Made by a program: the position numbers and the translations under genes. DNA of 37,814 nt from a virus. Location of the stretch: positions 1 through 37,814 of the IMG/VR virus record IMGVR_UViG_3300048504_000257; one strand, given 5' to 3'. The notes beneath the pieces were generated by a model. That model was not told the origin of the DNA and did not search any database. It worked only from the letters and a program-made list of their open reading frames with translations. This document shows positions 1 through 37,814 of the stretch, one piece after another. Each line of letters begins with the position of its first letter. Position 1 is the stretch's first letter.

Positions 1-24
1 CTGGAGTGCAGTACCTATGTATGA
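1..24 (+). CDS. 3' end of 41-residue membrane protein (partial)
   Basis: The window opens inside this gene. The frame reads Leu-Glu-Cys-Ser-Thr-Tyr-Val and stops at 22-24. The complete copy is at 37176-37301 at the other end of the window and is described there. Confidence 0.7.
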   Translation: MECSTYV

Positions 25-124
25 GCTGGAGTGGGCCATCTTCATGACCGTCTTCCAGTTTGTGTTTGTTGGCTGGTGGCTGAGACATCAATGGATTAAC
101 AGGAGTAGTAACAATGGCCGTTAA
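17..124 (+). CDS. Small single-span membrane protein, 35 aa (left copy)
   Basis: A 35-codon reading frame that starts inside the end of the preceding small gene and ends inside the start of the NinG-like gene (overlap at 114-124). The product is mostly one hydrophobic aromatic span at about residues 6-22 (AIFMTVFQFVFVGWW), followed by a short basic tail (LRHQWINR). No ribosome site stands out, so it may be translated by coupling to the upstream gene. Its identical twin is at 37294-37401. Function unknown; tiny membrane proteins of phages include holins and inhibitors, but nothing here proves that role. Confidence 0.5.
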   Translation: MYELEWAIFMTVFQFVFVGWWLRHQWINRSSNNGR

Positions 125-497
125 ACGTGAGGCTTGTGACAACTGGTTCAGCAAGTGTGTGCGTCACAGAGATCAGCACCGCTGTCAGTATTGTTTTAAC
201 GAGGGTACAGATTGCGCGCACATATACGGGCGAGCAAAGAAGTCAGTCAGGTGGTCAATGGATAACGCTGTGACCCTGTGCCGATACCACCACCAGTGGT
301 TTGGTTCTAACCCGGTGGCCTTCACCGATTGGCTGACCAAGATTTATGGCGAGGGTCACATGGACATCCTCCGTGAGAAAGCCAACGCCACCCTCAAGAC
401 CAACAAGCTACTGCGGAAAGAGATCAGCGATCACTACCGGGCTGAGTTCCGCATGGCTGAAGCCGACCCCAAGTACGACATAGTGAGTTACAACTAA
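114..497 (+). CDS. NinG-like / HNH-type recombination endonuclease (allele without upstream HNH gene)
   Basis: The 127-residue product has a compact zinc/HNH pattern: Cys24-x2-Cys27, then CAHIYGR (34-40), then LCRYHHQW (55-62) with Cys56, His59 and His60. This resembles phage NinG/Rap-type and HNH recombination endonucleases, which cut branched DNA. The C-terminal part is helical and charged. It follows a NinB-like gene and two tiny membrane genes, as in the nin regions of lambdoid phages, which supports a recombination role. A ribosome site (AGGAG) lies at 101-105, and the gene overlaps the next one (TAATG at 495-499). The N-terminus (MAVKREACDNW) differs from the right-end allele (MAYGGGIKRSAADNW), so this 5' end is the polymorphic point. 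Strict NinG orthology is uncertain; an HNH-fold nuclease is the safer part of the call. Confidence 0.7.
   Translation: MAVKREACDNWFSKCVRHRDQHRCQYCFNEGTDCAHIYGRAKKSVRWSMDNAVTLCRYHHQWFGSNPVAFTDWLTKIYGEGHMDILREKANATLKTNKLLRKEISDHYRAEFRMAEADPKYDIVSYN
138..169. repeat. Terminal direct repeat B, left copy
   Basis: These 32 bases, inside the NinG-like gene, are identical to the last 32 bases of the window (37783-37814). Between repeats A and B the left end has 10 bases (128-137), while the right end has 378 bases (37405-37782) holding most of an HNH endonuclease gene. The two ends are therefore two alleles of one locus, not a simple overlap. Confidence 0.93.
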
Positions 498-835
498 TGA
501 ACAGAAGCGAAGAGATTGCACAGCAGTGCGCCGATTACCACGCCAAACACCCCGAGGTATGGGATATGTTTGTGGACTTCACCCTACAGATGGTGAGGAG
601 AGGCTTTCATAACTACAGTATCAAGGCCATCTTTGAGCGGATCAGGTGGGAGAAAGACGCAGGCGGTGATGGGGAAACCCAGTTCAAGATCAACAACAAC
701 TACGCCCCGTACTACGCTCGCCGCTTTATGAAGATGTACCCTGCACACGATGGGTTCTTTCGTACACGCAAGCTAACAACGGAGGACAAGCCAGCTACGC
801 ACCTACCAGAGCTGACGCCTGCCCACTTCAACTAA
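497..835 (+). CDS. Conserved phage protein, last gene of the early block
   Basis: A 112-residue soluble, charged protein with pattern FERIRWEK (about 46-53), KINNNYAPYYARRFM (64-78) and a GFF segment (86-88). I recognise this from memory as a widespread small phage protein found beside replication or late-control genes, with no function I can state. The start codon overlaps the stop of the NinG-like gene, so translation is probably coupled. It is the last rightward gene; one base after its stop begins a perfect 14-bp palindrome, and the late block arrives from the other side. Confidence 0.7.
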   Translation: MNRSEEIAQQCADYHAKHPEVWDMFVDFTLQMVRRGFHNYSIKAIFERIRWEKDAGGDGETQFKINNNYAPYYARRFMKMYPAHDGFFRTRKLTTEDKPATHLPELTPAHFN

Positions 836-836
836 T

Positions 837-850
837 GTTCCACGTGGAAC
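837..850. promoter_or_regulatory. parS-like ParB-binding site (perfect 14-bp palindrome)
   Basis: GTTCCACGTGGAAC is a perfect inverted repeat in the 16-base gap between the convergent gene blocks. It equals the core of the chromosomal parS site described for Pseudomonas and relatives and fits the general bacterial consensus TGTTNCACGTGNAACA at 15 of 16 positions (base 836 is T, base 851 is G). There is no T-run on either side, so it is not an ordinary terminator. No ParB gene is visible in the window, so host ParB would have to be the binder. Binding is inferred from sequence only. Confidence 0.65.
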
Positions 851-851
851 G

Positions 852-1076
852 TCACTTGCGCTTGGGGCCGTAGCCTCTCCCCTTACCATAGCTAGACTTG
901 GCCTTACTCTTACCGTCACGCCGGGTGGTATCCCATGCCCCACCCTTGGGTGGTGTGATGTTCCGGTGGGTTGCAACGATCTTATCCCCGCCCCGCTTCT
1001 TCTTGGCCCTTGCCTCAGACGCAGAGTTAGCAATGATCCCAGTGTTGCGGCCTTCAAAGAAGTACCTGTTAGCCAT
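852..1076 (-). CDS. Small basic protein at the end of the late operon
   Basis: A 74-residue, very basic protein rich in Lys, Arg and Gly (RAKKKRGGDK near residue 23; tail GKGRGYGPKRK). Its ATG overlaps the stop of the 1457-residue internal virion gene, so it is the last late gene. The composition suggests nucleic-acid binding or packaging with DNA. Another frame (803-1057) overlaps it on the same strand but has no ribosome site and would run through the parS-like site, so I prefer this frame. No family recognised. Confidence 0.6.
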   Translation of the reverse strand: MANRYFFEGRNTGIIANSASEARAKKKRGGDKIVATHRNITPPKGGAWDTTRRDGKSKAKSSYGKGRGYGPKRK

Positions 1077-4000
1077 TAGCGTTGTTCTCCCGGTCTGATG
1101 GTAGCCTCAAGGTTAGCCAGTGGGTCAGGTATGAGGCCAGTGTTCTCCTCTACGTTCTGCAAGGCGTTGAGTGGCTGACGCAGTGTTGGCACCTCATCAA
1201 TGATCTCTGTCCTAAACTGCTTAGTGGGGTCAGTAGCTCCCTGATACATTGACTTGCCTATGTCCATGATCCTGCTAGCTGGTAGCGGGAACAGGGACTC
1301 AGCAATCACAGGGATAGGGCCGGACTCCATGAGCCTGCCATACTGGTAGTCATTCAAACCAACCGTGTTCAGTGTCAGGGTAGACAGTACTTGGTCCGCC
1401 GCGCTCACTAGGAAGCCGGGGAAGGAAGCCTCACCGTCACCAAACACCCACTGCCTAGCCTCATTCAGCAGGCCAAATGACCCTGCCGCCAGTGCTATGT
1501 ACCGTGCGAAGTACTTGATTGCCTCATCTGTCCTGCCAGCCGCCATGTGAAACATGATCTCTCTGAGTATCAGAGCCTGCTGTTTGATAGCAAAGCCCCT
1601 GAGCGCCCACATAGGACGTAGGTTGGGGTGTCTAGCCCATGCCGCAGGTCGGCCCATACCACTAATCAACTGCTGTTGACCCAGCCCGGCAAAGCCCAGC
1701 TCCTCCAGTAGCTCACCAGCCCTGCCGCTGTACTTAGTAAAGTCACCGCCGTGCTTCATCAGCTCCCGGTTAATGATGTCTAGCTCAGCACGGTTGAAGT
1801 AGAAGCCCCATGCCTTAGCCAGCTCACCCTTAACAAACTGATCGGACTTCTTCTTCCACTTCCGCTTGCTGTCCTTAGCCGCCAGCTCTGCGGCATTGTT
1901 CAGCACAGCCTTGATAGTCCCAGACTTACCCATGTTATCCATGGCGGCAAAGCCAGAGCCTTTCATCAGCCAGTCAGTGCCAGTACGCATAGCGTCAGCG
2001 ATCATCTGCTCAAGGCCATTACGATCAGGTGAGTAAACATCGATCACCTTGTTCATAAATTCGCCCACGTTCTGGTCAATACCACGGGCGCGTACATCGT
2101 ACCGGGGCTGGGTAACCCCCTTCAGTGTGTTGCGTAGCCCGTACTTAACGCTGGCAACCATAGGATCGTGCAGGTTTAGGAGCGCAGACATAGGGCCAGC
2201 CAGTGTGGAGGCATAGCCAAAGCTGTTTAGCGCCTGTATCCATGCGGCAGGAGAACGTATCTGGCCTACCAGATTCTCTTTGATGAACGCAGTGCCGCGC
2301 TTAGCAAGGTCAGGGTCAAGGCCCATGTCGATAACGTGCTGTTCCATGGTGGCAAAGTAGTCATCAGCAGTCTTCATGTTCTTGACTTGGGGCATGTTCA
2401 TCTTCCGGGCAATCTGAACCAACCGCTCGTTGTTCATAATGCGGCGGAAGTTAGTAGCCAGCACCGGATCATAGTCAGCAGGGTCAACATCCCCGTCCTT
2501 GTAGTTACCACGACTGCGGCTCAACATGCCGGGATCGTCAGGCAGGTCCATGTCCCTGTCGAGATTGCCCTTCTCAGCCTTGGCCTTCTTGGATAGCTTG
2601 GTACTCAGGTAGCTAGGCAGGCTGTACTTGCGGCCCGTGATCTGCTCAATGTGTGATTGGTTCTTGATGTTGGCCCACTCAATGTGGCGGCGGGTAGCAT
2701 CAGCCATATCCTGACCCAGCTCCTTCTGTACAAAGGCAACAACCTCATCAAGGCTAGACTCACCCTTGGCGTAGTCCAGCAGTAGCCCGTGAAACTTCTG
2801 GTTACTCTCCTCTAGGTCCAGCACCTTAGCGACAGGATCAACGAACTCGGTTATCTCTCGGGAAAGGAGACGCAAGGCTGTCTCGTCGCCAACCTGAACA
2901 CGCGCACCCCACTCCGGGCTGAAGTCCACCATCAGTCTGTCACTGATACCCAGCGCCAGATCCTTGTACTTCTCTACTGTCTTGTCCCAGACACCCAGCA
3001 TTCCCTCTCTGGCCGGGCCTTTCTTAGCCAGCTTGGATTCATTGAAGGTATCTAGGTAGCTGAATGGAGCAGGGCCAGTAGGCATCTTCCCACCCAGCAT
3101 GGCCTCCATGACCCCATCTTCTTCCGGTGCGAACTTGGCGTTCTGTGCTTCTTGTAGCGCCTTACCGGACTGCCGCCGTATCTCATTAACAACCTCGGCG
3201 TTCTCCATGCCAGAGATCATCAGGCTCTCATCAGCGGCAGAGCCTATCTGCATGTTGAAGTCAGGCTTGGCAAACCAATCAATGACCTTACCCATCGTCA
3301 GTCCAGCAAGGGTACCGACAACCACCTCGTCAATACGGGAGTCACCCTCCCCGGCACCAAAGCCCCAGAACCCACCCTCTATAGCACCAAGGGTCATGTT
3401 GCTGGCTGGTCCAACCTCTGCCTTTGTACTGCGCTCAGCCAAGGTTTTCTTGTTAACCGGGAACACCTTGCCGTTGGCGTCCTTGATGACCACCTTGCCA
3501 TTACCCAGATCGTCAACAACACTGACGTACCGTGGCGTCTCATCGGTGTACTGTCTCAGCTTACCGCTTTGATAGCGTAGCTTTGTCTTGGGAGCGGGCG
3601 TATACAAGACTCGCTCAAGGGGATCGTCTTGCCCCCTGCGAAGTCTGACTGACTGACCCAGCTTATTAAGCCCCTTTGATCCAGCTTGTAGGGCTTTGTA
3701 CCCCTGAATACCGGGGATAATTGAGGCCGCTAGCTCTGCTGTCAGAGAAGCATCAGGGTTCATCTCTTTAAATTCGTTCTGCTCAGTGCGGTACTGGGTG
3801 CGAGCAAGGTCGTAAGGCATGCCAGTTGTTCTGGCTTTGAGCCTAGCATCTAGCTCGTCGTACAGATTGAAGGTAGCGCCCTCCATTATGGACCGGGTGA
3901 TCCCCTTGCGGAACTTCTGATCCCGCTCGCTCTTGATCCTCGCGCCCTCAAAGACCGCCTCCATGTTCAGCGGCATATCCAGTTTAGGTATCTCTACGGG

Positions 4001-5449
4001 GGCGGATCTAACACCAGAGAATCCACCCCAGCCTTGGTTCTTCTCAGCCACAGGCTCAGGGTCTTCCTCAGTAACCTCAGTTGTAGGCTCCTCAACAAGA
4101 GCGTTAGGACCGGGGGTGTACTTCTCTACCTCTGGGAGCCTCTGCTCAGCATTAATGATGCTGTCCTGTATAGAGAACAGGGTGCTTTGGATGGCAGACT
4201 CTGACTCGTCCGGCGTGAGTTGAACAGTTTGGGCCGGTTCTTCCTCCTTCTTCTGTGGTATGGGGACTTGCCCACGCTGGGTAGGGATTATTTCCTCTAA
4301 GTCTGGCGCTGTCTCACGCTTAGGCTCCATTACGCCAGCCTGCATTGCCGCTAATTCAGACTCTATCCTTGGCTCAGATTCCGGCCTGACCCGTGGCTTT
4401 GGGGCCGGAGCTGGCTGTTTGGGCTGTGGTATAGGAACCTGACCACGCTGAGTAGGGATGATCTCCGTCAGATCCGGGGCAGTTTCCTTGGGCTTAGGCT
4501 TGGGCTGGGGGTTAAGAATCCCGTCCTGTATAGCTTTCAGGGAGCTTTCAATACTTGTCTCTGACTGAGCTGGCTTCTTCTTATCAGTGAAACCAAAGGC
4601 AGTCCCCTTGAGGCTGGGCTGAGGAACGGTGACCTTCTCTCTCTTAGGGACGGAGACACCCAGACTAGCCAGCATCCCCTCTCTTTCAATCTCCTTGTTA
4701 GCCGTATCAAAGTCAAAGTCACTAGCACCAAGAGGGGTTGACTCGGGGGCATAGTCCTCAATGTTTAGATTGCCTAACTGCTGGGCCTCTACACTGGGCT
4801 TGTCCTCTGGGTCATTGAGGTCGGTGTACTCCTCAACCACAGGCTCAGGCTCAGGCTCTTTGACAGGATCTTCGTCAATAACCTTGACTACCTTGTCTGC
4901 GTTCTTCTTGAACTCACGGTTAACAACAAACCGGGTGATCAGGTCAGGAGCGCCAGCGTAGTGAACGTCATAGAACAGATCGACACCCGCATCCTCTAGG
5001 TCACCAGTCCAAGCGGGGACAATCTCCTCGTCCTTTCCCCTAGCGTGAGTGCCAACAACCAGCAGGATCTGTTGCTGTAGGTCAGTCAGCCTGCGAGGGT
5101 CACGGTCATCACCAGCTTTATACTCAGACTCAGCCCATACTGGTAGCTTCTGGTCAACATCCGCTAGCGCGTTCTTATAAGACTGTAGGTAGCTCTTATA
5201 AGTGGCGTCAGTGAACTGGTAGTTACCCTTAGCAGTGGTCCCATCCTCGTCACCAACGCGCTCTTTGTTGCTGGTTTGCGTCCCGCCGCTTGACTCAACG
5301 TTCTTGACCGAATCAATCCACAGCAGGATGTTGTCCTGTGTCAGGTGGGGGTCAAGTCCCAGCATCTCCAAGGCCCGTACAACAGCAGGGTCATTGAATA
5401 GTGGGTTGAGATCCTTTGCCCGTAGCTCGCTAGCCAGTATTTCACGCAT
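1076..5449 (-). CDS. Giant internal virion protein with N-terminal transglycosylase-like domain
   Basis: The 1457-residue product is the largest here and comparable in size with the ejection proteins of T7-like phages. Residues about 40-185 look like a lytic transglycosylase: a Glu at 52 in NVESSGG, GNYQF at 75-79 and a C-terminal helical part. This would open peptidoglycan during DNA entry. Residues 195-480 are a Pro/Glu/Gln-rich linker with repeats: an ES-x-I-x-S-x-L unit at about 296-314, 358-376 and 415-433, and an EIIPTQRGQVPIPQ unit at 329-342 and 386-399. The rest is helical with short hydrophobic stretches, resembling large polyvalent or ejectosome proteins. It starts four bases after the stop of the upstream gene with only a weak AAGAAG ribosome site, suggesting translational coupling. 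It is the only peptidoglycan-acting domain I can find in the window. Confidence 0.8.
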   Translation of the reverse strand: MREILASELRAKDLNPLFNDPAVVRALEMLGLDPHLTQDNILLWIDSVKNVESSGGTQTSNKERVGDEDGTTAKGNYQFTDATYKSYLQSYKNALADVDQKLPVWAESEYKAGDDRDPRRLTDLQQQILLVVGTHARGKDEEIVPAWTGDLEDAGVDLFYDVHYAGAPDLITRFVVNREFKKNADKVVKVIDEDPVKEPEPEPVVEEYTDLNDPEDKPSVEAQQLGNLNIEDYAPESTPLGASDFDFDTANKEIEREGMLASLGVSVPKREKVTVPQPSLKGTAFGFTDKKKPAQSETSIESSLKAIQDGILNPQPKPKPKETAPDLTEIIPTQRGQVPIPQPKQPAPAPKPRVRPESEPRIESELAAMQAGVMEPKRETAPDLEEIIPTQRGQVPIPQKKEEEPAQTVQLTPDESESAIQSTLFSIQDSIINAEQRLPEVEKYTPGPNALVEEPTTEVTEEDPEPVAEKNQGWGGFSGVRSAPVEIPKLDMPLNMEAVFEGARIKSERDQKFRKGITRSIMEGATFNLYDELDARLKARTTGMPYDLARTQYRTEQNEFKEMNPDASLTAELAASIIPGIQGYKALQAGSKGLNKLGQSVRLRRGQDDPLERVLYTPAPKTKLRYQSGKLRQYTDETPRYVSVVDDLGNGKVVIKDANGKVFPVNKKTLAERSTKAEVGPASNMTLGAIEGGFWGFGAGEGDSRIDEVVVGTLAGLTMGKVIDWFAKPDFNMQIGSAADESLMISGMENAEVVNEIRRQSGKALQEAQNAKFAPEEDGVMEAMLGGKMPTGPAPFSYLDTFNESKLAKKGPAREGMLGVWDKTVEKYKDLALGISDRLMVDFSPEWGARVQVGDETALRLLSREITEFVDPVAKVLDLEESNQKFHGLLLDYAKGESSLDEVVAFVQKELGQDMADATRRHIEWANIKNQSHIEQITGRKYSLPSYLSTKLSKKAKAEKGNLDRDMDLPDDPGMLSRSRGNYKDGDVDPADYDPVLATNFRRIMNNERLVQIARKMNMPQVKNMKTADDYFATMEQHVIDMGLDPDLAKRGTAFIKENLVGQIRSPAAWIQALNSFGYASTLAGPMSALLNLHDPMVASVKYGLRNTLKGVTQPRYDVRARGIDQNVGEFMNKVIDVYSPDRNGLEQMIADAMRTGTDWLMKGSGFAAMDNMGKSGTIKAVLNNAAELAAKDSKRKWKKKSDQFVKGELAKAWGFYFNRAELDIINRELMKHGGDFTKYSGRAGELLEELGFAGLGQQQLISGMGRPAAWARHPNLRPMWALRGFAIKQQALILREIMFHMAAGRTDEAIKYFARYIALAAGSFGLLNEARQWVFGDGEASFPGFLVSAADQVLSTLTLNTVGLNDYQYGRLMESGPIPVIAESLFPLPASRIMDIGKSMYQGATDPTKQFRTEIIDEVPTLRQPLNALQNVEENTGLIPDPLANLEATIRPGEQR

Positions 5450-5452
5450 GGA

Positions 5453-7366
5453 TTACTTCTTCTTCTCGCCTATGATTAAGTCTTCAAAGTTGAAAGGGAT
5501 GCCAGCCATAACTCGCGCTTCGATGGTTGCGGCAATCTCATCGCCCACCATCTTCTTAACAGTATCCCACTCGCCGCCGTCCTGAGCGTTCATAATCATA
5601 CGCATCTGAGGCGTAAGGCGTATGCCTGTCTCTGGATCGCGCTCTAGTCCGCCCTTGTTAGTCATCCACCAGCGGTTGTCAGTGGTAAAGAAATCATACA
5701 CCTGAGTGAGCTTCTCGTCGTAAACCTCTCTAGCCTGATCCTCAATAACGTCCGTGAACTCCGCTCTGCCGGGATCATCTGCAATCTGCTCTGCCACATA
5801 CGACTCAACAAACGCAGACTCTCGCTGGTTCATCTGACGGTTAAACTTCTGGATGCCCTGCTTGCGCCTGATGTCTAGGGTGTTGCTGGCCTTGCTCCAA
5901 GCGGGATCTGACAGGGTGGGGGCTATATCCTCCATAGCCGAATACAGCTCAGTCACGTTGTTGAAAGTCTCAATGCCGTTGTCAGCCATGTAGCCAGCCA
6001 ACGCCTTCTGCATTTCAATGTAACGCTCCTGCCCCTTGAGGCTGTCATCCATGAGGCTGTGGAAGCTATTAGCCTCAAACAGACCCTTGGTGTCTTTCAT
6101 GTTACGGAAGCCAGTGAGCGCCTTAGCCGATGGTATGTCGGTATTACCAATGGCCTTTAGCTGTATAGCGTCACGCTCTTTGATCGCGCCAACAATGCGG
6201 CCCGTGATCTCTGCCAGCTCGCCCGGCATCATGGTGTCGCCAGACATAATGCGGTCATACTCCTGTAGGAGCTGAGCTATCTTGGCGTTCTTGACCTCTG
6301 GCTCTTCAGCGGCAGGATCTACATACGCCGCCAGACTTGCCTGATTGTAGTAGTAAGGGGTCAGTACCCGCTTGGCATTGGTGGCGGCAAAGACATCTGC
6401 CTGCTCCTTTGCAGCTCTCTCTTTATCTAGGAAGCCCACAGCATAAGCCCTGATAGTAGGCTCAATGTTTTCGGGGATCTTAGCGGGGTCAAAGTAACCC
6501 CTTTGAACCATGCCCTGCACCAAGCTCTTAGCGTCCTGCTCATACTGCTTGTCCTGTGCAACCCTCTGGGCGGTGTCAACGCTCATCATTGTCTCTTGCA
6601 GGCGGTACTCAGCAGTCGCTATCTGCAAAGACTCAACCCTCTCCGCGTAAGGACGCCGGGTTATATCGTAAGCATTCTCCTCAAGCTGGTCTTCCTGTAG
6701 CTGGATGGCATTCTCGGCAGACTCTACAGACATCTTCTCTTTCTGAAGATCCCTGTATGCCGCCGCAGTTTCTGGGTCAGCCTCAAGGTAGGCCAGCGCC
6801 TTCTCCAGCTTTGGCTTGCGGGGGTCTTCCTCAGACATATCTGAGAGCCAGCCCCTGTACTTATCAATGGCCTCGGCACCCTTCTTGGCCTTTGCAGATA
6901 CTGCGGTAGGCATTGCTGTACTCAGGGCCGTCAGCTTTGCAGTGACATCCTGCACCAGACCAGAATCACCAGCCGCGATAGCCGCATCTAGCTGTTGCTC
7001 AAGAGACTTCCTGTTAAGAGTGAGTGCCGCTGTGTCGCCAGCCCCGGCCAAAGCGTTAGTACTGCTAGAGATTTTGCCTGCCGCGCCTGCAATCTTGGCC
7101 CTGTTAGCTTCCTTCTTGTTAGCCGTTTCAGTCTCTCTCTGCTTGTAGCCGAGCGCCATGTACTGCTTGGCCTCGTCATCATAGCCATTACGCTTGGCCC
7201 ACTGAGAGTAGGCAAGGATGCTCTCAGAGTCATCCATGTCGATAGCTGGAGCCATAGACCGTTTGAAGTTATCGGTATAAATGCTCGCAGTCTTATCGCT
7301 AGCGATACCTTCATTGATCTGCTGAAACATCCCCGATAGGTTCGGGGCTACGTTACGTCCTGCCAT
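5453..7366 (-). CDS. Internal virion / ejection-type protein
   Basis: A 637-residue, alanine- and glutamate-rich protein that is almost wholly helical and probably coiled coil over residues 60-330. It has no signal peptide or membrane segment. It lies between the S74-tailed virion protein and the giant transglycosylase protein, the position of the middle internal-core protein in T7-like phages. The ribosome site AGGAG sits seven bases before the ATG. The role (internal core or DNA ejection channel) is inferred from gene order, size and composition; I recognise no specific domain. Confidence 0.65.
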   Translation of the reverse strand: MAGRNVAPNLSGMFQQINEGIASDKTASIYTDNFKRSMAPAIDMDDSESILAYSQWAKRNGYDDEAKQYMALGYKQRETETANKKEANRAKIAGAAGKISSSTNALAGAGDTAALTLNRKSLEQQLDAAIAAGDSGLVQDVTAKLTALSTAMPTAVSAKAKKGAEAIDKYRGWLSDMSEEDPRKPKLEKALAYLEADPETAAAYRDLQKEKMSVESAENAIQLQEDQLEENAYDITRRPYAERVESLQIATAEYRLQETMMSVDTAQRVAQDKQYEQDAKSLVQGMVQRGYFDPAKIPENIEPTIRAYAVGFLDKERAAKEQADVFAATNAKRVLTPYYYNQASLAAYVDPAAEEPEVKNAKIAQLLQEYDRIMSGDTMMPGELAEITGRIVGAIKERDAIQLKAIGNTDIPSAKALTGFRNMKDTKGLFEANSFHSLMDDSLKGQERYIEMQKALAGYMADNGIETFNNVTELYSAMEDIAPTLSDPAWSKASNTLDIRRKQGIQKFNRQMNQRESAFVESYVAEQIADDPGRAEFTDVIEDQAREVYDEKLTQVYDFFTTDNRWWMTNKGGLERDPETGIRLTPQMRMIMNAQDGGEWDTVKKMVGDEIAATIEARVMAGIPFNFEDLIIGEKKK

Positions 7367-7377
7367 TGTTTCGCTCC

Positions 7378-8715
7378 TTAAAGACTGTTGTAGTTAACAG
7401 TCAGATAGCCGTGCCTGTCAGTGCCAACAGCAGGGTGGTCGCCCAGCTCTTGAGCAATAACACCCATGCGGACCTGATGGTCAACACCGATTTCTCTGGC
7501 CTTGTCATTCCAATCCCATGTGTACAGGCTCAGCCCGTTGTCCTCACCTACCTTCTGGACGTTCTCCTTGAGGCGGATATCAGAGGAGCTAGGATTAGAC
7601 CAGCCTCCCCCGGTCAGCCCGGTGTACAGCCAATCAAGACCGCCTGCCGCACTGCTAAGCACACCGCCAAGGCCGCTTAGACCAGAGCCATCTGATCCCT
7701 GCGAGCCACCAAGGTTGTTTAGGATGGCGCTCATTAGCTGTGCGCGAGACTCGTTTGCTACCTTCTGAGCATTGACGTTGTTGCCCATGCCACCCAATAC
7801 CATCTGGCTGAGGAAGCCTTTGCCTGTGAGCTGACCCTGCTGAGCCATCTCTGCACCAGTGTTGCCCTGCTGGAGGATCTGCAACTGCATATCCATAGGC
7901 AGATAGCTGAGCTTCTCCATGTCCATGCCAATGCCGTACTGGTTCTGGCCCAGCTCTGCGTACTGCTGGCCTAGCTGACCCAAGCCCTGCGCTCTCTGGT
8001 TACCGAGCTGACCAAACTGGCTAGCCATCTCACCAAACATGCCGCGCTCTTCTCTAGCAAGGTCCATTGCACTGACGCCTGCCTCTCTGCTGGCCTGCGC
8101 TCTGGCCCTAGCCATTGCCGCATCCTCAGCAGTGCCGCCGTACTGTGTGCCTCTAACACCGCCGCGACCCATAGCATACTCTTGAGCCTGCTGATTTGCC
8201 TGCTGTCTGTTTAGCTCTGGATTCTGGAGAGCCATGAGTCGGTCATACATCTCCTGCTCACGACCAGAGGGGTCAGCCATAGCTCGATTCATGGCCTGCT
8301 GTACATTGGTCCCGGTGTTGTAGTTGCCGTAGGCGCTAATAGCGTTACGGAATGTGTTATCAGCGTTGGTCAGAGTATTGGCACCATTCGTAAGCAGGCC
8401 ATCACCACCGTTCTGATACAGGCTGTCAGGACCAACGCCAAACGCCATATTGAACTTGCCGTCTGCATTAGTAGAGCCTGTGGTAGAACCTAGCCCGGTG
8501 CTGATCCCGTAGCCCTTGAACTGGGAGCCGCTATCAAGGCCGGTGCCTTGCTGGAATGCCCAGTCATTAAGGTAGTTGCCCAGATTCTCCATCCGGTCAG
8601 CCGCCGCTAGGCTCTGGTCTATAGAGTAGGCAGAACCTGCCAACCCAAGGGCGTTGTTAATGGCGCTTCCGCCACCGTCATCAAGCCAATTTTGAATGCC
8701 GCCAAAAATGCTCAT
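7378..8715 (-). CDS. Virion protein with C-terminal S74-type chaperone domain
   Basis: A 445-residue protein. Residues 1-130 are Gly/Asn/Ser-rich; residues 150-340 are a Gln/Ala/Met-rich helical segment. The last 68 residues match the peptidase S74 (intramolecular chaperone) pattern: SDIRLKENV at 378-386, YTWDW at 398-402, MGVIAQEL at 417-424 and GYLTVNY at 436-442. S74 domains normally help trimeric fibres fold and then cut themselves off at the start of the domain. Similar S74 tails occur on proteins placed between tail tube B and the internal core in marine T7-like phages. An AGGAG ribosome site precedes the ATG. It is the second S74-tailed protein of this genome (the other is at 17971-19923). 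Confidence 0.7.
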   Translation of the reverse strand: MSIFGGIQNWLDDGGGSAINNALGLAGSAYSIDQSLAAADRMENLGNYLNDWAFQQGTGLDSGSQFKGYGISTGLGSTTGSTNADGKFNMAFGVGPDSLYQNGGDGLLTNGANTLTNADNTFRNAISAYGNYNTGTNVQQAMNRAMADPSGREQEMYDRLMALQNPELNRQQANQQAQEYAMGRGGVRGTQYGGTAEDAAMARARAQASREAGVSAMDLAREERGMFGEMASQFGQLGNQRAQGLGQLGQQYAELGQNQYGIGMDMEKLSYLPMDMQLQILQQGNTGAEMAQQGQLTGKGFLSQMVLGGMGNNVNAQKVANESRAQLMSAILNNLGGSQGSDGSGLSGLGGVLSSAAGGLDWLYTGLTGGGWSNPSSSDIRLKENVQKVGEDNGLSLYTWDWNDKAREIGVDHQVRMGVIAQELGDHPAVGTDRHGYLTVNYNSL

Positions 8716-8729
8716 GCTAAATGCTCCTA

Positions 8730-10505
8730 TTAAGCCGTTAATCTGCCGACAGCAGAATTGATGTCAAATTCTTGTAGGGCGTAGCGCCCACCTTGCACCT
8801 TGATCTCCAGCCCAACCCTGAATAATTTGCCGGAGCCAAGTGTGTTGATTTTGTAGCCGTTGTAGAAAGAATCACCTTGGTAGTACCAGCCAGCTAGATC
8901 AGCATCGCCGTCCTCAGTGAATTGATGAATGTTGTAGCGGGACTCCCCGGTGACTTCGATGTTGAACTCACGGTTCGCCATCATCTTGTCTGAGAAACCC
9001 CAGAGCGCATTGGCCGCACCGACAACCTTTTCTCCCATGCAGACAAAGAAGATCGACTTGGGCATTACCGTCTGCATTGACTGACCACCCAGAGCCATAG
9101 CCTGACTCTCGTAACGGAATATGAACGGATTGATCTCACCGTCCTCATCATGCTCCGTATAGCCATCGTACTTGAGCAGGCCGCGACCCGGCTTACCGGC
9201 CAAGTAAACAACATCACCGCCTTCCATCTTGCATTCGGTGGTGTCGTTCCAGAAGCAGTTAGTCCAGCGGGTGACCTTGAAGCCCCCTGTCTTGGATGGC
9301 ATGTTCAGGTGGAATACATAGGCCAGTCTTAGGCCACAGCAGAGCATAACTGCTATGGATTTAGACGGTATGTACTCCATCTTTATGCCTGACCAGCGGG
9401 GATCTAGCGCAATCTCTTGGGTGATTACCTCTTGGATCTCACGCCGGACGTTAAGGCTGGCTTCCTGTATGGGGTTGGACTTCTCTTGCACAACCCGGCC
9501 AATGGTCCTAACGCCAGACTCGTCCACAAACATAACGTCCGTGCCGATGTTGCATATTGCATCCCGGCGAACTAAACCGACATTTGATATTGCGTCCTGT
9601 AGCTTAATGCCGTTCTCGCCAGCAGGATCACCGGAGTCAAAGCCAGTGTAAATAAGAATACTGTTGCGACCAAAGACCAGCAGAAGGCCATTGTGAGCGT
9701 GGATGTTAACAATGCTGTCAGCCTCGACAGGCCAGTACTCTCGTACATCAATGATTCCCCCGGTGTTGAATGTCTCGCTCTCTGTGTCTGAAGCGTCATA
9801 CCACTGAGTCTCATCTAGCAGGCTAGAGTAGTGGATCTCATGGTAGTTGTTGTTAACACCAGTAACCCAGAGCCGACCATAGGCAGAGATAGCTATATCA
9901 CCATCAATGGCGGTGACCTTATTGCCGTCTATATCCTTCACATCAGCATCTACAGGGACAAACTCTTGGTCATTGTCTAGGCGACAGAAGGGCTTGCCCT
10001 TGGCGAATAGGAATGCGTTGTCCTTGAAGTCCACTATGTCTGCGGTCTGCAAGTCTTCTACATACCCAACCGGGAGGGTTATATCCCTCAGCTCACCATC
10101 AATCTCCATGGCACAGCCGTATGTAGCCTGATCCGTGATCTCTAGGGATCTGCCCCTGTCTACAGGTACGCTCTTTCTGTCACCTGTGGGGATCATGTTG
10201 AAGAACTGAACCTCTGTGGTTTGGCCTTCCCTGTACACAAAGATTGGCACCTCTCTGTTAGTGCCGTGTATAGGGTCTACAGAAAGGGCGTGAGTCTTTA
10301 ACCGGATCAGCTCAGGGTTCAGCTTATCGCTCATGGTCAGGTAATCAGAGAAGGCCATCCTAGTAGTCAGCCTGCCTATCTGATCAACCACACAGTTATC
10401 AGCAACCAGAGCAAACTCAGGGTCACTATTGATTGGCGACTGCTCAGTATTCAGCCCCTGATAGCCGGGACTTCTGATCGCCACTTGCTGTACAGGTTGC
10501 GCCAT
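8730..10505 (-). CDS. Tail tubular protein B-like (tail nozzle)
   Basis: A protein of about 591 residues following tail tubular protein A, as gp12 follows gp11 in T7-like phages. The start MAQPVQQVAIRSPGYQGLN, followed by a conserved CVVDQIGRLTTR segment, is typical of T7-type nozzle proteins, which form the distal tail. The body is rich in beta-prone segments. I choose the ATG at 10505, which shares a base with the stop of the upstream gene (TAATG); the frame stays open upstream to a TTG at 10520 that would add five residues. Confidence 0.8.
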   Translation of the reverse strand: MAQPVQQVAIRSPGYQGLNTEQSPINSDPEFALVADNCVVDQIGRLTTRMAFSDYLTMSDKLNPELIRLKTHALSVDPIHGTNREVPIFVYREGQTTEVQFFNMIPTGDRKSVPVDRGRSLEITDQATYGCAMEIDGELRDITLPVGYVEDLQTADIVDFKDNAFLFAKGKPFCRLDNDQEFVPVDADVKDIDGNKVTAIDGDIAISAYGRLWVTGVNNNYHEIHYSSLLDETQWYDASDTESETFNTGGIIDVREYWPVEADSIVNIHAHNGLLLVFGRNSILIYTGFDSGDPAGENGIKLQDAISNVGLVRRDAICNIGTDVMFVDESGVRTIGRVVQEKSNPIQEASLNVRREIQEVITQEIALDPRWSGIKMEYIPSKSIAVMLCCGLRLAYVFHLNMPSKTGGFKVTRWTNCFWNDTTECKMEGGDVVYLAGKPGRGLLKYDGYTEHDEDGEINPFIFRYESQAMALGGQSMQTVMPKSIFFVCMGEKVVGAANALWGFSDKMMANREFNIEVTGESRYNIHQFTEDGDADLAGWYYQGDSFYNGYKINTLGSGKLFRVGLEIKVQGGRYALQEFDINSAVGRLTA

Positions 10506-11140
10506 TACACTACCGCCCAAGTAATTTCAGTGGGTGAGAGCCTTGCGTCTAAGGCTATTGCGTCAGATATGTACTGCTGAGCCATGTTAAACAGCTCCTG
10601 TGCCGTCTGGCCCCCTACCTCTCCACGCTCTCTAGCCGCTAAAGCCAGTGCGTAGTATATAACTGGCTGGTCTGGGAGTCTTAGCTCATCTGTGTCTTGA
10701 GCCAGATCAGGAAGATTCCTATGACCCAGCACTGAAATGCCATATACCCCATCAGGTATGGGGTCAAAGCGGAGCATAATATTTCCAGCGTCATCGGTTC
10801 CTTCCCAAGCCCAGCGCCACGGTGATCCCTGCCTGCTCCCTATAACAGCCCTGAGATCCCATTGCTCCATGTGTCTGATAGCATCATCCCTGCTGACCTC
10901 AGTAATACGCGCCCCATTCCTTGTCTCATCAAGGATATAACCAGCTCTGCCCTCTACCGTGCCAAACTGCCATACGTTCCGTGTGGCATTCCAGCTATGA
11001 GCGGACTCTACATGGCGCTTAGCATCGTTTACGAAGTGCTTTACTACGTTGACCACAGGGTCATCCATCGTCCTCACAGTGACCGTCTGAGGCTCTCTGA
11101 GGCGGTCTAGCACCCCGTTTACTAGCTGTAAGTAATTCAT
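10505..11140 (-). CDS. Tail tubular protein A-like (gatekeeper/adaptor)
   Basis: The 211-residue product begins MNYLQLVNGVLDRLREP and continues FVNDAKRHVESAHSWNA, the signature of T7 gp11-type tail tubular A proteins (about 200 residues), which connect portal and nozzle. Its start overlaps the 1022-residue gene upstream and its stop overlaps the tail tubular B start, so the three are translated as a unit. Unlike in T7, seven or more genes separate it from the capsid gene. Confidence 0.85.
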   Translation of the reverse strand: MNYLQLVNGVLDRLREPQTVTVRTMDDPVVNVVKHFVNDAKRHVESAHSWNATRNVWQFGTVEGRAGYILDETRNGARITEVSRDDAIRHMEQWDLRAVIGSRQGSPWRWAWEGTDDAGNIMLRFDPIPDGVYGISVLGHRNLPDLAQDTDELRLPDQPVIYYALALAARERGEVGGQTAQELFNMAQQYISDAIALDARLSPTEITWAVV

Positions 11141-14100
11141 CGCTTATTCATCTCCGTCCTAATGCCGTCTAGGAATCCCCTGACAGGTCGATTTGTGGGT
11201 TTCTTGCCCTTATATCCGGGGCCGGGATCTACAGGAAAGAGGCCACCAAAGGTAGGGTTGTAACCGCCGCCACCACTGCCAAGAAGGAAGCCACCAGCAC
11301 TATTGCCACCACCGTTGCCATCTCCAATGCCATCTCCATCCCCATCTCCATCTCCATCACCGGTACCGTCACCATCTCCAGTACCGTCACCACCGCCAGT
11401 GTCTCCAGCAACACAGTTGCCAGTAGCGTCAATGGTTCCAGCCTGTCCGTTCTGAAGGGTGCAAGACCCGCCTACGCCCACAGCTATACAAGTGCCTGTC
11501 TCATCAACGACCCCTGACTCGCCATTCCTAAGCACACAGGCATCTCCGGGCTGGACGCCGCCATTATCTACGTCATCGCCACCGTCATCATCACCGTCAC
11601 TGTCATCGTCAGTATCGCCGTCATCGCTACTGCCGTCATCGTCATCGCCACCTCCGGTATCATCACTGCCACCGCAGAACCTATCCCAAGCCTGAGTCTC
11701 AAATGTGTACTCACCATTAGGACCGAGAGGGCGCTCCATGTCGCAATAGCCTTCATCTCCGGGCTGAAGCGTGGTGTCAGTGCCATCATCGCCACCACCA
11801 TCATCACCGCCACCGTCATCACCGCCGCCGCAGTATCTATCCCACGCTTGAGTTTCAAAGGTGTACTCACCGTTTGGCCCTGTCGGACGTTCCATGTCGC
11901 AGTAGCCTTCATCCCCCGGCTGTAGGGTGGTATCACCGCCGTTATCGTCGCCACCGTTACTGTCGCCACCACCTACGTCCTCAAACGCTACGCACACCCC
12001 ATCGGGGTACTCAAACCCAGAGGGGCAGGAGAATGAAGGCATCTGTGTAGTGCGGTCAGGAGCAGTACATACGCCGTCCTTTATAGTCCCCGTAGAACCA
12101 TCAGACAGAGTGCATTCATCGCCCTCGCTAGGCGTAGTACCAGTGTCCGTGGTGTCATCGCTATCATCGCTATCATCATCGCTGTCATCATCATCATCGC
12201 TGTCCGAATCATCGTCATCATCGTCGCCTGCGGCTGAGGCATCAATAGATGGCGTGATGTCACAGACAACAGCGCCAGAGGTGGGGCTTTCAACGTATAC
12301 CCCATCGTATGAGCCTATAGCACAAGGATCACCAACGGCGGTGTCATTGAGATTGTCCTCAATCTCATTGCGGCTTTCTAGGATGTCTTGATATATCTGT
12401 GAAGGTGAGTCACCCAGATCCAGCAGGCGCTCAGCAAATGCCCTCTCCTCATCTGTCAGGTCAGGGATCTCATCCATCCAAGCCTCAAACTCTTTGGCTG
12501 TGCCATCATAGTAATCCAGCTCATCCTCATACCGCTTGATCTCTTGGCCTGTGTCCTTGTTCCGCCAGACAAAGTAACGGCGGGGATTGGTGGGGTCAGA
12601 GCGATCCATGAACGTCCCGCCGTTCTCCCAGACACCGTTCTCATCAAGTAGTTTTACATCCCCGTTATAGATGACCAGCTCAGGGGCGCTCTCATACATG
12701 GTGTCGATAACGTCTTCACTGTAGATCCCGCTGTAGTCATCCCGCGCCTGAATGGTCTTCAAGTCTTCAAGGGTGTAACCCTTAGAGAGCCACTCATCCA
12801 GCATTGCCTGACTGTACTCAGAACCAGTTAGACCGCTATTCAGAGCGTTTTCCTTAGCTTCGTTCCATGCTTCCATAGCGGCGTCAGACTGACTAATAGC
12901 TGTAGAAGACAGGCCACCACTACCACCGCCCGGATTGTCGTAGGCGTTAAAGACGATCCAGTTAGCGCCAGCATTTGTATTAGGCTTGAGATCCTCACGC
13001 AAGTCACCATCACGAATGACAGTGCCGCTCTGTTCGTGAATGATGTTTCCGTACTGGTTCAGTATGTAGCCGGGAGGAAGGAAGTCCGCGTTGGTAATAA
13101 CGTACTGACCGGGGTTTTCCTGATCTCCTAACGCCGTGTACCCGCCCTGATCTTGGTTAACGGCTTCGTTAATTAAATTGATAATCAGGTTGGGGTTGGC
13201 GTTAATGGCATCTTCGTATGCCTGTGCCGCTGGACCTGACCACGTTCCGCTACTTACGGCTGAGCTAATACCTGCCGCCGTAGCCAGCCCGTTACTGGTA
13301 AGTACGGCCTCAAACACTCTCTCTAGCGCCGTGACAGTAGTTGAGTTAAGCAGGCCAAGATAGGTGGCCCCCTGACTGCCCAATCCAAGGGCCGCAGACC
13401 CGCTACCCAATGCCCTAATACCCTGACCAACAATGTCCCTAAATGCGTTCATGCCACTGTTAAGAGCGCCAGCAAGAGAGTTAGTGGCGGCGTATTGGCT
13501 GACAACACCACCAATCCCTGCTGTCAGGGCAGAGATCACTGCTGATTTAAGTACTGATTTAGCAAACGCGCTAAAGTCAAAGCCGTCATCAACCTTGGTG
13601 ACTTTCTGATAGGCCGATCCGGTCCACTGGAACCTGTCCCCATCATTGTTGTAGATGGTGGGCTGTATGCCGTATAGCTGTAGCGTCTTCTCATGGCGCT
13701 TCAACCATTGCGTGTATGCGTATTTGCGAGCCTGCCCTTGGTCTGCGGCTATCTGCCTGCGTAACTCCTCCCTCTCTCCGGGCGCCCACGCAATGTCCTC
13801 ATACTGCTGGGCAAGCCACTTCCTGCTCCCCGGCTGATAGGTCATCTCTGCATTCCACCAGTCAGCATCTTCCAGCATCGGGCGGGTTTCTACTAAGTAG
13901 CTCTTCCAAGCCTCAATGGTGCCAAACTGATCTTGTATCTGCCCTGAATCCCGCCACATCTGCTGTAGCTCAGAGGCCGTGACCTCTTCCGGGGGCTTCT
14001 GATTGCTGGTTATGCCAGACGCAAATGGATTCCTAGCCCCGCCCTTAGTGTTAAACGGCAGAACCAGAAACGTATCAGGCTCCTCTGTATTGCTTGGCTC

Positions 14101-14205
14101 GTAGTCAGGCAGGCCACCGGGGAAATTAAAGTACGAGCTAGCGTCCGCTGTTAGCGGATTAGCAAAGTCCTCGGCTAAGAGGGGATTACCAAAGGGATCA
14201 TTCAT
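11137..14205 (-). CDS. 1022-residue virion-associated protein with acidic tract and cysteine repeats
   Basis: No family recognised. Residues 1-660 look folded, with a hydrophobic Ala/Gly/Leu-rich section at about 213-345 that could touch membrane. Residues 661-690 are nearly all Asp and Ser. Residues 695-935 hold cysteine repeats: an unit GD/GG-x-C-x-L-x-x-G with a second Cys 14-17 residues on (695-713, 887-906, 912-931), and a second unit QPGDEGYCDMERP...AWDR-aromatic-CGG present twice, nearly identical (762-794 and 813-846). Asp/Gly linkers such as repeated GDGD (936-966) join them, reminiscent of calcium-dependent extracellular repeats. The C-terminal 50 residues are Gly/Pro-rich and basic. 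The start overlaps the DUF4214 gene upstream. The position before the tail genes suggests a structural or host-contact role. Confidence 0.7.
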   Translation of the reverse strand: MNDPFGNPLLAEDFANPLTADASSYFNFPGGLPDYEPSNTEEPDTFLVLPFNTKGGARNPFASGITSNQKPPEEVTASELQQMWRDSGQIQDQFGTIEAWKSYLVETRPMLEDADWWNAEMTYQPGSRKWLAQQYEDIAWAPGEREELRRQIAADQGQARKYAYTQWLKRHEKTLQLYGIQPTIYNNDGDRFQWTGSAYQKVTKVDDGFDFSAFAKSVLKSAVISALTAGIGGVVSQYAATNSLAGALNSGMNAFRDIVGQGIRALGSGSAALGLGSQGATYLGLLNSTTVTALERVFEAVLTSNGLATAAGISSAVSSGTWSGPAAQAYEDAINANPNLIINLINEAVNQDQGGYTALGDQENPGQYVITNADFLPPGYILNQYGNIIHEQSGTVIRDGDLREDLKPNTNAGANWIVFNAYDNPGGGSGGLSSTAISQSDAAMEAWNEAKENALNSGLTGSEYSQAMLDEWLSKGYTLEDLKTIQARDDYSGIYSEDVIDTMYESAPELVIYNGDVKLLDENGVWENGGTFMDRSDPTNPRRYFVWRNKDTGQEIKRYEDELDYYDGTAKEFEAWMDEIPDLTDEERAFAERLLDLGDSPSQIYQDILESRNEIEDNLNDTAVGDPCAIGSYDGVYVESPTSGAVVCDITPSIDASAAGDDDDDDSDSDDDDDSDDDSDDSDDTTDTGTTPSEGDECTLSDGSTGTIKDGVCTAPDRTTQMPSFSCPSGFEYPDGVCVAFEDVGGGDSNGGDDNGGDTTLQPGDEGYCDMERPTGPNGEYTFETQAWDRYCGGGDDGGGDDGGGDDGTDTTLQPGDEGYCDMERPLGPNGEYTFETQAWDRFCGGSDDTGGGDDDDGSSDDGDTDDDSDGDDDGGDDVDNGGVQPGDACVLRNGESGVVDETGTCIAVGVGGSCTLQNGQAGTIDATGNCVAGDTGGGDGTGDGDGTGDGDGDGDGDGIGDGNGGGNSAGGFLLGSGGGGYNPTFGGLFPVDPGPGYKGKKPTNRPVRGFLDGIRTEMNKR
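11319..11382. repeat. Hexanucleotide microsatellite (Gly-Asp codons)
   Basis: A run of imperfect ATCTCC/ATCACC/GTCACC units on the plus strand encodes the Gly-Asp linker of the 1022-residue protein on the minus strand. Similar Asp/Ser codon repeats lie at 11570-11660 and 12140-12230. Such tracts can change length by slippage. Confidence 0.7.
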
Positions 14206-15410
14206 CTGCCACCTAGCCCCATGCCTCTAACAAGAGCCAGATAGTCAGGGTTAAACAGGCCATTGGCTGTTAGGCCCGGTGCGCCCTGCTGTGCCACCTG
14301 TATCTCTTGTTTAGTGTTTTGTGTCCTGCCATTTTCCGCCGCCTGTACAGCAAGCTGATCTAGCACGTTCTGCCTAGCGTTGCTGTAGTAGGGGCTTTGT
14401 ATATCCCCGCCATCCCTGCCCAATATGTCCTGTGCAGTAAACATCCCGTTAAAGAACATGGACTCATCGGGTGTGTACAGTGTCTCAGGCTCAGGCTCAG
14501 GGTCAGGGTTGCTGTTACCGTTAGGGTCAGTCCACCCAGAAGGTGGCCCTGTAGGTGAGTCGGCTGTGTTGCTTACATATCCAGCATTGGCTGGCGGACC
14601 CTCTCCCATATAGAAGGGGAACCACTGCCAGCCGCCTCCTGCATTGGCCCAATACCAGCCGATAGGGGAGTCATTACCAGTGTCAGTGCCATCAGTATCA
14701 GTATCAGTATCAGTATCAGTGTCACCACTTCCGTCAGTATTGCCTAGTGCCTCTGGAGAGTTCTCAATGTTCCACCTGAGATCGGCAAGGCTCATGGTGG
14801 TGGCACGGGCCAGCCAGTAGTTAAGGCCGTCCGCTCTAGGATCTCTGCCTAGAATCTCGTTGTAGAGCGCGTAGACATCAGCCTCAGTAAAGTTAGCGCC
14901 ACCAGCGGGGTCTTCGTTACCCGTAGTGTTTTGGGTCTGCCCCAGCGCCTCTGGACTGTTCTCAATGTTGTAGCGCAACTCGTCCATGGTCATGGTGCCA
15001 GAGCGTTCCATCCAGTAACTCAGTCCCTCAGCTCCGGGCTGTCTGCCAAGGATCTCTTGGTACAGGTTTCTGACATCCTGCTCAGCAAAGTAGTTGTTAT
15101 CTACTGTGTTAGTGCCAGCGGCATTAGCTTCAGGGGCAACAGAGCCGCCGCCAAAGTAGCTACTACCAAGACCCCTGTTAACCCATGTGGTGTACTCTGT
15201 AAGGGAGTTATCCTTCTGCAATGGGTGGAAGAACGTCCAGCCATACATGCCAAGGTTGGTCCAGTACTCAGGATTGGCCTCCCGGCCCTCAGCCTTTATA
15301 TCTCTCAGGATCTGATCTACCTCAAGAGAATAGGGGGTAGGTACAAACTCACCTGACTCCACCGCTTCACGGTAGGGTCTAAATGACATTGGCCCTTCTG
15401 TGGTTGACAT
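14202..15410 (-). CDS. Virion-associated protein with two DUF4214 domains
   Basis: A 402-residue protein with two tandem copies of the DUF4214 pattern: residues about 107-157 (VRNLYQEILGR ... LRYNIENSPEALG) and 174-223 (VYALYNEILGR ... LRWNIENSPEALG). DUF4214 occurs in secreted, surface-layer and calcium-repeat proteins; its biochemical role is not established. A Thr-Asp repeat (229-242) and a Pro-Glu stretch (311-319) form linkers; the last 80 residues are helical. An AGGAG site lies eight bases before the ATG, and the gene overlaps the next by four bases. Probably a tail or host-contact part. Confidence 0.75.
   Translation of the reverse strand: MSTTEGPMSFRPYREAVESGEFVPTPYSLEVDQILRDIKAEGREANPEYWTNLGMYGWTFFHPLQKDNSLTEYTTWVNRGLGSSYFGGGSVAPEANAAGTNTVDNNYFAEQDVRNLYQEILGRQPGAEGLSYWMERSGTMTMDELRYNIENSPEALGQTQNTTGNEDPAGGANFTEADVYALYNEILGRDPRADGLNYWLARATTMSLADLRWNIENSPEALGNTDGSGDTDTDTDTDTDGTDTGNDSPIGWYWANAGGGWQWFPFYMGEGPPANAGYVSNTADSPTGPPSGWTDPNGNSNPDPEPEPETLYTPDESMFFNGMFTAQDILGRDGGDIQSPYYSNARQNVLDQLAVQAAENGRTQNTKQEIQVAQQGAPGLTANGLFNPDYLALVRGMGLGGR
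14689..14722. repeat. Short tandem repeat CAGTAT (Thr-Asp codons)
   Basis: Four to five near-perfect copies of a six-base unit (CAGTAT/CAGTGT) encode the (Thr-Asp)n linker of the DUF4214 protein on the minus strand. This is a likely slippage site. Confidence 0.8.
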
Positions 15411-15420
15411 TGCTTAACTC

Positions 15421-16305
15421 CTATACACAGTCTGGATGGATGGGAGAGAACATTGGCACAGTGCAGTCAATCGTGACTGTATCCCCTGTACCCGTTGTGC
15501 TGGCCGCAATCACCTCACCGTCTAAAGTCAGCGAGTACGGCGATCCAAGCCCCTGCAAATATTCAATGATCCCACCCAGCGTTGTCTCTGATCCGTCATA
15601 AGTGACGGTAGAATCGTACATTGGGTTGTAGTGATACGCACCGTTAACTAAGAATCCGTCTTCTGACGCGTCATAGCTGGTATCTTGACTGTACGTTGTA
15701 GTGGTCGAAGTTGTCGTAGTCGTGTCTTCAGACGTTGAGTTGTCAACATAAGCCTGATCTTGAAGATCATAATACGAACCGCCCACCGACATTCCTGAAT
15801 TTTCAACGCCAGCAACACCGAGGCCCGCCACTGCTTCCACAATGCGGGCATTAGTTGCTTGATCCCCCAGCATGATTTCTCTATTAGCGTCTTGGGCATT
15901 CTTGGTCACCGATGCGTTGATAGCGGCTACACCTAATCCGCTGACTAATGTTCCCACTGTGGGGGCTAATGCTTTGGTCCACTCCAGCGCATCATTAGAC
16001 TGCTGTTGCAGGCCCATAATGGGAGCGTTCCCAGAAGCCGCTGTATCGCCCTTCACGCCAATAACCGCTAATGCCACTGCCACACTAGGGGCGTGTTCGG
16101 GGTTCGCCTTAGCTACCTCTGCTAAAGCCTCAACAAGTGCTACCTGCTGGGCAGAAGCGGCCTGCCTTTCCTGAAGCTGAGCTTCTCTCTGAACAGCAAC
16201 CATGCGGATCTGGTCCGAAGCATGCTGAGCTTGTCGCTCGTTCCCTTTTGAGGTGGCACAGCCAGCTAAAATCAAGGCTGAGGCAGTCATAGCTATTAAT
16301 CTCAT
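15421..16305 (-). CDS. Phage lipoprotein
   Basis: The product (about 294 residues) starts with a classic lipoprotein signal: Met-Arg, hydrophobic core, then lipobox LAGC with Cys16 as the lipidated residue. Ala follows the Cys, which in Gram-negative cells favours the outer membrane. The mature part has an Ala/Gln-rich helical half and a Thr/Ser/Asp-rich half (a run of threonines near residue 195). I choose the ATG at 16305 because GGAGA sits at proper spacing; a GTG two codons upstream (16311) overlaps the previous stop. A lipoprotein in the late structural operon could act in superinfection exclusion, lysis or receptor shielding; the sequence does not decide. Confidence 0.75.
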   Translation of the reverse strand: MRLIAMTASALILAGCATSKGNERQAQHASDQIRMVAVQREAQLQERQAASAQQVALVEALAEVAKANPEHAPSVAVALAVIGVKGDTAASGNAPIMGLQQQSNDALEWTKALAPTVGTLVSGLGVAAINASVTKNAQDANREIMLGDQATNARIVEAVAGLGVAGVENSGMSVGGSYYDLQDQAYVDNSTSEDTTTTTSTTTTYSQDTSYDASEDGFLVNGAYHYNPMYDSTVTYDGSETTLGGIIEYLQGLGSPYSLTLDGEVIAASTTGTGDTVTIDCTVPMFSPIHPDCV

Positions 16306-16307
16306 AC

Positions 16308-16913
16308 TCACTCTCCGGTGTAATCAGGTGGCACAGGCCAGTCTATTTCTTTAGGAAAGTCGGGCTGAGCAGGAAGGTCGCGGAGTGCTTGTCGATATAC
16401 AAGCCACGCGTCCCTATCCACAGTCTCAACATCAGCGCAGAAGATATGATCGCTTGTTAATAGGAGCCAGTTTCTTTTGTCTCTCTCACCCGCCGCGTAG
16501 TTAGACAGGCGCTGTGCTTGCTCCTCTTCCGTCAGGTCGTAAACAACCCACGGGATGGTTTCTTGTGCAGGATCTGTAATATCGCCGGGGATCAAGTCTT
16601 GAGTCCACGGATCAATCACAGGCTCTTCCTCATACTGAGGATTAGGCTCAAAAGGGAGGTACAGCTCTGGCTCAACACTCAATGTCCCCTCTTCAGGGAT
16701 AGTAAGTTGGGCAGGATGATCCGGTATTCTTTCCCAAGACCCAGCAATACGGCTGGCTATTGCCGATATCTGCTCAATCAGCTTCTCTTTATGAAAGTCT
16801 GGGAACTCAAACTGCTTTACCCACTTCTCATCCGGTCGGTCAGGGTGAGTGAACTCCACAGCAATCCACTCCTGCTGGGGGAGATACTCCAATACTTTGT
16901 ATTTAACTTTCAT
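16308..16913 (-). CDS. Tail-fibre assembly chaperone-like protein
   Basis: A 201-residue acidic protein. Its C-terminal 60 residues carry the pattern common to phage tail-fibre assembly and chaperone proteins: R-x-x-LL-x-x-SD (RDKRNWLLLTSD), then W-x-x-YRQALRDLP, then FPKEIDWP. Such proteins bind the distal fibre during assembly. It lies directly behind the glycine-rich adhesin, the usual place. The ribosome site TAGGA precedes the ATG. The N-terminal half (residues 1-130) is not recognised. Confidence 0.7.
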   Translation of the reverse strand: MKVKYKVLEYLPQQEWIAVEFTHPDRPDEKWVKQFEFPDFHKEKLIEQISAIASRIAGSWERIPDHPAQLTIPEEGTLSVEPELYLPFEPNPQYEEEPVIDPWTQDLIPGDITDPAQETIPWVVYDLTEEEQAQRLSNYAAGERDKRNWLLLTSDHIFCADVETVDRDAWLVYRQALRDLPAQPDFPKEIDWPVPPDYTGE

Positions 16914-16921
16914 CCTGATTC

Positions 16922-17971
16922 CTAGATTGCGTGAGAGAATTTAATGATGCCGTGACCGCCAGCTTTGCCGCCCTCTGGACCGCTACCGCCACTAACAGAG
17001 CCGCCACCGCCACCACCACCGCCCTGCTTAGAGCCAGCAGTAGCATTGCCTTGTCCGCCAACAGTCTTGCCGCCCTGACCACCACCGCCGTTACCGCCAG
17101 CGCCACCTGACCCAGATCCGACAGAAGCCCCGCCGCCACCAGCACCATAGACGCCAAAGGGGGAGTAGTTCTTGCCGCCACCACCAGCACCACCGAATCG
17201 CTGGGAGTCAGAGCCACCTGTTCTACCGCCACCGCCAGCACTGTTCATACCGCCACCGCCTGCGGCACCTCCTGAGTTTCCGTTACCGCCATTGTTGCCT
17301 TCCCAGCCAGTTCCGCCCGTGCCGATATTGGACGTTCCATATCGCCCGCCACCACCGCCGCCGTTACCACCCGCTTTTCCAACGTAGTTAGCGCCCTGAC
17401 CGTGAGATCCACCGCCACCACCGCCGTTTACTGACACTGCGGCAATGCCGCTAGCGTTAATTGTGGTGTTGCCGCCATTGTTGCCCTGCGTCTTAGCCCC
17501 GCCTCCATTACCAGCCTTGCCGGGTTGACCGCAGTACGACTGTCCAGCCGCCGCATTACATCCCTTTGTGAAGACTCCGCCGCCACCTCCACCACCGCCA
17601 GAGATGGAGCCGTTGCTTTGATACTGGTGCGCTGGACCACCACCACCGCCTCCGCCACCAGCACCCACAAACATCGTTTGAATAACGTTGCTATAAGACC
17701 CAACAGCGGGCGAAGTGATATTCATACAACCCTGCGCGTTGGTGTTGGTAAGCGTCACTATCTTGTTGCCGCCGCTGGTTGTGAATGCCCCACCCGTTAC
17801 AGTTGAGACAATGGGGGAAGCGGCAGACTTACCAAGGAAGTCAGTTAGCTTCAGGTTCCCACTCGTAGGAACGCCCGGAGCCGCACCAAGGTAGGCCCGC
17901 AGATTGTTGCCCTTATTAAACTCAGCCTTAACTTGAGACTGCCTAATAGGGACGCTTGATGGCAGTGCCAT
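16922..17971 (-). CDS. Glycine-rich adhesin / fibre tip protein (copy 1)
   Basis: A 349-residue protein. The N-terminus (about 1-50) looks like a fibre attachment segment (LPSSVPIRQSQVKAEFN ... LTDFLGK). From about residue 100 to 340 it is dominated by glycine runs separated by short variable loops, then ends in a hydrophobic strand (GIIKFSHAI). This is the polyglycine-sandwich style seen in receptor-binding phage adhesins (glycine-rich domain families, T2 gp38-like tips). The ATG overlaps the stop of the collagen/S74 fibre gene, so it is probably the tip of that fibre. A paralogue with the same neighbour type is at 22249-23256. Confidence 0.75.
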   Translation of the reverse strand: MALPSSVPIRQSQVKAEFNKGNNLRAYLGAAPGVPTSGNLKLTDFLGKSAASPIVSTVTGGAFTTSGGNKIVTLTNTNAQGCMNITSPAVGSYSNVIQTMFVGAGGGGGGGGPAHQYQSNGSISGGGGGGGGVFTKGCNAAAGQSYCGQPGKAGNGGGAKTQGNNGGNTTINASGIAAVSVNGGGGGGSHGQGANYVGKAGGNGGGGGGRYGTSNIGTGGTGWEGNNGGNGNSGGAAGGGGMNSAGGGGRTGGSDSQRFGGAGGGGKNYSPFGVYGAGGGGASVGSGSGGAGGNGGGGQGGKTVGGQGNATAGSKQGGGGGGGGSVSGGSGPEGGKAGGHGIIKFSHAI

Positions 17972-19923
17972 TACTTGTTTTCCTCAATCATGCGCCGCAA
18001 GTCCTTGATCTCCTCAATGAGATAAGCAATCAAGCCCATGTAAGAAACAGACAGCCCATCCTCACCCTCATGGACAAGGTGGGGGAGTACCTTCTGGACC
18101 TCCTGCGCGATAACACCACTAGCCTGCTCGCCAGTGTCTGCCCACTCAAACTCAACACCGCGCAAACTGTCGATATAGCCCAGTTGAGCAGTGACAATAT
18201 TCTTCTTTTTGTTTGCGTCAGACGAAGCAATGAAGTCGGTAGCAGTAAGGTTTCCGCTGTAGGAGCCAGACATAAGGAAGGTGTTACCGGATTTTGATAG
18301 GCCATTACCTGCCGTGTTGGGTGTAGCGGCGGTTCCTGCTGGACCTTGCGGACCCTGCGGACCCGTTGGACCCGTACCACCCGCTGGTCCCTGCGGTCCT
18401 GTTGCTCCAGTACCACCGTTCGTACCGTTGGCACCATCATTGCCTTTTGGACCCTGCGGGCCTGTTGCGCCGCCGGCTCCGGTATCACCCTTCGGACCCT
18501 GCGGTCCCGCCACGGTTGAGTCCGCGCCAGTATTTCCTTTCTCACCCTGTGGGCCTTGTGCGCCTTCTGGCCCTGTTGGACCCGGAACCTGAGAGTCTTC
18601 TCCCTTCTCACCCTGCGGCCCCTGTGGTCCTACCCCGCCATCTGCACCACGCAAATCGGGGGTCTCAAAGCCAAGGCCATCGTCAGATAGGAATTTGATC
18701 TTGCCATCTGCGGCATCGTAGTAGCCGTCAGTCCAGCCTTTGCCATCAGTGCCTGCAATTCCCTGACCACCCCTTATGTCAGTGGTAGAGAATCCAAGGC
18801 CATCATCTGAGGTGAAAGTGACAAAGCCAGTGTTGGCATCATAGGTTCCACCTGTCCAGCCGGGGCCAGCAGGACCAGTAATGCTCTCACCGTCTATGCC
18901 ATCTGTGCCGTCAGTGCCGTTAGTGCCTCTCAGGTCACCAGTGACAAAGCCAAGGCCGTCATCTGAGGTGAATGTAACGACTCCATTGGACGCATTGTAT
19001 GCACCAGAGGTCCATCCCTTGCCGTCTACGCCGTTATCGCCCTTGTCACCTGTCTCACCCTTATCACCCTCGGGGCCAGTCGGACCCTCTGGGCCAACAG
19101 TGCCGTCATTCGGCACCCACGCACCGCCCTGACGGACGTACTGTGAGTCATTTACTGGGGCGTCAGTGAGATAGTCACCAACAGGCTGGTATACACCATC
19201 GTGATTGTGAGGTCCGGGTGGGTAGGTGCTGGGCTTGCCTGTGATATTGCCCCAATCTACCGCCCCTGCTGTGCTATAGGGTATTGGCAACCAAGTGCCT
19301 GTGGCATCAGCGACAATCCAGTCGCCGCGAGCCATAGACTCGCCCGCAAAAGTACCCCCATCCAGCAGGATCAGGAAGGTATCAAACACCGTGCCATTAG
19401 GTGGCAGTGGCTGACCCTCCATCAAGCCCTCATCTTCTTTGAGAGAGCGCATTACTAGGTCATTAGCCAGTGAGTAGGTGCCGCCAAATACTAGGTTGGA
19501 AGTAATACCTTGGATCGCGGCATTCAGCTTGTTCAGCTCAGTCTGTAATCCGTCAACATCGGTGATCTCATGATGGTGGTCAGGGTCAATCGCCCCCTCC
19601 TCAATGCTATCAATCTGCGATTGCAGGTAATTCAGCGTGGTAACTAGGTTGTTTACCTCGCTCAATTCGTGATCGTGGTCTTTGTCAGCTACGGGAACCC
19701 ATGTCATTGAGTTTCTACCGTAGGTGTATCCGTCATCAGGTGCCTCAGTAATGGCCCCGCTGTTAATAATGGCGTCAATCTCAACCTGAAGATCGACCAT
19801 ACCGGACTCAATCTTCTTGAACTCGTCATCAAACTCAACGCCCGTGATAACTTTCTCGGGGTTGTTCTCTGGCAACTTGTCCTTGTAGCCGAACTTATCG
19901 TCTGGATCGTAGTTGTAGGCCAT
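17971..19923 (-). CDS. Tail fibre with collagen-like repeats and S74 chaperone end
   Basis: A 650-residue protein. Residues 1-270 are an N-terminal, probably virion-attaching and trimeric, part. Collagen-like Gly-x-y repeats occur at about 277-300 and 428-531. Between them a 33-residue unit occurs three times (301-333, 353-385, 394-426), keyed by GWT-x-G-x-Y and SDDGLGF. Residues about 567-650 are an S74-type intramolecular chaperone: SSDANKKKNI, GVIAQEVQKVLP and a final coiled-coil helix. In such fibres the chaperone helps form the trimer and is cut off. The next gene, overlapping by one base, is a glycine-rich tip protein. Confidence 0.88.
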   Translation of the reverse strand: MAYNYDPDDKFGYKDKLPENNPEKVITGVEFDDEFKKIESGMVDLQVEIDAIINSGAITEAPDDGYTYGRNSMTWVPVADKDHDHELSEVNNLVTTLNYLQSQIDSIEEGAIDPDHHHEITDVDGLQTELNKLNAAIQGITSNLVFGGTYSLANDLVMRSLKEDEGLMEGQPLPPNGTVFDTFLILLDGGTFAGESMARGDWIVADATGTWLPIPYSTAGAVDWGNITGKPSTYPPGPHNHDGVYQPVGDYLTDAPVNDSQYVRQGGAWVPNDGTVGPEGPTGPEGDKGETGDKGDNGVDGKGWTSGAYNASNGVVTFTSDDGLGFVTGDLRGTNGTDGTDGIDGESITGPAGPGWTGGTYDANTGFVTFTSDDGLGFSTTDIRGGQGIAGTDGKGWTDGYYDAADGKIKFLSDDGLGFETPDLRGADGGVGPQGPQGEKGEDSQVPGPTGPEGAQGPQGEKGNTGADSTVAGPQGPKGDTGAGGATGPQGPKGNDGANGTNGGTGATGPQGPAGGTGPTGPQGPQGPAGTAATPNTAGNGLSKSGNTFLMSGSYSGNLTATDFIASSDANKKKNIVTAQLGYIDSLRGVEFEWADTGEQASGVIAQEVQKVLPHLVHEGEDGLSVSYMGLIAYLIEEIKDLRRMIEENK

Positions 19924-19941
19924 CTCTATTTCTCGGTAAAT

Positions 19942-19959
19942 GGCCCCCCGAAGGGGGCC
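19942..19959 (-). terminator. Stable UUCG hairpin after the capsid gene
   Basis: Read on the minus strand this is GGCCCCC-TTCG-GGGGGCC, a seven-pair stem closed as C(UUCG)G, the most stable tetraloop type. It lies between the stop of the major capsid gene and the start of the fibre gene. No T-run follows, so it is not a full intrinsic terminator. It may pause transcription or protect the 3' end of capsid mRNA and so lower fibre expression. Confidence 0.5.
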
Positions 19960-19966
19960 GTGTTAC

Positions 19967-20860
19967 TTAACCAGCAACGTACATAATCACGCCGCACTCA
20001 GGACGGTAATTGTCCGTTCCGTACAGGGTGTCAGCAGTCATCAGGTCGGCCAGATACTCTTGCTTGTATTGAGTCTGCGTTCGCACAGCCAACTGCTCAG
20101 CAATTACCAGAGCGTCAGTGTGGAACAACAAGCAAGGCTTCTCGCCTTCAGCGTTAGCAGGCAGGTTGGTAGAGACAAATACGTCAACGCCGTACAGCTC
20201 ACCAATCTTTCCGTTAACAACACCACGACCATTAACAAAGTCGCTAGATACATAGCGATCAATGCCCATGATGTGGTTACGTGCTGAGGGTGGGATTACC
20301 AGCTTTCGGTTGTCCATAGGTACGTTGGCGTCATCCAGAATCTGGATTCCGTCTCGGAAACCTTGGTCAGAGAAGTCACCAGCAGAGCCAGCAACAGCAG
20401 GTACAACCAAGCCAGTGTCAGTCATGTGACCCTGAACGGTCCAACCAGCAAGTGCGTCAGCAACCAGATCGCTGTCTACCTTGGTAGCCAAGGCATAACC
20501 AGCGTCTTGAGTGTAGAACTTACGCATGGAGGTCAGTGCTTGAACAGAGGTAATGTCCTCAATCAAGCGCGAGTACTCCCAATGCTGGTCAATTACGACC
20601 TGCTTGTTACCAGAAGTATCAGCGACCAGTGTTACCTGAGTCTCTTCTACCTTGGCGTTTGCCTCACCACGGACGGGCATGGGGATATTGATAGTATCGC
20701 CCTTCTTGCCAGCCATCTTGAGCGACTTAACGAGCGGCTTCATTACGAGAGACTTCTCGTACTCAGCAATGATCTCGTCACTCCACAATTTCGGAATGAA
20801 AGTCGCGTGGTTTGTGTTATTTACGCTACTACCTTTAGCGTATGCTTCATCTAAAGCCAT
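19967..20860 (-). CDS. Major capsid protein
   Basis: A 297-residue protein with the look of an HK97-fold coat protein: N-terminal arm with FIPKLWSDEI, central KKGDTINIPMPVRG, and C-terminal VFVSTNLP and DNYRPECGV. It has the strongest ribosome site in the late block (AAAGGAGG, seven bases before the ATG), as expected for the most abundant virion protein. It follows the scaffold gene. The exact coat family is not certain; members of this sort are spread among marine podoviruses and siphoviruses. Confidence 0.88.
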   Translation of the reverse strand: MALDEAYAKGSSVNNTNHATFIPKLWSDEIIAEYEKSLVMKPLVKSLKMAGKKGDTINIPMPVRGEANAKVEETQVTLVADTSGNKQVVIDQHWEYSRLIEDITSVQALTSMRKFYTQDAGYALATKVDSDLVADALAGWTVQGHMTDTGLVVPAVAGSAGDFSDQGFRDGIQILDDANVPMDNRKLVIPPSARNHIMGIDRYVSSDFVNGRGVVNGKIGELYGVDVFVSTNLPANAEGEKPCLLFHTDALVIAEQLAVRTQTQYKQEYLADLMTADTLYGTDNYRPECGVIMYVAG

Positions 20861-20892
20861 GATTGGCCTCCTTTAAGGTGTCGAAGTTATTG

Positions 20893-21726
20893 CTAATCTC
20901 GGACACGCCCTTCCGCATACGCTTGGATGATCTCGTTTTCGAGAGCCTCAAAGCGATCAGGGCGTTCTTTCATTAGCTCTATGATGTCGGCACTGCGGTA
21001 CACCCGCTTTGACGATGCCGCGTCTGGATTACTGCGAGTCGCGCTTACAGTAGCGTTCTTCACAGCTTTCTTTTGAGCCTGCTTTTCCACGCGCTTAGCC
21101 GTGCTGACGGTGCGAGTTACTTCCTTGTAAGTGCTAAGAAGGTCATCGGCCTCGTCAACATCACCAGACTGGTCAGCTTGTTGGAGTCGGCGCGTCCTTG
21201 CGGGACTTGCTGTGATCCACTGCTGGAACCCTTCACTGTTCATCACAGTTTCTAGGTCAGGATGGCGTTGCTGTAGAGTGGCAAGAGACTGGGCATAAGC
21301 CAGTTTCTGTGCCATCTCACGCGCTTCTTTCAGTGCAGGGTGGTTATGAATCCTTTGATCTACCGCCTTCTGCGGGTCAACAAAGAAATCAGCCTCCTCA
21401 ACAGGCTCGGGTTCCGGTTCTGGAACAGACTGAGCTTTAGACAGTGCCTCAAAGGTACTCCGCAGATTGCCCAACTCGTTTCCTTGTTGGCCTATCTTTC
21501 GATCCTGCTCGCGCACAATCTCAAGAAGTTCATCCTGCGTCCTACCCGCAAAGCGGTCTGGGTTCTCTCCACTGGGCTGGGCTTCAGCAACAGGTGGTTC
21601 CTCTTCAACTTGAGGCTCCTCAATGGGAGCCGCGTCGAGAGGGTTGTCCTCCGTGATGTTGCCGAACGTTTCGCCTTCCTGAAGTTCCAGTTCTGGCTGT
21701 TGCTCTTCGTCAATCAGTGTAGCCAT
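20893..21726 (-). CDS. Capsid scaffold protein
   Basis: A 277-residue acidic protein placed directly before the major capsid gene. It is Glu/Pro-rich at the N-terminus (1-55, and a Pro-Glu run near 104), helical and coiled coil in the middle (DELLEIVREQDRKIGQQGNELGNLR at about 64-88 in two parts), and basic near 200-235. This composition and position are typical of scaffolds, which shape the procapsid and leave or are degraded before packaging. Confidence 0.75.
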   Translation of the reverse strand: MATLIDEEQQPELELQEGETFGNITEDNPLDAAPIEEPQVEEEPPVAEAQPSGENPDRFAGRTQDELLEIVREQDRKIGQQGNELGNLRSTFEALSKAQSVPEPEPEPVEEADFFVDPQKAVDQRIHNHPALKEAREMAQKLAYAQSLATLQQRHPDLETVMNSEGFQQWITASPARTRRLQQADQSGDVDEADDLLSTYKEVTRTVSTAKRVEKQAQKKAVKNATVSATRSNPDAASSKRVYRSADIIELMKERPDRFEALENEIIQAYAEGRVRD

Positions 21727-21852
21727 GCTTATCTCCGTTCCCTAAAGGGGTTGTCGGATATGGATGTCAGGGGGTTTTCCCGTGGGTTCCCCTGATTTGC
21801 CCCCGGATGAGGCAAATTAGTAAATATATTGCTAACGACAGGCGCAAAAAGA
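21727..21852 (-). promoter_or_regulatory. 126-base gap before the scaffold gene with hairpins
   Basis: The gap holds two inverted repeats: ATTTGCC (21795-21801) with GGCAAAT (21811-21817), and a G4/C4 pair at 21768-21793 around GTTTTCCCGTGGGTTC. On the minus strand an AT-rich stretch (AATATATTTACTAA) sits just upstream of them and could be a promoter -10 area for scaffold and capsid, but I see no good -35 element. It may be an internal promoter or a processing site separating fibre from capsid expression. Confidence 0.3.
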
Positions 21853-22089
21853 CTACTGCAAGCCATATTCTTCGCCGTCCTCTTCGATGTTTCGGACGTA
21901 TGCCTCGTAATTCAGCATCATCCGTAGCACTGCCGCCCTGCCCTTACTGAAATATAAGTCTTCCAGTGAGGTGCAGGAGTCAATAGTGCAGAGATCAAGC
22001 TGATCCTCCCATTGCTCGACCAAGGCTTTCCACCCCGGCATAGCAAAGAGGTCAGCGGCCTCATCATATTCTTTGTCAGACAGGCTCAC
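21853..22089 (-). CDS. Small acidic protein before scaffold
   Basis: A 78-residue acidic protein, probably all helical (SLSDKEYDEAADLFAMPGW; tail EEDGEEYGLQ). It starts with GTG overlapping the stop of the preceding 50-codon gene (GTGA), which implies coupled translation. Small acidic genes in this place between packaging and scaffold genes are common in podoviruses, but I recognise no family or function. Confidence 0.65.
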   Translation of the reverse strand: MSLSDKEYDEAADLFAMPGWKALVEQWEDQLDLCTIDSCTSLEDLYFSKGRAAVLRMMLNYEAYVRNIEEDGEEYGLQ

Positions 22090-22238
22090 GCGGCCTCCTG
22101 CTTAGGTTTGGGGCCGGGCTTCTTGCGCTCTTCCATGTGCTTGACCCTCTGCTCAAGATCAACAATTTTGCGCTGCATATCAGTAAGAATGCGCTCACAA
22201 TTTGCTACAAGCTCGTCAAATTTTCGCTGGTCAATCAT
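22086..22238 (-). CDS. Small coiled-coil protein, 50 aa
   Basis: A 50-codon gene. The product starts MIDQRKFDELVANCERILTD and continues as a heptad-patterned helix (MQRKIVDLEQRVKHMEERKK), ending in a Pro/Lys tail (PGPKPKQEAA). The ribosome site AGGA lies nine bases before the ATG, and the stop overlaps the next gene. It probably oligomerises; a role in head assembly is inferred from position only. Confidence 0.6.
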   Translation of the reverse strand: MIDQRKFDELVANCERILTDMQRKIVDLEQRVKHMEERKKPGPKPKQEAA

Positions 22239-22248
22239 TGCTCAGTTC

Positions 22249-23256
22249 CTATTCCGTTAGGTATCTAACGATTACGACACCACTACCGCCGCGCCCGCCG
22301 CTGTAAAATACACTTCTGGTGCTTGCTAGCCTGCTGGCCTCTGAACCGTCATGGTAAGGAGTGTCATCTACCTCGCGGTAAGCAAAGTAATCTTCTCCGC
22401 CACCGCCTCCGCCGCCGCCATAACCGTTTGAGCCGTTGGACCCTGCTCTTGCCGCGCCACCGTTGCCGCCTCCGCCTGATCCGCCATAGCCAGCCCTTGA
22501 GCCAGATACTTGAGCGGCTGTTCTGTTGGAGTTACCACCGCCGCCGCCACCGTATGTGACGCCGTTAAGCCATGTTTTGCCGGGGCCACCGTTGCCGCCG
22601 ATGTAGTACTGTCCGCCAGAACCACTAGCGGATGAACCGTTGCCGCCTGCGCCTCCACCGCCAGCAGAAGGGTAGCCAGTAGGTTCGTTAAAGCCTTGAC
22701 CGCCATTGCCGCCTTGGGAGCCATTGCCGCCCACACCATTTGTGTACCATGCCGCACCACCACCGCCACAGCCGCCATCCAATCCATCAGAGTGGCTGGT
22801 GTCTAGTATGGTGTGACCACCTCCGCCACCGCCGCCACCGTAGGCTACTGAGCTACCAAAAACGGAATAAGCTCCATTTTTCCCTTGCTCTTGGTTGCTT
22901 GAGGCTGTTCCTGCCGCCCCGCCCTGACCAACAGTGACAGCGTAAGAAGTAAGGTCAGCGGTGAAGTTCATCTCTCTTACCCCGCCGCCACCGCCCCCGC
23001 CTCCAACAGTGGCACCGCCACCGCCGCCGCCAACGATAAGGAGGTTGACTGCCTTGGGGTTCTTGGTAACGGTGAATGTGCCGTTACTTGTAAACGTGTG
23101 GTAGGTGTAGCCGCCTGACTTAGTGATAGTGCCGCCAGTAGCTTGCATGGCGGTGTCTAGCTCCCACACCTTGTTACTGCCCTGATAAATTACAGACACT
23201 GGCTGACTGCCAAGCATTACCTTGGTTGCGTCAACATTGCCCAGTTTCAGGCCCAT
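22249..23256 (-). CDS. Glycine-rich adhesin / fibre tip protein (copy 2)
   Basis: A 335-residue protein. Residues 1-38 (LKLGNVDATKVMLGS ... VIYQGSNKVW) match the common N-terminal plug of phage glycine-rich adhesins. Residues 45-330 follow the glycine-rich domain pattern: a GTFTVTK strand, LLIVGGGGGG, many GGGGGG sheets split by variable loops, and the terminal GGSGVVIVRY strand. This is a receptor-binding style domain. Its start overlaps the stop of the collagen-like fibre upstream by one base, so the two form a cassette parallel to 19923-16922. Confidence 0.8.
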   Translation of the reverse strand: MGLKLGNVDATKVMLGSQPVSVIYQGSNKVWELDTAMQATGGTITKSGGYTYHTFTSNGTFTVTKNPKAVNLLIVGGGGGGATVGGGGGGGGVREMNFTADLTSYAVTVGQGGAAGTASSNQEQGKNGAYSVFGSSVAYGGGGGGGGHTILDTSHSDGLDGGCGGGGAAWYTNGVGGNGSQGGNGGQGFNEPTGYPSAGGGGAGGNGSSASGSGGQYYIGGNGGPGKTWLNGVTYGGGGGGNSNRTAAQVSGSRAGYGGSGGGGNGGAARAGSNGSNGYGGGGGGGGEDYFAYREVDDTPYHDGSEASRLASTRSVFYSGGRGGSGVVIVRYLTE

Positions 23257-24863
23257 CAGGTAATGAAGTACAAGGTGCTGGGATCAGGACTAAGCGCGTC
23301 ATACTGCGCCTGCGTACCCGTCCATATTTTTGGAAGACCAGTTAGCTGACTGCCATCGCCAATAAATGCAGTGGCCCTAACATCTCCGGTGAAGTCGCCG
23401 TCCTTAAACTTTGCCGCAGTAGAACCCAAGTCAATGCCGACCTTTGGATTCCCGTTGGCGGCAATCGGCACTATGGAGTTGCTGTCGCCGTCAAACTTCA
23501 GCCCAAAGCCAGAGCCAACAAAGTTTCCGTCTTGGGAGTGGTATGTCCCAGTGATCCTAAAGTCACTGCCGTTCCATAGGCTAGATAGAATTGGGTAGAC
23601 ATTGGTATCGTAAGTCACGCCCTCCTCAAGCGTCATGTCGCCGCTAACGTGCTCAACAAGCATAAGCTGTGTGCTGTCTGCACCTGTAATCTTGAACAGC
23701 AAAGTGCCACCATCGTGACTCAATTCAACAAAGTATCCCGCTGATACATGAGGTGACGGCTTGCTGTCTGCGTCAGTTACATAAAAGCTCATCTGCGTAA
23801 CGCTTTCAGGATCTGGGCTGTTGAGCGTCATCTGACCGGGGCGGGACGAAATGTTTGTCGTAATGCTTGCTAGTAAGTAGCGATAATCGTCGCCCTTGTT
23901 TACTCCTTCGTGCTCGCCAGTAATACCAAGGGAGGCTCTCATGCCTTCCTTGCTGTTCTTGTGTAGCTGGTTGTTGATGCTGGAGTAGAAGATCGTATCG
24001 TCGGGGCGGGGAGGAATATCTGTGGTGCCTTCAGCGGTCATCTGAAATGTCTGACCGATAACCTTCCTGCCCTTTATGTTGGCGTTGTTGTCACGCAAAA
24101 CGAGCGTGTCAGGCGTGAACTCATAGTCCCACGGCGGCACATCCTTAGCGTAATTTTCCTCACTATGGTCGCCCCAGCCAAAGCTGTCATTCCAGTTAGT
24201 GATGTCCTGATCGGCAATGCGCGCATCGGTAGTTGGTTCGCCTGCCGCTTCTAGCTGTTCAGCAAAGTAACGGTTGACCTCAAGCTGGTTAGTCAGCGTC
24301 TCAAGATCCTTGGTGCTGGCAAACTGGCCCTTAGCGTTACGGAAAATAACGTCAGGGTTGGTGGCTACTAGGTCAGTAGTGACAGGCATCCAGCCAGCGC
24401 CCTTCTTGTAGACCATCCACGCTTCACTGCTATTAGGCTTCTGCACATAGTTAGACAGGTCAACAGTGCCTTCTGTGCCGCTTCCGCTACCGGAGCCGCC
24501 GCCAGATACCTTGTAGTGAACCTCTGTAGAGTTTTTGCCCCACGGCATCTCAATGGTGTAGATAGTGCCGTCAGTCATGTGAACGACGATTGCGTCATCC
24601 ACATCCTGCTCAATGCGATCAATGCCTACACCGTCAGCGCCGTCCTGACCATCAGCTCCAGCAGGGCCAGCCTTCCCTTGCTTGCCGTCACCGCCCTTTG
24701 GTCCTTGCTTACCAGCAGGGCCAGTGTCACCTTTAGGACCGCGCTCACCTTTAGGGCCAGTGGCTCCAGCCTTACCGTCCTTCCCGGGCTTGGCTTTTTG
24801 AGCGCCATCAATCTCCTTGCGAATTAACGCAATGATTGTGGTAAGGCTCAATCCAGTAGTCAT
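23256..24863 (-). CDS. Collagen-like tail fibre protein
   Basis: A 535-residue protein. After a short hydrophobic N-terminal helix (1-20), residues 26-79 are collagen-like Gly-x-y triplets (GKDGKAGATGPKGERGPKG). The rest has fibre features: FGWGDHSEENYAK near 228-240, beta-rich repeats, and an end (ALSPDPSTLYFIT) typical of fibre shafts that carry a separate tip. It lies between portal and scaffold, an odd place for a fibre gene; start and stop overlap the portal and the glycine-rich tip genes. Confidence 0.8.
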   Translation of the reverse strand: MTTGLSLTTIIALIRKEIDGAQKAKPGKDGKAGATGPKGERGPKGDTGPAGKQGPKGGDGKQGKAGPAGADGQDGADGVGIDRIEQDVDDAIVVHMTDGTIYTIEMPWGKNSTEVHYKVSGGGSGSGSGTEGTVDLSNYVQKPNSSEAWMVYKKGAGWMPVTTDLVATNPDVIFRNAKGQFASTKDLETLTNQLEVNRYFAEQLEAAGEPTTDARIADQDITNWNDSFGWGDHSEENYAKDVPPWDYEFTPDTLVLRDNNANIKGRKVIGQTFQMTAEGTTDIPPRPDDTIFYSSINNQLHKNSKEGMRASLGITGEHEGVNKGDDYRYLLASITTNISSRPGQMTLNSPDPESVTQMSFYVTDADSKPSPHVSAGYFVELSHDGGTLLFKITGADSTQLMLVEHVSGDMTLEEGVTYDTNVYPILSSLWNGSDFRITGTYHSQDGNFVGSGFGLKFDGDSNSIVPIAANGNPKVGIDLGSTAAKFKDGDFTGDVRATAFIGDGSQLTGLPKIWTGTQAQYDALSPDPSTLYFIT

Positions 24864-27001
24864 TGCAGGGGTGGCTCCTCAGACATGGGTGGTATCTGCG
24901 GTTGCTCTTGTTGGGGTTGTTGCTCGCTTAGCATCTGGCGGAGAATGTCCTGCTCACCTTTGGCGTTAACCATGTTGGCCTGACGCTCTTCCTTCTCAAG
25001 ATTCCACTTGTCCTCATCCAGCATCATCTGAGCAAGGCGGATCTTCTTCTCAAAATCGACATCAATCTTGCCGTCCTTGTCCTGATCGCTGTACTTGAGG
25101 ACAGCTTCCTTCGGCATGAGGTCAACCTCAGTAGCGTACTTAGCGGCCCTGCCCTTAGCCTCTTCAGCTTGAGCCATGAGTACGGCGGTCTGCGCCTTCT
25201 GTAGCTCCATCTGTGCTTGGGCTTGAGCCTGTTGCTGTTGCTGTGCCGCTGGGTCTGGCTGACCCTGACCATCAATTACCTCAAGCAGTTTGTCTTTTGA
25301 GGTCACGTTCATGTGTTCGATGATCGCCTTAATCATTGCGCCATGCGCTGGTGACTGCGGCGGTATGACTTGTAGGATCTGAGCAAGCTGTTGCACCTCG
25401 TACTCACGCGCAATAACGCCCAGCGAGCTGATGACAGAGAAGTGATAATCCTTTGACGGATACTTCTCAGGATCGAACTGCATGTAGCGCCACGCAGTCT
25501 TTTTGATTAGCGGCTTAAAGAACGATTCTTGGAAGTTGACCAAGGTACGTCTTTGGCGCTTCATCACCGCGCCCATAGACATAGAGATACCAGCAGAGGT
25601 TGTGTCGCTAGACGGCCCCTTAGCCATCTCAGCGGCGTCCTGTGAACCTGTGGCCTGCTGGACCATCATCTGTAGGTTCTGAGCTTGGTTGAAGCTGATC
25701 TGATCTACCTGCCCAAACTTGAATGGCATGATGGATTCTTTGGGGTCACCGTTGGTCAAGATCATCTTGCCGGGACGCACCTCAAACTTATCCCCTCTTG
25801 GGATTCTTGTGGCATCTACAGCCATCATTGGATGAGTAGTCAGTGCCAGTGCGTCGATCCTTGCTCTCATCTCAGCATCAAGCGCCTTCTGGGACATATA
25901 TCCCTTCTCACAGACACCACGGCCCCAGAACCGACTAGGCACGACATCCCAAGGGAAGGCGGCAATAGGTCGGTCTTGGCACATATAGGGATTTGACTGC
26001 GCCTTTAGGATCTCACCGTTAGCGATAACAACAACGGCTTCTGTGTACTTGCCGTCCTCTAGGTTATCAACGCCCTCTTCCTTTAATTGCTCAGTAGGGA
26101 CGAGTCCGTAGTATCTTTTGACCCTGACCTTCCTGACAGGCTGGACTCTGATCTCTGAATCCGCGTCAATAGCGGGGTCACTAGCATCAAAACCGATAGG
26201 GGTATCACGGTAGATCCCCTGCTCCTGCATCTGCTCAATAGTGTGGATAGAGACAAACTCCTCAATACACACACCCATAGCACTGGTGACACAGGTAGCA
26301 GTGGGGTCAATCAAAAAGTTCTTTGGCTGGACAGGGTTCAGCTTAACAATGGGTCGGATTTTCTCCTCTACCCCATACTCAACCAGATTGGCCTCTTGGG
26401 GCATCCCCTCCATCTGTTGGGTGGCAGGGATGTACTCCTTGGAATCCTCAATAACGATCTCGCCAATGCCTGTACCGTATACAGCGGCGTTAATCAGGAT
26501 CTCACCAATAGCCGCACGGTAGTTAGCCCGCTCTAAATCCTTGTGTAGCTGGTCACGCACAGCAATCGACTCTGCTGGAGTCGGCTGGCTTGGTCCCGGC
26601 GGTGGCATTGGTGGCATTTGAGGTCCACCACCCATCCCCGGCATAGGCATTGGGGGTCCATTCGGGGCTTGTTGGCCTTGCGGGGGTGGGGGTGGGGTCT
26701 GTTGGCCCTCAATATCAAACATAAATGCCTGACTAAAGGACGCTGTTTCAATTTCGGCTACGGCAGACTCAACTGCCTGCTGAAGAGCAGGGGCAATAAT
26801 GCGCGAACGCTCTGATTGGCGGGTCTTGTCGCCTTCGGCCCAGATACCACGCCACAAACGGTAGTACTCGTCATGGGTATCTTCGTAATTTGCGGAGTAA
26901 TCATGCCGCCACTCCAAAGTCAGCGACTCAATCCACTCGGCAAGACCGTGATCTACGCCAATATGCTCTAAATTCTCGTATCTGCCTTCGTATTTAGCCA
27001 T
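24860..27001 (-). CDS. Portal protein (head-tail connector)
   Basis: A 713-residue protein directly after the large terminase. The body matches large podovirus portals: an N-terminal helical region with YYRLWRGIW, a middle part, then the QDAAEMAKG and RQRRTLVNFQESFFKPLI segments of the stem/crown. Residues about 103-145 are a Pro/Gly/Met-rich insertion. The C-terminal 130 residues are a Gln/Ala-rich coiled coil with an unusual DQDKDGKIDVD loop that resembles a calcium-binding (dockerin/EF-hand type) loop. It forms the ring through which DNA is packaged and ejected. Confidence 0.88.
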   Translation of the reverse strand: MAKYEGRYENLEHIGVDHGLAEWIESLTLEWRHDYSANYEDTHDEYYRLWRGIWAEGDKTRQSERSRIIAPALQQAVESAVAEIETASFSQAFMFDIEGQQTPPPPPQGQQAPNGPPMPMPGMGGGPQMPPMPPPGPSQPTPAESIAVRDQLHKDLERANYRAAIGEILINAAVYGTGIGEIVIEDSKEYIPATQQMEGMPQEANLVEYGVEEKIRPIVKLNPVQPKNFLIDPTATCVTSAMGVCIEEFVSIHTIEQMQEQGIYRDTPIGFDASDPAIDADSEIRVQPVRKVRVKRYYGLVPTEQLKEEGVDNLEDGKYTEAVVVIANGEILKAQSNPYMCQDRPIAAFPWDVVPSRFWGRGVCEKGYMSQKALDAEMRARIDALALTTHPMMAVDATRIPRGDKFEVRPGKMILTNGDPKESIMPFKFGQVDQISFNQAQNLQMMVQQATGSQDAAEMAKGPSSDTTSAGISMSMGAVMKRQRRTLVNFQESFFKPLIKKTAWRYMQFDPEKYPSKDYHFSVISSLGVIAREYEVQQLAQILQVIPPQSPAHGAMIKAIIEHMNVTSKDKLLEVIDGQGQPDPAAQQQQQAQAQAQMELQKAQTAVLMAQAEEAKGRAAKYATEVDLMPKEAVLKYSDQDKDGKIDVDFEKKIRLAQMMLDEDKWNLEKEERQANMVNAKGEQDILRQMLSEQQPQQEQPQIPPMSEEPPLQ

Positions 27002-27004
27002 TCT

Positions 27005-28255
27005 CTAAAATCCTACGGCATCGTCGAGCGGTTCCCACTCGTCAGCCAGTTCAATTCCGTCTAGGTAAGCAATCTGAGCTACTTGGTCACAGTAGCTAAG
27101 CGCGTCGAGGAGATCGTCATGCACTAAAGTTGATGGAAAGTTAGCGGCTTCGTCAATAAACCGTTCATTCCACGGTCCCTTCTTGAGCTGGATAAGGCCA
27201 TTGGCAAATCTGCCCTCTAATGCCCAAGCCACCCTGTCCTCTTTCTTGTTGTTACCGTGAGTAAGCTGTTCTATACGGAACACACGACCTTTACGGCGCA
27301 TCAAGTCAGTAAGGGGGGACATTACTGCCTGCTGAGCAATGCCTTTCTCTATGCCAACCTTCACAGGACGGTACTTTTCGACGGCGGCAAAGATTTCATT
27401 ACAGGTTTGGTCTAAAGACCACTGCCCAAATATGATGTCTTCTACCCACCAGCGGCCATCAGGGGTCACTTTGGTGACTGCCATAGCGGAGTTGTCCCGT
27501 TTTTTGGCCTTCCTCTGGCCTTGTTGCTTAAAGCCAGCAAGGTCAATGGTTATGTAGTGGTCGCCAATCTGACTTTTGCTGTCTTCGTAGTAGATAAATG
27601 AGTCCGGGTCGAACATCCCACCCGTCCTAGCATCAAAGCTAGCCAGAAATTCCTGCTGGAAGGCCCAAGCTGGCAGGGTCTGCCTTGCATGCTCTATCTC
27701 TTTGGGGTCAACAATGGGGTTATCAAAGCTGGTGAAGTGGAAATTCTCCCAGTCATCCCAAGATTCAGAGCCAGCATAGATATCATAGAAGTGGTTACGG
27801 CCCTCTGGCGTACCAATGAAGATAGCTGACCCCTTGCAGTCCGCTAAAGCCGGTCTGAGAATGCTCTCAAACACATCAGGCTTCATAAAAGCGTACTCAT
27901 CTAGAACTAAATGTTTTAAGGACACACCACGGAGGGTATCCGGGCGGTCAGCACCCTTGAGGTATATGACGTTGCCGCCAGCTAGGGTGATTTCTAGGTT
28001 GTTAACGTGGGACTTCTCAATAATGTCCCCCGCTATATCAAATATGGTGTTCCAGATTACGTCACGGGCCTGCCCTTGGGTGGGGGCTACATAGAACGTC
28101 TTACCCTTTTCCCCATTCAGGGCGCTTAGAATAAGGGATACAGCGGCTAAATGGGACTTTCCGGTACGCCGACCCGCCGCAATCACCTTAAAGCGAGCAT
28201 TGGACTGCATCACTTCCTGTTGCCACGGCAAAAGCTCTAGGTTTAAGTCAGTCAT
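27005..28255 (-). CDS. Terminase large subunit
   Basis: A 416-residue protein with both terminase activities. ATPase: Walker A AGRRTGKS (27-34), Walker B LVLDEY (116-121), coupling motif FIGTPEG (146-152). Nuclease of RNase H fold: Asp218 in TIDLAG, Glu293 in GIEKGI, and Asp390/Asp391/Asp394 in HDDLLDAL. It pumps DNA into the procapsid through the portal and cuts it. All key residues are present. The start overlaps the stop of the small gene upstream (ATGA). Confidence 0.95.
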   Translation of the reverse strand: MTDLNLELLPWQQEVMQSNARFKVIAAGRRTGKSHLAAVSLILSALNGEKGKTFYVAPTQGQARDVIWNTIFDIAGDIIEKSHVNNLEITLAGGNVIYLKGADRPDTLRGVSLKHLVLDEYAFMKPDVFESILRPALADCKGSAIFIGTPEGRNHFYDIYAGSESWDDWENFHFTSFDNPIVDPKEIEHARQTLPAWAFQQEFLASFDARTGGMFDPDSFIYYEDSKSQIGDHYITIDLAGFKQQGQRKAKKRDNSAMAVTKVTPDGRWWVEDIIFGQWSLDQTCNEIFAAVEKYRPVKVGIEKGIAQQAVMSPLTDLMRRKGRVFRIEQLTHGNNKKEDRVAWALEGRFANGLIQLKKGPWNERFIDEAANFPSTLVHDDLLDALSYCDQVAQIAYLDGIELADEWEPLDDAVGF

Positions 28256-28476
28256 GCGTAAGTGTCGATGACCCGGCCACGGGTCGAGTCTGTGGAAACT
28301 GTAGTATCAATGCCTTTTGCTGGGTAGGGCATCTTTGCTGAGTCAGCAGGGATCTGGCTGTTGTTAAGCACCTGCGGGTCCATAGCTGTATTGACCGCCG
28401 TGGTGTAAATCCCAGTTGGCTGTTGAAATTGGTTAGGCCAGCGAACCCCGGCAATGTTGATAGGGTCTGTAGCCAT
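28252..28476 (-). CDS. Small protein between terminase subunits
   Basis: A 74-residue, Pro/Asn/Gln/Thr-rich, probably poorly folded protein. It lies between the small and large terminase genes, overlapping the large subunit start by four bases. Genes in this position are frequent in podoviruses and may be minor head or packaging accessories; I recognise no domain. A longer in-frame alternative does not exist; another frame on the same strand (28248-28481) lacks gene-like sequence. Confidence 0.55.
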   Translation of the reverse strand: MATDPINIAGVRWPNQFQQPTGIYTTAVNTAMDPQVLNNSQIPADSAKMPYPAKGIDTTVSTDSTRGRVIDTYA

Positions 28477-28477
28477 C

Positions 28478-28900
28478 TCATTGTATGCTCACAACGTCTT
28501 GGCCGTTGACTTCAGCTAGAGGCTTTTCTTCTATAGAGCTGACTTGCAGGCCAGTGATGTTGATTTGGACAGCGGAGGATTTCTTATCCTCACCAGAGAA
28601 GGCTGTAGCAGGGAGAATACGATCAGCTATCAGCTTCATGGCCGCTACTTGGCCCTGATGCTCATCATCCATAGCCATATCAAAGAGTTTGGCTACAAAC
28701 GGCTCCAGCCTTGAAGAATTAAGAAATCTAGCCTTCAGCTCATGCATCTTCCTGCGCTGATCAGCCTGTGACATAACAGGCAGTTGCTCACCACGCTTAG
28801 CATAGTCAGCAGATTTCTTCATATCCTTAGTGTTCTTAGAGCTACGGCGAGCCTTACGCTCAGCCGCCTTCTCCATCACCTTGTCGGCAGAATCTACCAT
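28478..28900 (-). CDS. Terminase small subunit-like protein
   Basis: A protein of about 140 residues, helical and basic at the N-terminus (MEKAAERKARRSSKNTKDMK), with the helix AAMKLIADRILP near residue 93 that is typical of small terminase subunits, which recognise phage DNA for packaging. It is the first gene of the late block and precedes the large subunit. I choose the ATG at 28900, which has TAGGA at good spacing; an upstream GTG (28930) adds ten residues but has no ribosome site. Confidence 0.65.
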   Translation of the reverse strand: MVDSADKVMEKAAERKARRSSKNTKDMKKSADYAKRGEQLPVMSQADQRRKMHELKARFLNSSRLEPFVAKLFDMAMDDEHQGQVAAMKLIADRILPATAFSGEDKKSSAVQINITGLQVSSIEEKPLAEVNGQDVVSIQ

Positions 28901-29146
28901 AGGTAATCCTAACGAATACGTTAGGTCCACACTGTATTAGTAATTAGGTGGTGAGTGCAACCGAACAATCAGCTATATAGGGGGGATCATTATGGTAATA
29001 TTCCACAATTACTTGAAAACGCCCTTTGGTTTCTGATATTTTAGGTCGGACGGTGGCACTCGTAAGGAAGCGCATCGTAACACTGCAAGGATTGCACCCT
29101 GTAGCTACATCGCTCCCCCCAGATTGTTGATATCCAGTGGTAGCAA
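28901..29146. promoter_or_regulatory. Divergent control region, left part
   Basis: About 246 bases without a convincing gene. The late block must be transcribed leftward from here or from further right. On the minus strand CATAAT (28994-28989) could be a -10 box, but the matching -35 is poor (TTCAAG at 17 bases). An AT-rich run with alternating C and G blocks follows. The frame at 28944-29153 (minus) starts with TTG, has no ribosome site and is probably not a gene. Confidence 0.3.
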
Positions 29147-29371
29147 TCAACAATTGATTACTAGGTAGGTGGTTTTTCGTAATCTTACGAGGACGACTAC
29201 TCCTGATCGTTGACAGTCACGTACTCCGATCAACGGGTTTTCCAGTTTTCCACTTTTTTTTGTAGTAAAAGAGAGTGGCACCTTCCGTTCCACCAGAGGT
29301 CGGACCCCCTCCCCCCGGTTCTTCCGCACCTGACGGTGCAAAAGGGAGTCGGTTGACCCGATCGGTTCCAT
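29147..29371 (-). CDS. Possible small basic protein with a hairpin over its start
   Basis: A 74-codon frame preceded by a perfect AGGAGG seven bases before the ATG. The hairpin GGTTCC-AGAAT-GGAACC (minus strand 29380-29364) includes the end of that ribosome site and places the AUG at the loop edge, so translation could be gated. The product is basic (QVRKNRGEGVRPLVERKVP) with no recognised family. It begins exactly where the decayed mirror gene ends. Composition is not clearly gene-like, so this is a tentative call. Confidence 0.35.
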   Translation of the reverse strand: MEPIGSTDSLLHRQVRKNRGEGVRPLVERKVPLSFTTKKSGKLENPLIGVRDCQRSGVVVLVRLRKTTYLVINC

Positions 29372-29392
29372 TCTGGAACCTCCTCTGAGTCA

Positions 29393-29619
29393 CGGACAAA
29401 GCAACGCGGTACCCACGCGCCTAACCTAACGGTTAGTCATCGTGACCGCTTCGCCATAAACCATAATACGTACACTACGTTTCCGTATTCTGATTTCCGT
29501 CTTGTCTGTCAGTGTCTTACGTGGTCGCTTACTGCGTAAGCTCAACGTAGTGTCACGGCTCACAGCCCAGCTCTTCGACCACGCATAACGGGTTAAGCGT
29601 ACTCTTTGTTCTGTCCCAT
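29393..29619 (-). pseudogene. Decayed mirror copy of gene 29810-30061
   Basis: On the minus strand the copy starts at an ATG (29619) with AGGAG seven bases upstream and reads MGQNKEY, against MAQNKQY in the intact gene, then stops after eight codons. Further on, in a second frame, it reads IMVYGEAVTM (intact IMVHGETFTI), and in a third frame YRVALSVT (intact YNIALSET). So at least two frame shifts and several stops have accumulated. Protein-level similarity in three frames shows it was once a coding copy. Confidence 0.8.
29521..29583. repeat. Nested inverted repeats in the left arm
   Basis: CGTGGTCG (29520-29527) pairs with CGACCACG (29576-29583), and GCTTAC-TGC-GTAAGC (29527-29541) forms a six-pair hairpin inside it. 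ACACTACGTT (29472-29481) can pair with AACGTAGTGT (29544-29553), crossing the first helix. The hairpin with the same TGC loop and a compensating pair change occurs again at 30101-30115 (GTTTAC-TGC-GTAAAC). Confidence 0.6.
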
Positions 29620-29835
29620 GAGAAAGCTCCTAAGCAGTGAGTGCGAACACTCCTGTCGTAAGGAGTTGTTACGAATGTACCGCAGTCCATTCCGAACGCA
29701 ACCCGCAAGGGGTCGGTGGCGAGCCACCTTGCGTTAGTAATGGCCGGCGGTCCAATCGACAAGCTCCTAACGACAGGAGCATTCACACTAACTGCAAAGG
29801 ATTTTCATCATGGCACAGAACAAACAGTACAACCC
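29590..29835 (+). promoter_or_regulatory. Long branched leader hairpin covering the start of gene 29810
   Basis: Because of the inverted duplication, the leader can fold into one long interrupted helix. From outside inward: GGGTT/AACCC, GTACT/AGTAC, TTTGTTCTGT/ACAGAACAAA, CCATGA/TCATGG (this pairs the AUG at 29810), GAAA/TTTC, TCCT/AGGA (this pairs the ribosome site), GCAGT/ACTGC, AGTG/CACT, a 10-pair helix, AGGAG/CTCCT, ACCGC/GCGGT, CCATT/AATGG, AACGCAA/TTGCGTT. The tip is a three-way junction with hairpins CCC-GCAA-GGG (29702-29711, a GNRA loop) and GGTGGC-GA-GCCACC (29715-29728). Translation of the gene would need this helix opened. No clear sigma70 promoter is visible inside it. Confidence 0.6.
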
Positions 29836-30061
29836 TAACATGCGCGGTGCGATCTGGACTGAGAGCCGAGTCACCACTATCCACGACGACAAGACAGACA
29901 AGCCGAAAATCGTATCTCCCGCTTTCAGCGGGAAGATAATGGTTCATGGCGAAACGTTCACGATTCGCCTTTGGCCTGTCACAAGTGACAATCCAAAGTC
30001 GCCTGCGTACAACATTGCTTTGTCCGAGACTCGTTCATCTAACGCTTCCAAGGAAGCGTAA
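29810..30061 (+). CDS. First early-block protein, 83 aa, inverted-duplicated gene
   Basis: An 83-residue protein of unknown family. The N-terminus is Asn/Gln-rich (MAQNKQYNPNMRGAIW); the core FSGKIMVHGETFTIRLWPV followed by PAYNIALSE looks like a small beta-barrel (OB-like or DUF736-like pattern), which would fit nucleic-acid or partner binding, but this is a guess from shape. AAGGA lies eight bases before the ATG. It stands alone: a strong terminator follows its stop at once, and a long structured leader precedes it, so its expression is controlled separately. A decayed mirror copy lies on its left. Its position as first rightward gene suggests immediate early expression. Confidence 0.75.
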   Translation: MAQNKQYNPNMRGAIWTESRVTTIHDDKTDKPKIVSPAFSGKIMVHGETFTIRLWPVTSDNPKSPAYNIALSETRSSNASKEA

Positions 30062-30068
30062 GATTCAC

Positions 30069-30093
30069 GCCCGGCTTCGCCGGGCTTTTTTTT
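30069..30093 (+). terminator. Intrinsic terminator after gene 29810
   Basis: GCCCGG-CTTCG-CCGGGC stem with a tetraloop, followed by eight T. It begins eight bases after the stop codon. A textbook rho-independent terminator that isolates the first early gene from the rest. Confidence 0.95.
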
Positions 30094-30263
30094 GCTTCAC
30101 GTTTACTGCGTAAACGCTACGCAAAAATTCGGGTCAACCTCCGTACTCTTTACGAGTCCGGGGGTCCGCCCTCTTCCTCCTCTCCATTTTAAGGAGATGC
30201 CTAAACACGCCAACAGGCGATGCCTGACACACGCAACACACACGAACTACAAGGACACACACG
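30094..30263 (+). promoter_or_regulatory. Leader region before the second early gene
   Basis: About 170 bases with hairpins GTTTAC-TGC-GTAAAC (30101-30115) and ACTC-TTTAC-GAGT (30145-30157), then a pyrimidine-rich stretch. An AAGGAG at 30191-30196 touches an ATG with no spacer, so the 24-codon frame there is unlikely to be made. A promoter should lie here because the region follows a terminator, but no good -35/-10 pair is visible. Confidence 0.35.
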
Positions 30264-30446
30264 ATGGATGACTACATCGTTTGCACACGCATTGATGACA
30301 ACACATATCGCTGTAGCGATCAGCTCCACTGCGACTATGAAGATGCCAGACAGGAAGCCAATGACCTGTCATCAGAGTTTTCTGTACCACGCTTTGAATG
30401 CTGGGTGCAGACATACCAAGAGGGCTTGCCCCTCGCCAATCTGTAA
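30264..30446 (+). CDS. Small acidic protein, 60 aa
   Basis: A 60-residue acidic protein with a YRCSDQLHCDYEDARQEANDL segment in its middle and FECWVQTY near the end. The leader ACTACAAGGA precedes the ATG. It resembles other one-domain early phage proteins, but no family is recognised. Confidence 0.6.
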   Translation: MDDYIVCTRIDDNTYRCSDQLHCDYEDARQEANDLSSEFSVPRFECWVQTYQEGLPLANL

Positions 30447-30463
30447 TCACAAACTACAAGGAG
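30447..30463 (+). repeat. Repeated 17-bp translation leader, copy 1
   Basis: TCACAAACTACAAGGAG is identical to 31447-31463. Both place AGGAG 6-7 bases before an ATG. Shorter versions occur at 30245-30255 (ACTACAAGGA), 34332-34342 (ATCTACAAGGAG) and 34866-34877 (ACAACAAGGAG). Confidence 0.8.
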
Positions 30464-30469
30464 ACTCCT

Positions 30470-30670
30470 ATGAGTCAGTACCAATTACATCTACCACACC
30501 ACCAATCCATTGACCTGAATGACACAGAGGTGAGGCTTAGACACATCCCCGGCACACCATTCGATAACACAGTCAGGACATGCGAGCCGACTCACATCGA
30601 ATCCTTAATGCGCCGCATCATTGGCCCCCAGTTTGATGAACTGATAGCTGGACAGGAGGTGACCCAGTGA
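30470..30670 (+). CDS. Small protein, 66 aa
   Basis: A 66-residue His-rich protein (YQLHLPHHQSIDLND). The second half is RIIGPQFDELIAG. The start is the ATG at 30470, six bases after the repeated leader AGGAG; the frame is open further up (30398) but that start has no ribosome site. The stop overlaps the next gene (GTGA). Confidence 0.6.
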   Translation: MSQYQLHLPHHQSIDLNDTEVRLRHIPGTPFDNTVRTCEPTHIESLMRRIIGPQFDELIAGQEVTQ

Positions 30671-30870
30671 TCTACACCCTTCTCATAATCATCTTGATCG
30701 CTGTTGTCGGCTCGCTCATTAAGGAGAGGCAGTTAACACGGGCCTATAAGAAATCCCCGCTGTACGTTGCCTTTGAGCCAGAGAAATACCTAGCTGACAA
30801 GGCTAAGCAGGAGAAGCCTGTGCCGCCTGTCATCCGTCCCATCTCTAAAGACTATGAAGGCTGGAGCTAA
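30667..30870 (+). CDS. Small membrane protein, 67 aa
   Basis: A GTG-started gene coupled to the one before. Residues 2-17 (IYTLLIIILIAVVGSL) form one membrane span at the very N-terminus, followed by a basic, then Pro/Lys-rich soluble tail (YKKSPLYVAFEPEKYL ... PPVIRP). The form suits a signal-anchor inner membrane protein. It could be a holin-like or spanin-like lysis protein or a host-membrane modifier; nothing decides. Confidence 0.6.
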   Translation: MIYTLLIIILIAVVGSLIKERQLTRAYKKSPLYVAFEPEKYLADKAKQEKPVPPVIRPISKDYEGWS

Positions 30871-30968
30871 CCCGCTAGCGCGGGTCTTGCGCTCGCACCC
30901 CATCCGGTGGGTGGGGGCGCGATGCTCAGCCCCTTTCACATTTAATTAATTAATTAAGGAGTAACACT
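30870..30968 (+). promoter_or_regulatory. Gap with GC hairpins and (TTAA)4 tract
   Basis: The gap holds CCCGC-TAGC-GCGGG (30870-30883) and a second stem CACCC/GGGTG (30896-30913), neither followed by a T-run. Then comes a perfect (TTAA)4 at 30942-30957 that runs straight into GGAG and the ATG at 30969. The AT-rich tract probably keeps the ribosome site open; the hairpins may limit read-through. Confidence 0.45.
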
Positions 30969-31379
30969 ATGTCGTATCGCATTCGCGGAGAAGTCGCTGT
31001 TGATATTGAGGACTACCACTACAACGGTGACATTGAGGTTGCTTGTGATGTCGAGGGCATCAGCGAGTTGATGTCTGAGAACAACATCAGCACCCAAGAG
31101 GTGGTCGATTATCAGAACCAGTACACCGATGACACGTGCCGCTTCGATGTTGAGCGAGATGATGTCATCACACACATCGAACACCTTGGATTCAAAGAAA
31201 CAGAAGAGATCATTGCTCACTGCATGGGTCATCTGTCCTACCTGTTTGCCAAGGAAGCGAACATCTCTCACGAAATCCAGCAGGAAAAGGAAGCACTCAA
31301 GGCCAAGATGATGTTGGCTGAGGGCGAGCTACTCACACTCAAGGCTTCCAAACTTCCTGATATCCAACCTTCTAATTAG
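30969..31379 (+). CDS. Acidic early protein, 136 aa
   Basis: A 136-residue, strongly acidic protein. The N-terminal 50 residues look beta-rich (YRIRGEVAVDIEDYHYNGDI). The centre has a helical HIEHLGFKETEEIIAH segment. The C-terminus is a helix with heptad-like spacing (EIQQEKEALKAKMMLAEGEL). GGAG lies nine bases before the ATG. No family recognised. Highly acidic early phage proteins often mimic DNA or bind host enzymes, but this is speculation here. Confidence 0.65.
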   Translation: MSYRIRGEVAVDIEDYHYNGDIEVACDVEGISELMSENNISTQEVVDYQNQYTDDTCRFDVERDDVITHIEHLGFKETEEIIAHCMGHLSYLFAKEANISHEIQQEKEALKAKMMLAEGELLTLKASKLPDIQPSN

Positions 31380-31382
31380 TGC

Positions 31383-31411
31383 TTGCAATCTCGCTTGCTC
31401 TGTATTAGGAT
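31383..31411 (+). promoter_or_regulatory. Candidate sigma70 promoter before the ArdC-like gene
   Basis: TTGCAA and TAGGAT separated by 17 bases, each four of six to consensus, in the 89-base gap before 31469. A weak but well-spaced candidate. Confidence 0.35.
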
Positions 31412-31446
31412 GTACTCAGTGGTTAGTCGTTATTACTAGCCACTAC

Positions 31447-31463
31447 TCACAAACTACAAGGAG
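31447..31463 (+). repeat. Repeated 17-bp translation leader, copy 2
   Basis: TCACAAACTACAAGGAG, identical to 30447-30463, directly before the ArdC-like gene. Confidence 0.8.
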
Positions 31464-31468
31464 GCAAC

Positions 31469-32407
31469 ATGCCTAACTACTCTCGGATTAACGATCCCAT
31501 TTGCGAGCTGGTCCGCCGTGCAATAGACAAGGACGATCCTACTCAGCTCCCGTGGAGACGCGAATGGAAAGCAGGCGATTCGATCATGCCTACTAACCAC
31601 TACACCAACCATCAATACTCTGGCATCAACGTAATTAATTGCTGGGCCAGTGGCAAACTCAAGGGCTTTGAGTCTAATCGCTGGCTCACCTTCAACCAGA
31701 TCAAGGCTCATAACTATCAGCTCATCGGTGAGAAGGGCGACCCTGCTCGCGCATCAACACCCATCCTGTTCTTCAATCCTGAGCAAGTAGACAAGTCCAC
31801 AGGCGAGGTGACACACCACGCTATGTATAAAATCTACAACGTGTTCAACACTGAGCAGATTGTTGGCCTCAACATTGAGCAAGAGGCTGACTTCCAGCAT
31901 GACCCGGCAGACGTTAGCGATGCCATCAAGATACCCAAGGCACTGGGCGTCAAGCTAGCAGGCGGCGAGCCATCCTTTAACCTGCTCACTGACACCATCA
32001 AAATGCCTGACCTCAACAAGTTCACCAGCGTTGAGGCATTCATGACCACGCTTGCACATGAGTGCGTTCACTCCACTGGTCACAAGAAGCGGCTTGATCG
32101 TGACATGACCGGAGGCTTTGGCTCTGCTGACTATGCCAAAGAGGAGCTGGTTGCTGAGCTAGGTGCCGCCTTCATTGCCGCTGAGTGGGGCTTGTCTTAT
32201 TCCCTAGAGAATCATGCGGCCTACCTAACTAGCTGGCTCAAGGCTCTTGAGTCTGATCCCAAGTACCTAGTCGATGCCAGCAGGCTGGCTAACAAGGCAG
32301 TCAAGTTCATCTCTGAGCAGTTGGTTAACTGGGACATCCAGTCAGAAACCAGAGGCTCACTCGACGAGCTACTCCAGTATGACCCAGAGGAGAAGGTATA
32401 TGCCTGA
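31469..32407 (+). CDS. ArdC-like antirestriction protein with zincin domain
   Basis: A 312-residue protein of ArdC type. The N-terminal part (about 1-125) is the ssDNA-binding ArdC-N region (LPWRREW, HYTNHQYSGINV, NPEQVDKSTGE). The C-terminal part is a zinc metallopeptidase-like domain: HECVH at 197-201 with GH behind it, and the downstream EELVAELGAAF (225-235) that supplies the third ligand. All expected metal residues are present. ArdC proteins, first known on plasmids, protect incoming single-stranded DNA from host restriction. It has the repeated early leader and possibly its own promoter, suiting early expression. Confidence 0.85.
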   Translation: MPNYSRINDPICELVRRAIDKDDPTQLPWRREWKAGDSIMPTNHYTNHQYSGINVINCWASGKLKGFESNRWLTFNQIKAHNYQLIGEKGDPARASTPILFFNPEQVDKSTGEVTHHAMYKIYNVFNTEQIVGLNIEQEADFQHDPADVSDAIKIPKALGVKLAGGEPSFNLLTDTIKMPDLNKFTSVEAFMTTLAHECVHSTGHKKRLDRDMTGGFGSADYAKEELVAELGAAFIAAEWGLSYSLENHAAYLTSWLKALESDPKYLVDASRLANKAVKFISEQLVNWDIQSETRGSLDELLQYDPEEKVYA

Positions 32408-32567
32408 AGTCCGATGCGACATCTGCGGTGACCCAATGCACAAGCAGGCTGATCTTTATGCCTGCTATCCCTGCAAGAATCTGATCTGGGAATCCGAACT
32501 TCCACAATTTGAGGATGCTGTATGCCAGACCCAATCCACATCTACCCCCAACAACTCTTCACCGTGA
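32400..32567 (+). CDS. Zinc-finger microprotein, 55 aa
   Basis: The start overlaps the end of the ArdC-like gene, with GGAGAAGG just upstream. Residues 6-25 form C-x2-C-x12-C-x2-C (Cys6, Cys9, Cys22, Cys25), a small zinc ribbon; the rest is polar. Similar tiny Cys4 proteins are common in phage early regions. Function unknown. Confidence 0.6.
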   Translation: MPEVRCDICGDPMHKQADLYACYPCKNLIWESELPQFEDAVCQTQSTSTPNNSSP

Positions 32568-32755
32568 CGGTAGACACCAAGTTGCGTCATGACTACACGT
32601 TCCCTGCTTCGACTAACAGCGAGGCAAGGAACTACGTCATGGCGATGCTTCGCGACCCGGAGCAAGCCCACTATCTTGACGAGCTATGCACCAGCCACGC
32701 CGTCATTGACACCCATGTCGTAGCCATTGAGAGGTTAGATGACCATGAAATTTAG
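32522..32755 (+). CDS. Small protein, 77 aa
   Basis: A 77-residue protein overlapping the zinc-finger gene by 46 bases. GAGG lies before the ATG. The pattern is beta strand (QLFTVTVDTK) followed by a helix (SEARNYVMAMLRDPEQAHYL) and a strand (THVVAIERLD). No family recognised. Its end overlaps the next start. Confidence 0.55.
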   Translation: MPDPIHIYPQQLFTVTVDTKLRHDYTFPASTNSEARNYVMAMLRDPEQAHYLDELCTSHAVIDTHVVAIERLDDHEI

Positions 32756-32948
32756 CAATGAAGTAAGCACCTGTATCCACTGGTTGCGAGGCAACCTGTA
32801 CCCCAACACCTGTCGAGATGACTTCCTGTCTATGTTGATGGGGATGTACAAGCTCTCTGCTCAAGATGCGTGGACCGCTATGGCTGACGCTGAGTGGGCA
32901 GAGCAATTCAAAGACCAACCCGAAATCGCGCGCATTGCCGCACTCTAA
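32739..32948 (+). CDS. Small helical protein, 69 aa
   Basis: A 69-residue helical protein with Trp-rich helices (CIHWLRG, DAWTAMADAEWAEQF). Two ATGs (32739 and 32745) are possible; GAGAGG lies upstream. It overlaps the previous gene by 17 bases. Unknown function. Confidence 0.55.
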   Translation: MTMKFSNEVSTCIHWLRGNLYPNTCRDDFLSMLMGMYKLSAQDAWTAMADAEWAEQFKDQPEIARIAAL

Positions 32949-32962
32949 TTAGGAGATTCATT

Positions 32963-33205
32963 ATGACTCGTTACATGGTTGAGTACCGCCGCCTTTGCCC
33001 CTTCACCAAAGAGATGAGGGATTGGAAGAACTATTACACCAGCGAGGACAAGATGTCCGCTATGGAGATGTATTGCCAGCATCTCACTCACCACTCTGAC
33101 GAAGAGTGTCGCCTTATCTCGTTCAATGACGAGCCAACCTTCCACCACTTGTTCATTCCCCCCACTGACAAGGACTCTGATGACTCAGAAGAGGAGGCCG
33201 CATGA
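32963..33205 (+). CDS. Small protein, 80 aa
   Basis: An 80-residue protein with AGGAG eight bases before the ATG. The N-terminus is basic and aromatic (RYMVEYRRLCPFTKEMRDW); the C-terminus is an acidic tail (DKDSDDSEEEAA). It overlaps the next gene by ATGA. Unknown. Confidence 0.6.
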   Translation: MTRYMVEYRRLCPFTKEMRDWKNYYTSEDKMSAMEMYCQHLTHHSDEECRLISFNDEPTFHHLFIPPTDKDSDDSEEEAA

Positions 33206-33420
33206 AGATCATCATTGACGTAGACCCCAGAGACATTGACTGGGGCAAGTCCACTGTTCATCAGACCCGTGAGCGTGGCCCAGATGATGCCATTTACACA
33301 GATGTCGAGGTCGATCTTGACTACTGCAACTGGCAGGGGCTACGCATCGTTGACTTCATTGATGTTGATGAGGCATGCGATTGGTTCCATGAAGAGGTAA
33401 CCGAGGGGGCCGCCGCATGA
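33202..33420 (+). CDS. Small acidic protein, 72 aa
   Basis: A 72-residue, Asp-rich protein (KIIIDVDPRDIDW, VEVDLDYCNW, VDFIDVDEACDWFHEE). Strands alternating with acidic loops suggest a small folded domain. Translation is coupled on both sides by ATGA overlaps. Unknown. Confidence 0.55.
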   Translation: MKIIIDVDPRDIDWGKSTVHQTRERGPDDAIYTDVEVDLDYCNWQGLRIVDFIDVDEACDWFHEEVTEGAAA

Positions 33421-33608
33421 GCGCCCCCGAGTGTGCCTACTGCAATGAACTCATCTGGCATAGCCGTGTCTGGTCACCGGACTGCCTGCCTGATGACATC
33501 CCTCTTAACTGGTGGGGCAAGGATGAAACCTCATACCACCCTTCCTGCTGGGAAACCATCATCCATGAGGCGAGGCAGGAGCTGGCCCTCAAGCATGGTG
33601 ATGGCTGA
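33417..33608 (+). CDS. Small Cys/His protein, 63 aa
   Basis: A 63-residue Trp-rich protein with Cys6-x2-Cys9, later SPDC, YHPSCW and H-x-A motifs that could hold one zinc ion. ATGA overlap with the gene before; its stop shares a base with the next ATG. Unknown. Confidence 0.55.
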   Translation: MSAPECAYCNELIWHSRVWSPDCLPDDIPLNWWGKDETSYHPSCWETIIHEARQELALKHGDG

Positions 33609-33808
33609 TGCGCTGGACCTATCGCAAGGCACTCAACAAGGGCTTTACCCCCTGCTGGTACATGACTGAACACGGCTCCCGCATTGCGTGGGTCGAGAAG
33701 CAAGGAAGCAAGTGGATGACTATCCGCTTCGCTTCTGACAACACACGCAAGCGTCTGCCCCTTAGTGAGCAACGCTACATGACTCCCCTTAAATCCAAGC
33801 GAGGCTGA
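33608..33808 (+). CDS. Small basic protein, 66 aa
   Basis: A 66-residue very basic protein (KALNKGFTPCWYMTEHG, ASDNTRKRLP, MTPLKSKRG). It starts on the last base of the previous stop (TGATG). It could bind nucleic acid. Unknown. Confidence 0.5.
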   Translation: MRWTYRKALNKGFTPCWYMTEHGSRIAWVEKQGSKWMTIRFASDNTRKRLPLSEQRYMTPLKSKRG

Positions 33809-33809
33809 G

Positions 33810-34079
33810 ATGTACACGATTGAGAAAGACATTCCCTACAAGCAGACCATATCTGCCTGCAAGTACCCAGAGCTACGTCAGCTCTGCAATGAGATGCAGG
33901 TCGGTGACTCCGTTGTTGTTGCCACTGTCAAAGAGGCCACTGCCCTTCAGATGTACATGCACCGGAGGCACATTCGCACCTGTGCTGACGGAGAGTACGG
34001 CCTTCAGATCAGCAGGCGCAAGCGTGTTGCTGATGACATGGGTAACACCCAAGGCTACCGGGTCTGGAGACTCGCATGA
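33810..34079 (+). CDS. Small VGDS-family protein, copy 1 (89 aa)
   Basis: An 89-residue protein with NEMQVGDSVVV, an EATALQMYMHRR helix and the end GYRVWRLA. The order (helix, VGDS strand, helix with EA, R-rich strand, RVWR/K strand) recurs in the gene at 34351-34620, so the two are paralogues. The pattern is common in small phage proteins, of unknown function. It overlaps the next gene by ATGA. Confidence 0.6.
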   Translation: MYTIEKDIPYKQTISACKYPELRQLCNEMQVGDSVVVATVKEATALQMYMHRRHIRTCADGEYGLQISRRKRVADDMGNTQGYRVWRLA

Positions 34080-34252
34080 AACGCGAGACTGTTGACCAGT
34101 ATCTTGCCCGTGGTGGACAGATCACAGTCATTGAGACTGGTCTGTCTGGCAAAGACATGTCCTCCCGCTATGACAGGAAGAAAGGGAGAGGCGTGAACAT
34201 CACACTCAAAAAGGAGAGGCGGCATGCAGTTAATAACCCTGCCAACTCTTGA
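34076..34252 (+). CDS. Small basic protein, 58 aa
   Basis: A 58-residue basic protein starting MKRETVDQYLARGGQITVIE, coupled by an ATGA overlap. RKKGRG and LKKERRH stretches suggest nucleic-acid binding. The QYLARGGQIT motif resembles the small phage proteins that accompany transcription or replication genes, but no function can be given. Confidence 0.5.
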   Translation: MKRETVDQYLARGGQITVIETGLSGKDMSSRYDRKKGRGVNITLKKERRHAVNNPANS

Positions 34253-34358
34253 GGAGTACTACTCACACGCTGGTGCTTTATTAGCCAGCAACGTGAGATT
34301 CATCGGCACTACTGCCAACTTAACCCTAGTTATCTACAAGGAGATTGACCATGGATAA
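34224..34358 (+). CDS. Small protein, 44 aa
   Basis: A 44-codon frame with a strong ribosome site (AAGGAGAGG) before the ATG. It reads MQLITLPTLEEYYSHAGALL and ends four codons past the next gene's ATG. Tight packing and the ribosome site favour a real gene; unknown function. Confidence 0.4.
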   Translation: MQLITLPTLEEYYSHAGALLASNVRFIGTTANLTLVIYKEIDHG

Positions 34359-34620
34359 CCTATCAAATACCGACACTCATTCTGACCGTTACTTGGATGC
34401 CATTGAGCGTCACGTTCCTATCCCCTCAGCTCAGCGGGATCGTGCTTCGTGGTCCAAGGTAGTTAATGCCATGGCTGTTGGTGATTCGATCATGTTCCCC
34501 AACCAGCGTGAGGCTCAAAACTTTGCCGCTGCCCTTCGTAATTACGGATACCGCAGTGTCATCCGCACCCAGAAATCAAGTGCGGTCAGAGTCTGGAAGA
34601 TGGATAAGCGTCCATGCTGA
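34351..34620 (+). CDS. Small VGDS-family protein, copy 2 (89 aa)
   Basis: A paralogue of 33810-34079: VNAMAVGDSIMF, a REAQNFAAALRNYGY helix, SVIRTQ strand, then RVWKM. I choose the ATG at 34351, ten bases after CAAGGAG, over one two codons upstream. The stop codon is the start of an extended -10 promoter for the recombination block. Confidence 0.6.
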   Translation: MDNLSNTDTHSDRYLDAIERHVPIPSAQRDRASWSKVVNAMAVGDSIMFPNQREAQNFAAALRNYGYRSVIRTQKSSAVRVWKMDKRPC

Positions 34621-34626
34621 TATAAT
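34618..34626 (+). promoter_or_regulatory. Extended -10 promoter (TGATATAAT)
   Basis: A perfect TATAAT with TG one base upstream: the extended -10 type, which needs no -35. It overlaps the stop codon of the gene before and would start a 250-base leader upstream of the recombination genes. Confidence 0.5.
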
Positions 34627-34884
34627 CTCTCCGCCCAACGCTTCTTTGTAGGCGTGTGACCCGGTTGCCAGCGTCCCGGGGGGCAAATCGCTGGACCCAC
34701 TACTCTTGTCGGATGGCACACAGTCGCTATCCCCAACACCCTACTCCCTATTCAGCCTAGCTCCCCCTGCCGCAACCACCTACCCGGCAGAATGTTAGCA
34801 CCCAACTAACCTACAATATTACCTTGTACTCTCCAGTACTCGGTGATAACGTAGCCTATGCAGTACTACAACAAGGAGTGAGTA
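34627..34884 (+). promoter_or_regulatory. Structured 258-base leader before the recombination genes
   Basis: No gene is seen here. It holds a possible H-type pseudoknot: TTGC (34665-34668) pairs GCAA (34683-34686) and the adjacent CAGCG (34669-34673) pairs CGCTG (34689-34693). Hairpins CTGCCG/CGGCAG (34767-34790) and GTACT-CTCC-AGTAC (34826-34839) follow. An ACAACAAGGAG ribosome site precedes the ATG at 34885. The region could act as an attenuator or small RNA. Confidence 0.45.
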
Positions 34885-35505
34885 ATGAGCAAGAAAGACG
34901 ATGGCGTAGTCAACATTCACGGTAAGACTTACCTGACTGTAGCTCGCCGCATTAATGATTTCCGTGCCGCACACGCTGACTACGGTGTACACACTGAGAT
35001 CCTATCCATTGATGAGAACACGGTGGTATGCCGTGCCATCATCACTGATGCTGACGGACGCCAACTGTCCTCCGGCATTGCTGAGGAGCATCGCCGTGCT
35101 TCTAAGATCAACCAGACCAGTGCCACAGAAAACTGTGAAACCTCTGCTGTTGGCAGGGCGCTCGCCTTCCTTGGCATGGCTGGTACTGAGATCGCTAGTG
35201 CCGATGAGGTAGCTGGTGCTATCGCTCAACAGAATGGCGGCGGTGAGGAGATGGACTTCCTTGTGTCACACGCGAACGCTGTGCGTGAGAACCTTGAGGA
35301 GATTTACCAGATCAAAGCCGCTATCGCTAACGATGACATCATGACTGCCGCTGGTTACTACGCAGACATGGACAGGGATACCGTCACCGCCCTGTGGAGA
35401 GCGCCCTCTAAGGGTGGGATCTGGACTACTGCTGAGCGCAAGCTCATGCAGGCAGATGGTGACTTAGCCAAGTGTATTAAGAAGATGAAGGAGGACGCCG
35501 CATGA
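34885..35505 (+). CDS. Candidate ssDNA-annealing recombination protein
   Basis: A 206-residue protein. Residues 10-95 match a widespread phage family: TYLTVARRINDFRAAH, GVHTEIL, then the motif NCETSAVGRALAFLGM. Proteins with an E-x-SAVGRAL motif beside SSB genes are often the phage annealing proteins (Erf/Rad52-like), which pair complementary strands during replication and recombination. The C-terminal 80 residues are helical and probably separate. The SSB-like gene overlaps the stop by four bases. The family link comes from motif memory and context; no exonuclease gene is recognised next to it. Confidence 0.5.
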   Translation: MSKKDDGVVNIHGKTYLTVARRINDFRAAHADYGVHTEILSIDENTVVCRAIITDADGRQLSSGIAEEHRRASKINQTSATENCETSAVGRALAFLGMAGTEIASADEVAGAIAQQNGGGEEMDFLVSHANAVRENLEEIYQIKAAIANDDIMTAAGYYADMDRDTVTALWRAPSKGGIWTTAERKLMQADGDLAKCIKKMKEDAA

Positions 35506-35807
35506 GCGACAACAACCAGTACGACAACACGCTCGTTCTGTTTAAGAATGAGAAATACGAGCAGGGAGGCAAGCACCCCATGTACAAGGGGAACGCTACC
35601 TTCCAAGGCACCAAGCTGAACTGCTCTGTCTGGCTCAAGGAAGCCAACGGTGAGGGCAAGCTAGAGAAAGGCACCAAGTTTTTCTCTGGTACCTTTGACG
35701 ATTGGAAGCCAGAGGGTTCGTATCAAAACAACAAGGGTTCGGGGAAAGCGGACGAAGCTCCGTGGTCGGGCGATCAATCTAAAGGCGACGACGACATCCC
35801 CTTCTAA
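35502..35807 (+). CDS. Single-strand DNA-binding-like protein with acidic tip
   Basis: A 101-residue protein. Residues 8-70 look like a small OB fold (NTLVLFKNEKYEQGG, GNATFQGTKLNCSVWLKE, FFSGTFDDWKP). After a Gly/Ser/Lys linker it ends DDDIPF, the tip by which bacterial SSB binds its partners. So it is likely to coat phage ssDNA and recruit replication and repair proteins. It is translated together with the annealing candidate and ended by a strong terminator. Confidence 0.7.
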   Translation: MSDNNQYDNTLVLFKNEKYEQGGKHPMYKGNATFQGTKLNCSVWLKEANGEGKLEKGTKFFSGTFDDWKPEGSYQNNKGSGKADEAPWSGDQSKGDDDIPF

Positions 35808-35838
35808 GCACTCACTCCTAAGAAGTGCGTTTGATTTT

Positions 35839-35864
35839 GCGGGGTTCCGGCCCCGCCTTTTTTT
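35839..35864 (+). terminator. Intrinsic terminator after the SSB-like gene
   Basis: GCGGGG-TTCCGG-CCCCGC stem followed by C and seven T. The ribosome site AGGAG of the next gene begins six bases after the T-run. Confidence 0.9.
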
Positions 35865-35877
35865 ATGAGGAGTACCC

Positions 35878-36108
35878 ATGTCCATCACGGAAAAGTTTGT
35901 ACCACATGAGGAACTGCTGGAGCTGTTTGGTGTAGAGCGCAATGCTACGCTGATGAGGATGCTTGACCGCAACAACATTAGCTACATGACTAACTATAAG
36001 AAGCGCCCCCTCGTTCTCCGCAGTGACATCGAAGCCTTCAACCAGAAGACACCTGAATCAGAGGATGCCCCAACTACCACCGGGCCTATCCTTGAGTGGG
36101 AGGATTGA
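35878..36108 (+). CDS. Helix-turn-helix protein (DUF4224/excisionase-like)
   Basis: A 76-residue protein: EELLELFGVERNATLMRML helix pair, then a NNISYMTNYKKRPLVLRSD wing. The layout suits winged-helix phage proteins of the DUF4224, excisionase or PrtN type. No integrase is present, so a regulatory role is more likely than excision. The last 20 residues are a Thr/Glu tail. AGGAG lies seven bases before the ATG. Confidence 0.6.
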   Translation: MSITEKFVPHEELLELFGVERNATLMRMLDRNNISYMTNYKKRPLVLRSDIEAFNQKTPESEDAPTTTGPILEWED

Positions 36109-36110
36109 TC

Positions 36111-36293
36111 ATGCCACTAGACGCTACCGAACTCACATGCCTACAAGCTGTCCTCAAACACCAGATGGATGAGCTTGAGCGCGACCCCGATCTCTATAAG
36201 AACTTCTCTGCCCTATTCACCTTTGAGACTTTGCGCTGTATTGAGTCCAAGCTGAACGGCTACATCGTGTCGGGGGACTGGCTCAATGGATAA
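36111..36293 (+). CDS. Small helical protein, 60 aa
   Basis: A 60-residue helical protein (MPLDATELTCLQAVLKHQMD). I choose the ATG at 36111, which has GGAGG nine bases upstream; an earlier start (36096) would overlap the previous gene. It overlaps the P-like gene by eight bases. Unknown. Confidence 0.55.
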   Translation: MPLDATELTCLQAVLKHQMDELERDPDLYKNFSALFTFETLRCIESKLNGYIVSGDWLNG

Positions 36294-36762
36294 TGTCGGC
36301 AGAGATGATGTCCTCCACGCCCTGAAATACTGCTATGAGTTTTACCGCAAACCCTTTGAGGACATAGACAAGCAGGTATGGGGCGGCATGATCCGTGACC
36401 ACAACTACTCCTCCTTTCAGTGGAAGGAAGAGATCAGGAACTACATGGGCCGTGGCACCTTCTGCCCCAAGCCCAAAGAAATCCTTGGTGCGCTGGCTGA
36501 GAACCACGAACGCAAGGTCCACAAGGAGAGTCTCCAGATTGAGGAGATGGTTGATGACTGCCCACCTGAGATTCGCAAGGCGTGGTCCCATTGGATTCCT
36601 GTCTTCCACGGTCAAGCCCTACCCTTTGACAGCACCAATGAAGAAGCTGATGAGGGGCTGATTGAAGCATGGCTACTGCTGGTTAATGAGGAAGCCAAGC
36701 GGGTTAACTCCCCTGAGTCCATACCAGATGACTTCAAGATGAAGGAGATATGGGGTGCCTGA
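36286..36762 (+). CDS. Replisome loader-like protein (lambda P-type by context)
   Basis: A 158-residue protein with a Trp-rich middle: VWGGMIRDHNYSSFQWKEEI, RGTFCPKPKEIL, then IRKAWSHWIPVF. The WG-x-x-x and FCPKPKEI pattern is like phage replication proteins of the P/loader kind, which bring host DnaB helicase to the origin. The order HTH - loader - NinB - NinG parallels lambdoid phages. The family is not proven. It overlaps the NinB-like gene by eight bases. Confidence 0.45.
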   Translation: MDNVGRDDVLHALKYCYEFYRKPFEDIDKQVWGGMIRDHNYSSFQWKEEIRNYMGRGTFCPKPKEILGALAENHERKVHKESLQIEEMVDDCPPEIRKAWSHWIPVFHGQALPFDSTNEEADEGLIEAWLLLVNEEAKRVNSPESIPDDFKMKEIWGA

Positions 36763-37165
36763 AGGACAAACGTGGACAGTCAGCGACAAGAACACCCAAG
36801 ACTTCTTCATTGCCTACATCAAAGATCAGGTGGAGCAGGGTGTTGTTCGCGTGTACACCATTCAGAAAGCAGATAGGACGTTCAAGCAGAACAATGCACT
36901 GCACCTGTTGTTTACTCGTTTAGCTGATGGCCTTAACGATGCTGGATTTGGCATACCACATCCTATGAACAGCGAGATGGAGATGCCCTATTCGCAAGAG
37001 AGCGTAAAGACACTGCTGTGGACACCCATCATTCAGTCTATCTACAGCACCACACGCTCATCCCACCTAGATACTGAGCAACTAAGCCACGCCGCCGAAG
37101 TAATGATCGACGCTGTGAACCTATCCACCGGGGTTTATATCCCCTTCCCATCCCATAGCCTCTAG
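36755..37165 (+). CDS. NinB-like recombination protein
   Basis: A 136-residue protein, GTG start with AAGGAG eight bases upstream. It has the NinB layout: FKQNNALHLLFTRLADGLNDAG, then EMPYSQESVKTLLWTPIIQ, then STTRSSHLDTEQLSHA. NinB (Orf) of lambda binds ssDNA and replaces host RecFOR mediators in recombination. The next genes end in a NinG-like nuclease, as expected for a nin cluster. Confidence 0.7.
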   Translation: MPEGQTWTVSDKNTQDFFIAYIKDQVEQGVVRVYTIQKADRTFKQNNALHLLFTRLADGLNDAGFGIPHPMNSEMEMPYSQESVKTLLWTPIIQSIYSTTRSSHLDTEQLSHAAEVMIDAVNLSTGVYIPFPSHSL

Positions 37166-37175
37166 GAGTCCCTGT

Positions 37176-37301
37176 ATGGCCCGTCAGCGAAAGAAGTGGA
37201 TTGACCTATACCCTGAGTTGGCAAAGGACTCAGAGGCTCTCATCAGCATTGTGCTGGTCATGCTGGCTGTGGTGCTACTGGAGTGCAGTACCTATGTATG
37301 A
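37176..37301 (+). CDS. Small membrane protein, 41 aa
   Basis: A 41-codon gene with AGGAG nine bases before the ATG. The N-terminus is basic (MARQRKKWIDLYPEL); residues 21-36 (ALISIVLVMLAVVLLE) are a single membrane span at the C-terminal end. The next 35-codon membrane gene overlaps it. Tail-anchored form; candidate lysis or membrane-effector protein, function unproven. The window's left end carries the last eight codons of another copy. Confidence 0.6.
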   Translation: MARQRKKWIDLYPELAKDSEALISIVLVMLAVVLLECSTYV

Positions 37302-37404
37302 GCTGGAGTGGGCCATCTTCATGACCGTCTTCCAGTTTGTGTTTGTTGGCTGGTGGCTGAGACATCAATGGATTAACAGGAGTAGTAACAATGGCCGTTA
37401 AACG
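37278..37404. repeat. Terminal direct repeat A, right copy
   Basis: Identical to 1-127. Past this point the right end continues into the HNH gene, while the left end continues into the NinG-like gene. Confidence 0.95.
37294..37401 (+). CDS. Small single-span membrane protein, 35 aa (right copy)
   Basis: Identical to 17-124. One aromatic-rich membrane span and a basic tail; overlaps the 41-codon gene before it and the HNH gene after it. Confidence 0.5.
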   Translation: MYELEWAIFMTVFQFVFVGWWLRHQWINRSSNNGR

Positions 37405-37747
37405 AACCGGAAGATACGGGCGGTTGAGCAGGGAGTACCACCGCAAGCCTGTGGATGATCGCCTATCTAACTATGTCGAGGACGAGAACGGCTGTTGGAT
37501 CTGGCAGGGCTACAAGGATCAGGGCTACGGCAAGCTCCGTGACGACAGCAAGTTAGTGCTTGCCCACCGGGTCGCCTATGCCCACAGGTACGGGCCTATC
37601 ACCCCTGAGCTAATGGTCTGTCACGACTGTGGCATTAGGGGGTGCATCAACCCCGAGCATCTGTATCTAGGCACAGCTAAAGACAACGCCGCTGACATGG
37701 TTCGCCACGGTAGAGCGGGAAGCAAAGTCAAACGGGAGTGGGTGTAG
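37391..37747 (+). CDS. Homing-type HNH endonuclease (present only at the right end)
   Basis: A 118-residue protein with the free-standing homing HNH pattern: CWIWQG (35-40), GYGK, AHRVAYAHRYGPI, MVCHDCGIRGCINPEHLYLGT and DNAADMVRHGR. Catalytic and zinc residues are all visible (His in VCHDC, Asn in CINPEH, final His). Such enzymes cut alleles lacking the gene so that repair copies it in. It sits between the small membrane gene and the NinG-like gene, its first five codons are shared with the other allele's NinG-like gene, and the left end of the window lacks it. Complete and probably active. Confidence 0.85.
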   Translation: MAVKRTGRYGRLSREYHRKPVDDRLSNYVEDENGCWIWQGYKDQGYGKLRDDSKLVLAHRVAYAHRYGPITPELMVCHDCGIRGCINPEHLYLGTAKDNAADMVRHGRAGSKVKREWV

Positions 37748-37814
37748 TGGCTTACGGAGGAGGCATCAAGCGTTCGGCGGCAGACAACTGGTTCAGCAAG
37801 TGTGTGCGTCACAG
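37747..37814 (+). CDS. NinG-like nuclease, 5' end of the allele behind the HNH gene (partial)
   Basis: A GTG start shares a base with the HNH stop; GGGAG lies upstream. It reads MAYGGGIKRSAADNWFSKC and continues past the window end. From the Asp of ADNW on it is identical to residues 9-19 of the gene at 114-497, but its first residues differ. Confidence 0.75.
   Translation, partial: MAYGGGIKRSAADNWFSKCVRH
37783..37814. repeat. Terminal direct repeat B, right copy
   Basis: Identical to 138-169; marks where the two alleles of the NinG-like gene rejoin. Confidence 0.93.

Follow-up and report, generated by a model that had tools for sequence, protein, structure and literature searches.

Why should a phage carry an early gene beside a mirror image of itself, and is such an arrangement kept or merely on its way to being lost? 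Long palindromes are expected to vanish fast, yet the one described here persists across phages in which neutral sites are saturated. We examined it in a viral DNA of 37,814 nucleotides (positions 1 to 37,814 of IMG/VR record IMGVR_UViG_3300048504_000257), referred to throughout as the window, and in the corresponding loci of related phages.

An imperfect palindrome with one coding arm

The original prediction for this DNA was of an imperfect palindrome centred near position 29715, in which a whole early gene and its leader had been duplicated in inverted orientation at the switch between early and late genes, one copy having decayed. When 29387-29701 is reverse-complemented and aligned, with gaps, to 29729-30032, both the palindrome and its coordinates are borne out: 227 of 279 aligned columns are identical (81%), 61 further columns are gaps, in 26 indels, and the alignment score of 211 lies far above the scores of 500 dinucleotide shuffles (mean 35.5, SD 6.1, maximum 58). 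This palindrome was the sole reverse-strand match in a blastn self-comparison of the window (E 3e-33), and a separate ungapped comparison recovered the same two arms, in pieces. The centre lies at approximately 29710-29715, inside a small set of branched hairpins predicted at about 29691-29736, and no significant extension of the palindrome was detected past the terminator that follows the gene in the window. Its components are as follows.

29387-29701, minus strand: mirror arm, gene and leader copied in inverted orientation, non-coding (81% identity to 29729-30032; broken frame; old frameshift in common with the mirror of relative L005)
29526-29541, no strand assigned: self-complementary insertion GCTTAC-TGC-GTAAGC in the mirror arm, a predicted side hairpin (sequence; predicted folds)
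29593-29619, minus strand: remnant of the mirror gene start, ATG plus seven codons (MGQNKEYA) and then TAA (direct reading of the sequence)
29702-29728, no strand assigned: palindrome centre between the arms (arm alignment; predicted folds)
29729-30032, plus strand: gene arm, comprising the leader and most of the gene (arm alignments)

The plus-strand gene at 29810-30061 is intact, with an ORF of 83 aa. On the minus strand, the mirror still has an ATG, whose first base is 29619, and a sequence resembling an RBS, and reaches a stop after eight codons; the peptides MGQNKEY, IMVYGEAVTM and YRVALSVT can all be read as had been claimed, the latter two downstream and in other frames. The inverted duplication of a whole early gene and its leader at the early/late switch, with one copy no longer coding, is therefore supported. 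An assembly artefact was ruled out because similarity between the arms is only about 80% and contigs from several metagenomes contain the structure.

Occurrence among related phages

Relatives were obtained by terminase searches, with loci fetched from approximately 200 contigs. The terminase genes of the window lie on the strand opposite to the palindrome gene.

27005-28255, minus strand: TerL, large terminase gene, used as the query for relatives (profile and relative searches)
28478-28930, minus strand: putative small terminase subunit (TerS) gene (position; homologous ORFs precede TerL in relatives; no clear family match)

A homologous gene lies upstream of TerS in six distinct phages (the window, L005, L022, L136, L034 and L084), which include two sister pairs and so are not fully independent, and a palindrome with the gene as its outer arm was found in 6/6 phages carrying the gene at this site. 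Gene and palindrome co-occur here. Palindrome Z values are bimodal: the six gene-bearing loci score 38-137, whereas the roughly 45 terminase relatives lacking the gene never exceed 14. A long inverted repeat was absent from about 90 loci in which the gene family is located elsewhere. Across 302 loci, inverted-repeat alignments of at least 130 columns were confined to these six distinct phages. The symmetry first noticed in the window is thus shared by its gene-bearing relatives. An intact mirror copy, which had been thought worth looking for in other phages, was present in none of the relatives found, and the idea that the mirror is a second gene was therefore rejected. So was that of a palindrome serving the whole group as origin or packaging site, as the structure is missing in relatives without the gene. 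Among cultured phages the locus had no DNA match and the L022 gene no protein match, and a host search by genome scan returned only distant terminase relatives, in metagenome bins.

The gene and its protein family

Three features bear on the identity of the gene.

29810-30061, plus strand: intact 83-aa gene, probably of a phage SSB-like family, without the acidic C-terminal tip (profile searches, family alignment; homologs in L022 and L136 under purifying selection)
30069-30093, plus strand: intrinsic terminator 3' of the gene, just outside the window palindrome (terminator prediction)
35502-35807, plus strand: SSB-like paralog with a DDDIPF tip (profile search, family alignment)

The window protein has a weak profile match to phrog_18154 (E 0.079) and its homologs score better (1.7e-4 for L022 and 3.9e-11 for L034 to phrog_7364); the annotation of phrog_18154 and phrog_7364 is small phage single-strand DNA-binding proteins. 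Proteins of the palindrome genes join a single alignment with tip-bearing SSB-like members. An acidic tip of the DDDIPF type is absent from the palindrome copies, which end in ASKEA, PRQS, VAKAK, EKEA and ELAK, and is present in the 35502-35807 paralog and in most other family members. The predicted structure of the window product is all-beta (pLDDT 79), with no convincing match in the PDB. A dN/dS of 0.17 between L022 and L136 indicates purifying selection, and terminators similar to that of the window lie 3' of the gene in L005, L022, L034 and L084. On this sequence evidence the gene probably belongs to the phage SSB-like family, a placement that leaves unsupported the proposal of a relic of a duplicated anti-host gene.

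Age of the duplication and tracking of the gene by its mirror

Four-way alignments, each containing both arms from two phages, were constructed for the window with L005 and for L022 with L136. The mirrors of the window and L005 have 16 deviations from the genes in common, including a +2 frameshift, and the mirrors of L022 and L136 have 44-49. Deviations common to both phages of a pair imply that the inverted duplication had occurred, and coding had been lost, before each split; they also rule out a separate duplication in each phage within these pairs, though not between clades.

The alignments, which by construction bias each mirror towards its own gene, reveal that wherever the two gene arms disagree, the mirror mostly matches the gene of its own phage: in the window and L005 it does so at 39 sites and is swapped at one, the corresponding counts being 21-22 and 3 in L022 and L136. 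This bias is probably not the whole effect, as indicated by the swapped counts, by a 12-14 nt indel that is matched along with neighbouring sites in both arms of L022 and L136, and by the 23 pairs changed on both sides in the consensus fold described below. The co-variation between arms that had been proposed as a check is present. Identity between mirror and gene is 0.68-0.71 within the window and L005, as against 0.51 between the mirrors of these two phages, and their synonymous sites are saturated (pS 0.79-0.81) in 3/3 genes compared. At this degree of saturation a mirror free of constraint would no longer resemble the gene and, together with the old deviations common to the mirrors, this rules out the free decay of a recent duplicate. 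The description of one copy as decayed is thus correct in that the mirror no longer codes but not in the sense of free decay, since complementarity has been kept while neutral sites saturate. These sequence comparisons show that the mirror is old, does not code and continues to track the gene arm of the phage it sits in. The giant hairpin therefore seems to be upheld and not an accident on its way out. The central ~130 nt of the palindrome are about 98% identical between L022 and L136, and dS between these phages is 1.40 for TerL versus 0.44 for the palindrome gene; a recent exchange of the central segment between the two lineages is possible.

Tracking of this kind may also arise if the mirror has no function. 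Template switching would then rewrite the mirror from the gene, with only gene-to-mirror copying surviving because the gene is needed, and the only selection would be for broken pairing of the gene strand, since folding of that strand into a hairpin would obstruct translation or replication. The matched 12-14 nt indel and the blocks of covarying sites in L022 and L136 resemble copied tracts, bacteria are known to correct quasi-palindromes by template switching (PMC7202029), a process that homogenises repeat arms (PMC8604942). A useless arm of 300-450 bp should, however, be deleted over time and is instead kept in 6/6 loci. We consider a functionless mirror unlikely, though with a real chance of being correct.

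Strand asymmetry of the mismatches

The 322 mismatches of the six palindromes, as read on the terminase strand, comprise 82 G·U, 18 A·C, 37 G·G, 3 C·C, 46 U·U, 11 A·A, 82 G·A and 43 C·U. G·U exceeds A·C on this strand in 6/6 palindromes, and a simulation of strand-symmetric decay gives a ratio of approximately 1.2:1. Differences of C-to-G versus G-to-C stand at 25:1 in the first four palindromes. Strand-biased mutation was ruled out as a cause because the flanking non-coding DNA has no corresponding base bias.

Duplex stability was compared at matched divergence, using simulated decay calibrated by realignment. The terminase-strand duplex is stabler than expected in 6/6 palindromes (z -0.6 to -2.9) and the gene-strand duplex less stable than expected in 6/6 (z 0.1 to 6.3), with a strand difference of z -2.3 to -5.3 across the six loci. 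An uncalibrated simulation had indicated that both strands were destabilised, a result that was dropped once realignment showed this simulation to have under-decayed.

In structured RNAs, the balance of G·U and A·C reveals which strand is read (PMC1892782), a logic that here points to the terminase strand as the one that folds. Yet G·U shows no preference there relative to G·A, G·G or U·U, and so avoidance of pairing on the gene strand accounts equally well for much of the pattern; as mismatch classes are complementary between strands, terminase-strand folding and gene-strand avoidance are inseparable in these data. A functionless mirror would fit the enrichment of the gene strand in true breaks (A·C, C·U, A·A and C·C) and the rarity of G·U and G·G on it, but fits less well with a terminase-strand duplex that is stabler than expected, even if this stability derives in part from the same mismatch classes. 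Arm tracking and strand-specific duplex stability together support the suggestion that persistence of the palindrome hints at selection on its structure or on divergence between the arms.

Predicted folds

The consensus fold of L022 and L136 has an energy of -364 kcal/mol on the terminase strand versus -307 kcal/mol on the gene strand, with 304 versus 280 consensus pairs, and 23 pairs are changed on both sides. Double-sided changes and strand-specific tolerance of G·U are thus both seen, although template switching can also yield double changes. Codon third positions are the best paired (0.805 versus 0.785 and 0.739); this modest effect suggests that synonymous sites aid pairing, and counts weakly against a functionless mirror. 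Some of the larger arm indels are themselves hairpins, which gives the predicted fold the shape of a branched rod. The window locus is enriched in short hairpins. The intergenic DNA 3' of the gene (30062-30263) contains five, as compared with 0.1 expected, and one of the post-gene hairpins (30100-30121) has a loop sequence in common with the side hairpin of the mirror (29526-29547), the two being 82% alike. No Rfam family matched at the gathering threshold anywhere in the window.

Pairing in the six loci peaks over the RBS and start codon (86%) and falls outward, and the predicted fold of the gene-strand transcript beats shuffles by far (z -20). Both features would suit an mRNA that masks itself, in which transcription from a promoter on the TerS side of the mirror would give a leader complementary to the gene that folds over the RBS, hok-like, until processed or unwound. 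This gene-strand hairpin is, however, less stable than random decay predicts in 6/6 palindromes and has very few G·U pairs, and the flank contains no consistent gene-strand promoter; promoter scans for a transcript across both arms gave no consistent candidate on either strand. Self-masking of the mRNA therefore seems decidedly improbable.

Surroundings of the palindrome

One further conserved feature separates the palindrome from TerS.

29263-29318, minus strand: conserved G-rich element between the palindrome and TerS, outside the palindrome (comparison with relatives, including palindrome-free ones)

This element reads CCGGGGGGAGGGG ... GGTGCCACT ... TTACTA on the minus strand, can be recognised in most of the relatives compared, whether or not they carry the palindrome, and is a candidate packaging site or late promoter. 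In relative L104, GTTCCACGAAT is repeated about nine times in tandem upstream of TerS (L104:1310-1420), much like origin iterons. A near-parS palindrome, GTTCYACGTRGAAC, occupies the same intergenic region in two relatives (L007:4511-4524 and L034:5193-5206).

The palindrome might alternatively act as DNA, its terminase strand forming a single-stranded hairpin for replication or packaging at the early/late boundary, possibly bound by the SSB-like protein. Its position next to TerS and the conserved G-rich element, the probable membership of its gene in an SSB-like family and the iteron-like repeats of L104 are consistent with such a role, and DNA hairpins have similar mismatch preferences. Most terminase relatives are nevertheless without the palindrome, which is therefore not the general origin or packaging site of the group, and we regard a DNA element as rather improbable.

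The early block of the window also encodes an ArdC-like anti-restriction protein (31469-32407), an excisionase-like protein (35878-36108) and a weak match to a helicase loader (36286-36762); no DNA polymerase was recognised in the subset of early-block ORFs searched. Repeats link the contig ends (1-127 equals 37278-37404 and 138-169 equals 37783-37814), the right-hand copy holding about 370 extra bases with an HNH endonuclease ORF (37391-37747), a pattern pointing to a genome that is circular or permuted and in which the HNH insertion is polymorphic.

Proposed origin and maintenance

Our preferred, if tentative, reading, to which we give a probability of roughly 0.4, is that an old inverted duplication has been kept as a strand-specific hairpin by template-switch correction and selection. 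An SSB-like early gene and its leader would have been duplicated in inverted orientation at the early/late boundary, after which one copy lost its coding capacity and stayed as a mirror able to pair with the gene over 300-450 bp. Template switching, which can maintain hairpins (PMC8794818), would copy tracts of the gene arm into the mirror during replication. Selection would keep the terminase strand foldable and the gene strand, which is also the mRNA, less foldable, and could thereby produce the asymmetry between G·U and A·C. The likeliest active form would be a long, branched, imperfect hairpin in a putative RNA with the polarity of the terminase genes, transcribed through the switch region in the direction of TerS, with the gene on the opposite strand remaining translatable.

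The locus may further represent a new kind of phage element, namely a gene-length hairpin built from the gene's own mirror, present at the early/late switch as structured RNA or single-stranded DNA, whose mismatches let one strand fold and the other stay translatable; this wider proposal is possible but doubtful. If true, it would mean a structured RNA or DNA element that is invisible to gene-by-gene annotation. The locus also provides a compact case for separating upkeep of long hairpins driven by mutation, through template switching, from upkeep driven by selection.

Comparison with known systems

No report of a gene-length, strand-asymmetric phage palindrome of this sort was found in the open-access literature searched. 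The mRNAs of hok-type systems are inhibited by folding back, and pairing of the leader over the start region could likewise silence the mRNA here; unlike hok, the locus has no toxin-antitoxin pair, and its gene-strand hairpin has been weakened, not favoured. The cabRNA of staphylococcal phages is a structured RNA from terminase genes that is sensed by host CBASS (PMC10686824). It resembles the putative RNA proposed here in being a folded phage RNA from the terminase region but lies within the terS-terL coding sequence with no mirrored gene, and sensing by CBASS is a feature of cabRNA. Template-switch correction (PMC7202029, PMC8794818) copies one arm to the other and explains the matched tracts and indels of our palindromes; the known cases are short stems, however, and correction alone leaves the strand asymmetry of G·U and A·C unexplained.

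Maintained inverted repeats and coding palindromes are already known in animals (PMC1803023, PMC6649704). Mitochondrial genes of Nematomorpha contain perfect coding palindromes of up to 284 bp (PMC6649704), in which, as at the phage locus, protein function and a long inverted repeat are preserved in the same DNA; both arms code in Nematomorpha, whereas in the phages only one arm codes and pairing is imperfect. Long inverted repeats of Caenorhabditis, some with divergent gene pairs, are actively maintained (PMC1803023). These nematode repeats are nearly perfect, whereas the phage arms are about 80% alike with strand-biased mismatches, and one phage arm has been non-coding since before the relatives split. 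In both systems, the arms contain genes and the structure of the inverted repeat is conserved more strongly than its sequence, which by comparison with Caenorhabditis implies an active mechanism of upkeep.
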